NCBI GenBank assembly: GCA_029975165.1
Contig: JARKPR010000019.1
Coordinates: 1-60,887 of the forward strand
Length of the DNA stretch: 60,887 nt
From: Selenomonadales bacterium
GTDB lineage: Bacteria > Bacillota > Negativicutes > Sporomusales > UBA7701
Reading direction: 5' to 3'
Part shown: positions 1-60,887 of the stretch, one piece after another
Layout of the letters: every line of letters begins with the position of its first letter
Position numbering within the stretch: the stretch's first letter is position 1
Made by a program: the position numbers and the translations under genes
The notes under the pieces: model-generated
What the model was told of the DNA's origin: nothing
The model's database searches: none
The model's input: the letters and a program-made list of their open reading frames with translations, nothing else

Positions 1-479
1 TTTACCCGCCCCTCAAGGAAACCGGCTGGTGGCCCGGCATCTTCTTCACCGGCGCCGTCATCAGCTTCGCCTGGGGCTACCTCCTCTACAGCGGCGACGT
101 AGCCACCATCTGGCCGATGTTCGGCGTCGCCAACCAGCTCCTCGGCTGCATCGCCCTGGCCCTCGGCACCACAGTCATCCTCAAACTCACCACCCAAAAA
201 GTCTACTCCCTCGTCACCCTCGTGCCGCTGGCCTTCCTGTCCGTCACCGTCATCTCGGCCGGCGCGATGAACGTGGGCATCTACCTCAAGCTGAACACCT
301 TCAACGGCAACCTCAACGCCGGCCTGAGCATCATCCTCATCGTCATGGTCGTCATCATCCTCCTGGATTCCATCCGGGTATGGTCGCGACTGTTCGGCAC
401 CACCAAACCGGAAGGCATGAACACCGACGTACCGGCGGTATGCCAGTTCGGCGACACCAAGCCCAACATCCCCAGCTAA
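1..479 (+). CDS. cstA: Carbon starvation protein CstA family carrier, C-terminal part
   Basis: The reading frame is open from the left edge (first full codon at 3) to TAA at 477-479, so only about 158 C-terminal residues are visible. They contain hydrophobic segments and the phrase IWPMFGVANQLLG, typical of the last third of CstA/peptide transporter carbon starvation proteins, which import peptides or pyruvate across the inner membrane. After the last membrane segment a polar tail of about 30 residues ends in NIPS. The start and upstream regulation lie outside the window. A strong terminator follows 14 bases after the stop, so this is the last gene of its transcript. Family assignment is by recognition of the conserved tail; substrate cannot be inferred. 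Confidence 0.85.
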   Translation, partial: YPPLKETGWWPGIFFTGAVISFAWGYLLYSGDVATIWPMFGVANQLLGCIALALGTTVILKLTTQKVYSLVTLVPLAFLSVTVISAGAMNVGIYLKLNTFNGNLNAGLSIILIVMVVIILLDSIRVWSRLFGTTKPEGMNTDVPAVCQFGDTKPNIPS

Positions 480-493
480 TGGTTTAGCTGCTG

Positions 494-523
494 ACCGGGG
501 GGCCGCATGGCCCCCCGGTTTCA
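494..523 (+). terminator. Rho-independent terminator after cstA
   Basis: Perfect 11-bp stem (494-504 with 509-519) around a GCAT loop, followed by a short T-rich run. It lies 14 bases after the cstA stop. Confidence 0.85.
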
Positions 524-524
524 T

Positions 525-558
525 TGCCGCCGCCCATAAACATCCACCTGCGGCGGCA
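525..558 (+). repeat. Possible decayed left half of the dispersed structured element
   Basis: Positions 531-557 resemble the left half of copy R8 (CGCCCATAA, a few mismatches, then CTGCGGCG). They sit inside a 9-bp perfect inverted repeat (525-533 with 550-558). No right half follows. This may be a remnant of the R1-R8 family or a chance hairpin. Confidence 0.25.
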
Positions 559-601
559 TACAGAGAAATGAGAAGAACAAGCGGTCGCAATCCCTCGATA
601 A

Positions 602-631
602 TTAAAATTCATCTCTGAAAGGAATTATAAT
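602..631 (+). promoter_or_regulatory. Possible sigma-A promoter for ispH
   Basis: A perfect TATAAT is at 626-631. The best -35 is TTAAAA at 602-607 with an 18-base spacer, which is a poor match. A transcript from here would have a leader of about 70 bases before the ispH GTG. Confidence 0.35.
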
Positions 632-706
632 AAAAGTGGACGAATACCAATAAAATACTCGTCCCGCAACCTTGGCCGCGCCGGCGGCCCTCCCAGGAGG
701 CATACC

Positions 707-2683
707 GTGAAAATCCTGCTTGCCGAGCACCGCGGTTTCTGCTACGGCGTCGAACGGGCCGTATCCATGGCCCGCCAATGCGCTGCCCAACCGGGCAAAG
801 CCGCCACCCTCGGCCCCATCATCCACAACCCCCAGATGGTCGCCCGGCTCGCCGCCCAGGGTATCGGCGTGGTCGACGACCTGGCGGCCCTAGACGAGGG
901 CACCGTCATCATCCGTTCCCACGGCGTCGGGCCGGCCGTATACGACCAGGCCGCGGCCCAAAACCTCACTGTCGTCGACGCCACCTGCCCCCACGTCAAA
1001 AAAGCCCAAACCGCCGCCCACGACCTCAAGGACAACGGCTACCGCGTCATCGTGGTGGGGGAGAGGGGCCATCCGGAAGTCCGGAGCATCGTCGCCTGGG
1101 CCGGCGACGACGCCGTGGTCGTCGAAACGGTCGACGAAGCAGCCGCTCTGCCGACCGTGGCCCGTCTCGGGATCGTCGCCCAGACCACCTTCCCGCCGGG
1201 GCGATTCGACGCCATCGTCGCCGTGCTGAACACCAAAGCCGCGGACGTCCTCGTCAACAGGACCATCTGCACCGCCACCGAGCTGCGCCAGCAGGCGGCG
1301 GCCCAATTGGCGGCCAACGTCGACGTCATGGTCGTCGTCGGCGGCAAAGGCAGCGCCAATACCACCAGGCTTGCCCAGCTATGCCGCGAGGCCGGCAGCA
1401 GGGTGTACCATATAGAAACGGCCGAAGAACTTGACCAGGAATGGTTCAGGGGCGTGGCGGCCGCCGGCATAACCGCCGGCGCGTCAACCCCGGACTGGGT
1501 TATTGAGGAGGTATATCAGAAAATGCAGGAATTCGATCAAGCACAGGAAATGGAACAGGAAATCAACCGGATTGAAAAAGGCAGCGTCGTCAAGGGCAAA
1601 GTCGTGCGCGTTCGCGACGACGAAGTATTCGTGGACATCGGCTACAAGGCCGAAGGCGTCATACCGTTGGCCGAACTCGCCTATCCCCAGCCCGCCAAGG
1701 CCGACGAAGCGGTCAAGGAAGGCGACGAGATCGAAGTCTTGGTCCTCGACGCCGACAGCAGCGAAGGTGCCATCAAGCTCTCCAAAGTGCGGGCCGACAA
1801 CATCATCGCCTGGGACAAACTCGCAGCGGCCCAAAATGCCGGACAACCCGTCGAAGGCAAAGTGCTCGACGCCATCAAAGGCGGCCTCTCGGTGGCCGTT
1901 TTCGGCGTGCGCGGCTTCGTCCCCGCATCCCAGGCCGATCTGCGGTTCGTCGAAGACCTGAAAATATTCGCCGGCCAGACCTTGAGCCTGCTGCCGATCG
2001 AAGTCGACAAAGACAAGAAACGGGTCGTACTCTCCCGTCGGGCCATCCTGGAAGAAGAGCGCCGCCGCCGCGAAGAAGAAATCTTCGCCCGCCTCCAGCC
2101 CGGCGAACACATTCACGGCACGGTACGCCGTCTCGCCACCTTCGGCGCCTTCGTCGACATCGGCGGCATCGACGGCCTCATCCACATCTCCGACCTCTCC
2201 TGGAACCGCGTCAAGACGGCGTCCGAAGTCGTCAACGTCGGCGACGAGGTGGACGTGATCATCCTCAAACTCGACCCGCAGACGAAAAAGATCTCCCTCA
2301 GCCTCAAGGCCGTCCAGCGCGACCCCTGGTTCGACATCGCCGACAGCCTGAAAGTCGGCGCCATCATCCCCGGCAAAGTCACGAAAACCTCCAAATTCGG
2401 CGCCTTCGTCGAAGTCGCCCCCGGCGTCGAAGGACTCGTCCACATATCCGAGCTCGACGACCGGCGGGTGGAGCGGGCCGAAGAAGCGGTCAGCGCCGGT
2501 CAGGAAGTCAACGTCAAAATCCTCGGCGTCGACAAGAAAAGCAAACGCATCTCTCTCAGCATCGCCCAAGCCAAACACGAACGGGAAAGGGCCGAATACA
2601 GCCAATATATCCAGCAGAACAGCAGCGGGCTTGGGGTGACCATCGGCGACAAACTCGGCCATCTCTTCAAACGGGAAGACTGA
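707..2683 (+). CDS. ispH: IspH (HMBPP reductase) fused to four ribosomal protein S1 (OB) domains
   Basis: Residues 1 to about 283 are 4-hydroxy-3-methylbut-2-enyl diphosphate reductase, the last MEP-pathway enzyme making IPP and DMAPP. Cys12, Cys94 and Cys188 are the expected 4Fe-4S ligands, with GHPEV around residue 121 and TPDW near 261. Residues from about 291 carry four S1 RNA-binding repeats; the third and fourth contain GAFVDIGG and GAFVEV, each followed by a GLIHIS/GLVHIS motif. Such fusions are known in Negativicutes and some Clostridia. The GTG start at 707 follows AGGAGG with good spacing. fni, using the IPP product, begins 14 bases downstream, so the two are probably co-transcribed. 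S1 domains usually bind mRNA on the 30S subunit; why they are joined to IspH is unknown. Confidence 0.95.
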   Translation: MKILLAEHRGFCYGVERAVSMARQCAAQPGKAATLGPIIHNPQMVARLAAQGIGVVDDLAALDEGTVIIRSHGVGPAVYDQAAAQNLTVVDATCPHVKKAQTAAHDLKDNGYRVIVVGERGHPEVRSIVAWAGDDAVVVETVDEAAALPTVARLGIVAQTTFPPGRFDAIVAVLNTKAADVLVNRTICTATELRQQAAAQLAANVDVMVVVGGKGSANTTRLAQLCREAGSRVYHIETAEELDQEWFRGVAAAGITAGASTPDWVIEEVYQKMQEFDQAQEMEQEINRIEKGSVVKGKVVRVRDDEVFVDIGYKAEGVIPLAELAYPQPAKADEAVKEGDEIEVLVLDADSSEGAIKLSKVRADNIIAWDKLAAAQNAGQPVEGKVLDAIKGGLSVAVFGVRGFVPASQADLRFVEDLKIFAGQTLSLLPIEVDKDKKRVVLSRRAILEEERRRREEEIFARLQPGEHIHGTVRRLATFGAFVDIGGIDGLIHISDLSWNRVKTASEVVNVGDEVDVIILKLDPQTKKISLSLKAVQRDPWFDIADSLKVGAIIPGKVTKTSKFGAFVEVAPGVEGLVHISELDDRRVERAEEAVSAGQEVNVKILGVDKKSKRISLSIAQAKHERERAEYSQYIQQNSSGLGVTIGDKLGHLFKRED

Positions 2684-2697
2684 AGGGTTGTGGTGCG

Positions 2698-3756
2698 GTG
2701 CGGCAATCGCGCAAACTCGACCATCTGAAATACACCCTCGCGCTCGCCGACGGGCCGGCGACCAACGCGTTCGCCGACTTCACCCTGCTGCACAACTGCC
2801 TGCCCGGCATTGCCTGGGCTGACGTCAGCCTGGCCACAACCGTCGCCGGCATCCCGCTGCGCCACCCGGTCATCATCAACGCCATCACCGGCGGCGCGCC
2901 CGACGTCACCGCCATCAATGCCGACCTCGCGGCCTTGGCGAAGCGCACCGGCGCGGCCATGGCCGTCGGCTCGCAGTACGCTGCCTTCGAGGACGCCGCC
3001 GTCCGCCGGTCGTACCAGATCGTCCGCGAAATCAATCCCGGCGGCGTGCTGTTCGCCAACCTCGGCGCCCACGCCACCCCCGACCAGGCAGCCGCCGCCG
3101 TGGCCATGATAAAAGCCGACGCCATCCAGATCCACCTCAACGCCGCCCAGGAACTCGCCATGGCCGAAGGCGACCGCGACTTCACCGGCTACCTCGCCAA
3201 CATCGCCGCCATCGCCGCCGCCAGCCCCGTGCCGGTCATCGTCAAAGAAGTCGGCTGTGGCGTGGCCCGCGAACAGGCCGCCGCCCTGGCCGGCGCCGGC
3301 GTGCGGGCCATCGACGTGGGCGGCGCGGGCGGAACGAATTTCGTCGCCATCGAAGCGGCCCGCAACGCCGCCGCCCTGCCGCCGGAAACGCTCGCCTGGG
3401 GCATACCTACCGCCGTCAGCGCCGTGGAAGCGGCCTCCGTGCTGCCGCCGGCCGTGGACCTCATCGTCTCCGGCGGCATCCGCAGCCCCCTCGACGCCGT
3501 CAAATCCCTGGCCCTCGGCGGCCGGGCCGTCGCCGTCGCCGCTCCGGCCGTCAGGATACTGCAGGACGAAGGGCTGGAAGCCGCCGTCGCCTGGTTCGAC
3601 GCCTTCCTCCGCGAGCTGCGGCGCTACATGCTCCTCGTCGGCGCCCGGTCGGTGGGCGCCTTGGCGGCCGTACCGCTCGTAATTACCGGATGGAGCAGAG
3701 AATGGCTCACCCAGCGCGGCATAGATACCTCTCGTTTTGCAAGGGCAGGCCGTTGA
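2698..3756 (+). CDS. fni: Type 2 isopentenyl-diphosphate delta-isomerase (FMN-dependent)
   Basis: At 352 residues it has the length and pattern of Fni/IDI-2, which interconverts IPP and DMAPP with FMN and NAD(P)H. Visible hallmarks are RKLDHL at the N-terminus, NAITGGA, AVGSQYAA, the HLNAAQE metal-binding stretch and the TIM-barrel phosphate loops DVGGAGGTNF and SGGIRSPLDA. The GTG start at 2698 lies 14 bases after the ispH-S1 stop, and pairing with ispH makes metabolic sense. The last two codons and the TGA (754-756 of 3754-3756) lie inside dispersed element R1, so R1 insertion probably redefined the C-terminus (ARAGR). Confidence in function is high. Confidence 0.93.
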   Translation: MRQSRKLDHLKYTLALADGPATNAFADFTLLHNCLPGIAWADVSLATTVAGIPLRHPVIINAITGGAPDVTAINADLAALAKRTGAAMAVGSQYAAFEDAAVRRSYQIVREINPGGVLFANLGAHATPDQAAAAVAMIKADAIQIHLNAAQELAMAEGDRDFTGYLANIAAIAAASPVPVIVKEVGCGVAREQAAALAGAGVRAIDVGGAGGTNFVAIEAARNAAALPPETLAWGIPTAVSAVEAASVLPPAVDLIVSGGIRSPLDAVKSLALGGRAVAVAAPAVRILQDEGLEAAVAWFDAFLRELRRYMLLVGARSVGALAAVPLVITGWSREWLTQRGIDTSRFARAGR

Positions 3757-3814
3757 TAAGCCCGTATGCGGCGTTGCTCTTCCGGTGCGCCTTGCCTACG
3801 GCTTCTGAATGGCC
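3748..3814 (+). repeat. Dispersed structured element, copy R1 (short class)
   Basis: Sixty-seven bases with outer arms GGCCGTT/AATGGCC and a second stem in which AAGCC...GTA pairs with TAC...GGCTT. This copy reads CCGTATGC where other copies have CCCATCTGC, and its 3' arm has changed correspondingly. An inner GGCG/CGCC pair is kept. The left arm contains the fni stop codon. It lies between fni and its terminator. Confidence 0.85.
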
Positions 3815-3857
3815 TGCGCATAGAACCGGAGAATGCATAACTAAATCGCAATCATCT

Positions 3858-3885
3858 AAAGCATGGCTACCCGGCCATGCTTTTT
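3858..3885 (+). terminator. Terminator after fni
   Basis: AAAGCATGGC pairs with GCCATGCTTT around a 6-base loop, followed by five T residues. Confidence 0.85.
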
Positions 3886-3958
3886 GCATGTTTACCTCTT
3901 GACGCGGGTAAGCTAAAAGCACGCTCGCTACCAATACTGGATGAGAGGTGGAACAGCA

Positions 3959-4711
3959 ATGAGTTTGCCGGTAGGAATGATCATACTTCTGGTGGTCGGC
4001 GTACTGGTGTATTTCGGCCTCGCCCAGCGCCTCCTCGACCGCATGCGGCTGACCGACAAACAGGCGCTCTTCTTCATCGCCGCCGTCATCGTCGGCAGCT
4101 TCATCGACATACCGCTCATGCGCGCCCCCGCCGAACTGAGCGTCAACGTGGGCGGCGCCCTGCTGCCGGCGGCCCTGGCGATCTGGCTGCTGGCCACCGC
4201 CGACGAGCCGGGCGAGCGGGTGAGAGGAATCGTCGCCAGCATCCTCGTCGCCGCGGCGGTCATGGTCGGCGCGTACTATCTGCCCTACGAACCGGAAAAC
4301 ATGTTCCTCGACCCGAAGCTCATCTACGGCATCGCCGCCGGCCTCATCGCCTACCTGGCCGGCCGCTCCCGCCGCAGCGCCTTTATCGGCGGCATCCTGG
4401 GCATAATCCTCAGCGACATCGCCCACTTCGTCACCGTCACGCGGGCCGGCATCCCCGGCACCACCGACATCGGCGGGGCGGGAGCGTTCGATGTCGTCAT
4501 CATCGCCGGCCTCGTGGGCGTGATGGTCGCCGAACTCGTCGGCGAAACGCGGGAAAAGCTCCAGGGCGGTCCCGTCCTCGGGCCGAACCGCCCCGAAGGG
4601 CTGTACGAATTCAGCAAGGAACTCGGCCACCACAACAGCAAGCACAACAAAGACAAATCGCTGTCGGCCGCCAACAAGGCCGACGAACAAGACGGGGGGG
4701 AGGAAAAATGA
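3959..4711 (+). CDS. DUF1614 family membrane protein
   Basis: A protein of about 250 residues with roughly seven hydrophobic helices: an N-terminal anchor (VGMIILLVVGVLVYFG), several further segments, and a polar, Lys/Asp-rich cytoplasmic tail of about 60 residues. The layout matches the DUF1614 family of Firmicutes. I start it at ATG 3959, which follows GAGAGGTGG; the earlier in-frame ATG at 3941 overlaps that ribosome-binding site. Its TGA overlaps the spoIIP start (ATGA), so the two are translationally coupled, suggesting a role around sporulation. No enzymatic motif is visible and the function is unknown. Confidence 0.8.
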   Translation: MSLPVGMIILLVVGVLVYFGLAQRLLDRMRLTDKQALFFIAAVIVGSFIDIPLMRAPAELSVNVGGALLPAALAIWLLATADEPGERVRGIVASILVAAAVMVGAYYLPYEPENMFLDPKLIYGIAAGLIAYLAGRSRRSAFIGGILGIILSDIAHFVTVTRAGIPGTTDIGGAGAFDVVIIAGLVGVMVAELVGETREKLQGGPVLGPNRPEGLYEFSKELGHHNSKHNKDKSLSAANKADEQDGGEEK

Positions 4712-5874
4712 AAAGGTCGGCGCTGGTAGCGGCCATCATTATTTTCGCCTGCTTATCCGCCATTCCCGCCCAGGCCCACGAGCGCAACGACGGCGGCTAC
4801 TACACCATCGTCGACGAACTCAACCGGCCGGTCTTCCTGACCGGCTGGAAAGTCGGCATCGGCGACCAGTGCCTTACCGACGACAACCGCCGCTACGAAG
4901 TCGTCTCCATCAACGGCGACTACGCCCACGCCAAATTCCTCGGCTACGTCGACCTGAGCGCCTACGCGCCCGCCGGTCCGTCCGCCACGCGGTTCGCCGG
5001 CCTGCTCGCCCCCAAGATTGCCCGCGCCCAGGGCAACAAAGTCGCCATCTACCACACCCACTCCGACGAATCATATGTTTCCAGCGACGGCGCGGAAAGC
5101 ATCAAAGGCGCCGGCGGCATCTACAAAGTGGGCGACGCCTTCGCCAAGGCCCTCCAAGCCCAAGGCCTTCAGCCCATCCACTCCAACGCCAAACACGATC
5201 CTCACGACAACATGGCCTACGAGCGCTCCCGCCGCACCGTCGCCGACCTCCTCAAAGAGCAGCCCGCGGCCATCTTCGACGTCCATCGCGACGCCCTGCC
5301 TCCCGAAGCCTACGCAACGACCGTCGGCACCGAAAAAATGACCAAAGTGCAGCTTGTCGTCGGCAAATACGGCCCCACCGGCAAGCAGATCGAGGACTAT
5401 GCCCTGCAGCTCAAGGCTGCGGCCGACAAGCAGCACCCCGGCCTGATCAAGGGCATCTTCTTCGCCAAGGGCGGCGACTACAACCAGGACCTCCACCCGC
5501 GCTCAATGCTGCTCGAAGCCGGCTCCCACACCAACAGCCGTGAGGACGCCGAGAAAGGCATCGCCCTGTTCGCCGACATCATTCCCGCCATCCTCGGCCA
5601 GACCTCCGGCGCGCCCGGCAGCCCGGCAGGCGCCGCCGGCCTCGGCTCCCAGGCGGCCGGCCCCTCCGGGGCGAGCAAATCCATCGGCTGGATCATCGGC
5701 CTGCTCGTCGTCGGCATCGTCGCCTTTCTGTTCGTCGCCACCGGCAGCTTCAAAGAAGCCGGCGCCAAGCTCAAACAATTCACCACCAGCGAATTCGCCA
5801 ACTTCCTCGGCCCCAGGCTGCGGCGCCTGCGCCGCCGGGACAACCGCGACGGGGAAGGCGACGACAAGCGATGA
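4708..5874 (+). CDS. spoIIP: Stage II sporulation protein P, cell-wall amidase/endopeptidase
   Basis: A 388-residue protein with a signal sequence (residues 1-23, ending AQAHE), a catalytic domain and a C-terminal membrane segment (WIIGLLVVGIVAFLFV). AIYHTHSDESY carries the metal-binding His residues, and DVHRDA and LLEAGSHTN supply further expected catalytic residues. SpoIIP cleaves peptidoglycan during septal thinning and engulfment as part of the SpoIIDMP machine. A C-terminal anchor is unusual compared with the N-terminally anchored Bacillus protein. ATG 4708 overlaps the upstream stop, and the stop overlaps the next start, forming one tight operon with the DUF1614 and DUF3189 genes. Confidence 0.92.
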   Translation: MKRSALVAAIIIFACLSAIPAQAHERNDGGYYTIVDELNRPVFLTGWKVGIGDQCLTDDNRRYEVVSINGDYAHAKFLGYVDLSAYAPAGPSATRFAGLLAPKIARAQGNKVAIYHTHSDESYVSSDGAESIKGAGGIYKVGDAFAKALQAQGLQPIHSNAKHDPHDNMAYERSRRTVADLLKEQPAAIFDVHRDALPPEAYATTVGTEKMTKVQLVVGKYGPTGKQIEDYALQLKAAADKQHPGLIKGIFFAKGGDYNQDLHPRSMLLEAGSHTNSREDAEKGIALFADIIPAILGQTSGAPGSPAGAAGLGSQAAGPSGASKSIGWIIGLLVVGIVAFLFVATGSFKEAGAKLKQFTTSEFANFLGPRLRRLRRRDNRDGEGDDKR

Positions 5875-6284
5875 TCATCATCTACCACGGTCGGCGGCCC
5901 TACCTGCCGCTCTTGGCCTGTGCCCTCCATCTCGGCCTTCGTCAAGGGGCCGAGCCTTTTTTGCCCGGCGCCCTGCGGCGCGACTGGCGGGCAGCGCCGC
6001 TCCATATCGCCGGCAAGGATGGGGAAGGGGCCATTGTCGGCTGCCTCGTCCACGGCCGTCACCGCGGCCTCTACCTGCGGACGCTGGCCGGCATGGCGGG
6101 CCTATTCGGCTTATCCCTGGCCTGGGTCGACCTGGACGGCGGATTGACCGCCAGCGGAGCGGCCGCGAAAGCGAAAATCATGCTCGCCGACCGTTGGCCG
6201 ACTATATTCGCCCGGCGCTTCCGGACAACGGCCGCCGCAGCGATCCGCCCCGTCCTGCTCGGCCGTCCGGAGGGCGAGCCATGA
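5871..6284 (+). CDS. DUF3189-like protein (first of tandem pair)
   Basis: A protein of 137 residues starting MIIIYHGRRPYLPLL, which resembles the beginning of the next gene (MNIVYYCFAGAHASVV). Both have an initial hydrophobic strand followed by a helix with ALHLG/AIHCG. It overlaps the spoIIP stop by four bases and its own stop overlaps the next ATG, so the three are translationally coupled. It looks like a diverged paralogue of the DUF3189 protein downstream, lacking that protein's CFAGAH signature. DUF3189 is found in spore-forming Firmicutes and has no established function. There is no signal peptide or membrane segment. Confidence 0.7.
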   Translation: MIIIYHGRRPYLPLLACALHLGLRQGAEPFLPGALRRDWRAAPLHIAGKDGEGAIVGCLVHGRHRGLYLRTLAGMAGLFGLSLAWVDLDGGLTASGAAAKAKIMLADRWPTIFARRFRTTAAAAIRPVLLGRPEGEP

Positions 6285-6739
6285 ACATCGTCTACTACTG
6301 CTTTGCCGGCGCCCATGCCTCGGTCGTCGCCAGCGCCATCCACTGCGGCTACCTGCCCGCCGACCGCGTGCCGGCCTACGGCGAATTCATCGCCCTGCCG
6401 CACTACGACCGGACCGCCCCCCGCCTCATCGGCAGCCCCTACCTCATGGGCCGGGATGAATTCGGCCACAACGTCTTCTTTCTCGGCCTCAGGGACCAGC
6501 GGCTACCCCTCATGGCCGCGGTCGGCACCCTGCTCACCACCGCCGGCGTCAATAGCGGCGCCTACCTCTTCCAGGACGCCTTTCCGCTCATAAATTTTTC
6601 CACCAAAATCGGCGGCCTGCTCTCCAAACGCTACTGTCTCACCTCCTTCGGGCGGCTGATCACCGTCTGGGGCATGCAGCGGCAATACCCCGCCTTCGTG
6701 GCCCTGGTAGCGGCCGTGAAAGACGGGCTGCGGCAGTGA
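6281..6739 (+). CDS. DUF3189 family protein (second of tandem pair)
   Basis: A protein of 152 residues with the DUF3189 opening (YYCFAGAHASVVASAIH, residues 4-20), where a Cys-x3-His near the N-terminus resembles a small nucleotide- or metal-binding loop. ATG 6281 overlaps the previous stop. The gene ends 113 bases before the DUF512 radical-SAM gene. Neighbouring genes are sporulation and cell-wall related, and the family is concentrated in spore formers, so a sporulation-associated role is a reasonable inference. No biochemical activity can be assigned from sequence. Confidence 0.75.
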   Translation: MNIVYYCFAGAHASVVASAIHCGYLPADRVPAYGEFIALPHYDRTAPRLIGSPYLMGRDEFGHNVFFLGLRDQRLPLMAAVGTLLTTAGVNSGAYLFQDAFPLINFSTKIGGLLSKRYCLTSFGRLITVWGMQRQYPAFVALVAAVKDGLRQ

Positions 6740-6852
6740 ACGGCCGCCCGTTCCTTGCGTGTTTTCGCCGGTGGCGGCAGGAAAAGCCTGCTAAAGACGG
6801 AATACATAGTAAAGGCTGAAAGAGCCGACCGCCAACCAGAGGAGAGAAGGTA

Positions 6853-8157
6853 TTGACCAAAGGAACCATTTGCCGCGTACAGGAAGGCAGCATCGCCGCC
6901 GGACTCGGCATCGTCCCCGGCGACGCCCTGCTCGCCGTAAACGGCAAAGCCGTCCGCGACATCATCGACCTCAGCTTCGCGCTGGCCGACGAATACGTTG
7001 AGCTCCTCGTGGCGCGGCAGAATGGCGAAGAGGAGCTTTTCGCCGTCGAAAAGGAATACGACCAGGACCTCGGCCTGGAATTCGCCGCCGCCGTCTTCGA
7101 CCGCATCCGCCCCTGCGCCAACAAATGCGTCTTCTGCTTCGTCGACCAGATGCCCCCCGGCATGCGCGAAAGCCTCTACGTAAAGGACGACGACTACCGG
7201 CTGTCCTTTCTCTACGGCAACTTCATCACCCTCACCAACCTCGGGCCCCGGGATTTTGCCCGCATCCGCCGCCTCCACCTGTCGCCCCTCTACGTCTCCG
7301 TCCACGCCACCGACGGCGCCATCCGCGCCGCCCTGCTCGGCAACCCGCGGGCCGCGGATATACTGGGCCGCCTGCGCGAGCTCACCGCCAGCGGCATCGA
7401 CCTCCATGCCCAGGTCGTCCTCTGCCCGGGCCTCAACGACGGTCCGGTCCTTGAGCGCACCATCACCGACCTCTACGCCCTCGCTCCCGGCGTCCTGTCG
7501 CTGGCCATCGTCCCGGTCGGCCTCACCCGCCATCGGGAAAAATGCCGGCCCCTGCGCGGCTTCACGCCCGCCGAAGCCGAAAACGTCATCGCCGCCGTCG
7601 CCGCCTGGCAACGCCGTAGCCAGACCGAGACCGGCTCATCCTTCGTCTACCTCGCCGACGAGTTCTACCTCGCCTGCGGCCACCCCGTTCCCGCCTACGA
7701 CGACTACGACGGTTTCCCGCAGCTCGAAAACGGCGTGGGCATCGTCCGCTCCTTCCTTGCCGAATGGGCGGAAACCGCCGTCAAAACATCCGGCTACAAG
7801 GACCCTCTCCAAATCGACGTCGTCTGCGGCCGGTCGGCCGCCGCCATCCTCGCGCCCCTCCTCGGCGCCTTTGCCCTGCCCAACCTCGCCGTCCGCCTCG
7901 TAGCGGTCGAAAACGCCTTCTTCGGCCCAGGCGTCACCGTCACCGGCCTCCTCACCGGCGCCGACATCGCCGCCGCCCTCCGTCGGGAAACCGGCCCGCG
8001 CGACGGCGTCATTCTTCCCGGCGTCGCCCTGCGCAAAGGTGAAAACATTTTCCTCGACGGCCGCAGCCCCGAAGACCTCGCCCAAACCCTCGGGCTACCC
8101 GTGCGCGTCGCCCACTTCGCCGCCGACCTCAAAGGACTGCTGGCGGCCTGGAGGTAA
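6853..8157 (+). CDS. DUF512 family protein with PDZ-like and radical-SAM-type domains
   Basis: A 434-residue protein. Residues 1 to about 65 form a PDZ-like segment (GSIAAGLGIVPGDALLAVNG). At about residue 85, CANKCVFC gives CxxxCxxC, the 4Fe-4S/S-adenosylmethionine binding pattern, and GNFITLTNL follows. The C-terminal half is the DUF512 domain. The TTG start at 6853 follows GGAGAGAAGG. Two bases after its stop is the ATG of cobO, so they are co-transcribed. This family commonly sits next to der in Clostridia and Negativicutes, as here. The substrate is unknown. Confidence 0.88.
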   Translation: MTKGTICRVQEGSIAAGLGIVPGDALLAVNGKAVRDIIDLSFALADEYVELLVARQNGEEELFAVEKEYDQDLGLEFAAAVFDRIRPCANKCVFCFVDQMPPGMRESLYVKDDDYRLSFLYGNFITLTNLGPRDFARIRRLHLSPLYVSVHATDGAIRAALLGNPRAADILGRLRELTASGIDLHAQVVLCPGLNDGPVLERTITDLYALAPGVLSLAIVPVGLTRHREKCRPLRGFTPAEAENVIAAVAAWQRRSQTETGSSFVYLADEFYLACGHPVPAYDDYDGFPQLENGVGIVRSFLAEWAETAVKTSGYKDPLQIDVVCGRSAAAILAPLLGAFALPNLAVRLVAVENAFFGPGVTVTGLLTGADIAAALRRETGPRDGVILPGVALRKGENIFLDGRSPEDLAQTLGLPVRVAHFAADLKGLLAAWR

Positions 8158-8158
8158 T

Positions 8159-8683
8159 ATGAAAGACCTCGGCCTCATTCAGGTTTATACCGGCAACGGC
8201 AAAGGGAAAACCACCGCCGGCCTCGGCCTCGCCTTCCGCGCCTGCGGCCACGGCTTCCGGGTCTGCATGCTCCAGTTCATGAAAAATTGCGCCGACTACG
8301 GCGAAGCCAAAGCCGCCTGCCGCCTGCCCGGCTTCGCCCTCATCCAGGTCGGCCGCAACGACTTCGTCGACCTCGCTCACCCCGACCAGGTCGACGTCAA
8401 GCTGGCCCGTGATGGCTGGGAGCAGGCCAAAACCCTCATCGACTCCGGCCGCTACGACATCGTCATCCTCGACGAAATAAACGTCGCCATGGCCTGCGGC
8501 CTCCTCGACACCGCTGCCGTGGCCGCCTACCTCACCGCCGCCAAACGGAGCGTCGAAATCGTCCTCACCGGCCGCTACGCCCCGGCGGAAATAATCGCCG
8601 TCGCCCACCTCGTCACCGAAATGCAGGAAATCAAGCACCCCTACCAGGGCGGCGTCGCCGCCCGCCAAGGCATCGACTACTGA
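8159..8683 (+). CDS. cobO: Cob(I)yrinic acid a,c-diamide adenosyltransferase (CobO/BtuR type)
   Basis: A 174-residue protein with the P-loop [14 protein letters not shown] near the N-terminus, MLQFMKN, the Walker B-like strand DIVILDEIN and the C-terminal HPYQGGV..RQGIDY that closes CobA/CobO/BtuR enzymes. It transfers the 5'-deoxyadenosyl group of ATP to cob(I)alamin or a corrinoid precursor. GGAGGTAATATG gives a strong start directly after the DUF512 gene. An unrelated PduO-type adenosyltransferase is encoded at 25036, so the cell has two enzyme families for the same chemistry; corrinoid-dependent metabolism is expected for a Sporomusa-like acetogen relative. Confidence 0.9.
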
Positions 8684-8703
8684 CCATGAAAGGTGGTGGC
8701 AGA

Positions 8704-10029
8704 ATGAGCAAGCCCATCGTAGCCATCGTCGGCCGGCCCAACGTCGGCAAATCGACTATCTTCAACCGCATCGCCAAAAAACGCGTCTCCATCGTCGAAG
8801 ACATTCCCGGCGTCACCAGGGACCGCATCTACCTCGACGCCGAATGGCTCGGCCACGAATTCACCATGATCGACACCGGCGGCATCGAAATCGAAGCCGC
8901 CGGCAAAATCCAGACCGCCATGCGTTACCAGGCCAAGCTCGCCATCGACGAAGCCGACGTCATCCTCTTTATCGTCGACGCTAAGGACGGCTTGACCGCC
9001 GCCGACCAGGAAGTCGCCGTCATACTGCGTACCGCTCGCAAACCCGTCCTGCTCGTCGTCAACAAAGTCGACAGCGCCAAGGACGAACTCGGCACCTTCG
9101 AATTCTACAACCTCGGCCTCGGCGACCCTATCGCCATCTCGGCCGCCAACGCCCTCGGCCTCGGCGACCTCCTCGACAAAGTCATCGCCGCTCTGCCGGC
9201 AGGCGCCGCCGCCGATGAGGAAACCGACACCATCAAAGTCGCCTTCATCGGCCGGCCCAACGTCGGCAAATCGTCGCTCGTCAACGCCCTCCTCGGCGAA
9301 GAACGCGTCATCGTCAGCGACATCCCCGGCACCACCCGCGACGCCATCGACACCCGCTTCAGCAAAGACGGCACCGACTACATCCTCATCGACACCGCCG
9401 GCATGCGCCGCAAAGGCAAGATCGACCAGCCGGTCGAGCGCTACAGCGTCGTCCGGTCGCTCAGGGCCATCGACCGGGCCGACGTCGTCCTCATCCTCAT
9501 CGACGCCGTCGACGGCGTCACCGAACAGGACAAAAAAATCGCCGGCTACGCCCACGAGGCCGGCCGGGCCAGCATCATCGCCGTCAACAAATGGGACCTC
9601 GTCGAAAAAGACAGCAAAACCACCCTCCGCTACACCGAAACCATCCGCAGCGAACTCGGCTTCATGCAATACGCCCCCGTACTGTTCGTCTCCGCCCTCA
9701 CCAAGCAGCGCGTCCACCGGGTCGGCGAACTGGTCAAATTCGTTGCCGACCAGCACGCCATGCGCATCGCCACCAGCGTCCTCAACCAAGTCATCGAAGA
9801 CGCCGTCGCCATCAACCCGCCGCCCTCCGAGCGCGGCCGGCGGCTTAAGATCTACTACACCACCCAGCCCGGCGTCAAGCCGCCCACCTTCGTCTTCTTC
9901 TGCAACGACGCCGAAATCATGCACTTTACCTACTTGCGCTACCTCGAAAACAAACTACGCGAAGCCTTCGGCTTCGAAGGCACGCCGCTTAACCTCGTCG
10001 TCCGCAGCCGCACCAAAGAGGAAGACTAA
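8704..10029 (+). CDS. der: Ribosome-assembly GTPase Der (EngA)
   Basis: This tandem two-GTPase protein has two copies of [12 protein letters not shown]-type G1 motifs (near residues 5 and 180), DTGGIE and [10 protein letters not shown] as G3, NKVD and NKWD as G4, and a C-terminal KH-like domain. Der assists 50S subunit assembly. I choose ATG 8704 because AGGTGG at 8691-8696 is correctly spaced; the in-frame ATG at 8686 has no ribosome-binding site. It is 441 residues, a normal family length. It follows cobO by 20 bases and precedes plsY by 58. Confidence 0.96.
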
Positions 10030-10087
10030 AAGCGGCCCTCCGGTGTTTGCTTCCTAATGCCTTGTAAGTTATGTGGGGTGAGAGAGA

Positions 10088-10711
10088 ATGGAATACCTGC
10101 TCATCGGCGCCCTCAGCTATGTCGTCGGCTCCATCCCCAATGGACTGATCGTCGGCAAAATGCTCAAAGGCGTCGACATCCGCCAGTTCGGCAGCAAAAA
10201 CATCGGCGCCACTAACATGTATCGCGTCCTAGGCCCCTGGCCGGCCTTCCTCGTGCTCATCACCGACATCGCCAAAGGCGTCGCCGGCGTATACATCGGC
10301 CAAGCCTTCCTCGGCGCTCCGGCGGCGGCGCTCGCCGGCGGCATCGCCGCCATCGCCGGCCACAACTGGTCGCTCTTCCTCGGTTTCCAAGGCGGCCGCG
10401 GCGTAGCCACCGCCCTCGGCGTCATCGCCGTCCTCATGCCCAAAGTCACGGCCATCATCTTCCTCGTCTGGGCGGCCATCGTCCTCCTCACCCGCTACGT
10501 CTCTTTAGGCTCGATCATCGCCGCCGCCGTCGCCCCGCCGCTCATCTGGCTGTTCGGCGAACAGCCGGAGTACCTCTACTTCGGCCTCGTCGCCGCCACC
10601 TTCGTCATCTACCGCCACCGTCCCAACATCCAGCGCCTCCTCAAGGGCGAAGAACTCAAAATCAAAGCCGGCAGCTCCGCGCCGCCGAAAAAGGACGGCG
10701 AACAGCCATGA
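10088..10711 (+). CDS. plsY: Acyl-phosphate:glycerol-3-phosphate acyltransferase PlsY
   Basis: A 207-residue polytopic membrane protein with the three PlsY motifs: SYVVGSIPNG, GSKNIGATNMYR and GHNWSLFLGFQGGRGVATALG. It makes lysophosphatidic acid from acyl-phosphate, the product of PlsX (encoded at 40392). Its stop overlaps the gpsA ATG by four bases, so the enzyme making glycerol-3-phosphate is translationally coupled to the one using it. The C-terminal tail is polar. The start follows GGGGTGAGAGAG. Confidence 0.95.
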   Translation: MEYLLIGALSYVVGSIPNGLIVGKMLKGVDIRQFGSKNIGATNMYRVLGPWPAFLVLITDIAKGVAGVYIGQAFLGAPAAALAGGIAAIAGHNWSLFLGFQGGRGVATALGVIAVLMPKVTAIIFLVWAAIVLLTRYVSLGSIIAAAVAPPLIWLFGEQPEYLYFGLVAATFVIYRHRPNIQRLLKGEELKIKAGSSAPPKKDGEQP

Positions 10712-11730
10712 AAATAACCGTCATCGGCGCCGGCGGCTGGGGGACGGCCCTCGCCGCCCTGCTTGGCGACCAAGGACGCCAGGTCGCCCTCTGGGTCCGC
10801 AGCCGCCAGGCGGCCGCCGAGCTCGCCGCCACCCGGCAAAACACGCGCTACCTGCCCGGCGTCACCCTGCCGGACGCCGTAGCCTGCACCGCCGACCTGG
10901 CGGCTGCCGTAGGCGGCGCCGGCCTCGTCATCATCGCCGTCCCGTCCCACGCCGTAAGGGCCGCCGCCGCCGCCGCCGCCCCCCATATCGCCGCTGGCGC
11001 CATAATCGTCAGCGCGGCCAAAGGGCTGGAAGTCGGCACCCTCAAACGCATGTCCGAAGTCATCGCCGCTGAAATCCCCGCCGCCGAAGGGCGCGTCGTC
11101 GCCCTCTCCGGACCCAGCCATGCCGAAGAAGTTGGCCTCAGGCACCCTACCGCCATCGTCGCCGCCTCCCCCTCCCGCCAGGCCGCCGAAACCGCGCAGG
11201 AAGCTCTCATGGCACCCTACTTCCGCGTCTACACCAACCCCGACATCATCGGCGTCGAACTCGGCGGCGCCCTCAAAAACATCATCGCCCTCGGCGCCGG
11301 CATCGGCGACGGCCTCGGCTACGGCGACAACGCCAAGGCCGCCCTCATCACCCGCGGCCTCGCCGAAATCACCCGCCTGGGCATGGCCATGCAGGCTCGG
11401 CCGCTCACCTTCGCCGGCCTGGCCGGCATCGGCGACCTCGTCGTCACCTGCACCAGCCGCCACAGCCGCAACCGCCGCGCCGGCCTCGCTCTCGCCGCCG
11501 GCAAGACGGTAGGGGAGATAGAAGCCGAAAGCGGCATGGTCGTCGAAGGCATCCGTTCCACTCTCGCCGCCCACGAACTATCCCGCCGCGCTGGCGTCGA
11601 AATGCCCATCACCGCCGAAATCTACCGCGTCCTCTACGAAAATGCCAGCCCGCGCGAAGCGGTCGGCCGGCTGATGGGGAGGGGGAAAACCCGCGAACTC
11701 GAAGAAGTCGCCTCCAGTTGGGAGACTTAG
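10708..11730 (+). CDS. gpsA: NAD(P)-dependent glycerol-3-phosphate dehydrogenase
   Basis: At 340 residues it has the family's length, with the N-terminal dinucleotide-binding loop GAGGWGTALA, then LSGPSHAEEV, the catalytic lysine region GGALKNIIALGAGI and NAKAALITRGL. It reduces dihydroxyacetone phosphate to sn-glycerol-3-phosphate in the cytoplasm for phospholipid synthesis, feeding the overlapping plsY. Dispersed element R2 begins ten bases after its stop and carries a nested hairpin that may act as its terminator. Confidence 0.95.
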   Translation: MKITVIGAGGWGTALAALLGDQGRQVALWVRSRQAAAELAATRQNTRYLPGVTLPDAVACTADLAAAVGGAGLVIIAVPSHAVRAAAAAAAPHIAAGAIIVSAAKGLEVGTLKRMSEVIAAEIPAAEGRVVALSGPSHAEEVGLRHPTAIVAASPSRQAAETAQEALMAPYFRVYTNPDIIGVELGGALKNIIALGAGIGDGLGYGDNAKAALITRGLAEITRLGMAMQARPLTFAGLAGIGDLVVTCTSRHSRNRRAGLALAAGKTVGEIEAESGMVVEGIRSTLAAHELSRRAGVEMPITAEIYRVLYENASPREAVGRLMGRGKTRELEEVASSWET

Positions 11731-11739
11731 CACGAGGGC

Positions 11740-11922
11740 GGACGTTGATAAGCGAAACTTGGCTCGGGAGTAAACCCGAGCCTTAGTTGAGCTATCCGCG
11801 CCAGCGGGAAAGCCCCCATCTGCGTTGTTGTTCCTGCGGGCGCTCGCTCGCCGTACGTCCCGATGTACTGTCTTCGCTCGCGTCCTCGGAGCCGCCTAGC
11901 ATCTGGGGGCTTCTGAACGTCC
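11740..11922 (+). repeat. Dispersed structured element, copy R2 (long class B with nested insertion)
   Basis: Outer arms GGACGTT/AACGTCC, second stem AAGCCCCCA/TGGGGGCTT, and an inner part with GTAC...GTAC like R5. Relative to R5 it has about 55 extra bases (roughly 11754-11808) holding a separate hairpin. The outer arms differ from the GGCCGTT/AACGGCC of R5 yet remain complementary. Confidence 0.8.
11756..11788 (+). terminator. Hairpin nested inside R2, possible gpsA terminator
   Basis: GGCTCGGG (761-768) pairs with CCCGAGCC (775-782), extended by AACT/AGTT. The following run is only weakly T-rich, so termination is uncertain. Positions quoted are 11761-11782. Confidence 0.45.
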
Positions 11923-11957
11923 GTTCTCTATTCCGATAATATGAAGATAAAACGAAA

Positions 11958-11982
11958 AGGCCTCCGGCTGTGCCGGAGGCCT
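11958..11982 (-). terminator. Terminator for the outer-membrane protein gene
   Basis: An 11-bp perfect stem with a TGT loop. On the minus strand it is followed by TTTTCGTTTT. It lies 13 bases past the stop of the minus-strand gene. Confidence 0.85.
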
Positions 11983-11995
11983 CGTTGCTATATCC

Positions 11996-12694
11996 TTAGA
12001 ACTTGAATGTTACGCCAACCCCGGGTCCTTTGACCTTCAGGTCGTACTTGTCGGAAACGCCGTCGAACTCAAGGTCCTTATACTCCGTGCTTTTGTAGAA
12101 CAGGTTGAGTTCAGCGTTCTTGGCAAACTCATAAGCGATGCCGATTTCTATATTCGTTATTTTGTTGCCGAAGCCCAGCGTCCCGTAGCCGGACATATTT
12201 TTGCCCATCGGGAAGGAGCCTGTGAAGCCGAGCTGCCAGCCGTTGACCATCTTTCCCGACACAGTCCCGCCGAAAGGAGTGCCGTTATAAGTCCCATTTA
12301 CATCGAACTCGTTTTTCGCCTGGGTATAGCCGACAAATGCGGCCACGTTCTTATCCACCGAATACAGTATATTGAATTGGTTCGCGGTCAATTTGGAATT
12401 CAGGCTTCCTGACAGTACATCCACGCCATTGGTAAAAGTTCCGGAATAGTCTTTGGATTTTGCATTTTGGTTTTGCCACTGGAAAGCGAACTTATTGCCG
12501 AGACCGATAGTCAAGCCGACGTCGAAATTGCTATTGCTGGCGTCCAGCGAATCTCCGGGATACTCAAGATCGTTGCTCATCCGCCAATTCAGGTCAATCG
12601 AGGCCTTGCCCTGCGAGAAGTCCGTCAGCGGACTGGCGAAACCGACCGCCGAAAAGAGGAACAGGAACGCTACTACCAAAACTGACCTTTTCAT
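11996..12694 (-). CDS. Outer-membrane beta-barrel protein (porin-like)
   Basis: A 232-residue protein with an N-terminal signal peptide (MKRSVLVVAFLFLFSAVGFA, then SPL). Alternating hydrophobic/polar strands are rich in Gly, Asn and aromatic residues, and it ends in a terminal Phe (GVGVTFKF), the usual beta-barrel assembly signature. This indicates a real outer membrane. Strong RBS-like GGGGGTG precedes the ATG. Codon use is less C-rich and GC content lower than neighbouring genes, as is common for outer-membrane proteins but also consistent with transfer. It is a single-gene unit lying antisense between gpsA and spoIVA. The ligand or pore function is unknown. Confidence 0.75.
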   Translation of the reverse strand: MKRSVLVVAFLFLFSAVGFASPLTDFSQGKASIDLNWRMSNDLEYPGDSLDASNSNFDVGLTIGLGNKFAFQWQNQNAKSKDYSGTFTNGVDVLSGSLNSKLTANQFNILYSVDKNVAAFVGYTQAKNEFDVNGTYNGTPFGGTVSGKMVNGWQLGFTGSFPMGKNMSGYGTLGFGNKITNIEIGIAYEFAKNAELNLFYKSTEYKDLEFDGVSDKYDLKVKGPGVGVTFKF

Positions 12695-13019
12695 TAATAC
12701 ACCCCCAAAATATGTTATTTTTGGTCAAACTTCGTCGGCCGCAGAAAAATTCCTCCAAATATATAAGAAAAATATTAAACATTTTTTTTGCCTGAACTTG
12801 CCCCGCCGGCGTCCAATACGGCGCTGGGCGAGTTTTCTAATTCCGGCATATTATTATTGGCATGTCATATATTTGTAATGATTAAGCGGGCGATTCCCCA
12901 ATCTGGCAGCGAAGCTTGCCGCGCCCCGCTGCGGGAAAGGCTTTTGGGGAAGGGGTGACAGGGCTGAACGCGCAGATCGCTCATACATACAAACAGTAGG
13001 GGGAGGGAAACGAACGAAA
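12695..13019. other. Divergent intergenic region between porin-like gene and spoIVA
   Basis: No coding sequence is supported in these 325 bases. It must hold the promoters of both flanking genes. The left 150 bases are AT-rich. A CATACAAA at 12986-12993 resembles a sigma-E -10 (CATACAAT) 27 bases before spoIVA, but no good -35 is visible. Confidence 0.6.
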
Positions 13020-14498
13020 ATGGAAAAATTTGACCTGTTCCGCGATATTGCCGAACGGACCGGCGGCGACATCTACATTGGCGTCGTCGGGCCGGTGCGC
13101 ACCGGCAAATCCACCTTCATCAAACGGTTCATGGAGACGATGGTGTTACCCAACATCACCGATCCTTACGACAAAGAGCGGGCCAAGGACGAACTGCCCC
13201 AGTCCGCGGCCGGCAAAACCATCATGACCACCGAGCCCAAATTCATCCCCAACGAAGCGGTCGAAATCGTCGTCAAAGAAAACGTCAAAGTTCGTGTGCG
13301 GGTCGTCGACTGCGTCGGCTATACCGTCGACGGCGCCCTCGGTTACGAGGAGGAAGAGGGCCCCCGCATGGTCCTTACCCCCTGGGACGACCAGGAAATA
13401 CCCTTCCAGCAGGCAGCCGAGATCGGCACCCGCAAAGTCATTGCCGACCACTCCACCATCGGCCTCGTAGTCACGACCGACGGTTCGGTCACCGACCTGC
13501 CGCGCGATAGATACCTCGAAGCCGAAGAACGGGTCATCGCCGAACTCAAAGAACTCCAGAAACCGTTCCTCGTCGTCCTCAACACCGGCCAGCCGACCGC
13601 CAAGGAAACCCGCGAACTCGTGGCCAAACTCGAAAACAAATACGACGTGCCCGTCATCCCTGTCGACTGCCTGCAGCTCACCACCGACGACATCTACGCC
13701 ATCCTCCAGGAAGTCCTGTACGAATTCCCCGTCAAAGAAGTCAACATCACCCTGCCGCGCTGGGTGGAAGAACTGGAAACCGAGCACTGGCTGCGGCAGA
13801 AATTCGACGGCGCCGTCCGCGACGTCGTCCAGTACGTGCGGCGGCTCCGCGACATCGATCGCGCTATCGACGACCTGTCCGGCTACGACTTCGTCGCCGA
13901 CGTCATCCTCCACGACATGGACCTGGGCAGCGGCGTAGCCGTCATCGAAATGACCGCCCGCAGCGAGCTTTTCTACCAGGTCCTCGAAGAACTCACCGGC
14001 TTCACCGTCAGCGGCGAACACCATGTCCTCCGCCTCATGCGCGACCTGTCGGTCGCCAAGCGCGAACACGACAAACTCGCCGGCGCCCTCGAACAGGTCC
14101 GCCAGAGCGGCTACGGCATCGTGCCGCCCCAAGTCGACGAAATGGTCCTCGAAGAACCCGAAATCATCCGCACCGGCAACCGGTTCGGCGTGCGCCTCAA
14201 AGCCTCCGCCCCCTCCCTGCACATCATCAAGACCGACGTCCAGGCCGAAATCTCGCCCATCATCGGCACCGAAAAACAGAGCGAAGAACTCATCCACTAC
14301 CTGCTGCGCGAATTCGAAGGCGAACCGGAAAAACTGTGGCGCACCAACCTGTTCGGCAAATCGCTCAACGCCCTCGTGCGGGAAGGCATCCAGAACAAGC
14401 TCAACACCATGCCGGAAAACGCCCAGGTCAAACTGCGCGAAACGCTGCAGAAAGTCGTGAACGAGGGCAGCGGCGGCCTGATCTGCATCATCTTCTAG
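13020..14498 (+). CDS. spoIVA: Stage IV sporulation protein A (spore-coat ATPase scaffold)
   Basis: At 492 residues it matches the length of SpoIVA, which polymerises on the forespore surface using ATP and anchors the coat through SpoVM. MEKFDLFRDIAERTGGD and the P-loop GPVRTGKSTFIKRF are diagnostic, as are YTVDGALGYEEEEGPRM and the C-terminus ending GGLICIIF. GGGGGAGGG precedes the ATG. Its membrane anchor SpoVM appears to be encoded at 25810 in the same window. Dispersed element R3 and a terminator follow. Confidence 0.96.
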   Translation: MEKFDLFRDIAERTGGDIYIGVVGPVRTGKSTFIKRFMETMVLPNITDPYDKERAKDELPQSAAGKTIMTTEPKFIPNEAVEIVVKENVKVRVRVVDCVGYTVDGALGYEEEEGPRMVLTPWDDQEIPFQQAAEIGTRKVIADHSTIGLVVTTDGSVTDLPRDRYLEAEERVIAELKELQKPFLVVLNTGQPTAKETRELVAKLENKYDVPVIPVDCLQLTTDDIYAILQEVLYEFPVKEVNITLPRWVEELETEHWLRQKFDGAVRDVVQYVRRLRDIDRAIDDLSGYDFVADVILHDMDLGSGVAVIEMTARSELFYQVLEELTGFTVSGEHHVLRLMRDLSVAKREHDKLAGALEQVRQSGYGIVPPQVDEMVLEEPEIIRTGNRFGVRLKASAPSLHIIKTDVQAEISPIIGTEKQSEELIHYLLREFEGEPEKLWRTNLFGKSLNALVREGIQNKLNTMPENAQVKLRETLQKVVNEGSGGLICIIF

Positions 14499-14503
14499 TA
14501 CTT

Positions 14504-14574
14504 GGCTGGCGATAAAGGCCCATCTGCGGCGTTGCTCTCCGGTGCGCCTTGCATCTGGACCTTTCTAGCCAGCC
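14504..14574 (+). repeat. Dispersed structured element, copy R3 (short class)
   Basis: Outer arms are GGCTGGC/GCCAGCC instead of the GGCCGTT/AACGGCC of other copies. The second stem is AAAGG-CCA/TGG-CCTTT instead of AAGC-based. Both changes are compensated, which is strong evidence for selected pairing. It starts six bases after the spoIVA stop and precedes the spoIVA terminator. Confidence 0.88.
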
Positions 14575-14606
14575 TATTGCTTTGACGATCTTCGCCTATC
14601 ACCACC

Positions 14607-14635
14607 GGCCGGATAAATCCGGCCTATTTTTTTTT
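14607..14635 (+). terminator. Terminator after spoIVA/R3
   Basis: GGCCGGAT pairs with ATCCGGCC around AA, followed by TATTTTTTTTT. Confidence 0.92.
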
Positions 14636-14646
14636 GCCCTTTTGCC

Positions 14647-14675
14647 TTGTCTTGGGCATAAGCTGGTGTTATAAT
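14647..14675 (+). promoter_or_regulatory. Sigma-A promoter for the ACT protein/hom/thrB operon
   Basis: TTGTCT at 14647-14652, a 17-base spacer and a perfect TATAAT at 14670-14675. The leader is about 60 bases; no T-box or long leader structure is present. Confidence 0.75.
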
Positions 14676-14741
14676 GTCTACGACGCAAAGATATTTATCC
14701 ATTTGTGCAATACTAACGCAATGTCATAGGGAGGGATAACG

Positions 14742-15188
14742 ATGTCCGGCCTCAAGTCGACATTCTTTTTAGTGAGGGAGGAAATCCTGCCGGAAGCGAT
14801 CAAAAAGACCATCAAGGTCAAAGAACTCCTGAAACGCGGCGAAGCCCGCACCATCAACGAAGCGGTGGAAAAGATGGAACTCAGCCGCAGCGCCTACTAC
14901 AAATACAAAGACTACGTCTTCCCGTTCTTCGAAGCCAGCAAAGAGAAAATCGTCACCCTGGCTCTGCTCCTCGAGCACAAGCCCGGTGTCCTGTCCCGCG
15001 TGCTCAACACCATCGCCAACGAGCGCGGCAGCGTCCTGACCATCAACCAGGGCATCCCCCTGCAAGGCGTAGCCAACGCCACCATCTCCATCGAAACCGT
15101 CGAGCTCGCTATCGACCTCGAGGCGCTCCTCGACAAACTGCGGATGGTTGACGGCGTCAAGCGTCTCGAAGTGCTGGGCCAGGCGTAA
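14742..15188 (+). CDS. ACT domain-containing protein (UPF0735/PheB family)
   Basis: A 148-residue protein with an N-terminal helical segment and a C-terminal ACT fold (LLLEHKPGVLSRVLNTIANE, about residues 75-94, then the strand GVANATISIET). ACT domains bind amino acids and tune linked enzymes or transcription. The gene directly precedes hom and thrB and shares their promoter; this order is common in Firmicutes. A helix with NEAVEKMELSRSAYYKY resembles a helix-turn-helix, so it may be a small regulator of threonine synthesis. The ligand is unknown. Confidence 0.85.
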   Translation: MSGLKSTFFLVREEILPEAIKKTIKVKELLKRGEARTINEAVEKMELSRSAYYKYKDYVFPFFEASKEKIVTLALLLEHKPGVLSRVLNTIANERGSVLTINQGIPLQGVANATISIETVELAIDLEALLDKLRMVDGVKRLEVLGQA

Positions 15189-15229
15189 AGGTAGCACCGG
15201 CGCAAGCAATACAATAGGAGTTGACCGCT

Positions 15230-16528
15230 ATGAATCAGCTGAAAAAAACAATAAATGTCGGCATGCTCGGCCTCGGCACCGTCGGCACCGGCGTCGCCAA
15301 GGTCCTGACCGCCAACGCCCACAGCATCGCCCAAAAGGTCGGCGCCCCGGTCATCCTCAAAAAAGTCCTCGTCCGCAACCCCGACAAACCCCGCCAGGTA
15401 GACCTCGGCGACGCCGTCACCACCGACCTCGAAGCCATCCTCGGCGACCCGGACATCGACATCGTCGTCGAAGTCATGGGCGGCGAGCAGCCGGCCAAAG
15501 ACTACGTCATCCGGGCCCTGACGGCCGGCAAGCATGTCGTCACCGCCAACAAAGACGTCCTCGCCAAATACGGCCGCGACCTCTTCTCCGCCGCCGCGGA
15601 AAAATCCGTCGACTTGCTCTTCGAAGCCAGCGTAGGCGGCGGCATCCCCATCATCCGGCCGCTCAAGCAATGCCTGGCAGGCAACAAGATCCGCGAAGTC
15701 ATGGGCATTGTCAACGGCACCACCAACTACATGCTCACTCGCATGACCAACGACAAAATGGACTACGCCGCCGTCCTCGCCGAAGCCCAGCAGAAAGGCT
15801 ACGCCGAGGCCGACCCCACCGCCGACGTCGGCGGCTTCGACGCCGCCCGCAAAATCGCCATCCTCGCCTCCATCGCCTTCGGCACCAGGGTCACCCTCGA
15901 CGACGTATCGGTCGAAGGCATCACCGGCATAACCACCCAGGACATCGAATACGCCGGCGAACTCGGCTACGTCATCAAACTGCTCGCCATTGCCTCCGAA
16001 AGCGACCGGGGAGTAGACGTCCGCGTCCATCCCGCCTTCATTCCCAAAAGCCATCCCCTGGCCGCCGTCCAGGACGTCTTCAACGCCATCTTCGTCAAAG
16101 GCGACGCCGTCGGCGAAACCATGTTCTACGGCCGGGGGGCGGGGGAGATGCCCACCGCCAGCGCCGTCGTCGCCGACATCATCGACGTCGCCCGCGACAT
16201 CCAGCACGGCGTCGCCAGCCGCATCCTCTGCACCTGCTTCGACAACAAGCCCCTCTGCCCGATCGACAAAACCGAATCGCCCTACTACATCCGCTTGCTC
16301 GTCGAAGACAAACCCGGCGTCCTGGCCGCCATCGCCGGCGCCTTCGGCGCCCAGCAGGTCAGCCTCAACTCCGTCATCCAAAAGCGCAAAGTCGACAACC
16401 TGGCGGAAATCGTCCTCATCACCTACCGCGTATCCGGCGCCAACATGCGCCTCGCTCTCGGCACCCTCGGCGGCATGCCGACCGTCAACAAAATCAGCAG
16501 CGTCATCAGGGTGGTCGCCGCAGAATAG
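15230..16528 (+). CDS. hom: Homoserine dehydrogenase
   Basis: A 432-residue enzyme reducing aspartate semialdehyde to homoserine. It has the NAD(P)-binding loop GLGTVGTGVAKVL, the signature ANKDVLAKYG, and the substrate-binding/catalytic region VNGTTNYMLTRM with YAEADPTADVGGFDAARK. A C-terminal ACT domain begins about residue 350 (EDKPGVLAAIAGAF), implying allosteric control, usually by threonine. I choose ATG 15230, nine bases after AGGAG; the upstream in-frame TTG at 15221 would abut that site. thrB follows after 21 bases. Confidence 0.95.
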   Translation: MNQLKKTINVGMLGLGTVGTGVAKVLTANAHSIAQKVGAPVILKKVLVRNPDKPRQVDLGDAVTTDLEAILGDPDIDIVVEVMGGEQPAKDYVIRALTAGKHVVTANKDVLAKYGRDLFSAAAEKSVDLLFEASVGGGIPIIRPLKQCLAGNKIREVMGIVNGTTNYMLTRMTNDKMDYAAVLAEAQQKGYAEADPTADVGGFDAARKIAILASIAFGTRVTLDDVSVEGITGITTQDIEYAGELGYVIKLLAIASESDRGVDVRVHPAFIPKSHPLAAVQDVFNAIFVKGDAVGETMFYGRGAGEMPTASAVVADIIDVARDIQHGVASRILCTCFDNKPLCPIDKTESPYYIRLLVEDKPGVLAAIAGAFGAQQVSLNSVIQKRKVDNLAEIVLITYRVSGANMRLALGTLGGMPTVNKISSVIRVVAAE

Positions 16529-16549
16529 CCGGCCCCCGGGGGAGGAAGA

Positions 16550-17464
16550 ATGGCCCAGACTATAACCGTACGCATCCCGGGCACAACTGCCAACTGCGGT
16601 CCCGGCTTCGACACCATCGGCATCGCCTGCACCATCTACAACGAACTGTCCCTGACCCTCGGCGAACCGGACGGCTTCTCCTTAGCCGTAACCGGCGAAG
16701 GCGCCGACACCATCCCCGCCAACGAGCGCAACATCGCCTGCCAGGCCGTCCGCGCCCTCCTCAGGAAAGTCGGCCGCACCGGCCCTGGCATCGCCATCCG
16801 TATGCACAACGCCATCCCCCTGGCCCGCGGCCTCGGCTCCAGCGCCGCCGCCATCGTCGGCGCCCTCGTCGCCGCCAACGCCGCCACCGGCGATACCCTC
16901 GACAAACAGGAACTGCTCGCCATGGCCACCGCCCTCGAAGGCCACCCCGACAACGTCGCCCCGGCCATCTTCGGCGGCATCACCATCAGCTCCATCGTCG
17001 GCGGCGCCCCGCAATCCCTGCGCTTCATCCCGCCTGCGCCGCTCAGGCTCGTCGTCGCCGTGCCCGAATTCGGCCTGTCCACCAAAGCGGCCCGCCAAGT
17101 CCTGCCGAAAACCATCCCCTTCGCCGACGCCGTCTTCAACGTCAGCCGCGTCGCCCTCCTCGTCGGCGCCCTCTGCCAGGGCAGGTTCGACCTGCTTGGC
17201 AGCGCCTTCGAAGACCGTCTCCACCAGCCCTACCGCGAAAAGCTCATCCCCGGTATGACCGACGTCCTTGCCGCCGCCCGCGAGCGCGGTGCCATCGGCG
17301 CGGCCCTCAGCGGCGCCGGCCCCTGCCTCATCGCCTTCGCCCGCGACAACGCCGCCGCCATCGGCGCCGCCATGGTGAACGCCTTCGCGCGCCACGGCGT
17401 AAAAGCCGCCTATCGCGACCTCGGCATCGACAGCGACGGCGCAAAAGTGATAGCGATACCTTGA
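16550..17464 (+). CDS. thrB: Homoserine kinase
   Basis: A 304-residue GHMP-family kinase phosphorylating homoserine. Motifs are PGTTANCGPGFDTIG at the N-terminus, the ATP loop PLARGLGSSAAAIVGA and the C-terminal GAALSGAGPCLIAF. GGAGGAAG precedes ATG 16550. It is the last gene of the hom operon. Threonine synthase is not in this window. Its TGA stop (17462-17464) lies inside the TTGACA of the following tRNA promoter, so the end of the gene doubles as a regulatory site. Confidence 0.95.
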   Translation: MAQTITVRIPGTTANCGPGFDTIGIACTIYNELSLTLGEPDGFSLAVTGEGADTIPANERNIACQAVRALLRKVGRTGPGIAIRMHNAIPLARGLGSSAAAIVGALVAANAATGDTLDKQELLAMATALEGHPDNVAPAIFGGITISSIVGGAPQSLRFIPPAPLRLVVAVPEFGLSTKAARQVLPKTIPFADAVFNVSRVALLVGALCQGRFDLLGSAFEDRLHQPYREKLIPGMTDVLAAARERGAIGAALSGAGPCLIAFARDNAAAIGAAMVNAFARHGVKAAYRDLGIDSDGAKVIAIP

Positions 17465-17489
17465 CAGCGCCCTGAAAAAAGGGTACAAT
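17461..17489 (+). promoter_or_regulatory. Consensus promoter of tRNA-Pro(GGG)
   Basis: Perfect TTGACA at 17461-17466 overlapping the thrB stop, a 17-base spacer and TACAAT at 17484-17489. Initiation would fall about six bases before the mature tRNA. Confidence 0.88.
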
Positions 17490-17501
17490 AAATTTTGTCG
17501 T

Positions 17502-17578
<77 letters not shown>

Positions 17579-17596
17579 ACTACATAACCATTCCCG

Positions 17597-17625
17597 GTCC
17601 CGCCGTAGCCGGCGGGACTTTTGCT
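17597..17625 (+). terminator. Terminator after tRNA-Pro
   Basis: GTCCCGCC pairs with GGCGGGAC around a 6-base loop, followed by TTTTGCTTT. Confidence 0.88.
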
Positions 17626-17712
17626 TTGCCGCCGGCGTAGCGTCCCTCCGGAGTAAGCAAACCGCCAAGTGGCAATACTATCCATGGAATCCAATAACCG
17701 TGGAGACATGTC

Positions 17713-17874
17713 ATGGACATCAGCTATCTCCTCGCCACCATAGTCGCCGGCTTCCACGCCCTCACCTACGCCCGCTGGCTCAGAATGAACGGCAACAAGA
17801 CCGGCGCCTTCGGCGTGCTCCTAATCGTCCTGCTGTCCCTCATCCTGCCGGTCTACCGGCTTATAACCCAATAA
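17713..17874 (+). CDS. Small two-helix membrane protein
   Basis: A 53-codon frame starting MDISYLLATIVAGFHALTYA and ending PVYRLITQ. It has two hydrophobic stretches (residues about 4-20 and 33-48) separated by a basic, polar loop with RWLRMNGNKTG, as expected of a short hairpin membrane protein. A TGGAGA sequence precedes the ATG at moderate spacing. It sits alone between a tRNA terminator and the aminotransferase gene. I recognise no family. Support is the codon pattern, which matches neighbouring genes, the hydrophobicity and the otherwise unexplained gap. Confidence 0.6.
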   Translation: MDISYLLATIVAGFHALTYARWLRMNGNKTGAFGVLLIVLLSLILPVYRLITQ

Positions 17875-17982
17875 ACACGAAAACCGCCGCACGCTTTTTT
17901 CCCTTTCACCCGTCGCGCCAAGAAGGGTTTGCCGGGGCGAAAATAGAAGACAATACCAGTAAATAACACGGGAGGTGTAACG

Positions 17983-19236
17983 ATGGATAAGGAAAAAATC
18001 ATCGCCGAAACCATCGAAAAATACGAGCAGTTCGTCAACCCGGCCGTCGCCAGGCTGTTCCGCTTCATGGGCCTGGCTACCGTCGAGTGGCAGGCCGAAG
18101 GCAGCGTCATCCGCGACATCGACGGCAAGGAATACATCGACTGCCTCGGCGGCTACGGCGTGTTCAGCCTCGGCCACCGCCACCCCAAAGTAGTCGCCGC
18201 CGTCAAGGACCAACTCGACCGAATGCCGCTCGCCAGCAAAGTCCTGTTCGACAAACCGCTCGCCGACCTGTCCGCCCTCCTCGCCGCCGTAACCCCCGGC
18301 GACCTCACCTACAGCTTCGTCGTCAACAGCGGCACCGAAGCCGTCGAAGGCGCCCTTAAGCTCGCCCGCATCCACACCGGCCGCCCGAAATTCGTCGCCA
18401 CCGCCGGCGCCTTCCACGGCAAAACGATCGGCGCCCTCACCGCCACCGGCCGCGACCTCTTCCGCGCCCCCTTCCAGCCGCTGCTGGCCGGCTTTAGCCA
18501 CGTCCCCTTCGGCGACGCCGCCGCCCTCGAAGCCGCCGTCGACGACCAAACGGCCGCCGTCATCATCGAACCCATCCAGGGCGAAGGCGGCATCATCGTC
18601 CCCCCCGACGACTACCTGCCGGCGGCCCGCCGGGCGTGCGACCGCCACGGCGCCGTCCTCATTTGCGACGAAGTCCAGACCGGCCTCGGCCGCACCGGCG
18701 CCATGTTCGCCGTCGACCACTGCCGGGTCGTGCCCGACATCATCACCACCGCCAAGGCCCTCGGCGGCGGCGTCATGCCCATCGGCGCCTTCACCGCCCG
18801 GCCGCACCTGTGGGAAAAATACATCTCCGCCCCCTTCCTCCACACCACCACCTTCGGCGGCAACCCCCTGGCCTGCGCCGCCGCCGTCGCCGCCATAAAC
18901 GTCGTCAGGGAGGAGGACCTGCCGGCAAAAGCCGCCGCCACCGGCGGCTACTTCCTCGGCGCCCTCCGCCGCCTCGCCGGCGAATATCCCGAAGTCATCC
19001 GCGCCGCCCGCGGCCGCGGCCTCATGATCGGCCTCGAACTCACCAAAGAAGGCATCGGCGGCCTGCTCATGTCCGAGCTCATCAACCGCGGCGTCCTCGT
19101 CGCCTATACCCTCAACAACCCCAAAGTCATCCGCATCGAGCCGCCGCTCACCATCGCTGGCGACCAGGTCGACTACGTCCTGGAAGCCTTCAAACAGGCC
19201 GTCGCCACTGCCCAGGACATGATCGACGATTTATAA
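17983..19236 (+). CDS. Class III PLP-dependent aminotransferase (putrescine/ornithine-type)
   Basis: A 417-residue fold-type I aminotransferase. It shows GGYGVFSLGHRHPKV, NSGTEAVEGALKLAR, AFHGKTIGALTATG, EPIQGEGGIIVPP, CDEVQTGLGRTG and the PLP lysine in ITTAKALGGG. This pattern is closest to putrescine or acetylornithine/ornithine aminotransferases; the exact amine donor cannot be told from sequence. GGGAGGTG precedes the ATG. It is followed after 16 bases by an SRPBCC protein, apparently in the same operon. speD lies 2.5 kb downstream, so a polyamine link is possible but unproven. Confidence 0.88.
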   Translation: MDKEKIIAETIEKYEQFVNPAVARLFRFMGLATVEWQAEGSVIRDIDGKEYIDCLGGYGVFSLGHRHPKVVAAVKDQLDRMPLASKVLFDKPLADLSALLAAVTPGDLTYSFVVNSGTEAVEGALKLARIHTGRPKFVATAGAFHGKTIGALTATGRDLFRAPFQPLLAGFSHVPFGDAAALEAAVDDQTAAVIIEPIQGEGGIIVPPDDYLPAARRACDRHGAVLICDEVQTGLGRTGAMFAVDHCRVVPDIITTAKALGGGVMPIGAFTARPHLWEKYISAPFLHTTTFGGNPLACAAAVAAINVVREEDLPAKAAATGGYFLGALRRLAGEYPEVIRAARGRGLMIGLELTKEGIGGLLMSELINRGVLVAYTLNNPKVIRIEPPLTIAGDQVDYVLEAFKQAVATAQDMIDDL

Positions 19237-19252
19237 TAGGGAGGTATACCCC

Positions 19253-19693
19253 ATGCCGTACGTCGAAGTTTCTCTGCCTGTCGGCGCCAGCTGCGAGGCT
19301 ATCTACCCCATCCTCAAGCAAATGGAAAAATACCCCGAATTCATGACCGACCTCGAAAGCGTCGAAGTCCTTGAGCGCGGCGGCGACACCACCGTCACCA
19401 AATGGGTGTCCAACGTCGACGGCCGCATCATCCGCTGGACCGAGCGCGACACCTTCGACGACGCCAACTTCCACATCGCCTACCGCCAGATCGACGGCGA
19501 CCTGAAAAAATTCGAAGGCGAGTGGATCCTCACCCCCCTGGACGCCGCCACCACCGAAATCAAGCTCACCGTCGACTTCGAATTCGGCATCCCGATGATT
19601 GCCGGCCTGCTAAACCCCATCCTGAAGAAAAAAGTGAAGATTAACAGCGAAAATATGCTCAAAGCGATAAAAGAAAGATTGGAAAAGCCGTAA
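19253..19693 (+). CDS. SRPBCC/START-like ligand-binding protein (COQ10/aromatase type)
   Basis: A protein of 146 residues with the helix-grip layout. It opens with a strand (VEVSLPVGASCEAIYPILKQ) and continues with the KYPEFMTDLESVEVLE segment typical of polyketide cyclase/COQ10-like proteins, then antiparallel strands, and ends in a long basic helix (ILKKKVKINSENMLKAIKER). Such proteins bind hydrophobic ligands in a cavity. It is co-transcribed with the aminotransferase (RBS GGGAGG, 16-base gap). No ligand can be named. An AT-rich perfect palindrome follows the stop. Confidence 0.78.
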   Translation: MPYVEVSLPVGASCEAIYPILKQMEKYPEFMTDLESVEVLERGGDTTVTKWVSNVDGRIIRWTERDTFDDANFHIAYRQIDGDLKKFEGEWILTPLDAATTEIKLTVDFEFGIPMIAGLLNPILKKKVKINSENMLKAIKERLEKP

Positions 19694-19703
19694 TTGGCAG
19701 TTG

Positions 19704-19732
19704 TTAATTATAAGTAATTCACTTATAATTAA
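19704..19732. promoter_or_regulatory. AT-rich perfect palindrome, possible operator
   Basis: Arms TTAATTATAAGT (19704-19715) and ACTTATAATTAA (19721-19732) are perfectly complementary with a 5-base centre. There is no GC stem or T-run, so it does not look like a terminator. It lies about 105 bases before htpX. Confidence 0.4.
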
Positions 19733-19837
19733 GATAACCCACGACAGGAGGGGATCGACACGGAGGAATAAACGCCCGCCACCAGGCTATATAATACTAC
19801 TGACATATAATTTCCTAAAAAACGGAGGTGGATTCTT

Positions 19838-20701
19838 TTGAATTCGCTCAAAACGACCCTACTGCTCGCCGTACTCACGGGCTTGCTGCTCGCGATAGGA
19901 TACGCCTTCGGCGGTACCAAGGGCATGAGCATCATGCTGGTCTTCTCCATGCTCATGAACTTCTTCAGCTACTGGTACAGCGACAAAATCGTCCTCAACA
20001 TGTACGGCGCCCGGGAAGTCACCCCCCAAGCGGCCCCCGACCTCATCCGCATGGTATCCGGCTTGGCCCAGAAAGCCAAGCTGCCCATGCCGCGCGTCTA
20101 TGTCATCGACACCGACGTTCCCAACGCCTTCGCCACCGGCCGCGACCCCGAGCATGCCGCCGTCGCCGTGACCACCGGCATCATGCGGGCCCTCAACTAC
20201 CAGGAGCTTGAAGGCGTCGTCGCCCACGAACTCGCCCACGTCAAAAATCGCGACACCCTCATCAGCACCGTCGTCGCCACCATCGCCGGCGTCATCACCT
20301 GGATCGCCCAGATAGCCCAGTTCGCAGCCATCTTCGGCCGCGGCAGCGACAACGAAGAAGGCGGCCTCGGCGGCGCGCTCGAATTCATCTTCCTCGCCGT
20401 CCTCGCCCCCATCGCCGCCACCCTCATCCAGCTCGGCATCTCCCGCGTGCGGGAATTCCAGGCCGACGAAACGGGCGGCATGGTGAGCGGCAACCCGCTG
20501 GCCCTCGCCAGCGCCCTGCAGAAAATCGAAAGCTACGCCAAGCATCGCGTCATGTCCGAAGCCACGCCGGCCACCTCGCACCTGTTCATCATCAACCCCT
20601 TCAGCGGCGTCGGCGGCTGGCTCACCGGCCTCTTCAGCACCCACCCCTCCACGGCCCAGCGGGTCGCGAAACTGCAGGAACTCGCCAAACGCATGCGGTA
20701 A
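19838..20701 (+). CDS. htpX: Membrane zinc metalloprotease HtpX
   Basis: A 287-residue M48 family protease. Two N-terminal membrane segments come first, then [16 protein letters not shown], the zinc motif HELAH in [15 protein letters not shown], two more hydrophobic stretches (about 150-195) and the third ligand region REFQADETG. HtpX degrades misfolded membrane proteins at the inner membrane. The TTG start at 19838 follows GGAGGTGG. Two TATAAT-like sequences (19790-19795 and 19806-19811) precede it, but neither has a clear -35. A terminator follows. Confidence 0.94.
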
Positions 20702-20716
20702 GTAGTAAGCAGCAAG

Positions 20717-20755
20717 AAATCCCCTACGCTCTGAGCGGCGGGGATTTTTCTTTTT
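20717..20755 (+). terminator. Terminator after htpX
   Basis: AAATCCCC (717-724) pairs with GGGGATTT (740-747), with an inner ACGCT/AGCG extension, followed by TTTCTTTTT. Confidence 0.85.
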
Positions 20756-20822
20756 CCCCGGCAGGAATAACCTGGACGGCAAGGAATGAATAATATATTC
20801 ACACAACAGGGGGTAAAGAGAG

Positions 20823-21581
20823 ATGAAATTCGTCAGATTCCAGCAGGGAGCAGCCGTCAGGTACGGCGTCCTCGAAGGTGAAAACATCCGGGTTGTCGAA
20901 GGCGACATCTTCGCCAAATGGGCCATGGGCAACCAGACCGTCAAACCCGAAGCCGTCAAGCTGCTCGCGCCGTGCGCCCCGTCCAAAGGCGTCTGCATCG
21001 GCCTCAACTACTATGGTCACGCCAACGAAATGAAATCCGCCATCCCCAAACAGCCCCTCATGTTCCTCAAACCCTCGTCCGCCCTCAACCACCCTGGCGG
21101 CGCCATCGAATACCCGGCCATCTCCCAGAACCTCCACTACGAAGCCGAACTCGTCGTCGTCATTGGCAAACAGGCCCGCAACGTGCCCGCCGCCGCCGCC
21201 CGCGACTACATCCTCGGCTACACCTGCGGCAACGACGTCACCGCCCGCGACATCCAGATGAACGACGGCCAGTGGACGCGCGGCAAATCCTTCGACACCT
21301 TCATGCCGCTCGGCCCCTGCATCGCCACCGACGTCGACCCCGCCGACATCGACCTCAAGCTCACCCTCAACGGCGAAAGCAAACAAGCCTCCAACACCCG
21401 CGACCTCATCTTCAAAGTCGAGGACCTCGTCGCCTTCGTCAGCCAGGTCATGACCCTCTATCCCGGCGACATCATCATGACCGGCACCCCGGCCGGCGTG
21501 GGACCCATGCAGATCGGCGACACCGTCGCCGTCGAACTCGCTGGCATCGGCCGCCTCGAAAACATCATCGTCAAAGGCTGA
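20823..21581 (+). CDS. Fumarylacetoacetate hydrolase (FAH) family protein
   Basis: A 252-residue protein with a short N-terminal domain and the FAH catalytic fold. IGLNYYGHANE is followed by the metal-ligand glutamates in YEAELVVVIGK, then YTCGNDVTARDIQ, GKSFDTFMPLGPC, and TGTPAGVGPM near the end. The family includes C-C bond hydrolases, oxaloacetate decarboxylases and isomerases of aromatic catabolism, and the substrate cannot be chosen here. GGGGG precedes the ATG. It is a single-gene unit between terminators, with no catabolic neighbours. Confidence 0.88.
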   Translation: MKFVRFQQGAAVRYGVLEGENIRVVEGDIFAKWAMGNQTVKPEAVKLLAPCAPSKGVCIGLNYYGHANEMKSAIPKQPLMFLKPSSALNHPGGAIEYPAISQNLHYEAELVVVIGKQARNVPAAAARDYILGYTCGNDVTARDIQMNDGQWTRGKSFDTFMPLGPCIATDVDPADIDLKLTLNGESKQASNTRDLIFKVEDLVAFVSQVMTLYPGDIIMTGTPAGVGPMQIGDTVAVELAGIGRLENIIVKG

Positions 21582-21613
21582 AAACGGCCGTAATCTGTCC
21601 TAAGCGCGCACTA

Positions 21614-21662
21614 TCCGCCAGGAAACGATATATTATAAATATATATTGACTTTCCTGGCGGA
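21614..21662. promoter_or_regulatory. 12-bp inverted repeat spanning the speD promoter
   Basis: TCCGCCAGGAAA (21614-21625) and TTTCCTGGCGGA (21651-21662) are perfectly complementary and separated by 25 AT-rich bases. The right arm lies in the spacer between the speD -35 and -10. It could be an operator or the terminator hairpin of the FAH gene. Confidence 0.6.
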
Positions 21663-21673
21663 TTTGTTAAAAT
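21646..21673 (+). promoter_or_regulatory. Sigma-A promoter for speD
   Basis: TTGACT at 21646-21651, a 16-base spacer and TAAAAT at 21668-21673, giving a leader of roughly 35 bases. Confidence 0.6.
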
Positions 21674-21715
21674 TTTATTTGAAATTCGTTAAAAGCGAAG
21701 GAGGTATTGGATGAG

Positions 21716-22090
21716 TTGAACGCCTTAGGTCGGCACATACTGGCGGAGTTCTACGGCTGTGACGCCGCCGCCCTCGACGATCCCGTCAAGGTCGAGCGCG
21801 CCATGGTGGACGCCGCCCTTGAAGCCGGAGCCGAAGTACGCGAGGTTGCCTTCCACAAATTCAGCCCCCAGGGCGTAAGCGGTGTCGTCGTCATCTCCGA
21901 ATCCCACCTGGCGATCCACACCTGGCCGGAACTCGGTTATGCAGCCGTCGACGTCTTCACCTGCGGCGACCGGGTCGACCCCTGGGAAGCCTGCCGTTAC
22001 CTCGTCGACAGCCTACGGGCCGTTGAAGTCGACGCCACAGAAGTCAAACGCGGGAAATTGACCGGACAGTTGGCGCAAAAAGTATCTTGA
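21716..22090 (+). CDS. speD: S-adenosylmethionine decarboxylase proenzyme
   Basis: A bacterial class 1B SpeD of about 124 residues. The self-cleavage site is the Ser in [12 protein letters not shown], which becomes the pyruvoyl group; CGDRVDPW supplies the processing and catalytic Cys. It makes decarboxylated SAM for spermidine synthesis. I choose TTG 21716, giving MNALGRH, which aligns with the start of the Bacillus enzyme and sits 11 bases after AGGAGG. TTG 21707 is also in frame but only two bases from that site. No spermidine synthase adjoins it. The promoter contains a large inverted repeat, and a terminator follows. Confidence 0.92.
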
Positions 22091-22148
22091 GGAGGGATTT
22101 TTATTTTACTCCTGACAACCGGTAGGAGATGGGTGGTAGACTGACTTT

Positions 22149-22184
22149 CCTGTTGTACATAATAGTACAGCAGGTTATTTTTTT
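22149..22184 (+). terminator. Terminator after speD
   Basis: A 10-bp stem (22149-22158 with 22165-22174, one G-T pair) and 6-base loop, followed by TTATTTTTTT. Confidence 0.88.
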
Positions 22185-22199
22185 GCCCGCTGCCCGTCC

Positions 22200-22232
22200 A
22201 AAAATAACGATACCCGGCTGTCGCCGGGTATC
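22200..22232 (-). terminator. Terminator for the PilZ gene
   Basis: GATACCCGGC pairs with GCCGGGTATC around a 4-base loop (22209-22232). The minus strand continues GTTATTTTT. Confidence 0.88.
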
Positions 22233-22249
22233 GGTGCCATATCCTCAAA

Positions 22250-22729
22250 CTATTCGCCGCCTTGCCGCCGCCGCTTGCTAAACGCCAGATACGCGGCCGA
22301 TTCCTTCAACACCGCCAGCTCCCTTTCCAGCAACCTGATCCGCCGCAGAATCTCCGCCTCGCCGATCGCCAGCGACGGCTCCGGCTCCTCGCGAACCTGG
22401 TCGGCCAGCTTCTTGATATGCGCCAGCCACAGCGTCTTATCCAGCGCCTCCAGCTCTACCGGCCCGGTATTTTTGAACTCGCACCCGAAACGGTCGCCCT
22501 CCCGGCGCACCACATTGGCTATCAGCGTCAAGCCCTGCCAGTCCTTGGGAAAATGCAGCGCGATGCAGCTGCCCACCTCGATGGGGCTCGCCGACCTGAG
22601 CTGCAGGCCGCTCATGCTTATATCCAGCGTCATCACATGCCCGGCCTCGCCGGCGCCGTCGGCCGGCTCGACGGTAATGGGAATTTCGACGCTCGTCCGG
22701 GCGGCCTTGCGCTGTTCCTTGCAAAGCAT
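22250..22729 (-). CDS. PilZ domain protein (c-di-GMP receptor)
   Basis: A 159-residue protein. RKAART near the N-terminus supplies the RxxxR motif and DISMSG the DxSxxG motif, the two halves of the c-di-GMP site, on a six-strand barrel. The last 55 residues form a predicted helix (AEILRRIRLLERELAVLKES) that could dimerise as a coiled coil. It is a stand-alone gene with its own terminator and AGGAGG-type ribosome-binding site. There is no GGDEF or EAL partner in the window, so the process controlled, perhaps motility or adhesion, cannot be named. Confidence 0.87.
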   Translation of the reverse strand: MLCKEQRKAARTSVEIPITVEPADGAGEAGHVMTLDISMSGLQLRSASPIEVGSCIALHFPKDWQGLTLIANVVRREGDRFGCEFKNTGPVELEALDKTLWLAHIKKLADQVREEPEPSLAIGEAEILRRIRLLERELAVLKESAAYLAFSKRRRQGGE

Positions 22730-22913
22730 AAGCTTTCCTCCTCATTATCGGCGATAATAATAAAACAGTCCCATCGCCGGCCTGGCGGGAAAAATTTGCC
22801 TAAAGCTGTCATTACAAACTTTGCCGCTTCCCATCATTTTCCTGCCTGCGCCGCCAACTTTTTTGCTGCGGCCAATTTTTCTCCCGCCGGACCGTCCCAA
22901 GCGGCCGCCAGTT

Positions 22914-22942
22914 TTGACAACACGATATCCTCTCCATATAAT
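22914..22942 (+). promoter_or_regulatory. Consensus sigma-A promoter for the M42 peptidase operon
   Basis: Perfect TTGACA (22914-22919), a 17-base spacer and perfect TATAAT (22937-22942). Nothing else is recognisable in the 281-base gap. Confidence 0.92.
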
Positions 22943-23010
22943 GGTAGGTGGATAGCGCCATCAGCATCGCCGCACACTACCGGTAACGACAAGAGGAGGG
23001 ACACGCCTAC

Positions 23011-24084
23011 ATGGACAAAACACTCACCTGGCTCAAAGAAATCAGCGAAGCCGCCGGCCCGTCCGGCTATGAGCAGCGGGTCAAGGCTCTGCTCGCCGAG
23101 CGCCTCGCCGGCAAAAGCGAAGTATCCTACGACCGCATCGGCAGCATCATCTTCAAAAAACAAGGCACGACCGAAGCGCCCCGCATCATGCTCGCCAGCC
23201 ATATGGACGAGATCGGCTTCATGGTCAAACACATCACCAAAGAAGGCTTCTTAAAATTTACGACCTTAGGCGGCTGGTGGGAACAAGTCATGCTCGGCCA
23301 GCGCGTCACCGTCATGACCGCCAAGGGCGACATCCCCGGCGTCATCGGCAGCAAGCCGCCCCACATCCTCAGCGCCGAAGAGCGGAAGAAAGTCGTCCAG
23401 AAAAAAGACATGTACATCGACATCGGCGCCGCCGACGACAATGAAGTCAAGGAAAAATTCGGCGTGCGCCCCGGCGACGCCATCGCCCCCTACAGCACCT
23501 TCACCACCATGGCCGACGACAAATTCCTCATGGCCAAAGCCTGGGACAACCGTATCGGCTGCGCCATCATGGCCGACGTCATCGAAGCCCTTCATCAGGA
23601 AATCCACCCCAACGCCGTCTACGGCGTCGGCACCGTGCAGGAAGAAGTCGGCCTGCGCGGCGCCAAGACAAGCGCCAGCGTCATCGATCCCCATTTCGCC
23701 TTCGCCGTCGACACCTGCGTCGCCGGCGACACCCCCGGCATCGGCGACGACCAGGCCGCCAGCCGCCTCGGCAAAGGCGTCGCCATCTCCATCTACGACT
23801 CCAGCCTCATCCCCCTGCCCAAACTGCGCCAATTCGCCGTCGCCGTCGCCGAAGAAAACAACATCCCCTACCAGCTCGAATTCACCGAAGGCGGCGGCAC
23901 CGACGCCGGCCGCATCCACATCCACGGCCAGGGCGTCCCCAGCCTCGTCCTCAGCCTGCCCACCCGCTACATCCACAGCCACAACAGCGTCATCCATCGC
24001 GACGACTATGACGCCGCCGTCCGCCTCATCGTCGCCATCCTCAAAAAACTCGACGCCGCCAAATGCGAGGAACTGCTGAAATGA
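23011..24084 (+). CDS. M42 family metallopeptidase (glutamyl aminopeptidase/endoglucanase-like)
   Basis: A 357-residue di-metal aminopeptidase of the FrvX/YsdC type. Metal and catalytic residues are visible in ASHMDEIGFMV (His, Asp), AKAWDNRIG (Asp), VQEEVGLRGA (two Glu), FAVDTC (Asp) and IHSHNSV (His). FTEGGGTDAG precedes the last ligand. Such enzymes form dodecameric cages that trim peptides in the cytoplasm. AGAGGAGG precedes the ATG. Its stop overlaps the next ATG, beginning a run of closely packed genes to 25744 under one strong promoter. Confidence 0.92.
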   Translation: MDKTLTWLKEISEAAGPSGYEQRVKALLAERLAGKSEVSYDRIGSIIFKKQGTTEAPRIMLASHMDEIGFMVKHITKEGFLKFTTLGGWWEQVMLGQRVTVMTAKGDIPGVIGSKPPHILSAEERKKVVQKKDMYIDIGAADDNEVKEKFGVRPGDAIAPYSTFTTMADDKFLMAKAWDNRIGCAIMADVIEALHQEIHPNAVYGVGTVQEEVGLRGAKTSASVIDPHFAFAVDTCVAGDTPGIGDDQAASRLGKGVAISIYDSSLIPLPKLRQFAVAVAEENNIPYQLEFTEGGGTDAGRIHIHGQGVPSLVLSLPTRYIHSHNSVIHRDDYDAAVRLIVAILKKLDAAKCEELLK

Positions 24085-24593
24085 CCGGCCAATACCCCTA
24101 CAAAGGGGTATGGCCCACCCTCGAAGGCCAGGTCTTCATCGCCCCCGGCGCCAGACTCGTCGGCGCCGTCACCGTCGGCCAGGGCAGCAGCATCTGGTTC
24201 AACAGCGTCATCCGCGCCGACGACGCCCCCGTCGTCATCGGCCGCTACACCAACATCCAGGACGGCTCCATCCTCCACGCCGACCCCGGCTTCCCGGCCA
24301 CCATCGGCGACTACGTCACCGTCGGCCACAACGTCATCCTCCACGCCTGCACCATCGGCGACAACTGCCTCATAGGCATGGGCGCCATCGTCCTCTCCGG
24401 CGCCAAAATCGGCGACAACTGCCTCATCGGTGCCGGCGCCCTCATCACCGAAGGCAAGGAAATCCCCGCCGGCTCTGTCGTTGTCGGCGCCCCCGGCCGC
24501 CTCATCCGCGCCGCCGGCGAAAAGGACATCGCCATGATACGCGAATCCGCCCGCCACTACCACCAGGAAATACGCCACTACACAAGCGAATAG
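24081..24593 (+). CDS. Gamma-class carbonic anhydrase family protein (left-handed beta helix)
   Basis: A 170-residue hexapeptide-repeat protein, the family often called YrdA/PaaY. The repeats run from VFIAPGARLVG to EIPAGSVVVG, and the three zinc-ligand histidines fit ILHAD, VGHNVILHA and surrounding turns. It would form a trimer with zinc between subunits; many members have weak or no carbonic anhydrase activity. ATG 24081 overlaps the M42 peptidase stop. ndk follows after 12 bases. Confidence 0.88.
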   Translation: MTGQYPYKGVWPTLEGQVFIAPGARLVGAVTVGQGSSIWFNSVIRADDAPVVIGRYTNIQDGSILHADPGFPATIGDYVTVGHNVILHACTIGDNCLIGMGAIVLSGAKIGDNCLIGAGALITEGKEIPAGSVVVGAPGRLIRAAGEKDIAMIRESARHYHQEIRHYTSE

Positions 24594-24605
24594 GGGAGAG
24601 GAACC

Positions 24606-25031
24606 ATGGAACAGACCCTTGTCCTCATAAAGCCGGACGGCGTCGCCAAGGGGCTTACCGGCGAAATCATCGCCCGCTTTGAGCGGCGCGGCCTCGCCAT
24701 CGCCGCCCTCAAAAAGCTGCGGCTGACCCGCGCCCAGGCCGAAAGCCACTACGCCGAGCACCAAGGCAAGCCCTTCTTCGAGCCGCTCGTCGCCTTCATC
24801 ACCTCCGGGCCGCTCGTCGCCCTGGTCGTCGGCGGCAACAACGCCGTCAAAGTCGTCCGCGCCATGATGGGCCCCACCGACCCGGCCGTCGCCGCCCCCG
24901 GCACCATCCGCGGCGACTACGCCCTCGACATAGCCGCCAACATCATCCACGGCTCCGATAGCGAAGAGAGCGCCGCGCGGGAAATCGCCCTCTTCTTCGC
25001 CGCCAGCGAAATCCTCAACAGCGGAGAGTGA
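24606..25031 (+). CDS. ndk: Nucleoside diphosphate kinase
   Basis: A 141-residue NDK with [12 protein letters not shown] at the start and the phosphohistidine in [19 protein letters not shown] precedes it. It balances NTP pools in the cytoplasm. GGGGAGAGG precedes ATG 24606, and the following gene begins four bases after the stop. Length and motifs are typical. Confidence 0.95.
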
Positions 25032-25035
25032 CACC

Positions 25036-25533
25036 ATGAACATCTACACCAAAACCGGCGATAAAGGCGAAACCTCCCTCTACAGCGGCGAGCGCGTCCC
25101 CAAGGACAGCCCGCGGGTCGAAGCCTACGGCACCATCGACGAACTCGACTCCGCCCTCGGCCTCGCCCGCGCCCTGTGCACGCATGACGACGTGCGCGCC
25201 GTCCTCCACGACCAGCAGAAGCTCCTTTGGGCGGCCATGGCCGAAGTCGCCACCCTCGGCGGCCAGCCGCGCATCACCGCCGCCGAAGTCGCCGCCGCCG
25301 AAGCGGCCATCGACCGCTTCACCGCCGGCCTGCCGCCCCTTGCTGCCTTCCTCATCCCCGGCGGCACTCCCGGCGGCGCCGCCCTCGACCTCGCCCGCAC
25401 CGTCGCCCGCCGCGCCGAGCGCCAGCTGTGGCGGGTCGCCCGCGCCGAACCTGTCGGCGAGCACGTCCTCGTCTACATCAACCGCCTCTCCGACCTCCTG
25501 TTCACCCTCGGCCGCGCGGAAACGGAAAGGTGA
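25036..25533 (+). CDS. PduO-type cob(I)alamin adenosyltransferase
   Basis: A 165-residue helical trimeric adenosyltransferase. N-terminal IYTKTGDKGETSLYSG binds ATP, AYGTIDELDSALG and the C-terminal RRAERQLWRV and YINRLSDLLFTLGR are diagnostic. It converts cob(I)alamin to adenosylcobalamin. It is unrelated in fold to CobO encoded at 8159, so the genome carries both. It sits four bases after ndk in the M42 operon. The gene is usually named pduO or cobA2. Confidence 0.9.
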   Translation: MNIYTKTGDKGETSLYSGERVPKDSPRVEAYGTIDELDSALGLARALCTHDDVRAVLHDQQKLLWAAMAEVATLGGQPRITAAEVAAAEAAIDRFTAGLPPLAAFLIPGGTPGGAALDLARTVARRAERQLWRVARAEPVGEHVLVYINRLSDLLFTLGRAETER

Positions 25534-25543
25534 CGGTCGCCCC

Positions 25544-25744
25544 ATGCCCATCTACGAATTCACCTGCCAACAATGCGCCAAGCGCTTCGAACAGCTCTGC
25601 CGGCTCGACTGGCAGGGCATAGTAGCCTGTCCGGCGTGCGGCAGCCGCGACCTCGCCAAAGGCTTTTCCGCCTTCGCCACCCCCGGCAGCGGCGGCGGCA
25701 ACTGCGGCGGCTGCGCCGGCGGCAACTGCGCCACATGTAAATAG
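25544..25744 (+). CDS. FmdB-family zinc-ribbon protein
   Basis: A 66-residue protein opening MPIYEFTCQQCAKRFEQLC with CxxC, then CPACGS as the second CxxC of a zinc ribbon. It ends in a Gly/Cys-rich tail (GGNCGGCAGGNCATCK) with four more cysteines, which could hold another metal. FmdB proteins were named for regulation near amide-utilisation genes, but their general function is unknown. It starts ten bases after the adenosyltransferase stop and is the last gene of this operon. Confidence 0.85.
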   Translation: MPIYEFTCQQCAKRFEQLCRLDWQGIVACPACGSRDLAKGFSAFATPGSGGGNCGGCAGGNCATCK

Positions 25745-25809
25745 TTGGCACGTGTTGGCCACTTTCCACATAAACTAATAGCGAATAAGTCGGGAAGGGG
25801 CGAGGAACG

Positions 25810-25887
25810 GTGAAACTGAAAATCTTCACGCTGTCCGTGCCACGGCCATTACGGCGGTTTATGCGCATATTTAGTAAAAATGGCTAA
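25810..25887 (+). CDS. spoVM: Stage V sporulation protein SpoVM-like peptide
   Basis: A 25-residue frame from GTG 25810 to TAA, preceded by AAGGGGCGAGG. It reads MKLKIFTLSVPRPLRRF and then MRIFSKNG. Compared with Bacillus SpoVM (26 residues), the pattern Tyr/Phe-Thr-hydrophobic-x-hydrophobic-Pro-basic-x-Leu-x-x, then hydrophobic residues and Arg, is shared, including the helix-breaking proline. SpoVM is an amphipathic helix that senses the convex forespore membrane and recruits SpoIVA, encoded at 13020. CATAAACT at 25769-25776 resembles a sigma-E -10 but has no -35. A terminator follows directly, making it a monocistronic unit. Assignment by pattern only. Confidence 0.7.
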   Translation: MKLKIFTLSVPRPLRRFMRIFSKNG

Positions 25888-25901
25888 TAGCGGCAATACT
25901 A

Positions 25902-25940
25902 ATAACCGCCTAAACAACAGGCGGTTATCTATTTATTCCG
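25902..25940 (+). terminator. Terminator after spoVM
   Basis: ATAACCGCCT pairs with AGGCGGTTAT around a 7-base loop (25902-25928), followed by CTATTTATT. Confidence 0.8.
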
Positions 25941-26077
25941 GCTGGTCGCCGCCATCTTTTTGCGGCCGGTATAGACAAAAGCAGGAATATTTGCATTTGA
26001 CAGAGAAATAGGAATACCGCATTTTCCCGCGCCGCACGATGTGTGAGCCACGAATATACCGCAAGGGGGACTTTGAT

Positions 26078-28162
26078 TTGAAAGAGTACAAAAGCGACAA
26101 AATCCGTAATGTTGGCATCTTCGCCCACGGTGGCGCAGGCAAAACCTCGCTCGCGGAAGCGCTGCTGTTCAGCGCCGGCGCCGTCACCCGTCTCGGCAAA
26201 GTCGACGACGGCACGGCCACGACCGACTTCGAGCCGGAAGAAATCAAGCGCAAAGTGACGATCAGCACCGCCCTCGCGCCGTGCGAATGGCGCGACCATA
26301 AAATAAATTTCCTCGACACCCCCGGCTACGCCGACTTCGTCGCCGAAGTCAAAGGCACGCTCAGGGCGGTGGACGCCGCGCTCGTCGTCCTCTGCGCCGC
26401 CTCCGGGGTCGAGGTCGGGACCGAGAACGTCTGGAAATACGCCGATGAAGCCGGCGTGCCCCGGTTCGCCTTCATCAACAAAATAGACCGCGAAAACGCC
26501 GACTTCGCCGCCACCGTCGCCCAGATGCGGGAAAAATTCGGCAACAACGTCGTCCCCATCCAACTCCCCATCGGCTCCCAGGACAGCTTCAAAGGCATCA
26601 TCGACCTCGTCAAAATGAAAGCCTACACCCCTGTGAGCGCCCCAGGCACCCAATACACCGAAGCCGACATCCCCGCCGACCTCCGGGACGAAGCCGAAGA
26701 AGCGCGCCTCGCCATGATCGAGGCCGCCGCCGAAACCGACGACGACCTGCTCACCAAATACCTCGAAGGCGAAGAACTCAGCGACGACGAAATCCGCACC
26801 GGCCTCGTCAAAGGCGTCGCCCAGGGGAAATTCTGCCCCGTACTGTGCGGCTCCGCCTACAAAAACATCGGCGTCCAGCAACTCCTCGACGCCGTCGTCG
26901 CTTACGCCCCCTCGCCGGAAAACACCGTCGCCAAAGGCCATAACCCCGTAAGCAAAGAAGCCGTCGAGCGCAAAACCTCCGACCCATTTGCCGCCATGGT
27001 CTTCAAAACCACCGCCGACCCCTTCGTCGGCCGCCTCAGCTACATCCGCGTCTTCGCCGGCCAGCTCAAAGCCGACTCCACCCTCTACAACGCCGTCCGC
27101 GAAAAGAGCGAACGCATCGGCTCCATCTTCACCATGCGCGGCAAAACCCAGGACGCCATGACCGTCGCCAACGCCGGCGACATCGTCGTCGTCCCCAAAA
27201 TGTCCGAAACCAAGACCGGCGACACCCTTTGCGACAAAGACAAGCCCGTCATCTTCGACCCCATCGTCTATCCCAAGCCGATGTTCACCATGGCCGTCGA
27301 AGCCAAAAACAAGGGCGACGAAGACAAAATCGGCAACGCCCTCGCCCGCATGGCCGACGAAGACCCCACCTTCACCCTCGAAAAAAACCTCGAAACCCAC
27401 CAACTGCTCGCCAGCGGCATCAGCGACATGCACATCGACGTCATCGCCGAGCGCATGAAACGCAAATTCGGCGTCGACGTCAAACTCAGCGACCCGCGCA
27501 TCCCCTACCGCGAAACCATCCGCAGCAGCGTCAAAGTCGAATACAAGCATAAAAAACAAAGCGGCGGCCACGGCCAATACGGCCATGTCTGGCTGCAGCT
27601 CGACCCGCTGCCCACCGGCACCGGCTTCGAATTCACCGAATCCATCTTCGGCGGCGCTGTGCCCCGCCAGTACTTCCCGGCCGTCGAAAAAGGCGTGCGC
27701 GAAGCCATGGTCAACGGCATCATCGCCGGCTACCCCGTCACCGACATCAAAGTCACCCTCACCGACGGCTCCTACCACGAAGTCGACTCCTCGGAAATGG
27801 CCTTCAAAATCGCCGCCTCCGGCGCCATCAAAAAAGGCGCCCTCCAAGCCAAGCCCATCCTCCTCGAGCCCATCTACAACGTCGAAGTCACCGTCCCCGA
27901 ATCCTACATGGGCGACATCATCGGCGACTTCAACAGCCGCCGCGGCCGCATCCTCGGCATGGAGCCCATCGGCGGCGGACTGGGCATGGTCCGGGCTCAG
28001 GTGCCGCTGGCCGAAGTCTTCCGCTACTCCATCGACCTTCGCTCCATGACCCAGGGCCGGGGCAAATTCGACATGAGCTTCGACCACTACGAAGAAGTGC
28101 CTGCGCGCATCGCCGAAGGCATCGTCGCCGCCAACAAGAAAGACAAAGAAGACGAAGAATAA
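26078..28162 (+). CDS. Elongation factor G-like translational GTPase (FusA2 type)
   Basis: A 694-residue, five-domain protein. G1 is AHGGAGKTS rather than the AHIDAGKTT of canonical EF-G, G3 is DTPGYADF and G4 is NKID; domain IV contains KQSGGHGQYGHVWL and domain V GDIIGDFNSRRGRILGM. The altered G1 and the absence of rpsL/rpsG/tuf neighbours mark it as the EF-G-like paralogue of Firmicutes, whose role is unclear. TTG 26078 follows AAGGGGG at ideal spacing. The upstream in-frame ATG at 26039 has no ribosome-binding site. A terminator follows. Confidence 0.9.
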   Translation: MKEYKSDKIRNVGIFAHGGAGKTSLAEALLFSAGAVTRLGKVDDGTATTDFEPEEIKRKVTISTALAPCEWRDHKINFLDTPGYADFVAEVKGTLRAVDAALVVLCAASGVEVGTENVWKYADEAGVPRFAFINKIDRENADFAATVAQMREKFGNNVVPIQLPIGSQDSFKGIIDLVKMKAYTPVSAPGTQYTEADIPADLRDEAEEARLAMIEAAAETDDDLLTKYLEGEELSDDEIRTGLVKGVAQGKFCPVLCGSAYKNIGVQQLLDAVVAYAPSPENTVAKGHNPVSKEAVERKTSDPFAAMVFKTTADPFVGRLSYIRVFAGQLKADSTLYNAVREKSERIGSIFTMRGKTQDAMTVANAGDIVVVPKMSETKTGDTLCDKDKPVIFDPIVYPKPMFTMAVEAKNKGDEDKIGNALARMADEDPTFTLEKNLETHQLLASGISDMHIDVIAERMKRKFGVDVKLSDPRIPYRETIRSSVKVEYKHKKQSGGHGQYGHVWLQLDPLPTGTGFEFTESIFGGAVPRQYFPAVEKGVREAMVNGIIAGYPVTDIKVTLTDGSYHEVDSSEMAFKIAASGAIKKGALQAKPILLEPIYNVEVTVPESYMGDIIGDFNSRRGRILGMEPIGGGLGMVRAQVPLAEVFRYSIDLRSMTQGRGKFDMSFDHYEEVPARIAEGIVAANKKDKEDEE

Positions 28163-28178
28163 CTTCTTCCGCAAGACA

Positions 28179-28212
28179 AAACGCCGGGACGCAAGTCCCG
28201 GCGTTTATTTTT
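28179..28212 (+). terminator. Terminator after EF-G-like gene
   Basis: A 12-bp perfect stem (28179-28190 with 28195-28206) and GCAA loop, followed by ATTTTT. Confidence 0.92.
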
Positions 28213-28286
28213 GGCAGGGGCGGCTGGATTCGAACCAACGCCTGACGGAGTCAAAGTCCGTTGCCTTACCACTTGGCTACGCCCCT
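28212..28286 (-). tRNA. tRNA-Gln (anticodon TTG)
   Basis: A 75-base minus-strand cloverleaf with encoded CCA. The acceptor AGGGGCG pairs with CGCCCCT. The anticodon stem ACGGA/TCCGT encloses CTTTGAC, giving TTG. GGTTCGAATCC is the T arm. Confidence 0.95.
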
Positions 28287-28457
28287 ATATCATACTTTCT
28301 TAACAAATAATATACCACGGCCCGCCGTACCCTGCAAGGCAGGGGAGGGCAGGGGAGATTATCGTCATTGTGTTCTGTTAACTTCCAACTGCATATAATG
28401 GAATGAGGCTTCCGGCCACCGGGAGCCGGCGGAAAAATTTCCGGGAGGCGAATAACC

Positions 28458-29297
28458 TTGAGCTTTTCCGACCTCATATGGGTGTTTGTCCTGGCTGCCG
28501 TCGTCTGGCCGCTATTCCGCCAGAGCGGTGTCAACCGCAAGCGCCTCGAAGTGCTCCGCCGCGTCGAAACGAACCGTGGCAGCCGCGTCATCAGCCTTAT
28601 CCACCGCCAGGAGGCCATCAACCTCCTCGGCATCCCCATCAGCCGCTACATCGACGTCGAAGACTCCGAGCAAATCCTCCGCGCCATCCGCCTTACCCCC
28701 GATGACATGCCCATCGACCTCATCCTCCACACCCCCGGCGGCCTCGTCCTGGCTGCCGAACAAATCGCCCGCGCCGTCCGCCAGCACCCCGCCGGCGTCA
28801 CCGTCTTCGTCCCCCACTACGCCATGAGCGGCGGCACACTCATCGCCCTCGCCGCCGACGCCATCGTCATGGACGAAAACGCCGTCCTCGGCCCCGTCGA
28901 CCCCCAGCTCGGCCAGTACCCGGCCGTATCCATCCTGAACGCCGTCGGCCGCAAGACGGTCGACCACGTCGACGACGCCACCCTCATCCTCGCCGACATC
29001 GCCGCCAAAGCCATCCGCCAGGTCGAAGTCGTCGTCGCCGAACTCCTCGCCGACCGGCTGCCGCCCGCCGACGCCCAGGCCCTCGCCCAGACGATCACCG
29101 ACGGCCGCTGGACCCACGACTACCCCATCACCTGCGCCAAGCTGCGCGAACTCGGCCTCGCCGTCGACACCGCCATGCCGCGGGAAGTGTATGAACTTAT
29201 GGAGCTTTACCCCCAGCCGGGGCAAAAACAGACGGTGCAATACGTACCGGCGCCCTACAGCGATAAAAAGCGTTTTTTCAATAGCGGCCATTGGTAA
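28458..29297 (+). CDS. Clp-fold serine protease of the SDH/DUF114 family (membrane-anchored)
   Basis: A 279-residue protein with one N-terminal membrane helix (LIWVFVLAAVVWPLF) and a cytoplasmic Clp/crotonase-fold domain. HTPGGLVLAAEQIARA provides the oxyanion region and HYAMSGGTLIALAAD the candidate catalytic Ser, as in SppA and SDH proteases; DENAVLGPVDPQ follows. The TTG start follows GGAGGCG. It is flanked by tRNA genes on the other strand and has its own terminator. The target proteins are unknown. Confidence 0.85.
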   Translation: MSFSDLIWVFVLAAVVWPLFRQSGVNRKRLEVLRRVETNRGSRVISLIHRQEAINLLGIPISRYIDVEDSEQILRAIRLTPDDMPIDLILHTPGGLVLAAEQIARAVRQHPAGVTVFVPHYAMSGGTLIALAADAIVMDENAVLGPVDPQLGQYPAVSILNAVGRKTVDHVDDATLILADIAAKAIRQVEVVVAELLADRLPPADAQALAQTITDGRWTHDYPITCAKLRELGLAVDTAMPREVYELMELYPQPGQKQTVQYVPAPYSDKKRFFNSGHW

Positions 29298-29322
29298 GGA
29301 CGGGCACAATCCAGGGCAAAAG

Positions 29323-29359
29323 AAAAAACGGGATAGACGCTTAGTCTATCCCGTTTTTT
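29323..29359. terminator. Bidirectional terminator between protease gene and tRNA-Pro
   Basis: A 16-bp perfect stem beginning with six A and ending with six T, so it works on both strands. It ends two bases before the minus-strand tRNA 3' end. Confidence 0.93.
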
Positions 29360-29361
29360 CT

Positions 29362-29438
29362 TGGTCGGGGCGACAGGATTTGAACCTGCGACCTTTCGGT
29401 CCCGAACCGAACGCGCTACCAAACTGCGCTACGCCCCG
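29362..29438 (-). tRNA. tRNA-Pro (anticodon CGG)
   Basis: A 77-base minus-strand cloverleaf with CCA. The acceptor CGGGGCG pairs with CGCCCCG. The anticodon stem TTCGG/CCGAA encloses TTCGGGA, giving CGG for CCG codons, which are frequent in this genome. Confidence 0.95.
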
Positions 29439-29601
29439 GCATTCAACGTTACTAAGTATACACAACGGCGGCCGAAAAGTCAACAAGATAGACCTGGAAG
29501 GGTGGGGCAAAAAATTTATATTGTATTCACCGCCGCCGGCACAGGAATTTTGTCTTCCCTGGCGAAATATACCAAAGCAAAATGCCATAAGGAGGGGAAG
29601 C

Positions 29602-30303
29602 ATGCGGCAGACACTTCGCGTCCTCCTGTTCGGGTTAATCGTGATGCTTATCGCCACCGCCGCAGCCCAGGCCTCCGCCTCGCCGCCCGTCCTCCTCAAA
29701 GAGGGGATGAACGGCGACGACGTCTACAGGCTGCAGGCGAAACTGCAGGAATTCGGCTACTACCAGGGCACACCCGACGGCTACTTCGGCGAGCAGACCG
29801 CCGAGGCCGTCCTGGAGTTCCAGCTCGACACCGGCCTGCAGGCCGACGGCGTCGTCGGCACGGCCACCCTTGCAACCCTGCGCGATTACAAACCCGCCGC
29901 CGGCCAGGCCAGCCGCGCCCCGGGCGAGAACCGTCAAGGCCTGCAGGTCGCCGCTTTCGCCAAGCAATTCCTCGGCGTCCCCTACGTCTGGGCCGGCCGG
30001 TCACCCGGCGGCTTCGACTGCTCCGGCTTCGTCTGGTACGTCTATAACCACTTCGGCATCCAACTGCCGCGCATGGCCGACGGCCAATTCACGGCAGGCG
30101 TCGCGATCGGCCGCCGCAGCCTCGTCCCCGGCGACCTCGTCTTCTTCAGCACCTACGAGCCCGGCCCGTCGCACGTCGGCATCTACATCGGCGGCGGCAA
30201 ATTCATCCACGCCAGCTCGGGCGCCGACGAAGTCACCATCACACCGCTGGGCAAGCAGTATTATCTCGAACGCTATCTAGGCGCCCGCCGCTTAGTCAGG
30301 TGA
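29602..30303 (+). CDS. Secreted NlpC/P60 peptidoglycan endopeptidase with PG-binding domain
   Basis: A 233-residue protein. It has a signal peptide (residues 1-27, ending AQASAS), a PG_binding_1 domain at about 33-90 (GDDVYRLQAKLQEFGYY) and a C-terminal NlpC/P60 domain with the catalytic Cys in FDCSGFVWYV and His in SHVGIYIG. It would cut stem peptides in the periplasm. ATG 29602 follows AGGAGGGG; the same frame is open far upstream across the tRNA, which is not translated. It is a monocistronic unit with a terminator and then element R4. Confidence 0.93.
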   Translation: MRQTLRVLLFGLIVMLIATAAAQASASPPVLLKEGMNGDDVYRLQAKLQEFGYYQGTPDGYFGEQTAEAVLEFQLDTGLQADGVVGTATLATLRDYKPAAGQASRAPGENRQGLQVAAFAKQFLGVPYVWAGRSPGGFDCSGFVWYVYNHFGIQLPRMADGQFTAGVAIGRRSLVPGDLVFFSTYEPGPSHVGIYIGGGKFIHASSGADEVTITPLGKQYYLERYLGARRLVR

Positions 30304-30312
30304 TGAATACAT

Positions 30313-30345
30313 GAACCGGGGTTAAACTTAACCCCGGTTCTTTTG
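30313..30345 (+). terminator. Terminator after NlpC/P60 gene
   Basis: A 13-bp perfect stem (30313-30325 with 30328-30340), followed by TTTTG. Confidence 0.88.
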
Positions 30346-30346
30346 T

Positions 30347-30468
30347 CGGCCGCCCATAAGCGCCCATCTGCTTCGTTGCTCCTCAGCTGCCATCCTCAGC
30401 GTACTAACGTGTACGCCTCCGGTGTCAGCCTCCGGTGCGCCTTGCATCTGGGCACTTCTGAGCGGCCG
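30347..30468 (+). repeat. Dispersed structured element, copy R4 (long class A)
   Basis: Outer arms CGGCCGC/GCGGCCG, second stem AAG-GCCCA/TGGGC-CTT, and an internal hairpin GCGTAC/GTACGC. The central part is nearly the same as R8. It lies between the NlpC terminator and the end of the convergent DUF4127 gene. Confidence 0.88.
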
Positions 30469-30518
30469 TGCGCATTTCGATATTTGCAGGAACGAATAAG
30501 GCGGGGGAGACTTCTATC

Positions 30519-32198
30519 CTACTCCTCCAGCACCGCGAACTCCAGGCGCGGTTCGAGCCGCACCTCGAACGTCCGCTGCCACGGCAGATGGCTTTCCACC
30601 GTCAGGCCGCTGACCACATACTTCTTCCCCGCGGCGTCCAGCACCGGCAGCGGCCGGCCGGCCAGGGCGGTGCGGTACAGCGTCGCGGCCCGGTCGCCCA
30701 GAAGCCCGCCGATCCACTCGTCTACCCGCGCCAACTGTCCGCCGAGATTGTACGGGTCGATATTATACGCTTTCAGCCGCCCGTTAACGTATGGCTGGAC
30801 ATCCTTCTGATAATACCAGTCGTCCAGCAGCCTGGCGGTCAGGAACGCCAACTGGCGGCGGTAAAGGCCGAGCGGCGCGGCCGCCTCCCCGGAGCGGGCG
30901 AGCGCCCCGCTGTAAATCGCCGCTTGGGTAACCGCCGTGCCGATCGAATTGCTTGTCGTGTTCCAGCCCGCGTACGCCGCCAGCCGCGTCAGCTCGACGC
31001 CCTCCTGCAGCATATACGGCAGAATGGTCTCCGCGGCGAAAAAGTGCTCGCTCAAGTCGACCACCGCCACGCGGTGGCCTTCGGCCATCAAGTTCCTTAC
31101 CGCCCGGGCCGCCGCGGCCAGTTTCCCCGGCCCCGTCCCGGCCGTGCCGATATGGACGAACAGCACGAAATCGGCCTCGCGCGGGTCGCCGACCTCGCGG
31201 CCGTCCGCCAGCGCGATCTTCTCGGCCACCGTGCGGGCCACCGAATGCGGCATATACGGCATCACCATGCCCGGGGCCGCCGGGTGCGAATACTGCACGA
31301 ACACCTGCGGCTGAAACCCCGTCGTCTCCGCCGCCACCCGCCCGAGCACCGTCAGCGCCACCTCATCCGTGCCGCGGGTGATGACCACGCGCCCCGCCAG
31401 CTGAGGCCGGTGAGCGACAAAATGCGTCAGGCGGCTCTTCACCATATTCGGCAGCCCGAACGGGAAGCCGTCGTCCTGGCCGATCACCAGCCCGGACAAC
31501 GCGCCCTGCTCCACCATCGCCATCAGCCGGTAATTGAACTGCGCGTTGGCCTCGTAAAGCGCCTGGTAGCGCCCGGCCACCGCCGGCGGAATCTGGGCGG
31601 CCAGCCGGTCCAGCTTCTCCCTGTCCAGCGGGTTCTCGAACGTCAGCACCTCATCCTTCAGAACCGAAAACTCGAACATCTTTTTCTGATAACGCACATC
31701 GCTGTCCTCGGCCAGAAGCAAGCGGGGAATAATACTGAACGCATAAATCTTCAGCTTTGGGTGGTCGCGGTGCAGCCCGGCCAGCACCGCCAGCACCGCC
31801 TCCGCGTCGGCCGCCGTCCCGACGCTCCGGCGCGAAGCCATTAGGCCGCCGTGCATCAGCATATCGGTCGAAACGATCAGCGCATCGGCCGCCGGCGCCG
31901 CGTCCCGCAGCCAGTCGCGCAAAGCCGTCCGGTCGGCGGGCGTCCGGTACTTGTCGAGCAGTTCCGGCGGCGGCAGGATGACGCGGATGCCCGCCAGGCC
32001 TGCCAACTGTTCCACATACTGCGTACAGGGCGGGCGGCTGTCGAGCGGCACCACCGCCACCGTCAGACGGGCGGGGGCGTCCGCGGGCTCGGCGACCGGC
32101 CGGGCGGTGCGGACGAACCCCGCCTGCCACTGGAGCGCTGCCGCCACCGCCGCCGCCGCCGCGATGATTGCCAGGCATGACAAGAACCGACGGAACAT
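30519..32198 (-). CDS. DUF4127 family exported protein
   Basis: A 559-residue protein with an N-terminal signal-anchor (FLSCLAIIAAAAAVAAAL) followed by the DUF4127 domain. VVPLDSRPPCTQYVEQLA opens the domain, and DALIVSTDMLMHGGL and RGTDEVALTVLGR are also visible. The pattern of short beta strands with conserved Asp/Arg/Thr suggests an alpha/beta enzyme, but the family has no assigned activity. I start at ATG 32198, preceded by GAGGTGG; an in-frame ATG 14 codons earlier lacks a ribosome-binding site. It is monocistronic and convergent with the NlpC gene. Confidence 0.82.
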   Translation of the reverse strand: MFRRFLSCLAIIAAAAAVAAALQWQAGFVRTARPVAEPADAPARLTVAVVPLDSRPPCTQYVEQLAGLAGIRVILPPPELLDKYRTPADRTALRDWLRDAAPAADALIVSTDMLMHGGLMASRRSVGTAADAEAVLAVLAGLHRDHPKLKIYAFSIIPRLLLAEDSDVRYQKKMFEFSVLKDEVLTFENPLDREKLDRLAAQIPPAVAGRYQALYEANAQFNYRLMAMVEQGALSGLVIGQDDGFPFGLPNMVKSRLTHFVAHRPQLAGRVVITRGTDEVALTVLGRVAAETTGFQPQVFVQYSHPAAPGMVMPYMPHSVARTVAEKIALADGREVGDPREADFVLFVHIGTAGTGPGKLAAAARAVRNLMAEGHRVAVVDLSEHFFAAETILPYMLQEGVELTRLAAYAGWNTTSNSIGTAVTQAAIYSGALARSGEAAAPLGLYRRQLAFLTARLLDDWYYQKDVQPYVNGRLKAYNIDPYNLGGQLARVDEWIGGLLGDRAATLYRTALAGRPLPVLDAAGKKYVVSGLTVESHLPWQRTFEVRLEPRLEFAVLEE

Positions 32199-32281
32199 AT
32201 ACCACCTCAGATTACCTTGATCATCAACATGTTCGACCAACGCCGCAAAAATCCTGTAAAACGATAATTTAGCGCGGAAAC

Positions 32282-32311
32282 TTGACAGAACCTAGTGATA
32301 TTTTGTATAAA
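32282..32311 (+). promoter_or_regulatory. Sigma-A promoter for rsmD/coaD
   Basis: Perfect TTGACA (32282-32287), an 18-base spacer and TATAAA (32306-32311). It lies 34 bases upstream of rsmD. Confidence 0.7.
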
Positions 32312-32345
32312 TGTGGTAAGATATATAAGACGATTGGTTGAAAAA

Positions 32346-32900
32346 ATGCGAATAATCACCGGCACGGCCAAAGGCCTGAAACTTAAAACCCCCCGCGGAC
32401 GCGACGTCCGTCCCACCGGCGACCGGGTCAAGGAATCGCTGTTCGCCATCCTCGCCGACCGGATACCCGGCGCCGTCGTCGCCGACATCTTCGCCGGCAC
32501 CGGCAACCTCGGCCTCGAAGCCCTCAGCCGAGGCGCGGCCGCCGCCGTCTTCGTCGACGCCAGCGCCGACAGCATCGCCCTCGTCCGCGCCAACGCCGCC
32601 CTGGCGAGGCTCGCCGACCGGGCCGAGATCCTCCGCCTGGACGCCGCCGCCGCCGTCAGCCGTTTCGCCCGCGCCGGGCGCACCTTCGACCTCATCTTCT
32701 GCGACCCGCCTTACAACAAAGGCTTGGCCGCCGCCATCGTGGACAAGATCGACGCCGCCGCCATCGTCCGGCCCGGAGGCGCGCTCATAATCGAACACTC
32801 CCGCCACGAACAACTGCCAGCCGACCTGGTCAACCTGACCGTAACCCGCACCGAACGCTACGGGGAAACGCTCGTTTCCTTCCTAACCAACAATACCTGA
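32346..32900 (+). CDS. rsmD: 16S rRNA (guanine-966-N2)-methyltransferase RsmD
   Basis: A 184-residue Rossmann methyltransferase. RIITGTAKGLKLKTP and VRPTGDRVKESLF open it, ADIFAGTGNLGLEALSRGA is the SAM-binding loop and CDPPYNKG the catalytic (N/D)PPY motif. It methylates G966 of 16S rRNA. I choose ATG 32346 by homology, although no clear Shine-Dalgarno sequence precedes it. coaD follows after 17 bases; this rsmD-coaD pairing is conserved in many bacteria. Confidence 0.94.
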   Translation: MRIITGTAKGLKLKTPRGRDVRPTGDRVKESLFAILADRIPGAVVADIFAGTGNLGLEALSRGAAAAVFVDASADSIALVRANAALARLADRAEILRLDAAAAVSRFARAGRTFDLIFCDPPYNKGLAAAIVDKIDAAAIVRPGGALIIEHSRHEQLPADLVNLTVTRTERYGETLVSFLTNNT

Positions 32901-32917
32901 AACGGAGGGCTCCACCA

Positions 32918-33400
32918 GTGCGCATCGCAGTATGTCCCGGCAGCTTCGATCCCGTCACCTGCGGCCATATCGACATATTCGCCCGGGCCAGCACCATCGT
33001 CGACCGGCTCATCGTCGCCGTGTTCCACAACCCCGGCAAAAAGCCCCTCTTCACCATGGAAGAGCGGGTGGAGATGCTGCGGGTCGCCACCGCCCACATC
33101 CCCAACATCAAAGTCGACTGCTTCTCCGGCCTGCTCACCGAATACGTGCGGCAGCAGAACTCCACCATCATCGTGCGCGGCCTCAGGGCCCTGACAGATT
33201 TTGAAGCCGAATTCCAACGGGCCCTGCTCATCAAAAAAATCGATCCGGGGATGGAAACCGTCTTCATGATGACCAACACCGAATACTCGTTCGTCAGTTC
33301 CACCGGCGTAAAAGAACTGGCCATGTTCGGCGGCAACATCTCGGGCCTGGTGCCGGAGGCGGTAAAGGCGAAGATCATAGAGCGCCTGAACCACGACTGA
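32918..33400 (+). CDS. coaD: Phosphopantetheine adenylyltransferase
   Basis: A 160-residue nucleotidyltransferase of CoA synthesis. CPGSFDPVTCGHIDI holds the TxGH motif (here T-C-G-H), and RGLRALTDFEAEFQ and YSFVSSTGVKELA are signature blocks. It adenylates 4'-phosphopantetheine. GTG 32918 follows CGGAGGG. CoA and phosphopantetheine feed the acyl carrier protein encoded at 45115. Confidence 0.96.
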   Translation: MRIAVCPGSFDPVTCGHIDIFARASTIVDRLIVAVFHNPGKKPLFTMEERVEMLRVATAHIPNIKVDCFSGLLTEYVRQQNSTIIVRGLRALTDFEAEFQRALLIKKIDPGMETVFMMTNTEYSFVSSTGVKELAMFGGNISGLVPEAVKAKIIERLNHD

Positions 33401-33431
33401 GCCCCGAGGCAGGGGGGAGGAGGACAATGGT

Positions 33432-33884
33432 ATGACAGTGGAAGAAATACTGGAAGAAATGGAAAACCTGCTCCTGGAAGCATCGCGGCTTCCCTTCACC
33501 AACAAAAGAGTGATCGACGAAGACGACCTCGGCCGCCTCATCGACGAACTGCGCGAAGTGCTGCCGGGCGAACTCATGGAAGCCAACCGCATCATCACCG
33601 AACGGCAGAACATCATCGAAGCAGCCCAGAAAGAAGCCCAGGGCATCGTCGATCAGGGGAAAAACTACATCACCCGCCTCACCGACGAAAACGCCATCGT
33701 CCGCCAGGCTCAGGAACAGGCCAGCGAAATCATCCAGCAGGCCCAACGGGAAGCGCGGGACCTGCGCACCGACGCCGTCATCTACGCCGACGACGTATTC
33801 AGCTACCTGGAAGACAACTTTGCCAAAGCCCTCGAAGTCGTCCGCCAGGGACACAATAAACTGCAACAGGCCAAGAAAGAATAA
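33432..33884 (+). CDS. Coiled-coil protein of unknown function
   Basis: A 150-residue acidic, almost wholly helical protein. From about residue 45 to 110 it has heptad-like Ala/Glu/Gln-rich sequence (RQNIIEAAQKEAQ, QAQEQASEIIQQAQREA) resembling the stalk of ATP synthase subunit b or DivIVA-like proteins. There is no signal peptide or membrane segment. Strong GGGGGGAGGAGG precedes ATG 33432. It lies 31 bases after coaD, probably in the same operon. I do not recognise a characterised family; similar genes are seen between coaD and ylbJ in related genomes. Confidence 0.7.
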   Translation: MTVEEILEEMENLLLEASRLPFTNKRVIDEDDLGRLIDELREVLPGELMEANRIITERQNIIEAAQKEAQGIVDQGKNYITRLTDENAIVRQAQEQASEIIQQAQREARDLRTDAVIYADDVFSYLEDNFAKALEVVRQGHNKLQQAKKE

Positions 33885-33885
33885 C

Positions 33886-33915
33886 GGCGGCGACCAGCCG
33901 CCCTATTTTTTTCCG
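33886..33915 (+). terminator. Terminator after the coiled-coil gene, overlapping the ylbJ end
   Basis: GGCGGC (33886-33891) pairs with GCCGCC (33897-33902), then CTATTTTTTT. The T-run contains the ylbJ stop codon. Confidence 0.82.
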
Positions 33916-35153
33916 TACAGCCGCAGCTCGCGACTGAGCTGCAAAACCAGCGACACCGCCAGCAGCAGCGCCGTGAACAGGACCGCCACATACGCCATCT
34001 GCTCGAACCGGGCGAACCAGAAGAGCGGCGACCAGGCACCTCCCGGCAAGGCGGCCGCCGGCACGCTCAAAAACGACGTCACACCCTCGCCCGCGCCCAT
34101 CAGCAGCAGCGTTATCGCCGCCGCCAGCACCGCATGCAACGCCCGGCCGAAAATATACGGCGTGATCCTGATCCCCGACTCGATCACGATGCTCGCCACC
34201 TGGCCGTGCACCGACAAGCCGCTCCAGGCGATGATCGCGCTGACCACCGCCACCTTCTCCGTCAGCGGCGCGTCGGCCTGGGCGGCCGCCATCGCCCCGA
34301 TATCGATCTCGAACAGCCCGCTCACCAGCGAAGGCGCCAGATTCCCGCTGAACCCCACCGCCCCCAGCAGCCAGGTGAACGCCGTACCCAGGAACCCCGT
34401 CAGCCCGACCACCGACACGATCCGCAGGAAAACCGAGAAAACGATGATGAACCCGCCGATAAGGAGGATAGTATTCATCGACGACTTCACCGCGTCGCCC
34501 AAGAGCTGGCCGATGGCCCGCTTATCCTCCTGCCTGGCGTTATACAAGGCCCGGAAGGCGCGGACGACGATATTGCCGGCCGGCAACGCCGCATCGGCCG
34601 TCTGCACGTCGCGGCCGCGGGCGTGGAAGCGGAAAACGATACCCACGAGGAAACTCGACAAATAATGGGCCAAGGCGAGCGTCGCCCCCAATTCGGGCAT
34701 CGCGAACATCCCCACCGCCACCGCCCCGAACATGAACAACGGGTCGGCCGTGTTCGTGAACGACAGCAGCCGTTCCGCCTCCACCGCCGTGCACAACTGA
34801 TTCTTGCGGAACTTGCTCGTGATCACCGCGTCCATCGGATAACCGGACGCGAGGCCCATACTGAGCGCGAACGCCCCGACCCCCGGCACGTTGAACACCG
34901 GCCGCATCAGCGGCTCGAGCAGCACGCCGATGAAATGGACCACCCCCAGCCCCATGAGGATCTCCGATAAAATAAAAAAAGGCAACAGGGCGGGGAAAAC
35001 GACCGTCCACCACAGATTCAGCCCCATTATCGCCGAATCGAAAGCATCCTTGGGGTACTGCACCATCGCCACCGTAATTAAAACTGTGGCGAATGCCATA
35101 AAATACGTAATGAAGCGGGAACGGTAGCGCCTTCCCATCCCCCAGACACGCAT
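33903..35153 (-). CDS. ylbJ: Sporulation integral membrane protein YlbJ
   Basis: A 416-residue protein with about eight hydrophobic helices and two nucleoside-transporter-like gate domains. FPALLPFFILSEILMGLG, SMGLASGYPMDA and the repeat-like region AWSGLSVHGQVASI match YlbJ/SpoVV. SpoVV is a forespore-engulfing membrane protein proposed to pass dipicolinic acid from mother cell to forespore. GAGGAGGAAGG precedes the ATG. A sigma-E-like promoter lies 37 bases upstream. It is divergent from the patatin gene. Confidence 0.9.
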   Translation of the reverse strand: MRVWGMGRRYRSRFITYFMAFATVLITVAMVQYPKDAFDSAIMGLNLWWTVVFPALLPFFILSEILMGLGVVHFIGVLLEPLMRPVFNVPGVGAFALSMGLASGYPMDAVITSKFRKNQLCTAVEAERLLSFTNTADPLFMFGAVAVGMFAMPELGATLALAHYLSSFLVGIVFRFHARGRDVQTADAALPAGNIVVRAFRALYNARQEDKRAIGQLLGDAVKSSMNTILLIGGFIIVFSVFLRIVSVVGLTGFLGTAFTWLLGAVGFSGNLAPSLVSGLFEIDIGAMAAAQADAPLTEKVAVVSAIIAWSGLSVHGQVASIVIESGIRITPYIFGRALHAVLAAAITLLLMGAGEGVTSFLSVPAAALPGGAWSPLFWFARFEQMAYVAVLFTALLLAVSLVLQLSRELRLYGKK

Positions 35154-35189
35154 CTATACCTTCCTCCTCACCCCGGCGTCTGCTAATAT

Positions 35190-35217
35190 ATATATTGGGG
35201 CGGCAGAAGTAATATAC
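35190..35217 (-). promoter_or_regulatory. Possible sigma-E promoter for ylbJ
   Basis: On the minus strand GTATATT (35217-35211) matches the sigma-E -35. After 13 bases CAATATAT (35197-35190) is a partial match to CATACAAT. Expected because ylbJ is mother-cell expressed in Bacillus. Confidence 0.35.
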
Positions 35218-35247
35218 CCCGACGGCCGCCGCCCGCAGGAGGTATCC

Positions 35248-36252
35248 ATGGCCCAGCCCACCGTAGGTCTGGCCCTTGGGTCGGGCGGTCTCAGAGGACT
35301 GGCCCACCTCGGGGTCCTGAAAGTGCTGGAACGGGAAAACATCCCCGTAAACTACATAGCCGGCTGCAGTATCGGCAGCCTCATCGGCTCCCTCTACGCC
35401 GCCGGCCACGACAGCGAAACGATCTACAAACTCGCCAAAAACCTCAAGCGTCGCCACTGGTTCGACTTCGTCATCCCCAAAATGGGCCTCATCGGCGGCG
35501 ACCGGACCCTCGAAACCCTTCAGCTCCTCACCCAACGCAAACAATTCGCCGACCTGGCTATCCCCCTCGCCGTCGTCGCCACCGACCTCGACACCGGCCA
35601 CGAAGTCGTTCTTCGCGAAGGCGAAGTCGCCCGCGCCGTCCGGGCCAGCATCTCCGTCCCCGGCGTCTTCGTCCCCTTCCGTCACGAAGGCCGGCTGCTC
35701 GTCGACGGCGCCGTCGTCAACCCCACCCCCATGGACGTCGTCCACGGCATGGGCGCCGACATCGTCATCGCCGTCGACCTCGTCCCCAACGGCGACATCG
35801 CCGCCATCACCAACATCTTCGACGTCCTCATCCAGACCATCGACATCGTAGAACGGCAGCTCTTTCGGCAGCGCGAACACTACTGCGACCTGCTCATCAA
35901 ACCCGACGTCGGCCACATCTCGCCCAGCTCCTTCGACGCCCTCGACGAATGCATCGACCTCGGCATCAAGGCCATGGAAGACGCCCTGCCCGAACTTAGG
36001 CGGCTGCTCGCCCTCAAGGCAGATACAGCGGCGACAGGCGAAAATCCAGCCCCGCCCGCCGCCACTGGGTGCCAGTCATCCCCAGGCAATACACATCCGT
36101 CGCCGCCGCATCCAGCGCCAGCATCGCCGCCGCCGGCGGCAGATCAGTCCCCGCCATATCCCGGCTGCGCAGGAAATGCGCCGTCTTCGTCACCACCGGC
36201 ACCGCCGCCTTCCGCGCCATCGTCCGCAGCAGACCGCGGCCGCGGTCGTTGA
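35248..36252 (+). CDS. Patatin-like phospholipase with aberrant C-terminal tail
   Basis: A 334-residue frame. Residues 1-255 are a complete RssA/YlbK-type patatin: oxyanion loop GSGGLRG, nucleophile Ser in GCSIGS (about residue 42) and catalytic Asp in DGA. Residues 256-334 come from DNA that encodes the C-terminus of tmcAL on the other strand, and read as Pro/Ser/Ala-rich low complexity (PPHPAPASPPPAADQSPPY). The normal family ends near residue 255-290, so the original stop has probably been lost. CAGGAGGT precedes ATG 35248. It acts on a lipid ester that cannot be predicted. Confidence 0.88.
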   Translation: MAQPTVGLALGSGGLRGLAHLGVLKVLERENIPVNYIAGCSIGSLIGSLYAAGHDSETIYKLAKNLKRRHWFDFVIPKMGLIGGDRTLETLQLLTQRKQFADLAIPLAVVATDLDTGHEVVLREGEVARAVRASISVPGVFVPFRHEGRLLVDGAVVNPTPMDVVHGMGADIVIAVDLVPNGDIAAITNIFDVLIQTIDIVERQLFRQREHYCDLLIKPDVGHISPSSFDALDECIDLGIKAMEDALPELRRLLALKADTAATGENPAPPAATGCQSSPGNTHPSPPHPAPASPPPAADQSPPYPGCAGNAPSSSPPAPPPSAPSSAADRGRGR

Positions 36253-37249
36253 ACGCCAGCACCCGCGCGTACAGCGGGCCACTCTCGTCCCAGGCCGCCA
36301 CCGCCTCCCGCCGCGTCCGCAGCAGCGCGTGCACCAGAATGCGCTGCAGGCGCGTGCGCGCATACCGCTTGCTTTTCAGAACCGACAACAACTCCTCCAG
36401 GCTGCCGGCCCCGCCGGCAGCCTTCAGCTTATACTCCAACCCCTCGCTCGTATCCGGCAGCGCCGCCAGCTCCGCGAGCGTCGCCCGGCGCAACCCGGCC
36501 AGCAGCGCCTGGGTAAAATCCCCCCACACCACCGGCCCGCGTCCCTCCGCGGCCAGCCGCGCCGCCAGCTCACCGCCGGCCGGCGGCATCGCCCCGTAAG
36601 CCTCGTCCGCCCGTCCGGCCAACAGCGCCCCGCGGATCGCCGTCGCGCTCGCGATCTCGCCCGCCACCGCCGTATCGTGATAGCCCGCCCCGCGGCGGGC
36701 GACAGGGAGGGGGGCGATTGCCGGCGCATAACGGCCCAGAGCCCGAAGATACTCCACCGCCAAAATATTGTTCGGCGCCGCCGCCATTGCCGGCGGCAGG
36801 CCGCTCGCCGCCGCCAGCGACCTCCCCAGCGCCGCTGCGTACGTCTCGCCCTTATCCAGCCGCCGCCTTAGCGCCGTCGCCACCGCCGCGCTCTCGCTCG
36901 CCGCCGCCAGCCGTCGCAGCCCCTCCAGGTCGGGGTTCTCCGCCCCGAACGACAGCCTGTCCACCACCCCCAGCGCCGCCAGCAGGCAGACTGCGCCGGC
37001 CGCGAAATACTGGGCGCTACGCACCGCGAACGCCGCCGGCAGCTCCAGCACCAGATCCACGCCGCCGCGCACCGCCATCTCCGCCCTAGCCCACTTATCG
37101 AACAGCGCCGGCTCGCCGCGCTGCACGAAATTGCCGCTCATCGCCGCCACCAGCGCCGTATCGCCCGCCAGGCGGCGAATCTCCGCCACATGATGCCTGT
37201 GGCCGTTATGGAACGGATTATACTCCGCGACAATGCCGGTCGCCCGCAC
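36014..37249 (-). CDS. tmcAL: tRNA(Met) cytidine acetate ligase TmcAL (YlbM)
   Basis: A 411-residue nucleotidyltransferase-fold protein. It begins RATGIVAEYNPFHNGH with the HxGH-type motif, then SGNFVQRGEPALFDKWARAE and PNNILAVEYLRAL. TmcAL activates acetate with ATP to acetylate C34 of elongator tRNA-Met. I choose GTG 37249, which has GGGGGTGG upstream and matches the family start; the in-frame ATG at 37279 adds ten poorly conserved residues. Its last 239 bases overlap the patatin gene antisense. It uses acetate, the product of AckA encoded divergently next door. Confidence 0.92.
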   Translation of the reverse strand: MRATGIVAEYNPFHNGHRHHVAEIRRLAGDTALVAAMSGNFVQRGEPALFDKWARAEMAVRGGVDLVLELPAAFAVRSAQYFAAGAVCLLAALGVVDRLSFGAENPDLEGLRRLAAASESAAVATALRRRLDKGETYAAALGRSLAAASGLPPAMAAAPNNILAVEYLRALGRYAPAIAPLPVARRGAGYHDTAVAGEIASATAIRGALLAGRADEAYGAMPPAGGELAARLAAEGRGPVVWGDFTQALLAGLRRATLAELAALPDTSEGLEYKLKAAGGAGSLEELLSVLKSKRYARTRLQRILVHALLRTRREAVAAWDESGPLYARVLAFNDRGRGLLRTMARKAAVPVVTKTAHFLRSRDMAGTDLPPAAAMLALDAAATDVYCLGMTGTQWRRAGLDFRLSPLYLP

Positions 37250-37446
37250 AAGACCCACCCCCGTCAACCCTAATCCCACAGCCTTCGCGTTCGGCCGCGG
37301 CTAATCCTCCCGGGCAGAAGGCGTTTTTTTGATAATAGTTTCACAAAAAAGGCAGGGAAAATAACAACAATGTCGAAATTAAACTAACTGTATTGCAGTC
37401 TGGTGGCCTGACCAGGATGCGACGAAACATTACGGGAGGAATGCGC

Positions 37447-38649
37447 GTGAAAATACTTGTTGTCAATTGCGGTAGCTCGTCGATAAAATACCAGCTCTTC
37501 AACATGGAAGACGAATCGGTGCTGGCCAAGGGCCTGCTTGAACGGATCGGCCTCGAAGGCTCCGTCCTCACCCATCAGCCCGCCGGCAAAGAAAAAGTCG
37601 TCATCAACGGCGACGTCGAAAACCACAGCGTCGGCATCAAACTCGTCCTCGACGCCCTGACCGACCCCAGCCACGGCGTCATCAAAAGCATGAAAGAAAT
37701 CGACGCCGTCGGCCACCGCGTCGTCCACGGCGCCGAAAGATTCGCCGACTCCGTACTTATCACCCCGCAGGTCATGGACGCCCTCGAAGAATGCATCCAG
37801 ATGGCCCCCCTCCACAACCCGCCCAACATCCTCGGCATCAACGCCTGCACCGAACTCATGCCCGGCGTCCCCCAGGTCGGCGTCTTCGACACCGCCTTCC
37901 ACCAGACCATGCCCAAGCACGCCTTCCTCTACGGCCTGCCCTACGAAGCCTACGAAAAATACGGCCTGCGCCGCTACGGGTTCCACGGCACCTCCCACCG
38001 CTACGTATCGCAGCGGGCCGCCGAACTCATGCAAGAACACATGACCAACCTGCGGATCATCACCTGCCACCTCGGCAACGGCGCCAGCATCGCCGCCGTC
38101 AAGCACGGCAAATCCGTCGACACCTCCATGGGCTTCACCCCCCTCGAAGGCCTCGTCATGGGCACGCGCAGCGGCGCCATCGATCCGGCCATCATCCCCT
38201 TCCTCATGAAAAAAGAAGGCATGACCCCCGAACAAATCGACAACTACCTCAACAAAAAATCCGGCGTCCTCGGCCTGTCCGGCATCTCCAGCGACTTCCG
38301 CGACATCGAGGAAGCCGCCAAGGACGGCAACGAGCGCGCCCAGCTCGCCCTCGAAATCTTCGCCTACACCGTCCGCAAATTCATCGGCAGCTACGCGGCC
38401 GCCATGGGCGGCGTCGACGCCATCGTCTTCACCGCCGGCCTCGGCGAAAACTCCATCGCCATGCGCGACAAAATCTGTCTCGGCCTCGAATTCCTCGGCA
38501 CGCGCATCGACCCCGTCAAAAACAACGTCCGCGGCAAAGCCGCCGAAATCAGCGTCGACGGCGCCAAAGTCAAAATATTCGTCATCCCCACCAACGAAGA
38601 ACTCGTTATCGCCCGCGACACCAAGGAAATCTGCGCCAACTTGGTTTAG
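37447..38649 (+). CDS. ackA: Acetate kinase
   Basis: A 400-residue ASKHA-fold kinase. Signatures are [15 protein letters not shown] at the start, [19 protein letters not shown], the catalytic [10 protein letters not shown] and FTAGLGENS. It interconverts acetyl phosphate and acetate with ATP. I choose GTG 37447, eight bases after GGGAGGA; ATG 37441 is too close to that site. phosphotransacetylase is not adjacent. Element R5 and then a terminator follow. Confidence 0.96.
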
Positions 38650-38663
38650 TGCCGATAATTTAG

Positions 38664-38787
38664 CGGCCGTTGATAAGCCCCCATCTGCTGTGTTGTTCCT
38701 GCGGGCGCTCGCTCGCCGTACGTTTCGATGTACTGTCTTCGCGAGCGTCCTCGGAGCCGCCTTGCATCGGGGGCTCCTGAACGGCCG
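38664..38787 (+). repeat. Dispersed structured element, copy R5 (long class B)
   Basis: Outer arms CGGCCGTT/AACGGCCG are perfect. The second stem is AAGCCCCC/GGGGGCT. The centre CGCTCGC...GTAC...GTAC...GCGAGCG matches R2 and differs from class A. It lies between ackA and its terminator. Confidence 0.88.
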
Positions 38788-38816
38788 GAATAATATATTG
38801 CTTTTTTTAGAACGAT

Positions 38817-38845
38817 AGGGAAGGGGAGACCTTCCTTATTTTTTG
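38817..38845 (+). terminator. Terminator after ackA/R5
   Basis: GGAAGG pairs with CCTTCC around a 5-base loop (38819-38835), followed by TTATTTTTT. Confidence 0.8.
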
Positions 38846-38871
38846 TTATAGAGCGCATAAACCTTGTATTC

Positions 38872-38900
38872 TTGACAAACCCCTACCGTATCGCTATAAT
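38872..38900 (+). promoter_or_regulatory. Consensus sigma-A promoter for DUF177-rpmF
   Basis: Perfect TTGACA (38872-38877), a 17-base spacer and perfect TATAAT (38895-38900), 25 bases before the DUF177 ATG. Confidence 0.95.
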
Positions 38901-38924
38901 AGATGAAGGTTGGGGTGGAAAAAG

Positions 38925-39425
38925 ATGAAAATTAACATCGCGCAGCTTCGACAAGCGATTGGCGCCCGCCAATCATTTACTTTTCATAGCCCGGTAGAAA
39001 AAGTCGCCGGCGACGAAAAGAACTTCTGGCTGCACGGCGATATTGAAGTCAGCGGCGAAGTCGTCAACAACGGCCGCCTGCTCGCCGTCACCGGCACCAT
39101 CGGCGGCGTCGCCAGCCTCGTCTGCACCCGCTGCCTCGAAGGCTTCATCCGCCCCGTAACTATCCCCTTCGGCCAAACCTACCGCGAGGACGACGGCCAA
39201 GCCGACCCTGACGCCATCGACTTTCACGGCGACGAAATCGACCTCGCCGAACCGGTCCGCGAAGCACTCATCATGGCCGAGCCGCTCAAAGCACTTTGCC
39301 GCGAAGACTGCCGGGGACTGTGCCCCCGTTGCGGCGTCAACCGCAACGAAACACCCTGCGCCTGCGGCAGCGACGACATCGACCCGCGGCTCGCCGCCCT
39401 GGCGAAACTGCTCCCCCCGCAATAA
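38925..39425 (+). CDS. DUF177 (YceD) family protein
   Basis: A 166-residue protein of the YceD family, linked to 23S rRNA/ribosome biogenesis and nearly always followed by rpmF, as here. CTRCLEGF has the first CxxC; a cysteine-rich C-terminus ([13 protein letters not shown], then CACGSDD) probably binds zinc. GGGGTGG precedes ATG 38925; an earlier in-frame TTG at 38910 overlaps that ribosome-binding site. It is transcribed from a perfect sigma-A promoter. Confidence 0.88.
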
Positions 39426-39495
39426 CGCACCTAAATGCACGAACGCGCGACACGACCGGCGGCGACAGGCCGCTGCAAGGAGGTGGATACAGACC

Positions 39496-39675
39496 ATGGC
39501 AGTACCCAAGCGCAAAATGTCCAAAGCGCGCCGCGACAGCCGCCGCGCCAACTGGAAGCTAACCGCCCCGGGCGTTATCGAATGCCCCCAGTGCCACCAA
39601 ATGAAAATGCCCCACCGCGTTTGCCCTGAATGCGGCTACTACAAGGGCAAAGAAGTCGTCAAAACCGCCGAATAA
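39496..39675 (+). CDS. rpmF: 50S ribosomal protein L32
   Basis: A 59-residue protein: [20 protein letters not shown], then CPQCHQ and CPECGYY as the two zinc-ribbon CxxC pairs, and the C-terminal [18 protein letters not shown] precedes the ATG. It follows DUF177 after 70 bases and is closed by a strong terminator, before the fatty-acid cluster. Confidence 0.97.
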
Positions 39676-39698
39676 TGTTGAATAAAAGCGAACCAGCC

Positions 39699-39746
39699 GA
39701 GCAAGATAAAAGGCAAAATGCCGTTTTATCTTGCTCTTGTTTTTTC
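39699..39746 (+). terminator. Terminator after rpmF
   Basis: GAGCAAGATAAAA pairs with TTTTATCTTGCTC (39699-39736) plus an inner GGC/GCC, followed by TTGTTTTTT. Confidence 0.92.
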
Positions 39747-39747
39747 C

Positions 39748-39799
39748 TTGCAAATTGTCACCGCCCCCGCTATAATGTTACTAGCAATAGGTTATAGTA
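39748..39799 (+). promoter_or_regulatory. fapR/plsX promoter with possible operator
   Basis: TTGCAA (39748-39753), a 17-base spacer and perfect TATAAT (39771-39776). TACTA (39779-39783) and TAGTA (39795-39799) form an inverted repeat over the start site. It could be the FapR operator, although it is not a close match to the Bacillus consensus. Confidence 0.6.
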
Positions 39800-39823
39800 C
39801 TTGATGATAAAAGGTGATAAAAT

Positions 39824-40390
39824 TTGACACGCCCCCAGAAGAAGCTCAGGCATGAAGCCCTGCGGGAAAAACTTCATATCAGTCCTTTTCTGACCGACGA
39901 AGCGCTGTCGGAAGCCTTGGGCGTCAGTGTCCAGACCATCCGGCTCGACCGGCTCGAACTCGGCATACCCGAGCTGCGGGAAAGGACCAAGCAGATGGCC
40001 GAAGAAGCGCGCACTAAGCTCAAGGCCATCGGCACCGGCGACGTCATCGGCGAACTCGTCGACCTTGAGCTCGGCCGTTCCGGCATCTCCGTCATGACCG
40101 TCGGCGACGACATGATCATGGAAAAGACCCGGGTCGCCGGCGGGCACTACATCTTCGCCCAGGCCAACTCCCTTGCCCTCGCCGTCCTCGACGCCCCGGC
40201 CGCCGTCACCGGCGTCGCCAACATCAAGTACAAAATCCCCGTCGCCTCAGGCGAAAAGCTGATTGCCAAGGCCGAAGTCGTCAAAAAAAGAGGCAATAAA
40301 TATTTCGTTTGGGTAAAGACTAGGAACGAAAAACAGGAAGTATTCCGCTCAAAATTCATAATGGTCTCGCTAGACAGTGAAGGGAGATAA
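39824..40390 (+). CDS. fapR: Transcription factor FapR, fatty-acid/phospholipid repressor
   Basis: A 188-residue regulator. The N-terminal 50 residues form a DeoR-like helix-turn-helix (LTDEALSEALGVSVQTIRLDR), and the rest is a hot-dog domain that binds malonyl-CoA (HYIFAQANSLALAV). FapR represses fab and pls genes until malonyl-CoA accumulates. The TTG start follows AAGGTG. It heads the plsX-fab operon, with plsX one base after its stop, which is its expected regulon. Confidence 0.93.
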   Translation: MTRPQKKLRHEALREKLHISPFLTDEALSEALGVSVQTIRLDRLELGIPELRERTKQMAEEARTKLKAIGTGDVIGELVDLELGRSGISVMTVGDDMIMEKTRVAGGHYIFAQANSLALAVLDAPAAVTGVANIKYKIPVASGEKLIAKAEVVKKRGNKYFVWVKTRNEKQEVFRSKFIMVSLDSEGR

Positions 40391-40391
40391 C

Positions 40392-41411
40392 ATGAAGGTT
40401 GCCATTGATGCGATGGGGGGAGACTTCGCACCAGAGGAAATCGTCCATGGTGCCGTCCAAGCGGCTGGCGAGTACCACTGCCAGATAGTGCTCGTCGGCG
40501 ACGAAGCGCGCCTCATACCCCTGCTCGAAAAAACCGGCGACTGGCAAAAGCTCGGCATTACCGTCCAGCACGCCAGCCAGACGATCGATATGACCGAACA
40601 TCCCGCCACCGCCGTACGCAAAAAGAAAGACGCCTCCGTAGTCGTCGCCACCCGCCTCGTCAAGCAAGGCGACTGCGACGTCGTCATCGCGGCCGGCAGC
40701 ACGGGGGCCGCCGTAGCCGCGGCCCTCTTCGGCCTCGGCCGCATCCCGGGCATCGAACGGCCGGCCATCGCCACCCCGCTGCCCAACCTCTCCGGCACCA
40801 CCATGCTCATCGACTCCGGCGCCAACACCGACGCCAAGCCCAAGCACCTCCTGCAATGCGCCGTCATGGGCTCGATCTACGCCGAATACATCCTCGGTAT
40901 CAAAAAACCCCGCGTCGGCCTCCTCAACATCGGCGAAGAAGAAACCAAAGGCAACGACCAGGCATTGGCCGCATATCCTTTGCTGCAAAACGCCAAAACC
41001 ATCAACTTCATCGGCAACATCGAAGGCCGCGACATCCCCAAAGGCGGCGTCGACGTCGTCGTCTGCGACGGCTTCGTCGGCAACGTCGTCCTCAAATTCG
41101 GCGAAGGCCTTGCCAGCGCCATCCTCCAGCTCGTGAAAGACGCCATCAAAAACGCCGGCTTCTTAGCCAAAGCCGCCTCGCTGCTTGTTCTCCCGGCCCT
41201 CAGCGTCCTCAAAAAGAAACTCGACTACGCCGAATACGGCGGCGCGCCGCTCCTTGGCGTCGACGGCGGCTTCATCATCTGCCACGGCAGCTCCAAAGCC
41301 AAAGCCATCAAAAACGCCGTCCGCGTGGCCCAAGAATTCGCCGAAAAAAAAGTCGTCGACCACATCCGCGAGAACATCGCTAAGGAGGGCATCACCGCCA
41401 ATGAAGAATGA
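40392..41411 (+). CDS. plsX: Phosphate acyltransferase PlsX
   Basis: A 339-residue protein with the start MKVAIDAMGGDFAPEEIV, AAGSTGAAVAAALFGLG, NIGEEETKGN and CDGFVGNVVLKFGEG. It makes acyl-phosphate from acyl-ACP for PlsY (encoded at 10088). I choose ATG 40392, which follows AGGGAG. It ends 11 bases inside fabH, whose AAGGAGGG site is within plsX. Confidence 0.96.
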   Translation: MKVAIDAMGGDFAPEEIVHGAVQAAGEYHCQIVLVGDEARLIPLLEKTGDWQKLGITVQHASQTIDMTEHPATAVRKKKDASVVVATRLVKQGDCDVVIAAGSTGAAVAAALFGLGRIPGIERPAIATPLPNLSGTTMLIDSGANTDAKPKHLLQCAVMGSIYAEYILGIKKPRVGLLNIGEEETKGNDQALAAYPLLQNAKTINFIGNIEGRDIPKGGVDVVVCDGFVGNVVLKFGEGLASAILQLVKDAIKNAGFLAKAASLLVLPALSVLKKKLDYAEYGGAPLLGVDGGFIICHGSSKAKAIKNAVRVAQEFAEKKVVDHIRENIAKEGITANEE

Positions 41412-42414
41412 ACACGGGGTAGGGATACTGGGGCTCGGCATCTTCGTACCCGAAAAAATCCTCACCAACCAAGACCTGGAAAAAATGGTCGACACCTCCG
41501 ACGAATGGATAGTGGAACGCACCGGCATCCGCGAACGCCACATAGCCGACGAAAATACCGCCACCTCCGACCTCGCCACTCACGCGGCCGAAAAAGCCCT
41601 CGCCGAAGCCGGGATGAGCCCGGACGAACTCGACCTCATCATCGTCTGCACCGCCACCCCCGACATGTTCTTCCCCTCCGTCGCCTGCCTCGTGCAGGCC
41701 AACCTGCACGCCACCAAGGCCGCCGCCTTCGACCTCGCCGCCGGCTGCACCGGTTTCATGTACGGCATCGCCACCGGCACCCAATTCATCAGATCCGGCT
41801 TCTACAAAAAAGTACTCGTCATCGGCGCGGAAACGCTCACCAAAATAATGGACTACACCGACCGCAACACCTGCGTCCTCTTCGGCGACGGCGCCGGCGC
41901 CGTCGTCCTCGGCGAATGCCAAAGCGGCTACGGCATCCTCGGCCTCGACCTAGGCGCCGACGGCACCGGCGGCGACCTCCTCAAACTCCCCGCCGGCGGC
42001 TCCCGCATCCCCGCCAGCGCCGAATCCGTCGCCAACCGCCTGCACTTCGTCCACATGAACGGCAACGAAGTCTTCAAATTCGCCGTCAAAGTCATGGGCG
42101 AAACAGCCGTCAAAGCCCTGGACAACGCCGGCCTCGCTGCGGGCGACATCGACCTCCTCATCCCCCACCAGGCCAACATCCGCATCATCCAGTCGGCCGC
42201 CAAACGCCTCAAAATGCCCATGGACAAAGTCATGGTCAACGTCGACAAATACGGCAACACCTCGTCGGCCTCCATTCCCATCGCCCTGCGCGAAGCCATC
42301 GACGCCGGGCGGATCAAAGACGGCGACATCATCGTCGCCGTCGGCTTCGGCGCCGGCCTCACCTGGGCCTCCTGCGTCATAAAGTGGGGCAAGGGGGCTA
42401 ACACTATTGCTTAA
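41401..42414 (+). CDS. fabH: Beta-ketoacyl-ACP synthase III
   Basis: A 337-residue thiolase-fold initiating condensing enzyme joining acetyl-CoA (or a branched acyl-CoA) to malonyl-ACP. The catalytic triad is visible: Cys in AAGCTGFMYG, His in PHQANIRI and Asn in YGNTSSASIP. It overlaps plsX at the 5' end and fabK at the 3' end. Length is a little above the typical 320. Confidence 0.96.
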   Translation: MKNEHGVGILGLGIFVPEKILTNQDLEKMVDTSDEWIVERTGIRERHIADENTATSDLATHAAEKALAEAGMSPDELDLIIVCTATPDMFFPSVACLVQANLHATKAAAFDLAAGCTGFMYGIATGTQFIRSGFYKKVLVIGAETLTKIMDYTDRNTCVLFGDGAGAVVLGECQSGYGILGLDLGADGTGGDLLKLPAGGSRIPASAESVANRLHFVHMNGNEVFKFAVKVMGETAVKALDNAGLAAGDIDLLIPHQANIRIIQSAAKRLKMPMDKVMVNVDKYGNTSSASIPIALREAIDAGRIKDGDIIVAVGFGAGLTWASCVIKWGKGANTIA

Positions 42415-43345
42415 AAGCAGACTCTGCGACCTCCTTGGCATCGAATACCCCATCCTCCAAGGAGGCATGGCCTGGGTCGCCACCGCCGAACTCGCCGCCG
42501 CCGTATCGAACGCCGGCGGGCTCGGCCTCATCGGCGCCGGCCATATGCCTCCTGGCCCCCTGCGGGCCGAAATCCGCAAAGCAAAAACACTCACCGCCAA
42601 ACCTTTCGGCGTCAACATCATGCTCATGTCGCCGTTCGTCAAAGAAGTCATGCAAGTCATCCTCGACGAAAAAGTACCCGTCATAACCACCGGCGCCGGC
42701 AATCCCGGCGAATACATAACCGCCCTCAAAGAAAACGGCACCAGCGTCATCCCCGTCGTCGCCTCCGTCGCCCTCGCCCGCCGCCTCGCCCGGACCGGCG
42801 TCGACGCCGTCATCGCCGAAGGCATGGAAAGCGGCGGCCATGTCGGCGAAATCACCACCATGGCCCTCGTGCCCCAGGTCGTCGACGCCGTCGACGTCCC
42901 CGTCATCGCCGCCGGCGGCATCGGCGACGCCAGAGGCGTCCTCGCCGCCTTCGCCCTCGGGGCCGAAGGCGTGCAGATCGGCACGCGCTTCGTCGCCGCC
43001 AGCGAATGCACCGCCCACCCCGACTACAAAAACGCCGTCCTCAAAGCCAAAGACCGCTCCACCGTCGTCACCGGCCTGTCCGGCGGCCATCCCGTGCGCG
43101 TCCTCGACAACCGCCTCGCAAAAGAATTCGCCGAACTCGACCGGCGGGGCGCCCCTCCAGAGGAATTCGACCGCCTCGGCGCCGGCCGGCTCAAAGCCGC
43201 CGCCGTCGACGGCGACATCGAAAACGGCTCCGTCATGATCGGCCAAGTCGCCGGCATGATCACCGAAATCAAGCCCGCCGCCGCCATCATCGCCGAAATC
43301 GTCGGCGCCATACCCCGCGTACTCGCCGGCCTCAACCGGCTCTAG
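42407..43345 (+). CDS. fabK: Enoyl-ACP reductase II (FMN-dependent)
   Basis: A 312-residue TIM-barrel flavoprotein. LGIEYPILQGGMAWVA, GLGLIGAGH, AEGMESGGHVGEITTM and AAGGIGDARGVLAAFALGA are FabK/nitronate monooxygenase blocks. Because it lies inside the fab operon and no FabI is present, it is best read as the enoyl reductase completing chain elongation. The TTG start at 42407 overlaps the fabH end. A second paralogue occurs at 45444. Confidence 0.92.
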   Translation: MLKSRLCDLLGIEYPILQGGMAWVATAELAAAVSNAGGLGLIGAGHMPPGPLRAEIRKAKTLTAKPFGVNIMLMSPFVKEVMQVILDEKVPVITTGAGNPGEYITALKENGTSVIPVVASVALARRLARTGVDAVIAEGMESGGHVGEITTMALVPQVVDAVDVPVIAAGGIGDARGVLAAFALGAEGVQIGTRFVAASECTAHPDYKNAVLKAKDRSTVVTGLSGGHPVRVLDNRLAKEFAELDRRGAPPEEFDRLGAGRLKAAAVDGDIENGSVMIGQVAGMITEIKPAAAIIAEIVGAIPRVLAGLNRL

Positions 43346-43387
43346 CCCTTACTACATAATGCCCACAAGCAAGGGGGATGCTTAGTA

Positions 43388-44332
43388 ATGTCAAAAATCG
43401 CCTTCGTCTTTCCCGGCCAGGGCTCGCAGGCCGTCGGCATGGGCAAGGACCTCCACGGCCTCTACGCCACAGTCCGCGCCACCTTCGCGGAAGCCGACGC
43501 CGCCCTAGGCTTCTCCCTCAGCGGCCTCTGCTTCGAAGGCCCTGAAGAAGAATTGCGCAAAACCATGAACACCCAGCCCGCCATACTCACCGTCAGCGTC
43601 GCCTGCCAGCGCGTCCTCGCCGAAAAAGGCCTCGTCCCGGCCATCGTCGCCGGTCACAGCCTCGGCGAATACTCCGCTCTTGTCGCCGCCGGCGCCCTCG
43701 CCTTCGCCGACGCCGTCCGCCTCGTCCGCAAGCGCGGCCAACTCATGCAGGAAGCCGTGCCGCTCGGCGAAGGCAGCATGTCCGCCGTCCTCGGCCTCGA
43801 GCGCGACCAAATCGTCGCCATCTGCCGCCAGACCGAAGCGGCCGTCGGCCCCGTCCAGGCCGTCAACTTCAACTGCCCCGGCCAAGTCGTCATCGCCGGC
43901 GCCACCGCCGCCGTCGACGCCGCCGGCGAAGCCCTCAAACAGGCCGGCGCCAAACGGGTCGTACCCCTGCCGGTCAGCGCCCCCTTTCACAGCACCCTCC
44001 TAAAACCGGCCGCCGAAAAACTCGCCGGCGAACTCGACAAAATCACCGTCGCCGACGCCGCCATCCCCGTCGTCGCCAACGTCGACGGCCGCGCCATCAC
44101 CAACAGCGCCGACATCAAAGCCTCCCTCGTCCGCCAGGCCGCCAGCCCCGTCCTCTGGGAAGACTGCGTCGCCGCCATCGTGGCCTTCGGCGCCGACACC
44201 TTCGTCGAAGTCGGGCCAGGCAAAGTCCTCACCGGCTTCACGAAGAAAATCGCCAAGGACGCCGTCACCCTCAACGTCGAAGATGACGCATCCCTGCAAA
44301 AAACCCTTGATTATTTCAAGGAGGTTCGCTAA
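43388..44332 (+). CDS. fabD: Malonyl-CoA:ACP transacylase
   Basis: A 314-residue enzyme with VFPGQGSQAVGMG at the start, the nucleophile Ser in GHSLGEYSAL, and the catalytic His in APFHSTLLKPA. It loads malonyl groups onto the ACP encoded at 45115. AAGGGGGATG is the ribosome-binding region. One base separates its stop and the fabG ATG. Confidence 0.96.
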   Translation: MSKIAFVFPGQGSQAVGMGKDLHGLYATVRATFAEADAALGFSLSGLCFEGPEEELRKTMNTQPAILTVSVACQRVLAEKGLVPAIVAGHSLGEYSALVAAGALAFADAVRLVRKRGQLMQEAVPLGEGSMSAVLGLERDQIVAICRQTEAAVGPVQAVNFNCPGQVVIAGATAAVDAAGEALKQAGAKRVVPLPVSAPFHSTLLKPAAEKLAGELDKITVADAAIPVVANVDGRAITNSADIKASLVRQAASPVLWEDCVAAIVAFGADTFVEVGPGKVLTGFTKKIAKDAVTLNVEDDASLQKTLDYFKEVR

Positions 44333-44333
44333 A

Positions 44334-45077
44334 ATGCTTTTAGATGGCAAAGTGGCAATAATAACCGGCGCTTCCAGGGGAATTGGACGGGCCGCGGCCT
44401 TGCGCCTGGCCAGGGAAGGCGCCAAGATCGTCATTAACTACGCCGGCAACCACGCGGCCGCCGAAAAAACCCTCGCCGACATCAAAGCCGCCGGCGGCGA
44501 AGCCGTCCTTTTCCAGGGCGACGTCGCCAGCGCCCAGGCGGCCGGCGAACTCGTCAAAGCCGCCCAGGCAGCCTTCGGGCGGATCGACATCCTCGTCAAC
44601 AACGCCGGCATCACCAGGGACAACATCCTCGCCCTCATGAAAGAAGAAGACTGGGACGCCGTCATCGCCACCAACCTCAAAGGCATATTCAACTGCACGA
44701 AAGCCGCCGCCAAAGTCATGATCAAACAGCGCGCCGGCAAAATCATCAACATGACCTCGGTCGTCGGCATCATGGGCAACGCCGGCCAGGCCAACTACGC
44801 CGCCGCCAAGGCGGGCGTCATCGGCTTCACCAAATCCGTCGCCAGGGAACTCGCCGGCCGCAGCATCACCGTCAACGCCATCGCCCCCGGCTACATAACC
44901 ACCGACATGTCGGCCGCCATACCCGAACAAGCCAAGGCCGACCTCGCCCAAAAGATCCCCCTAAGCCGCCTGGGTACGCCGGAAGACGTAGCGGAAGCCG
45001 TGTTATTTTTGGCCTCCGATGCGGCAAACTATATTACCGGCCAAACAATAAATGTCGATGGCGGCATGGTAATGTAA
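44334..45077 (+). CDS. fabG: 3-oxoacyl-ACP reductase
   Basis: A 247-residue short-chain dehydrogenase. NADPH loop TGASRGIGRAAAL, NNAGITRDN, the catalytic Ser in NMTSVVG and Tyr-x3-Lys in YAAAKAG, plus C-terminal ITGQTINVDGGMVM. ATG 44334 follows CAAGGAGG within the fabD end. It performs the first reduction of each elongation cycle. Confidence 0.96.
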   Translation: MLLDGKVAIITGASRGIGRAAALRLAREGAKIVINYAGNHAAAEKTLADIKAAGGEAVLFQGDVASAQAAGELVKAAQAAFGRIDILVNNAGITRDNILALMKEEDWDAVIATNLKGIFNCTKAAAKVMIKQRAGKIINMTSVVGIMGNAGQANYAAAKAGVIGFTKSVARELAGRSITVNAIAPGYITTDMSAAIPEQAKADLAQKIPLSRLGTPEDVAEAVLFLASDAANYITGQTINVDGGMVM

Positions 45078-45114
45078 TTGACTGCCCAGGACGTTCCGGA
45101 AGGAGGTGAACATA

Positions 45115-45351
45115 ATGACGACTTTTGACAAAGTCAAAGAAATCGTTGTCGAACAACTCGGCGTTGACGAAGCCGACGTTACTCTGGACTCCACCTTTAT
45201 TGATGACCTGGGGGCCGACTCGCTTGACATCGTCGAGCTGATCATGGCCTTTGAAGAGGAATTCAATATCGAAATCCCCGACGAAGCTGCCGAAAAGATC
45301 AAGACCGTTAGAGATGCTGTGGAGTACATAGACAAAGAAAAGCAAGGTTAA
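45115..45351 (+). CDS. acpP: Acyl carrier protein
   Basis: A 78-residue acidic protein with the phosphopantetheine Ser in [12 protein letters not shown] and the usual helices. ATG 45115 follows GGAAGGAGGTGA; the in-frame GTG at 45106 lies within that site and is rejected. It is the carrier for all fab enzymes around it. A hairpin between it and the next gene may lower downstream transcription, fitting the high demand for ACP. Confidence 0.97.
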
Positions 45352-45368
45352 AAAAATTACCTGAAAAG

Positions 45369-45407
45369 AAGAAAGTCCCGTGGAAGTTGTTTTCGCGGGA
45401 CTTTCTT
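45369..45407 (+). terminator. Hairpin after acpP, possible partial terminator
   Basis: AAGAAAGTCCCG pairs with CGGGACTTTCTT, a 12-bp stem with a 15-base loop. No further T-run follows, so it may attenuate transcription or stabilise acpP mRNA. Confidence 0.6.
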
Positions 45408-45443
45408 AAGGGTAATTGTCCGGCGAATGGAGGTAGTTGTTTC

Positions 45444-46397
45444 TTGAAACTTCCTGAACTGAGGATAGGTCACCTGGTGGCGCGCGTGCCCATCATCCAG
45501 GGCGGCATGGCCATCAGGATATCGACCGCTCGGTTGGCGGCCGCCGTTGGCGAAGCGGGCGGCATCGGCCTCATCGCAGCCTCCGGCATGACTCTGGACG
45601 AGCTGCGCCACGAGATCCGGCTTGCCAGGTCCCTGACCAAAAACGGCCTCATCGGCATCAACGCCATGGTCGCCGCGCGGGTCTTCCCCGACCTCATCCG
45701 CACCGCCATCGACGAAGGCATCGACATAGTCGTCGCCGGCGCCGGCTTCTCCCGCGACATGTTCGGCATCGGCAAGGAAACAGGCACCCCCATCGTACCC
45801 ATCGTCTCCAGCGCCAAACTGGCGAAAATCTCCGAAGGGCTCGGCGCCGCCGCCGTCATCGTCGAAGGCAAGGAAGCCGGCGGCCACCTCGGCACCGACC
45901 GGTCCATGAAAGTCATCGTCCCCGAAGTCCGGGAAGCCGTCAAAATCCCCGTCATCGCCGCCGGCGGCGTCATCACCGGCCGCGACATCGTCGAAGCCTT
46001 AAAGCTGGGCGCCAACGGCGTGCAAATGGGCACCCGCTTCATGACCAGCGAAGAATCCAACGCCGCCCCGGCCCTCAAAGAATACTACCTCAAAGCCCAA
46101 CCGGAAGACGTAGTCATCATCAAGAGCCCTGTCGGGCTGCCCGGCCGGGCGGTCAAAAATCCCTTTGCCGAGAAAATCCTTGAAGGTACCGCCGACACCC
46201 CCGATTCCTGCGACGCCTGTCTCAAACACTGCGCGCAGAACTTCTGCATCATCAAAGCCCTCATCCGGGCGCAGCAGGGGGACGTGGAAACCGGCCTGGT
46301 TTTTACCGGAGAATACCTTCATAAGATAGATCAAATACTTCCTGTCAAAGAAATCTTCGCGCGGCTCTTAGAAGAAGTCGACGCCATCAACGAATAA
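45444..46397 (+). CDS. FabK/nitronate monooxygenase paralogue with Cys-rich C-terminus
   Basis: A 317-residue TIM-barrel flavoprotein sharing VPIIQGGMAIRIS, GGIGLIAASGM, GKEAGGHLG and AAGGVITGRDIVEAL with FabK at 42407. It differs by a C-terminal CDACLKHCAQNFC (about residues 270-282), a four-cysteine cluster not seen in FabK that might hold an iron-sulfur cluster or zinc. It could be a second enoyl reductase or a nitronate monooxygenase. TTG 45444 follows GGAGG at 10 bases. fabF follows after 18 bases, so it belongs to the fab operon. Confidence 0.85.
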   Translation: MKLPELRIGHLVARVPIIQGGMAIRISTARLAAAVGEAGGIGLIAASGMTLDELRHEIRLARSLTKNGLIGINAMVAARVFPDLIRTAIDEGIDIVVAGAGFSRDMFGIGKETGTPIVPIVSSAKLAKISEGLGAAAVIVEGKEAGGHLGTDRSMKVIVPEVREAVKIPVIAAGGVITGRDIVEALKLGANGVQMGTRFMTSEESNAAPALKEYYLKAQPEDVVIIKSPVGLPGRAVKNPFAEKILEGTADTPDSCDACLKHCAQNFCIIKALIRAQQGDVETGLVFTGEYLHKIDQILPVKEIFARLLEEVDAINE

Positions 46398-46415
46398 CAA
46401 CGCGAGGTGAAACAC

Positions 46416-47657
46416 GTGAAAAAAAGGGTCGTAATCACCGGCATGGGGGCGATAACGCCGCTCGGCAACACCGTCGCCGACTACTGGAACGCCCTTGTGG
46501 CAGGCAAATCAGGCATCACGCGGGTGACCGCCTTTGACGCCAGCGACTACGCCACCCAGATCGTCGGCGAAGTCAAAGGCTTCGAACCCGGCAACTATAT
46601 GGACAAAAAAGAAGCGCGGCGCATGGACCGCTTCACCCAATTCGCCGTCGCCTGCACCCGTATGGCCCTTGACGACGCGAAACTCGACCTCGGCAGCATC
46701 GACCGCGACCGGGCCGGCACCATAATCGGCACCGGCATCGGCGGCATGGAAACCCTCCACGACCAATACAAGGTCCTGTTCGAAAAAGGCCCCAACCGCA
46801 TCAGCCCCTTCTTCGTCCCCATGATGATCGCCAACATGGCCTCCGGCCTCACCTCCATCACCTTCGGCCTCCAAGGCCCCTGCCTCACCGTCGTCACCGC
46901 CTGCGCCACCGGCACAAACTCCATCGGCGAAGCCCTTAGGATCATCCAGCACGGCGACGCCGACATCATGGTCTGCGGCGGCACCGAAGCCACCATCTCG
47001 CCCGCCGCCCTCGCCGGCTTCTGCTCCATGAAAGCCATGTCCACCCGCAACGGCGACCCGGAAAAAGCCTCCCGGCCCTTCGAAGCCGGCCGCGACGGCT
47101 TCGTCATGGGCGAAGGCTGCGGCGTCGTAATCCTCGAAGAACTAGAGCACGCCAAAGCCAGGGGCGCCAAAATTTACGCCGAACTGGGCGGCTACGGCAC
47201 CAACGCCGACGCCTACCACATCACCGCCCCGGCCCCCGAAGGCACCCAACAGGCCAAAGTCATGGCCCTGGCCATCAAAGACGCCGGCCTCACCCCGGCC
47301 GACGTCGACTACATCAACGCCCACGGCACCTCGACCCCCCTCACCGCCAAAAACGAATCCCTCGCCATAAAAACCCTCTTCGGCGACCACGCCAAAAAAC
47401 TCGCCATCAGCTCCACCAAATCCATGACCGGCCACCTCCTCGGCGCCGCCGGCGGCATAGAATGCATCGCCTGCGCCCTCACCGTCGCCAGCGACACCAT
47501 CCATCCCACCATCAACTACGAAACCCCCGACCCCGAACTCGACCTCGACTACGTCCCCAACAAAGCCCGCCAACAGGTCGTCAACGTCGCCATCTCCAAC
47601 TCCTTCGGCTTCGGCGGCCACAACGCCACCATCCTCGTCAAAAAATACCGCGACTGA
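46416..47657 (+). CDS. fabF: Beta-ketoacyl-ACP synthase II
   Basis: A 413-residue elongating condensing enzyme. RVVITGMGAITPLGN starts it. The catalytic Cys is in TACATGTNSIG, the His residues in NAHGTSTPLTAKNE and STKSMTGHLLGAAGG, and SFGFGGHNATI is near the end. I choose GTG 46416; the in-frame GTG at 46407 is inside the GAGGTG ribosome-binding site. rnc starts four bases after its stop. Confidence 0.96.
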   Translation: MKKRVVITGMGAITPLGNTVADYWNALVAGKSGITRVTAFDASDYATQIVGEVKGFEPGNYMDKKEARRMDRFTQFAVACTRMALDDAKLDLGSIDRDRAGTIIGTGIGGMETLHDQYKVLFEKGPNRISPFFVPMMIANMASGLTSITFGLQGPCLTVVTACATGTNSIGEALRIIQHGDADIMVCGGTEATISPAALAGFCSMKAMSTRNGDPEKASRPFEAGRDGFVMGEGCGVVILEELEHAKARGAKIYAELGGYGTNADAYHITAPAPEGTQQAKVMALAIKDAGLTPADVDYINAHGTSTPLTAKNESLAIKTLFGDHAKKLAISSTKSMTGHLLGAAGGIECIACALTVASDTIHPTINYETPDPELDLDYVPNKARQQVVNVAISNSFGFGGHNATILVKKYRD

Positions 47658-47661
47658 CGCC

Positions 47662-48372
47662 ATGGCACCGCGACGGGACGCCGGCCAACCGGACGACCTT
47701 GGCCGACGGCTCGGGCTGACCTTTACCGACCCCGGCCTGCTGCGGCAGGCCCTCATCCACACCTCCTACGCCAACGAACGCAGCCACGGCCGCCTGCTGC
47801 ACAACCAGCGCCTCGAATTCCTCGGCGACGCCGTCCTCGACCTCGTCATCAGCGAATACCTCTACCGCAACTTCGCCGCCCTGCCGGAAGGCGAACTCAC
47901 CAAAGCGCGGGCCGCCGTCGTCTGCGAACCCGCACTGGCCAGACGGGCCAAAGAACTCGGCCTTGGCCGCCACCTCCTCCTCGGTCGGGGCGAAGCCGCC
48001 TCGGGAGGGCGGGAGAGGGACTCCATCCTCGCCGACGCCTTTGAAGCCGTCATCGGCGCCGTCTACCTCGACAGCGGCTACGCCGCCGCCAGCGCCTGCG
48101 TCCTCCGTCTCCTGGCCGCCGACCTCGACGCCCTCGCCGACGGCGAATACGGCAAAGACTACAAAACCCTCCTCCAGGAAATCGCCCAACAAGGCGGCGA
48201 TGCCAGGATAGGCTACGAAGTCACCGGCGAAAGCGGCCCCGACCACAGCAAAACCTTCACCGTCGCCGTCAGCATCAGCGACGTCCGCCTCGGGACAGGC
48301 AGCGGCCGCAGCAAAAAAGCGGCCGAACAGGACGCCGCCCGCCGGGCGCTCGAAACACTCACCAACGGCTGA
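47662..48372 (+). CDS. rnc: Ribonuclease III
   Basis: A 236-residue enzyme. The signature is NQRLEFLGDAVLDLVISEYL with the catalytic Glu and Asp, and a second acidic site is in DAFEAVIGAVYLDSG. The C-terminal double-stranded RNA-binding domain runs from about residue 165 (DYKTLLQEIAQQ) to KKAAEQDAARRALE. It processes rRNA and cuts structured RNAs. Placement after fabF and before smc/ftsY is the classic Firmicute order. The structured R1-R8 transcripts would be potential substrates. Confidence 0.96.
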   Translation: MAPRRDAGQPDDLGRRLGLTFTDPGLLRQALIHTSYANERSHGRLLHNQRLEFLGDAVLDLVISEYLYRNFAALPEGELTKARAAVVCEPALARRAKELGLGRHLLLGRGEAASGGRERDSILADAFEAVIGAVYLDSGYAAASACVLRLLAADLDALADGEYGKDYKTLLQEIAQQGGDARIGYEVTGESGPDHSKTFTVAVSISDVRLGTGSGRSKKAAEQDAARRALETLTNG

Positions 48373-48386
48373 CCGGCACACGCCAA

Positions 48387-48432
48387 GGATGTTTTAAAAA
48401 GCTCCCCGCGGACTTTTTAAAACATCCTTTTT
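48387..48432 (+). terminator. Terminator after rnc
   Basis: A 15-bp perfect stem (48387-48401 with 48413-48427), followed by TTTTT. Confidence 0.92.
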
Positions 48433-48462
48433 GGTCGGCCGGAAATACCAGGAAGTGACGCC

Positions 48463-49509
48463 ATGAAACACCGCATCATCCCCATCTTCATCCCCCATCA
48501 CGGCTGCCCCCACCAATGCGTCTTCTGCGACCAGCGCGCCATCACCGGCACCGCCCGCCCGCCCGGCGGGGCGGAAGTGGCCGCCCTCATCCGCGAACGC
48601 CTAGCCGCCCCGCGCCGCGAAGGGGCGTGGGAAGTCGCCTACTACGGCGGCTCCTTCACCTGCCTGCCTCCCGAGCGGCAGCGCGAGCTTCTCGCCCCCG
48701 CCGCCGCCGCCCTGGGACGCGGCGACATCGCCGCCATCCGCGTATCCACCCGGCCTGACGCCGTCGACCCCGCCACCGTCGCCCGCCTCGCCGCCTGCGG
48801 CGTAGCAACCGTCGAACTCGGCGCCCAGTCCCTCGACGACCGCGTCCTCGCCGCCGCCGCCCGCGGCCACACCGCCGCCGCTACCTGCGCCGCCGTCGCC
48901 GCCCTCAGGGCCGGCGGCCTCAAATGCGGCCTCCAGCTCATGCCCGGCCTGCCCGGCGAAGACTGGCCGAGCCTCATCGCCACAACCCGGAAAACCCTCG
49001 CCCTTGCGCCCGACTTCGTCCGCATCTACCCCGCCGTCGTCCTCGCCGGCACCGAACTCGCCGCGCTGACCGCCGCCGGGCGCTACCGGCCCCTTGCGCT
49101 GGACGCCGCCGTCGCCCGCGCCGCCTACCTTAAAACCGCCTGCGAACAGCGCGCCATCCCCGTCATCAGAGTCGGCCTCCAGGCCAGCGAAGAACTCGGC
49201 GGCGCCGTCGTCGCCGGGCCGTACCATCCCGCCTTCGGCGCCCTCGTCGAAGCCTACCTATTCCGCGTAATGATCGGCGGCCTCCTCGAACGGCTCGGCC
49301 CCACCCCGGACGGCGTCCTCCTCCGCCACCATCCGCGCGACGCCTCGGCCGTCCGCGGCCTGAAAAACGCCAACCTCCTCGCCTGGCGTCAAAACCACCG
49401 CCTCGGTCCCTGCCGCCTCAGCGCCGACTGGCCCCGGCGCCGCGAAGTGGCCCTCATCGACCACGATATGACATATATCGTAAATAATGCTATGCTATTT
49501 GGCACTTAG
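48463..49509 (+). CDS. Radical-SAM protein, Elp3-like without acetyltransferase domain
   Basis: A 348-residue protein. IFIPHHGCPHQCVFCDQ has the CxxxCxxC cluster motif near residue 15, then AYYGGSFTCLP, VSTRPDAV, VELGAQSLDD and GLQLMPGLPGEDW, all typical of Elp3/oxygen-independent coproporphyrinogen-type radical-SAM enzymes. The C-terminal histone acetyltransferase domain of Elp3 is absent. In Clostridia this gene often lies between rnc and smc. The substrate, possibly tRNA, is unknown. The ATG follows GGAAGTGACGCC, a weak ribosome-binding site. Confidence 0.85.
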   Translation: MKHRIIPIFIPHHGCPHQCVFCDQRAITGTARPPGGAEVAALIRERLAAPRREGAWEVAYYGGSFTCLPPERQRELLAPAAAALGRGDIAAIRVSTRPDAVDPATVARLAACGVATVELGAQSLDDRVLAAAARGHTAAATCAAVAALRAGGLKCGLQLMPGLPGEDWPSLIATTRKTLALAPDFVRIYPAVVLAGTELAALTAAGRYRPLALDAAVARAAYLKTACEQRAIPVIRVGLQASEELGGAVVAGPYHPAFGALVEAYLFRVMIGGLLERLGPTPDGVLLRHHPRDASAVRGLKNANLLAWRQNHRLGPCRLSADWPRRREVALIDHDMTYIVNNAMLFGT

Positions 49510-49520
49510 AAAATACCAAA

Positions 49521-49548
49521 GAAGGAATTTTTAGGAAACATGGCGAAT
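49521..49548 (+). promoter_or_regulatory. Sigma-H-type promoter for spoVS
   Basis: GAAGGAATT (49521-49529) matches the sigma-H -35 RnAGGAwww exactly. After 12 bases GGCGAAT (49542-49548) matches RnnGAAT. spoVS is sigma-H dependent in Bacillus, so context supports it. Confidence 0.75.
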
Positions 49549-49592
49549 AAGTATCAGCAAACGGAGCTCTAACCGCTAGAGGAGGTCATGGA

Positions 49593-49853
49593 ATGGAGGT
49601 ACTCAAAGTATCCGCACAGTCTAACCCCAAATCCGTAGCAGGCGCCCTGGCAGCCGTACTGAGGGAAAAAGGCTCGGCCGAAGTACAGGCAGTGGGGGCG
49701 GGGGCTGTCAACCAGGCAATCAAGGCGGTTGCCATAGCCCGCGGTTTCGTCGCGCCCAACGGGATCGATCTTATCTGCATTCCCGCATTTGCCGAAATCA
49801 CCATTGACGGTGAAGAGCGCACGGCCATCCGGTTCATCGTCGAACCGCGTTAA
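49593..49853 (+). CDS. spoVS: Stage V sporulation protein S
   Basis: An 86-residue Alba-like protein with LKVSAQSNPKSVAGALAAVL and NGIDLICIPAFAEITI, the conserved SpoVS blocks. It affects septum formation and coat assembly. AGAGGAGG precedes ATG 49593. A sigma-H-type promoter is 45 bases upstream, and a strong terminator follows, so it is monocistronic. Confidence 0.96.
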   Translation: MEVLKVSAQSNPKSVAGALAAVLREKGSAEVQAVGAGAVNQAIKAVAIARGFVAPNGIDLICIPAFAEITIDGEERTAIRFIVEPR

Positions 49854-49881
49854 GCGTCCGGGGCCTTGGAGAAGGAGGGAG

Positions 49882-49912
49882 GGGGCACCCCAAGGTGCCC
49901 CTCTTTTTTTAT
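49882..49912 (+). terminator. Terminator after spoVS
   Basis: GGGGCACC pairs with GGTGCCCC around CCAA, followed by TCTTTTTTT. Confidence 0.93.
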
Positions 49913-49915
49913 TAC

Positions 49916-49985
49916 GGCCGTCGATAAGCGCCCATCTGCCGCGTTGCTCCCCAGAGCGCCTTGCATCCGGCGCTTCTCAACAGCC
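49916..49985 (+). repeat. Dispersed structured element, copy R6 (short class)
   Basis: Outer arms GGCCGT/ACAGCC (one mismatch). The second stem AAGCGCC/GGCGCTT is a perfect variant not seen in other copies. The core CATCTGC...GCGTTGCTC...GCGCCTTGCATC is kept. Confidence 0.85.
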
Positions 49986-50079
49986 TAAGCCGATACATAG
50001 ATAGTTGGCAAAGCAGTACAAGGGTTTTCCTGAAATGTGTCGTATATACTATATGACGTGGAAAAATCTTCAGATTACT

Positions 50080-50094
50080 ACTACATATTGTAGT
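50080..50094. promoter_or_regulatory. Short perfect palindrome before smc
   Basis: ACTACA (50080-50085) and TGTAGT (50089-50094) are separated by TAT and touch the smc ribosome-binding site. It may be an operator or a leader hairpin. Confidence 0.35.
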
Positions 50095-50109
50095 GAGGGT
50101 GGGTTGGGC

Positions 50110-53100
50110 TTGCTGCTCCGCAGACTCGAAGCCTACGGCTTCAAATCGTTCGCCGAAAAAACCGAAATGGAATTCAAATCAGGCATCACCGCCATCGTCG
50201 GCCCCAACGGCAGCGGCAAGAGCAACATCTCCGACGCCGTCCGCTGGGTGCTCGGCGAACAGAACATCCGCAACCTCCGCGGCAACAAAATGGAAGACGT
50301 CATCTTCTCCGGCAGCGCCAAGCGCCGGCCGCTCGGCGTCGCCGAAGTCTCGCTCGTCTTCGACAACGCCGACGGCCTCCTGCCCCTCGACTTCAGCGAA
50401 GTCACCATCACCCGTCGCGTCTTCCGCTCCGGCGACGGCGAATACTTCATCAACAAAGCCCCCTGCCGCCTCAAAGACATCCACGACCTCCTCCTCGACG
50501 CCGGCCTCAGTCGCGAATCCATGACCGTCATCAGCCAGAACAAAATCGACGAAATCCTCAACAGCAAGCCCGACGAACGGCGAGCGCTGTTCGAGGAAGC
50601 CGCCGGCATCGTCAAATACAAAAACCGCAAAAAAGAAGCCCTGCGCAAGCTCGAAGACACCGACCAGAACCTTACCCGCGTCCTCGACATCACCGCCGAA
50701 ATCGAAACCCAGCTCGGGCCGCTCGCCGAAAGCGCCGCACGCACCGCCAAATACAATGAGCTCTTCGCCGAGCAGACCGCCTGCCAGGTCACCCTCCTCC
50801 TCCATCGCCTCACCCATGCCGAAAAAAACCTCGAATCCGTAACCCTCGAACAGGCCGCCCTCGCCGACGAAGACCTCACCGTCAGCACCAGGCTGGCCGT
50901 CGCCGAAACCGACAAAGAACGCTTCGTCGACCACCTCGCCGAGCTCGACGAAAAAGTGCGCGACGCCGAAACCGCCCTCGCCCAGACCGCCACCGAAATC
51001 GAGCGCCTCGACGGCAAAACCGGCATCCTCGCCGAGCGCCTCGACCAGGAGCGCAAGAACCGCGACCGCGTTGCCCAGGAAATCGCCCGCATCGACCAGG
51101 AAAAAACCGAAAACCGCACCCGCCTCGAAGAATGGCAGGCCAGCCACGCCGCCAAAAAGAGCCAGGCCGAACAATTGCGCGCCTCCCAGGCCGGCCACGA
51201 CGCCGCCCTCGCCCAGGCCGCCGCGGCGATAACCGCCCTCGAAAGCCGCCTCGAAGCCGCCAAAGACGAAACCTTCGCCCACCTCCAGGAACTCGTCACC
51301 CAGAAAAACGCCCTGCGCACCCTCGAACGCGACCAAGAAACCCAGAAAGCCCGCGAAGCCCAGCTCGGCAAAGAACGGGAAAACTTCGCCGGCCAGCACC
51401 GGGAAAGCAGCCAATCTCTCGGCAGCGTCCAGTGGGAAAAACAGGCCCTCGACCAGGACCTCGCCGCCACCGACGCCACCGCCGCCGACCTGGCCGCGCG
51501 CAAACGCGACCTCGACGCCCGCCTTACCCAGCACGCTGCCGCCGAAACCCGCCTCAGCGGCGAACTCGGCCAGCTAGCCTCGCGCATCAAAGTCCTCGGC
51601 GACATGCAGGAAGAATACGAAGGCTTCGGCCGCGGCGCCAAAAGCGTCCTCAAAAGCGACAAACCCTGGCGCCAGGGCATCCACGGCGCCGTCGCCGAAA
51701 TCCTCACCGTCCGCGACGCCCACATCGTCGCCATCGAAACCGCCCTCGGCGGCGCCCTCCAGCACATCATCGTCGCCAGCGACGACATCGCCAAAGCCGC
51801 CGTCGAACACCTCAAACACAACAACCTCGGCCGGGCCACCTTCCTGCCCCTCAACACCATCCGGCCGTCCCGCCCCAGAGACGCCGAAACCGCCGCCGCC
51901 CACTCCCAGGGCGCGCTCGGCTTTGCCGCCGGCCTCGTCGAATGCGAAGCACACTTTAGGCCGGTCATCGACTACCTCCTCGCCCGCACCGTCGTCGCCG
52001 CCGACATCGACGCCGCCCTCAAAATCGCCCGCACCGCCGCCTTTGGCGTCAAAATCGTCACCCTCGACGGCCAGCTCATAAACCCCGGCGGCAGCATCAC
52101 CGGCGGCAGCGTCGGCCGGCGCGAAGCCAGCTTCCTCGGCCGCAGCGGCGAAATCGCCGCCCTGCGCGAACGCCACGCCGCCCGCGAACAAGACCTCGCC
52201 GCCCACCGCCGCCAGACCGCCGAGCTCCAGGCCGACCTCGCCGGCCTCGACGACAAGCTCGCCGCCGCCGGCAGCCGCCGTCGCACCCTCGAAGTCCGCC
52301 AGGCCGAGCTCGCCGTCCACGCCGAAAACACCGGCGCCGAAATCAAGCGCCTCGACCTTGCCCTCGCCACCCTCGAAGCCGAGCTGGCCGCCAGCCGCGG
52401 CGAAGCCGCCGCCATCGCCGGCAAAATCGCCGAAACCGCCGCCGCCATCGCCGACATGGAAGAACGCGACAACGAACACAAGCGCCAGGTCGCCGCCTCG
52501 CAGGACGAACTCCGCAAACTCCAGGCCGGCCGGGAAAGCATCGCCGGCGCCCTCACCGACAGCAAAATAAAACTCTCCGCCCTCGAGCAAGAAGTAAATG
52601 CAATCGCCGTAAACTGCGAACAATATCTCCAGGCCGAAAGCCGCCTCAACCGCCAAATCCTCGCCCTGCGCGCCGACGACGAACGCGTCGCCGAAGAAAT
52701 AGCCCGCGCCGAAGCCGACCTGGTCGCCCTCGCCCAAGCCAAGGAAACGCTCGCCGCCCAAAAAACGGCCAGAGAACAAGACCGCGACACCGTCCTCAAA
52801 GACAAACTCGGCATCCTCGCCAAACAATCCAAACTCGAACGCGAAGCCAAAGACTTGCGCCGGCGCCAGAATAACTGCCAGGCCAGGCTCCACGAGCTCG
52901 ACCTCCTCGCCGCCAAACACGGCTTCGAAGTCGCCAGCTGCACCGACCAGCTCCGCGACCACTACGCCCTCGACCGCGAGCAGGCCCAGGCCCTCTTCCG
53001 GCCAGAAAACCCCGCAATCCTAGGCGCCCGCGCCGACGAACTCGCCGCCGCCATCGACGAACTCGGCCCCGTCAACCCGGCCGCCATCGACGAATACGCC

Positions 53101-53667
53101 CGCCTCAAAGAACGCTACCAATTCCTCCGCACCCAGTACGACGACCTCACCGCCGCCAAAGACTACCTCCTCACCATCCTCAAAGACATCGACGCCACCA
53201 TGGCCAAACAATTCAAAGCCGCCTTCGCCAAAATCAACGAACACTTCGGCGACCTTTTCGTCCGCCTCTTCGGCGGCGGCCGGGCTCAGCTCGAACTCGC
53301 CAACCCCGCCGACATCCTCGGCACCGGCATCGAAATCATCGTCCAGCCGCCCGGCAAAAAGCAGCAGAACCTCGCCCTCCTCTCCGGCGGCGAACGGTCC
53401 CTCACCGTCATCGCCCTCCTGTTCGCCTTCCTCACCTACCGGCCCACCCCGTTCTGCGTCCTCGACGAAATCGACGCCGCCCTCGACGAAGCAAACGTCC
53501 AGCGCTTCAGCGAATTCCTCCAGGACTACGCCCGCAGCACCCAATTCGTCGTCGTCACCCACCGCAAAGGCACCATGGAAGCCGCCCACGTCATGCACGG
53601 CGTCACCATGGAAGAATCCGGCGTCTCCAAACTAATCTCCGTCAAATTCATGGACAAGGCAGGTTAA
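50110..53667 (+). CDS. smc: Chromosome segregation ATPase SMC
   Basis: An 1185-residue protein, the usual SMC length. The N-terminal P-loop is GPNGSGKSNISDAVRW, flanked by FKSFAEKTE. Two long coiled coils enclose a hinge at about residues 510-650 (region around GRGAKSVLKSD and GGSITGGSVG). The C-terminal head has the LLSGGERSLT signature and VLDEIDAALDEAN Walker B. With ScpA/ScpB it condenses and aligns the chromosome arms. I choose TTG 50110 (LLRRLEAYGFKSF) after GAGGGTGGG; the frame is open to 50005, but those residues are unlike SMC. ftsY follows after six bases. Confidence 0.96.
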   Translation: MLLRRLEAYGFKSFAEKTEMEFKSGITAIVGPNGSGKSNISDAVRWVLGEQNIRNLRGNKMEDVIFSGSAKRRPLGVAEVSLVFDNADGLLPLDFSEVTITRRVFRSGDGEYFINKAPCRLKDIHDLLLDAGLSRESMTVISQNKIDEILNSKPDERRALFEEAAGIVKYKNRKKEALRKLEDTDQNLTRVLDITAEIETQLGPLAESAARTAKYNELFAEQTACQVTLLLHRLTHAEKNLESVTLEQAALADEDLTVSTRLAVAETDKERFVDHLAELDEKVRDAETALAQTATEIERLDGKTGILAERLDQERKNRDRVAQEIARIDQEKTENRTRLEEWQASHAAKKSQAEQLRASQAGHDAALAQAAAAITALESRLEAAKDETFAHLQELVTQKNALRTLERDQETQKAREAQLGKERENFAGQHRESSQSLGSVQWEKQALDQDLAATDATAADLAARKRDLDARLTQHAAAETRLSGELGQLASRIKVLGDMQEEYEGFGRGAKSVLKSDKPWRQGIHGAVAEILTVRDAHIVAIETALGGALQHIIVASDDIAKAAVEHLKHNNLGRATFLPLNTIRPSRPRDAETAAAHSQGALGFAAGLVECEAHFRPVIDYLLARTVVAADIDAALKIARTAAFGVKIVTLDGQLINPGGSITGGSVGRREASFLGRSGEIAALRERHAAREQDLAAHRRQTAELQADLAGLDDKLAAAGSRRRTLEVRQAELAVHAENTGAEIKRLDLALATLEAELAASRGEAAAIAGKIAETAAAIADMEERDNEHKRQVAASQDELRKLQAGRESIAGALTDSKIKLSALEQEVNAIAVNCEQYLQAESRLNRQILALRADDERVAEEIARAEADLVALAQAKETLAAQKTAREQDRDTVLKDKLGILAKQSKLEREAKDLRRRQNNCQARLHELDLLAAKHGFEVASCTDQLRDHYALDREQAQALFRPENPAILGARADELAAAIDELGPVNPAAIDEYARLKERYQFLRTQYDDLTAAKDYLLTILKDIDATMAKQFKAAFAKINEHFGDLFVRLFGGGRAQLELANPADILGTGIEIIVQPPGKKQQNLALLSGGERSLTVIALLFAFLTYRPTPFCVLDEIDAALDEANVQRFSEFLQDYARSTQFVVVTHRKGTMEAAHVMHGVTMEESGVSKLISVKFMDKAG

Positions 53668-53673
53668 CCCGAC

Positions 53674-54591
53674 ATGGGCTTCTTCGACCGGCTGAAAGAA
53701 GGCCTCAGCAAAACCCGCAAAGGCTTCACCGACAAAATCGAACAACTCGTCACCGGCTACGCCGCCATCGACGACGACCTCCTCGACGACCTCGAAGCCG
53801 TCCTCCTCGCCGCCGACATCGGCGCCCGCACCGCCGGCGCCCTCCTCGGCGACATCCGCGCCGCCGTAAAAACAAAAGAAATAACCGGCCCCGACGACCT
53901 CGTCCCCTTCCTCAAAACCCGCATAGCCGCCATCCTCGCCGAAGGGGAGGGGGCCCCGCGCGAAGCCGCCGCCGGCCCCACCGTCATCGTCGTCGTCGGC
54001 GTCAACGTCGTCGGCAAAACCACCACCATCGCCAAACTCGGCCACTACTACCGCGAACAGGGCCGCCGCGTCCTCCTCGCCGCCGGCGACACCTTCCGCG
54101 CCGCCGCCGGCGAACAGCTCGAAATCTGGGGCCGCCGCATCGGCGCCGAAGTCATCCGCCACCAGGAAGGCGCCGACCCGGCCGCCGTCGCCTTCGACGC
54201 CGTCCAGGCCGCCAAAGCCCGTGGTGCCGGCCTCCTCATCGTCGACACCGCCGGCCGCCTCCACACCAAAGCCAACCTCATGGAAGAACTAAAAAAAGTC
54301 CACCGCGTCATCGGCCGCGAACTCCCCGGCGCCCCCCACGAAGTCCTCCTCGTCCTCGACGCCACCACCGGCCAGAACGCCCTCAGCCAGGCCAAACTCT
54401 TCAAACAAGCCGTCGACGTCACCGGCCTCGTCCTCACCAAACTCGACGGCACCGCCAAAGGCGGTGTCATCGTCGCCGTCAAGAACGAACTCGACCTCCC
54501 CGTAAAATGGATCGGCGTAGGCGAAAAAATGGAAGACCTGCGCCCCTTCGTCGCCCAAGACTTCGCCGCCGCCCTTTTCGGCGAGCGTTGA
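53674..54591 (+). CDS. ftsY: Signal recognition particle receptor FtsY
   Basis: A 305-residue SRP GTPase. The N domain runs from residue 1 to about 90, followed by the G domain. LLAAGDTFRAAAGEQLEIW, DTAGRLHTKANLMEEL, TKLDGTAKGG and GVGEKMEDLRPF are all present. The G1 loop reads GVNVVGKTTT; the usual FtsY/Ffh sequence is GxNGxGKTTT, so a conserved Gly is Val while the GxxxxGKT frame remains. The acidic membrane-targeting A domain is nearly absent, as in many Firmicutes. It docks ribosome-SRP complexes at the inner membrane. Confidence 0.95.
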   Translation: MGFFDRLKEGLSKTRKGFTDKIEQLVTGYAAIDDDLLDDLEAVLLAADIGARTAGALLGDIRAAVKTKEITGPDDLVPFLKTRIAAILAEGEGAPREAAAGPTVIVVVGVNVVGKTTTIAKLGHYYREQGRRVLLAAGDTFRAAAGEQLEIWGRRIGAEVIRHQEGADPAAVAFDAVQAAKARGAGLLIVDTAGRLHTKANLMEELKKVHRVIGRELPGAPHEVLLVLDATTGQNALSQAKLFKQAVDVTGLVLTKLDGTAKGGVIVAVKNELDLPVKWIGVGEKMEDLRPFVAQDFAAALFGER

Positions 54592-54615
54592 AACATCACG
54601 GAAGAAGGTAAGACC

Positions 54616-55479
54616 ATGACCGACGCCACCCCCTCCACCGGCGACATCGCCAAACCGAGCGCCCTCCGCGTCGCCGCCCTGCGGGCCGTCCACCAGCTTG
54701 CCGACAGCCCCCTGGTCTACCCCGACCCCCTCGCCCTCACAATCCTCGGCCCCGCCGGCGAAGCGGCCGTGCGCGCCAACCTCGCCAAATACCACGCCCC
54801 GCACTTCCGCGGCCTGCGCGCCTCGCTCGCCGTCCGCAGCCGCCTCGCCGCCGACCAATGGGCCGCCGCCCGGCACCGCGGCGTCCGCCAGCTCGTCATC
54901 CTCGGCGCCGGCCTCGACACCTTCGCCTACCGGCCCCAGGACGACGGCGTCGCCATCTTCGAAGTCGACCTGCCGGCCATGCAAGCCTGGAAGCGCCACC
55001 GCCTGCGCGCCGCCGGCATCGCCGAACCGCCCGCCCTCACCTTCGTCCCCCTCGACTTCGCCGCCGCCACCCTCGCCGCCGCCCTCGCGGCCGCCGGCTT
55101 CCGCCCCGCCGAACCCGCCTTCTTCACCTGGCTTGGCGTCACCATGTACCTGCCGGCGGACGCCGTCTTTGCCCAACTGCGCTACATCGCCTCCCTCGCC
55201 CCCGGCAGCGCCGTCGTCTTCGACTACGCCGTCGCCCCCGCGCGACTTTCGCCCCGGGAACGCGCCGGCCTCGAAGCGCTCGCCGGCCGTACCGCCGAGC
55301 ACGGCGAACCGTGGCAAACCTTCTTCGACCCCGATACCTTCGCCGCCGTCCTGCGCTCGCTCGGCTTCGCCGCCGTCGATGACTTTGGCCCCGAACAGCT
55401 CAACGAACATTACCTTGCCGGCCGCGCCGACGGCCTGCGCAAAAACGGCCTTACCCATATAATCTGCGCAAAAGTATAA
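54616..55479 (+). CDS. SAM-dependent methyltransferase, leucine carboxyl methyltransferase-like
   Basis: A 287-residue protein of the LCM/TIGR00027 type. RSRLAADQW, the SAM loop VILGAGLDTFAYR, FEVDLPAMQAWKR and TWLGVTMYLP are family hallmarks. These enzymes act on small molecules, sometimes in secondary metabolism; the substrate is unknown. It follows ftsY by 24 bases with GGAAGAAGG as ribosome-binding site, so it may be co-transcribed. The stop codon is within a bidirectional terminator. Confidence 0.82.
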   Translation: MTDATPSTGDIAKPSALRVAALRAVHQLADSPLVYPDPLALTILGPAGEAAVRANLAKYHAPHFRGLRASLAVRSRLAADQWAAARHRGVRQLVILGAGLDTFAYRPQDDGVAIFEVDLPAMQAWKRHRLRAAGIAEPPALTFVPLDFAAATLAAALAAAGFRPAEPAFFTWLGVTMYLPADAVFAQLRYIASLAPGSAVVFDYAVAPARLSPRERAGLEALAGRTAEHGEPWQTFFDPDTFAAVLRSLGFAAVDDFGPEQLNEHYLAGRADGLRKNGLTHIICAKV

Positions 55480-55507
55480 AGCTCCCGGAAAAATCCGGGA
55501 GCTTTAT
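55476..55507. terminator. Bidirectional terminator between convergent genes
   Basis: A 14-bp perfect stem (55476-55489 with 55494-55507) and AAAA loop. It overlaps the methyltransferase stop codon and lies six bases from the FliB-like stop. Confidence 0.88.
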
Positions 55508-55512
55508 ACTCT

Positions 55513-56466
55513 CTACTCCGCTCTCGCCAGCCGCAGCAGCGCCTCGCGGTTATGGCAGTACTCGAACTCCGCCGCCATCACCGCCGCCTTCACCCGTTCG
55601 CGCCGGCCGGCCTCGCCGCCGACGTCCGCCGCCGCGATCCGCCGCCCCAGCGCCCGCAGCAGCCGCGCCGCCCCAGCCAGCCCGTGAAGATAAAAAACCT
55701 TCTTGAAAATCATATTCACGAAAAAATGCTCCGCCAACACATCCGCCGGCCCATCCCACTTCGCGCCCCCGGCCTCCGCCGCATCCAGGCGCGCGTAATT
55801 CCCCCGAATCACTCCGTCGATTTCCCGGCCGATGGCGAGGGAAGGGGGTAGGCCCCCCAGCTCCGCAGCCGTCGCCGCCAGCAAAACCAGCCTCCCGGCC
55901 ACCGGCAGGCCGCGGCACTGCATAATATCGATAAAATGCTGCTCAAGCTCGAAATAATAACCCAGCACCCCGTACAGCGGCTGCTGACGGGGAAAAACCT
56001 CGGCCGTGAAACCCTCCTCCCCGATTTGCGTCGGCGCCTCCGCCGCGCGCACCACCGCCAGCGGCGCCGTCCGCTCCTCCACCAGCCGCAGCACCTCCGG
56101 GCAGCTAAAACTCAGCGTCACCTCCACCCCCCGTGCCGTCCGCATCGGATAACGGGGGAAAAGCCGGCACACCCCGTCCAGATGCTCATGACCCGCCTCG
56201 CGGTGCAGCAGGCACAGATTATCGTCCCGCAAAAACCAGCAGCCCCCACCCGGCCCTTTGGCGATCGCCGCGTACTCCCCGGCGCCCCGCCGCCCCGTCA
56301 GCGGCCGGAAAGCCGCCGCGAACTCGCCCGCACGGCCCGTCCGGGCGAAAAACTCGCGGTTGCGGCCATAGCCCGCCTCATCCACCGTCACCAGCCACTC
56401 GTTGCGGCAGCACGAACCGCAGCAGGCGCAGGAGAATTCCGGCACGATATCAAGATAAATAAACAT
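55513..56466 (-). CDS. FliB-like flagellin lysine-N-methylase family protein
   Basis: A 317-residue protein. CACCGSCCRNEW near the N-terminus and CLLHREAG plus GVCRLFPRYPM form the cysteine clusters of the YkgJ/FliB family, probably binding zinc or an Fe-S cluster. The rest is helical. FliB methylates flagellin lysines in enteric bacteria, but no flagellin or flagellar gene is in this window, so the substrate here is uncertain. The ATG at 56466 lies close to AAGGAAATATG-type sequence upstream. It is the last gene before the low-GC right end. Confidence 0.78.
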   Translation of the reverse strand: MFIYLDIVPEFSCACCGSCCRNEWLVTVDEAGYGRNREFFARTGRAGEFAAAFRPLTGRRGAGEYAAIAKGPGGGCWFLRDDNLCLLHREAGHEHLDGVCRLFPRYPMRTARGVEVTLSFSCPEVLRLVEERTAPLAVVRAAEAPTQIGEEGFTAEVFPRQQPLYGVLGYYFELEQHFIDIMQCRGLPVAGRLVLLAATAAELGGLPPSLAIGREIDGVIRGNYARLDAAEAGGAKWDGPADVLAEHFFVNMIFKKVFYLHGLAGAARLLRALGRRIAAADVGGEAGRRERVKAAVMAAEFEYCHNREALLRLARAE

Positions 56467-56544
56467 CTAGTGCCTCCGCAAAAGGAAATATGATGCTCAT
56501 AAGTAATACTTCATTTGCTCTCTATTTCCTTTTGCTAATACAAG

Positions 56545-56725
56545 GGGACCGCCCATAAGGCCCCATCTGCGTTGTTGCTCCTCGGCTGCCATCCTCAGCG
56601 TACGTTTCGTGTACGCGCGATGCTGTTAAACCTATCCTGTGCAAACAAGGTCTATGAACATTGTCGCGGAGGAAACGGTGGTGTCATCCTCCGGTGCGCC
56701 TTGCATCTGGGACCTTCTGGGGAGC
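56545..56725 (+). repeat. Dispersed structured element, copy R7 (long class A with nested insertion)
   Basis: The left half and right core are like R8, with second stem AAGG-CCCA/TGGG-CCTT. About 60 bases (roughly 56617-56676) are inserted after the GTACGC hairpin. The outer right arm (GGGGAGC) is decayed. This 313-base intergenic gap contains nothing else except the following terminator. Confidence 0.78.
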
Positions 56726-56729
56726 GAAC

Positions 56730-56761
56730 ACAAAAAAACTCCCGAATTACTCCGGGAGTTT
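56730..56761 (-). terminator. Terminator for the exported lipoprotein gene
   Basis: AAACTCCCG pairs with CGGGAGTTT; the minus strand continues with seven T. It is 19 bases past the stop. Confidence 0.85.
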
Positions 56762-56779
56762 AATTCTGTATCAAACGTT

Positions 56780-57970
56780 CTACTCCTTCAAATTGAAAAC
56801 GACTGTATTTCTCTTTTCTTCGCTGTCCCGTTTCACGATATACGTCACAGCCAGGGTGCCCGGGCTGTCCCAGTGGAATGATTCCAGGGCGTCGTAATGC
56901 GGTGCAAATTTCTCGACGAAGATAATCTTATAAGTACGGTCTCTGACGAATTGATCGGACAACACTATTTTGCCGTAACTCGCAATAACGACTTTCCCAT
57001 CGCCGACCAGAAGCGGATTTCTAAAACTCGGTGAAACCCGATTGTATTTGCGGTCGTAGTAAGTGATGTACGGAAGGTCACCGCTTACGTAGAGCGACAT
57101 TTCAACGATGTCTTTGTCCAACATCTTTACCTGCAGTTTTCCGCCGTAGTCTTTTTCATACAAAACCTTTCCCTTGTCATCGAAAATCCTGACTACATAG
57201 CGGGTGAAGACTTTTTCGTTTATCGTGCCCTTCAGCACATGATATTCTTTGGCCTCGTCTATCAGCGCGAAACTTTCCGCCACGCCAGTCTGCTCCTCGT
57301 TCAAATCAAAGACCGCCGTTTTTCGCGCATAATTAACGTCAACATATGTCACCGACAATTTATCCTCGCCCAGCCATTTAACCTCTCTGAACGCGTCCAC
57401 TGGGTTGGCAACGGGCGGATAATCCACGAAGAGGATTTCTTTATAATAGACGTTCTTATCGAAGATATCGGATACCGCAAGGCGGCCGCTTTTAGGGATG
57501 ACGACCTTCCCGTAACCCGTAAGCAATGGACTTTGATAGATCGGAGAAACCTTGTAATTTTTTCGGTCGTAATAATAACTGTACCAAATCCCGGTTCCCG
57601 CTCCCTGTCTTATTTGGACGACATTTTCGTCCACCATCTTCGTCCAAGGTTCATAATTAGCCCTTTTCGCAATGCGCCCTTCGTATATCACCTTTTTTTC
57701 GGCATCAAGAATCCGGACGAGATAGCCCTCATGACCCCCTTCTACAGGGTCCCTTATAACAAAAACCTGCGATTCTGGGTTCTCGCTCAATAACCAAAGA
57801 TATTCTCCCGTACTCGCCACTTCCGGCGGTCGCGGCTGTTTGGCGCTTATTGCCGCCGTTGCCTTATCTGGGGCCTTCACAACCTCCTCGCTGTCGCCAT
57901 TGCACCCATATGAAAACAAGGCAGCGACAAGCGTTGTAATCATCAAAACCTTGCATGATTTCTTAATCAT
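56780..57970 (-). CDS. Exported (probable lipoprotein) two-repeat protein, candidate immunity protein
   Basis: A 396-residue protein. It has a hydrophobic N-terminus with Cys23 (FSYGC), a weak lipobox. Two homologous modules follow, about residues 60-215 and 216-396. Both contain YYDRK, then VSP, a PLL...GKVVI strand and L(S/A)VTY near the end, so the gene arose by internal duplication. I recognise no family. It lies 108 bases after a predicted wall hydrolase (58079-58849), with a terminator-like hairpin between. By position and export it could neutralise that enzyme. This is inference. GC content and codon use are clearly lower than in the core genes. Confidence 0.6.
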   Translation of the reverse strand: MIKKSCKVLMITTLVAALFSYGCNGDSEEVVKAPDKATAAISAKQPRPPEVASTGEYLWLLSENPESQVFVIRDPVEGGHEGYLVRILDAEKKVIYEGRIAKRANYEPWTKMVDENVVQIRQGAGTGIWYSYYYDRKNYKVSPIYQSPLLTGYGKVVIPKSGRLAVSDIFDKNVYYKEILFVDYPPVANPVDAFREVKWLGEDKLSVTYVDVNYARKTAVFDLNEEQTGVAESFALIDEAKEYHVLKGTINEKVFTRYVVRIFDDKGKVLYEKDYGGKLQVKMLDKDIVEMSLYVSGDLPYITYYDRKYNRVSPSFRNPLLVGDGKVVIASYGKIVLSDQFVRDRTYKIIFVEKFAPHYDALESFHWDSPGTLAVTYIVKRDSEEKRNTVVFNLKE

Positions 57971-57989
57971 GGTTCTCGCCTCCGGTGGC

Positions 57990-58048
57990 AGAAAAAAGAA
58001 GAATTACCTCCTGCCAAAGCTTACCAAGAGTTTCGACAGGAGGTAATT
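57990..58048 (-). terminator. Hairpin between hydrolase 2 and the lipoprotein gene
   Basis: AATTACCTCCTG (58002-58013) and CAGGAGGTAATT (58037-58048) are a perfect 12-bp inverted repeat. On the minus strand CTTCTTTTTT follows, so it reads as a terminator. One arm contains an AGGAGGT. Confidence 0.75.
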
Positions 58049-58078
58049 TTATCCTTTAATAGAACTACATAATCCTAA

Positions 58079-58849
58079 CTACTTATATTTGAAAAAACGG
58101 AAATCGTCGTCTTCGGCCCCTGGTACGACAAGATCTTCCAATTCGTTATAATTCCAACGCGGAGGGTTAGGATTGGCTTCTGCGTCTTCCTGGTTTTTTT
58201 GTGCTTGAGCTTTCGGACTATAAAATATGACCGCACCCCCTGTTGAATCTGGCTCCTTCCTATGATAGACATTCATCGCCAAATTAATCAATCTTTCCAA
58301 TCGAGGATTTGAACCGTCCCGGTATTTGAGATATTCTGTCATCTCATTAAATGGCTGATTTTGGGGATCGTTAATACTCGAGAACTGGTCGCGCGTTAAA
58401 TTCTTTCCGATCGTGTCACGATCTTTCCATTCTTTATATCCTACCCTGTTCATTATTACGTTCGCGACCGCCCGTTGGGCGGCATCGCTACTTCCGCCTG
58501 CCTCTCCAGCCACAGTTGCGATAAACAGTTTCTGCTCGTCAGTGAGGTTGGGATACGCCAGTCCGCTCGATGGAGGAGCGCTAGGTGTTTGGTTCTTATT
58601 CATATGCACTCCCACGTCGTGCCCGCTCGGCCCGTAGCTCATCTTCCCGGTTGAATCCTGGCTGGCTCCGCTGTCATCCGGTGTATCCTGCACCTTGCCC
58701 AGCGAACTTACGACATACTTCACATCGTTCATCCTGGCCGCCTCGGCGTCGTTTTCGTTAATGTTCAGAGCGTTGTAGTGTCTCAGTAGTTCCCCGCCTC
58801 CACGGCTGGCGATGATGCGGTGGACGGCCGCCTCCCGCTCCACCGGCAT
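58079..58849 (-). CDS. SleB/CwlJ-like cell-wall hydrolase with shared N-terminal module (hydrolase 2)
   Basis: A 256-residue frame. Residues 1-83 are the module shared with the gene at 59914-60887, ending GPSGHDVGVHM. After a Pro/Ser linker, residues about 100-256 resemble Hydrolase_2: ATVAGEAGGSSDAAQRAVAN has the candidate catalytic Glu (Glu116), followed by VIMNRVG and, later, AVIFYSPKAQA. Such enzymes are lytic transglycosylases or amidases of peptidoglycan. No signal peptide is present. ATG 58849 has no good ribosome-binding site, and a stop at 58871-58873 sits four bases from element R8. It may therefore be a promoterless cassette or a truncated gene. Confidence 0.7.
   Translation of the reverse strand: MPVEREAAVHRIIASRGGGELLRHYNALNINENDAEAARMNDVKYVVSSLGKVQDTPDDSGASQDSTGKMSYGPSGHDVGVHMNKNQTPSAPPSSGLAYPNLTDEQKLFIATVAGEAGGSSDAAQRAVANVIMNRVGYKEWKDRDTIGKNLTRDQFSSINDPQNQPFNEMTEYLKYRDGSNPRLERLINLAMNVYHRKEPDSTGGAVIFYSPKAQAQKNQEDAEANPNPPRWNYNELEDLVVPGAEDDDFRFFKYK
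58601..58839 (-). repeat. Direct repeat encoding the shared hydrolase module (copy 2)
   Basis: These 239 bases match 60649-60887 at about 95% identity. The match stops abruptly at the codon for the Met of GVHM. The true left limit of the other copy is beyond the window. Confidence 0.9.
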
Positions 58850-58876
58850 CGCAATAATTTTCTGCCGAATTCAAGA

Positions 58877-58999
58877 GGACCGCCCATAAGCGCCCATCTG
58901 CGGCGTTGCTCCTCGGTTGCCATCCTCAGCGTACGTTCCGTGTACGCTTCCGGTGTCATCCTCCGGTGCGCCTTGCACCTGGGCACTTCTGAACGGTCC
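58877..58999 (+). repeat. Dispersed structured element, copy R8 (long class A)
   Basis: Outer arms GGACCG/CGGTCC differ from R4 (GGCCGC/GCGGCC) but remain complementary. The second stem is AAG-GCCCA/TGGGC-CTT, with the internal hairpin GCGTAC/GTACGC. It lies directly upstream of hydrolase 2 in a minus-strand gene cluster, yet keeps the plus orientation of all other copies. Confidence 0.88.
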
Positions 59000-59051
59000 C
59001 GGCAGTTCATGGTTTTAGGGAAGTAGGGGAGAGGGGGGCACTTGTGAAACA

Positions 59052-59093
59052 CAAAAAACTCCGGAGCAAGAGCCTATTGTCATATTCTTGTCC
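59052..59093 (-). terminator. Terminator after the exported partner of hydrolase 1
   Basis: GGAGCAAGA (59063-59071) pairs with TCTTGTCC (59086-59093) with one bulge; the minus strand continues with six T. Confidence 0.65.
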
Positions 59094-59118
59094 CCTATGG
59101 CCGGGGCATTTGTGTCAG

Positions 59119-59898
59119 TCAGTACTCCCTTACCACTAAACCTTCTTTGAGCCTGAGTTCGATTGCTTCGTTTTTATCTGCGAACACGAAAAAGACAAAC
59201 CCGTCACCCAGTGTATTCGGCAGCGTTTCAAGCGGTTTTGGCGGCTGGCTTTCGATGACCACGTCGTTGCCATATATCCGTAAATTCCACTTTTCATCTG
59301 CTGCGACGTTCGGACCGAAGATCGGCGTTTTCGCCCATTCGGCGCCCGACAATTGCCAAGTGGACAGGATATGAGGGCATGGGCGATAAACACTGGAATA
59401 TTCGGCCAGGAGCAACGTAGGTTTACCATCAACCGGCAGCACCAGAAAATCTACAGGTGTACTGCTCTCTCTCGCGCGCAGCACCTGGACATGCACTGAG
59501 CTTTCGTCCCACCACTGTACGTACGTCCAGTAGCGGTGAAGTGTCCCGGGGGTCACCCAGAAAAAACTGTCCAGGCGGGCGATTCTGACCTTAATCGCCT
59601 TGCCGTCGATACTGGCGGCTTTGGTTTGGAAATGTAGACTTCGCAAAGCCTTTTCCATCTCGGTATCGCTGAGAATGGTGCTTTCCTTCATTAACAACAA
59701 GAGGGAAAGATTTTCAGTGATGTTGGCGAAGTGTTGTTGCCGTTCGGCTGCCGTTAATTTATCGTCTTGCACACCTTTCAGGCTCTCCTGCAGGCTGCTT
59801 AGAAGTTGCGTCATTTCCTGCCCGGCTGCATGAACAGTAAGTGCCAACATTGCCGCCAGACAGAGCGAGGTAAACACAATCGCCAGCATCCGCTTCAT
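59119..59898 (-). CDS. Secreted protein, candidate immunity protein for hydrolase 1
   Basis: A 259-residue protein with a clear signal peptide (residues 1-25, TVHAAGQ cleavage region). No known domain is recognised. The N-terminal half is helical (SSLQESLKGVQDDKLTAAER), the rest beta-rich with many aromatic residues. It starts 15 bases after the stop of the hydrolase gene, preceded by AGGAGG, so the two are translationally linked. A periplasmic protein coupled to a wall-degrading enzyme that carries no visible signal peptide is the usual form of immunity to a delivered lysozyme-type toxin. This is inferred from context. GC content is lower than in core genes. Confidence 0.65.
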   Translation of the reverse strand: MKRMLAIVFTSLCLAAMLALTVHAAGQEMTQLLSSLQESLKGVQDDKLTAAERQQHFANITENLSLLLLMKESTILSDTEMEKALRSLHFQTKAASIDGKAIKVRIARLDSFFWVTPGTLHRYWTYVQWWDESSVHVQVLRARESSTPVDFLVLPVDGKPTLLLAEYSSVYRPCPHILSTWQLSGAEWAKTPIFGPNVAADEKWNLRIYGNDVVIESQPPKPLETLPNTLGDGFVFFVFADKNEAIELRLKEGLVVREY

Positions 59899-59913
59899 TA
59901 TTTATCCTCCTAA

Positions 59914-60887
59914 TCATCTATATGAATCGTCGGTAAGCCCAAATTCCTGTCCAAGGTCATAATCTTTGCCGTGAACCATTCCCCGCCCCTCGGCTATCGT
60001 CAGTTTTCTCGCCCTTACATCTTCACGCCACCTTGGTTTTGACTGGTCGGCCACGGCATGGGCCATAAGGCGGAGAATCTCTGTCTCGCTGGCACCCTCC
60101 ACCATCCGTTGTTTGATATAATCGGTGGCATCGATGCCGCCGTTTTGGACAGCGATATCCAGTGCCAGGGCAAGTCCTCTTTCCGACTTCAGATTGAATT
60201 CTTTGGCGATCTCATGTGCTTTGTTAATATATTTTGTCATTTCACTTCGCTGCATTTCCTGAAATTCCTTTGTTTTACATAAGTTAGTAAATTGCTCCTG
60301 CCACTCCGGTAACAATTTGCCTTTGTCGTCGTTTATCGACCTTGCCCAGTTCATTTGTTCCTCTTTCGTGCCATCCAGCATGCTTGCCACAGACTCAAAA
60401 TTTTTGCCGAAAATCTGCCGCGCCTTTTCGGGATTTTCATTGATAAATTTAGACAACATAGGTTGCAGAGTTTTTTGCCCGATATTCCACTGAAATTTAC
60501 CCAACGAAAGGCCCGCTTCGTCGGCGTTTCCTGCCACATTCTCATATCCGGCGTGGCCCTCGAATGCCCCAGTAATATTGATCGCTTTCGCAATTGTGGC
60601 ATCAAGATTGTCTTTGTTGTCACGCTCCGCCCCGCCGGCGCCGCCCTTCATATGCACTCCCACGTCGTGCCCGCTCGGCCCGTAGCTCATCTTCCCAGTT
60701 GCATCCTGTCCTGTTCCGCTGTCATCCGGTGTATCCTGTACCTTGTCCAGCGAACTTACGACATACTTCACATCGTTCATCCTGGCTGCTTCGGCGTCGT
60801 TTTCGTTAATGTTCAGAGCGTTGTAGTGTCTCAGCAGTTCCCCGCCTCCACGGCTGGCGATGATGCGGTGGACGGCCGCCTCCCGCT
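59914..60887 (-). CDS. Lysozyme/chitosanase-like hydrolase with shared N-terminal module (hydrolase 1), 5' end beyond window
   Basis: At least 323 residues, open to the right edge. The visible N-terminal ~80 residues (REAAVHRIIASRGGGELL to GPSGHDVGVHM) are the same module as in hydrolase 2. The catalytic region follows: GAFEGHAGYENVAGN, then DEAGLSLGKFQWNIGQ and TLQPMLS. The Glu of FEGH and Asp of NADEAG are plausible catalytic acids of a lysozyme-like glycosidase; I cannot fix the family number. An internal ATG at 60780 would give 288 residues but has no good ribosome-binding site, so the true start is probably outside. Its exported partner is 15 bases downstream. Confidence 0.68.
   Translation of the reverse strand, partial: REAAVHRIIASRGGGELLRHYNALNINENDAEAARMNDVKYVVSSLDKVQDTPDDSGTGQDATGKMSYGPSGHDVGVHMKGGAGGAERDNKDNLDATIAKAINITGAFEGHAGYENVAGNADEAGLSLGKFQWNIGQKTLQPMLSKFINENPEKARQIFGKNFESVASMLDGTKEEQMNWARSINDDKGKLLPEWQEQFTNLCKTKEFQEMQRSEMTKYINKAHEIAKEFNLKSERGLALALDIAVQNGGIDATDYIKQRMVEGASETEILRLMAHAVADQSKPRWREDVRARKLTIAEGRGMVHGKDYDLGQEFGLTDDSYR
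60649..60887 (-). repeat. Direct repeat encoding the shared hydrolase module (copy 1)
   Basis: About 95% identical to 58601-58839 and truncated by the window edge. Recombination between the copies would delete 2,048 bases and place hydrolase 2 behind the upstream sequence of hydrolase 1. Confidence 0.9.

Follow-up and report, generated by a model that had tools for sequence, protein, structure and literature searches.

The closest described counterparts of the gene reported here are the spoVM genes of Bacillus subtilis and C. difficile, both under sigmaE control (PMC517825 and PMC5607322, respectively). In B. subtilis SpoVM the P9A substitution makes the helix longer and destroys localisation (PMC4307972, PMC12004969), and proline has been tried at positions 7-13 (PMC12004969). 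For Clostridioides difficile, SpoVM is reported to bind SpoIVA directly and spoVM to be largely dispensable; the gene is co-transcribed with one encoding 50 amino acids (PMC5607322). Galperin et al. (2012), in the part of their paper drawn on here, left open the existence of distant SpoVMs beyond the reach of standard searches and had no complete genome of a Negativicutes spore former (PMC3533761). No description of a Negativicutes SpoVM is given in the parts of PMC3533761 and PMC7985256 drawn on.

The window analysed is the whole stretch of 60,887 nucleotides, contig C20 of the genome of a Selenomonadales bacterium of the class Negativicutes (G000; 4.19 Mb in 100 contigs, assembly 96% complete). 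Its features of interest are as follows.

13020-14498, + strand: spoIVA, encoding the expected partner ATPase (TIGR02836, 807.6 bits; Pfam ATPase, middle and C-terminal domains)
25036-25533, + strand: PduO-type cob(I)alamin adenosyltransferase, conserved 5' neighbour (TIGR00636, 174.4 bits)
25544-25744, + strand: FmdB-type zinc ribbon protein, 5' neighbour in part of the class (TIGR02605, 56.7 bits)
25749-25751, + strand: putative -35 element CAC (AC-type), 17 nt 5' of the -10 element
25769-25777, + strand: putative -10 element CATAAACTA, of the mother-cell sigma type CATANNNTA
25795-25805, + strand: Shine-Dalgarno region AAGGGGCGAGG, 5-15 nt 5' of the GTG start
25810-25887, + strand: SpoVM-like coding sequence of 25 amino acids, GTG start, TAA stop, peptide MKLKIFTLSVPRPLRRFMRIFSKNG
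25902-25928, + strand: intrinsic-terminator-like hairpin ATAACCGCC...GGCGGTTAT with a T-rich tail
26039-28162, + strand: elongation factor G (fusA-like), conserved 3' neighbour (NF009381, 980.6 bits)

We file the gene as SpoVM-like because it falls below the curated-model cut-off, lies away from the usual locus and lacks a sigmaE-type promoter. The first-pass annotation, which had read the frame as a spoVM hidden between genes, had foreseen neither the missing curated-model match, nor the unusual locus, nor the sigmaK-type look of the promoter.

A search for the peptide over 60 genomes (the source genome and relatives) gave matches in 44 at E <= 10. After each match had been inspected in its context, 42 copies were kept as credible, that of the window among them; the two dropped, from G053 (E 1.28) and G056 (E 0.72), come without a proper start, Shine-Dalgarno sequence or spoIVA. 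The 42 orthologues are 22-27 codons long and start, by the script's choice, with GTG (28), ATG (12) or TTG (2). Each has, no more than 20 nt from its start, a G-rich run of the Shine-Dalgarno type, and 37 have a hairpin with a T-rich tail within 100 nt past the stop, an arrangement seen in a fraction of 0.019 of shuffles. The ribosome-binding site and the terminator of its own that the first-pass annotation had claimed for the gene are thus present in the window and recur among its relatives. Within the window's 1-kb region terminator-like hairpins are not enriched, with one seen against 1.4 expected from shuffles.

Among 15 pairs drawn from six close relatives, the median pN/pS was 0.23 in the true frame; the shifted frames gave 0.86 and 1.99, after omission of the 6 and 3 pairs, respectively, that had no synonymous change. 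The amino-acid sequence of the 25-codon frame is under purifying selection, and on these comparisons the frame is a real, conserved and selected gene. Chance might be suspected for so short a frame in a window with 831 small-ORF starts, but it is left with next to no probability by the 42 orthologues, their 42 Shine-Dalgarno runs, 37 terminators and a mother-cell-type -10 element within the scanned stretch in 41 of 42, together with the purifying selection; conservation had already refuted it.

The neighbours of the gene are conserved as well. At the 41 loci outside the window, the PduO-type gene lies 5' in 38 and fusA lies 3' in 38 (in 35 of them no more than 1 kb away), and no locus among the 41 lacks both. 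The FmdB-type zinc ribbon protein (25544-25744) has a Gly/Cys-rich tail, and its gene adjoins the SpoVM-like gene in part of the class only. An alternative explanation is that the frame encodes a regulatory leader peptide with an attenuator for the downstream fusA: in the window a short ORF with a hairpin stands 151 nt before that gene, and the corresponding distance to the fusA match is 140-426 nt in 35 of the 38 relatives in which fusA was found. In G046, G032 and G044, however, fusA is 1.5-1.9 kb off, and in G030 it was not found in the 5 kb downstream, yet the peptide is still conserved. The selection on its amino-acid sequence and a distribution that tracks spoIVA also speak against a leader. 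Given the conservation, the distribution and the variable distance to fusA, we rejected this explanation as highly improbable.

Curated models did not recognise the peptide. Neither the window peptide nor five of its relatives matched any Pfam or NCBIfam family at E <= 10, PF08183, NF033436 and NF011327 included; the B. subtilis SpoVM used as a control, which its own model confirmed, scored 61 to 76.8 bits. In the source genome no canonical spoVM was found with PF08183, and NF033436, run on it within the phylum sample, gave no match at E <= 0.1. Over 60 genomes of the class, PF08183 had one match over its cut-off, consisting of 12 residues within a 485-aa frame. No rival SpoVM was detected elsewhere in the Negativicutes genomes examined. 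The first-pass annotation had named a clear spoVM elsewhere and an unconserved frame as the findings that would tell against it; the frame proved to be conserved class-wide, and neither PF08183 nor NF033436 pointed to a canonical spoVM in the source genome.

For comparison at the profile level, SpoVM candidates from other Bacillota were collected with NF033436 from 199 genomes, with 10 over the cut-off and 52 matching at E <= 0.1. The SpoVM alignment holds 28 of the 30 candidates with loci (10 over the NF033436 cut-off and 18 below it). L103 (a weak match with a stop inside it) and L093 (identical to L092) were left out, and in rows G093, G195 and G166 M was substituted for the MV preceding the matched K. 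The 42 Negativicutes peptides gave 38 distinct rows, the start being taken one codon 3' of the script's choice in G055, G040, G019, G011 and G030. In hhalign the 38 Negativicutes peptides and the 28 SpoVM candidates were aligned with a probability of 94.8%, over 24 columns and with no internal gap. One proline is invariant in all 38 Negativicutes and all 28 SpoVM rows, and apart from the initiator no other residue is; it is Pro11 in the window peptide and aligns with B. subtilis Pro9. The mean z of the hydrophobic moment, calculated over shuffles, was 2.19 for the 38 Negativicutes peptides and 2.15 for the 28 SpoVM rows, so that by calculation an amphipathic helix follows the proline in the Negativicutes peptides, as in SpoVM.

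With a matrix made from the 28 SpoVM rows only, the frame outranked all other small ORFs at every one of the 42 loci, which are not independent of one another. In the window it scored 17.0 with a runner-up of -0.7 among 831 starts, a rank that is partly circular because the frame had been nominated for its SpoVM look. When the peptide was shuffled 100,000 times, 9 shuffles reached the window score. Because the weak SpoVM rows could have skewed this matrix, it was rebuilt from just the 10 over-cut-off rows (window 17.6, runner-up 2.0, first at 42/42; 1 of 20,000 shuffles) and from the 23 rpmB-adjacent rows (window 17.5, runner-up 1.0, first at 42/42; 0 of 20,000 shuffles). Over longer stretches the SpoVM-like ORF again came first, in G043 of 14,453 starts across 814 kb and in G031 of 7,518 starts across 419 kb. 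In the reverse direction, with the Negativicutes profile searched against 30 other genomes with SpoVM candidates, the SpoVM locus was the best match in three (G118, E 5.5e-4; G195, E 0.093; G064, E 0.162) and the second in G246 (E 0.469); it was not the best in 27 of the 30, nine of which had no match at all at E <= 10.

The Negativicutes peptides resemble B. subtilis SpoVM in several respects. Lengths are alike (22-27 residues, with 21-29 in the SpoVM rows), as is the succession of a short N-terminal segment, the invariant proline and a basic amphipathic helix. K-x-[YF], a leucine after the proline and the arginine at B. subtilis position 17 stand in register in the window peptide and, for the most part, among the relatives; the window peptide has F where the K-x-Y pattern has Y, and keeps L-x-x-x-x-R after the proline. 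Like SpoVM, the peptide lives with SpoIVA. Unlike B. subtilis SpoVM, the window peptide carries two extra N-terminal residues, and most Negativicutes peptides have a second proline at the position of Phe11 (P-x-P-L-R-[KR]). Gly13-Gly14 is replaced by RR or RK, and Lys7 mostly by S or T. The gene itself is set apart by its place away from rpe-rpmB, its AC-type promoter and its lack of a curated-model match. The extra positive charge that had been claimed for the window peptide holds for the RR at the Gly-Gly place but not for the sum, as ordinary SpoVMs have net charges from 3 to 9 (mean 5.7) and the window peptide has +7; it is charge placement, RR instead of GG, that distinguishes the peptide. 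Both the second proline and the basic residues in place of Gly-Gly could change membrane behaviour, and may make for a shorter helix with a more basic polar face. Since the B. subtilis work moved the proline across positions 7-13, this natural P-x-P version bears on curvature sensing.

The C. difficile protein is likewise a SpoVM from an anaerobe outside the Bacilli, and the source genome too has stretches of the SipL family (PF12673), three of them on two contigs. Unlike C. difficile spoVM, the Negativicutes gene has promoter-like and terminator-like sites of its own, the promoter being AC-type. A third point of comparison is MRFYVFRVPRFLRSLLRLFIRSK, a SpoVM candidate from outside the class but within the same phylum (G118), which scored 22.7 bits with NF033436 (cut-off 31) and 21.8 bits with the Negativicutes profile, and so is matched by the models of both families. 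It shares VP-x-x-LR-x-x-x-R with the Negativicutes form, but has no second proline and lies in the canonical rpe-[small membrane protein]-spoVM-rpmB-asp23-yloV locus. In sequence, the G118 peptide looks intermediate between the Negativicutes form and SpoVM.

The partner gene spoIVA, which the first-pass annotation had placed at 13020, was identified there by TIGR02836, and the same model found it in 43 of the 60 genomes of the class sample. The SpoVM-like ORF is present in 42 of these 43, the one exception, G026, being an assembly only 58% complete. Among the 17 genomes without spoIVA, 15 had no match and two (G053 and G056) had matches at chance level, leaving credible copies in 0/17. Counted by GTDB family, the ORF occurs in 19/19 families with spoIVA and, after review, in 0/10 without it (2/10 before review), with Fisher p values of 5e-8 reviewed and 1e-5 raw, which overstate independence as the families are related. 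As judged from these matches, the SpoVM-like gene is distributed with spoIVA across the sampled Negativicutes.

The locus differs from that of spoVM in other Bacillota. At the 30 SpoVM-candidate loci examined there, rpmB adjoins 24; one or more of rsgA, rpe, rpmB, asp23 and yloV were found at 25, with none at the remaining five. These gene names are presumed, having been assigned by similarity. At both of the loci with listed ORFs, a small membrane protein is encoded between rpe and spoVM (L082, 1320-1478, + strand; L098, 1612-1884, - strand). When 22 ORFs of the window served as queries, the 30 loci contained none of them, so that ancestral synteny is absent, and the Negativicutes gene does not occupy the canonical position in rpe-spoVM-rpmB-asp23-yloV. 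The Negativicutes genome G043 consists of a single contig; the genes after its rpe are unrelated, its rpmB lies 78 kb off, and no SpoVM-like ORF stands beside either. In the 400 kb of G031 examined for the old locus, neither rpe nor rpmB was found. From the lack of shared synteny and the empty surroundings of rpe and rpmB in G043, spoVM appears to have moved from its usual rpe-rpmB site, the old site being empty in the one genome checked.

A different locus, a different promoter type and the lack of any SpoVM-model match might also be expected if the true SpoVM had been lost in the Negativicutes and a different mother-cell peptide of the coat or cortex had converged on a basic amphipathic helix after a proline, and homology is hard to prove for peptides so short. 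We consider this unlikely. Convergence would have to account for 24 gap-free aligned columns with coinciding invariant prolines and for the peptide MRFYVFRVPRFLRSLLRLFIRSK, encoded between rpe and rpmB in G118 and matched both by NF033436 and by the Negativicutes profile, and the original SpoVM would have had to disappear from the very genomes in which the convergence took place. The reading of 25810-25887 as a 25-codon spoVM is supported by the profile comparison, the SpoVM-only matrix and the co-occurrence with spoIVA. The frame is very probably a diverged Negativicutes form of SpoVM, the amphipathic mother-cell peptide that tethers SpoIVA; it most likely descends from SpoVM and works like it.

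The promoter-like sequences bear on when such a peptide would be made. CATANNNT occurs 34-75 nt 5' of the start in 41 of the 42 copies, within the scanned stretch, and in the remaining copy (G016) CATACAATA lies just outside that stretch. AC stands 16-17 nt before CATA in 37/42 copies (0.016 in shuffles) and ATA 15-17 nt before CATA in 3/42 (0.013 in shuffles). In C. difficile a -35 ATA denotes sigmaE and AC denotes sigmaK, the -10 elements of the two being very similar (PMC3789822). The residues by which sigmaE and sigmaK distinguish these -35 sequences are described as conserved in both Clostridium and Bacillus (PMC517825). From this promoter, mother-cell expression is expected; in most of the 42 copies the sequence does not point to early (sigmaE) transcription there. 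Comparison genes were taken from among the 42 genomes, spoIVA in 11 and spoIIIAA and spoIID in 12. An ATA-type promoter precedes spoIVA in 11/11 (at one shared site in 10, and elsewhere in G016), with AC-type matches at other places in 3/11. For spoIID the ATA type was found in 9/12 and the AC type in 1/12. Neither type precedes spoIIIAA in 12/12, its -10 element being CATATCTATG where visible.

The plain reading of the promoter thus suggests late, sigmaK-type control of the Negativicutes SpoVM-like gene. The exact pattern AC-N17-CATANNNTA is not enriched across the source genome (18 places, against 25 in the reversed control). Several of the 18 places directly precede an ORF with a start and a ribosome site, and these ORFs encode, among others, MurE-, MurC- and CwlD-type proteins and a SipL-family protein on contig C49. 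MurE-, MurC- and CwlD-type genes are early rather than late in B. subtilis, and the source genome gave no sigK match over the cut-off, so that late timing of the SpoVM-like gene is tentative. The AC-type mother-cell-like promoter on contig C49 (G000:C49:15661-15689, - strand) lies 29 nt before the SipL-family (PF12673) gene.

On the preferred reading of the frame as a diverged SpoVM, the mother cell would make a peptide of 22-27 residues during sporulation, in which the proline would end a flexible N-terminus and set it off from the basic amphipathic helix. We infer membrane curvature sensing and SpoIVA binding from the SpoVMs of B. subtilis and C. difficile. As in B. subtilis, the helix would insert flat in the convex outer forespore membrane; SpoIVA would bind the membrane-bound peptide and polymerise, and the coat would be built on SpoIVA. 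We also put forward, tentatively and with somewhat less than even confidence, that the base of the coat has been rewired in the Negativicutes, with spoVM relocated, given a second proline and placed under late sigmaK-type control, and SpoIVA still made early (sigmaE-type) and reaching the forespore without SpoVM, which would act later. In such a scheme SpoIVA might reach the forespore through SipL-like proteins, and the late SpoVM might lock the coat down or serve the cortex or outer-membrane spore features. If the sigmaK-type promoter is real, the timing of coat anchoring would differ between lineages of spore formers.

Under the curated models the sporulating Negativicutes, the spore formers that have an outer membrane, look as if they had no SpoVM, whereas a diverged copy is found in 42 of the 43 sampled genomes with spoIVA. 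The Negativicutes peptide would be a case of a distant SpoVM missed by standard searches, and the alignment of 38 sequences can seed an annotation model.

Some further observations were made on sporulation genes in these genomes. In the source genome no sigK match exceeded the cut-off, the sole match (254 bits, below the cut-off) resembling a sigE-like paralogue group; a match over the cut-off was found in 20 of the 42 genomes searched. In G031, G013, G001, G055, G028, G024 and G043, sigK is split, its two parts lying about 3 to 52 kb from each other, with break points at about residue 137-157 and about 109-116. Two different break points suggest skin-like insertions at two separate sigK sites in the class. 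The gene dpaA (dipicolinate synthase subunit A, TIGR02853), wanted as a late-gene control, was matched in 0/12 Negativicutes genomes at E <= 1e-20, the source genome included, and with no match in any of the 12, these spore formers presumably rely on a different enzyme to make dipicolinate. Upstream of spoIVA, at 12859-12884 of the window, the sequence GGCATGTCATATATTT[AG]TAATGATTA is exact in 6 of 11 loci and shows small changes in some others, a conserved stretch that exceeds the needs of a lone -10 element.
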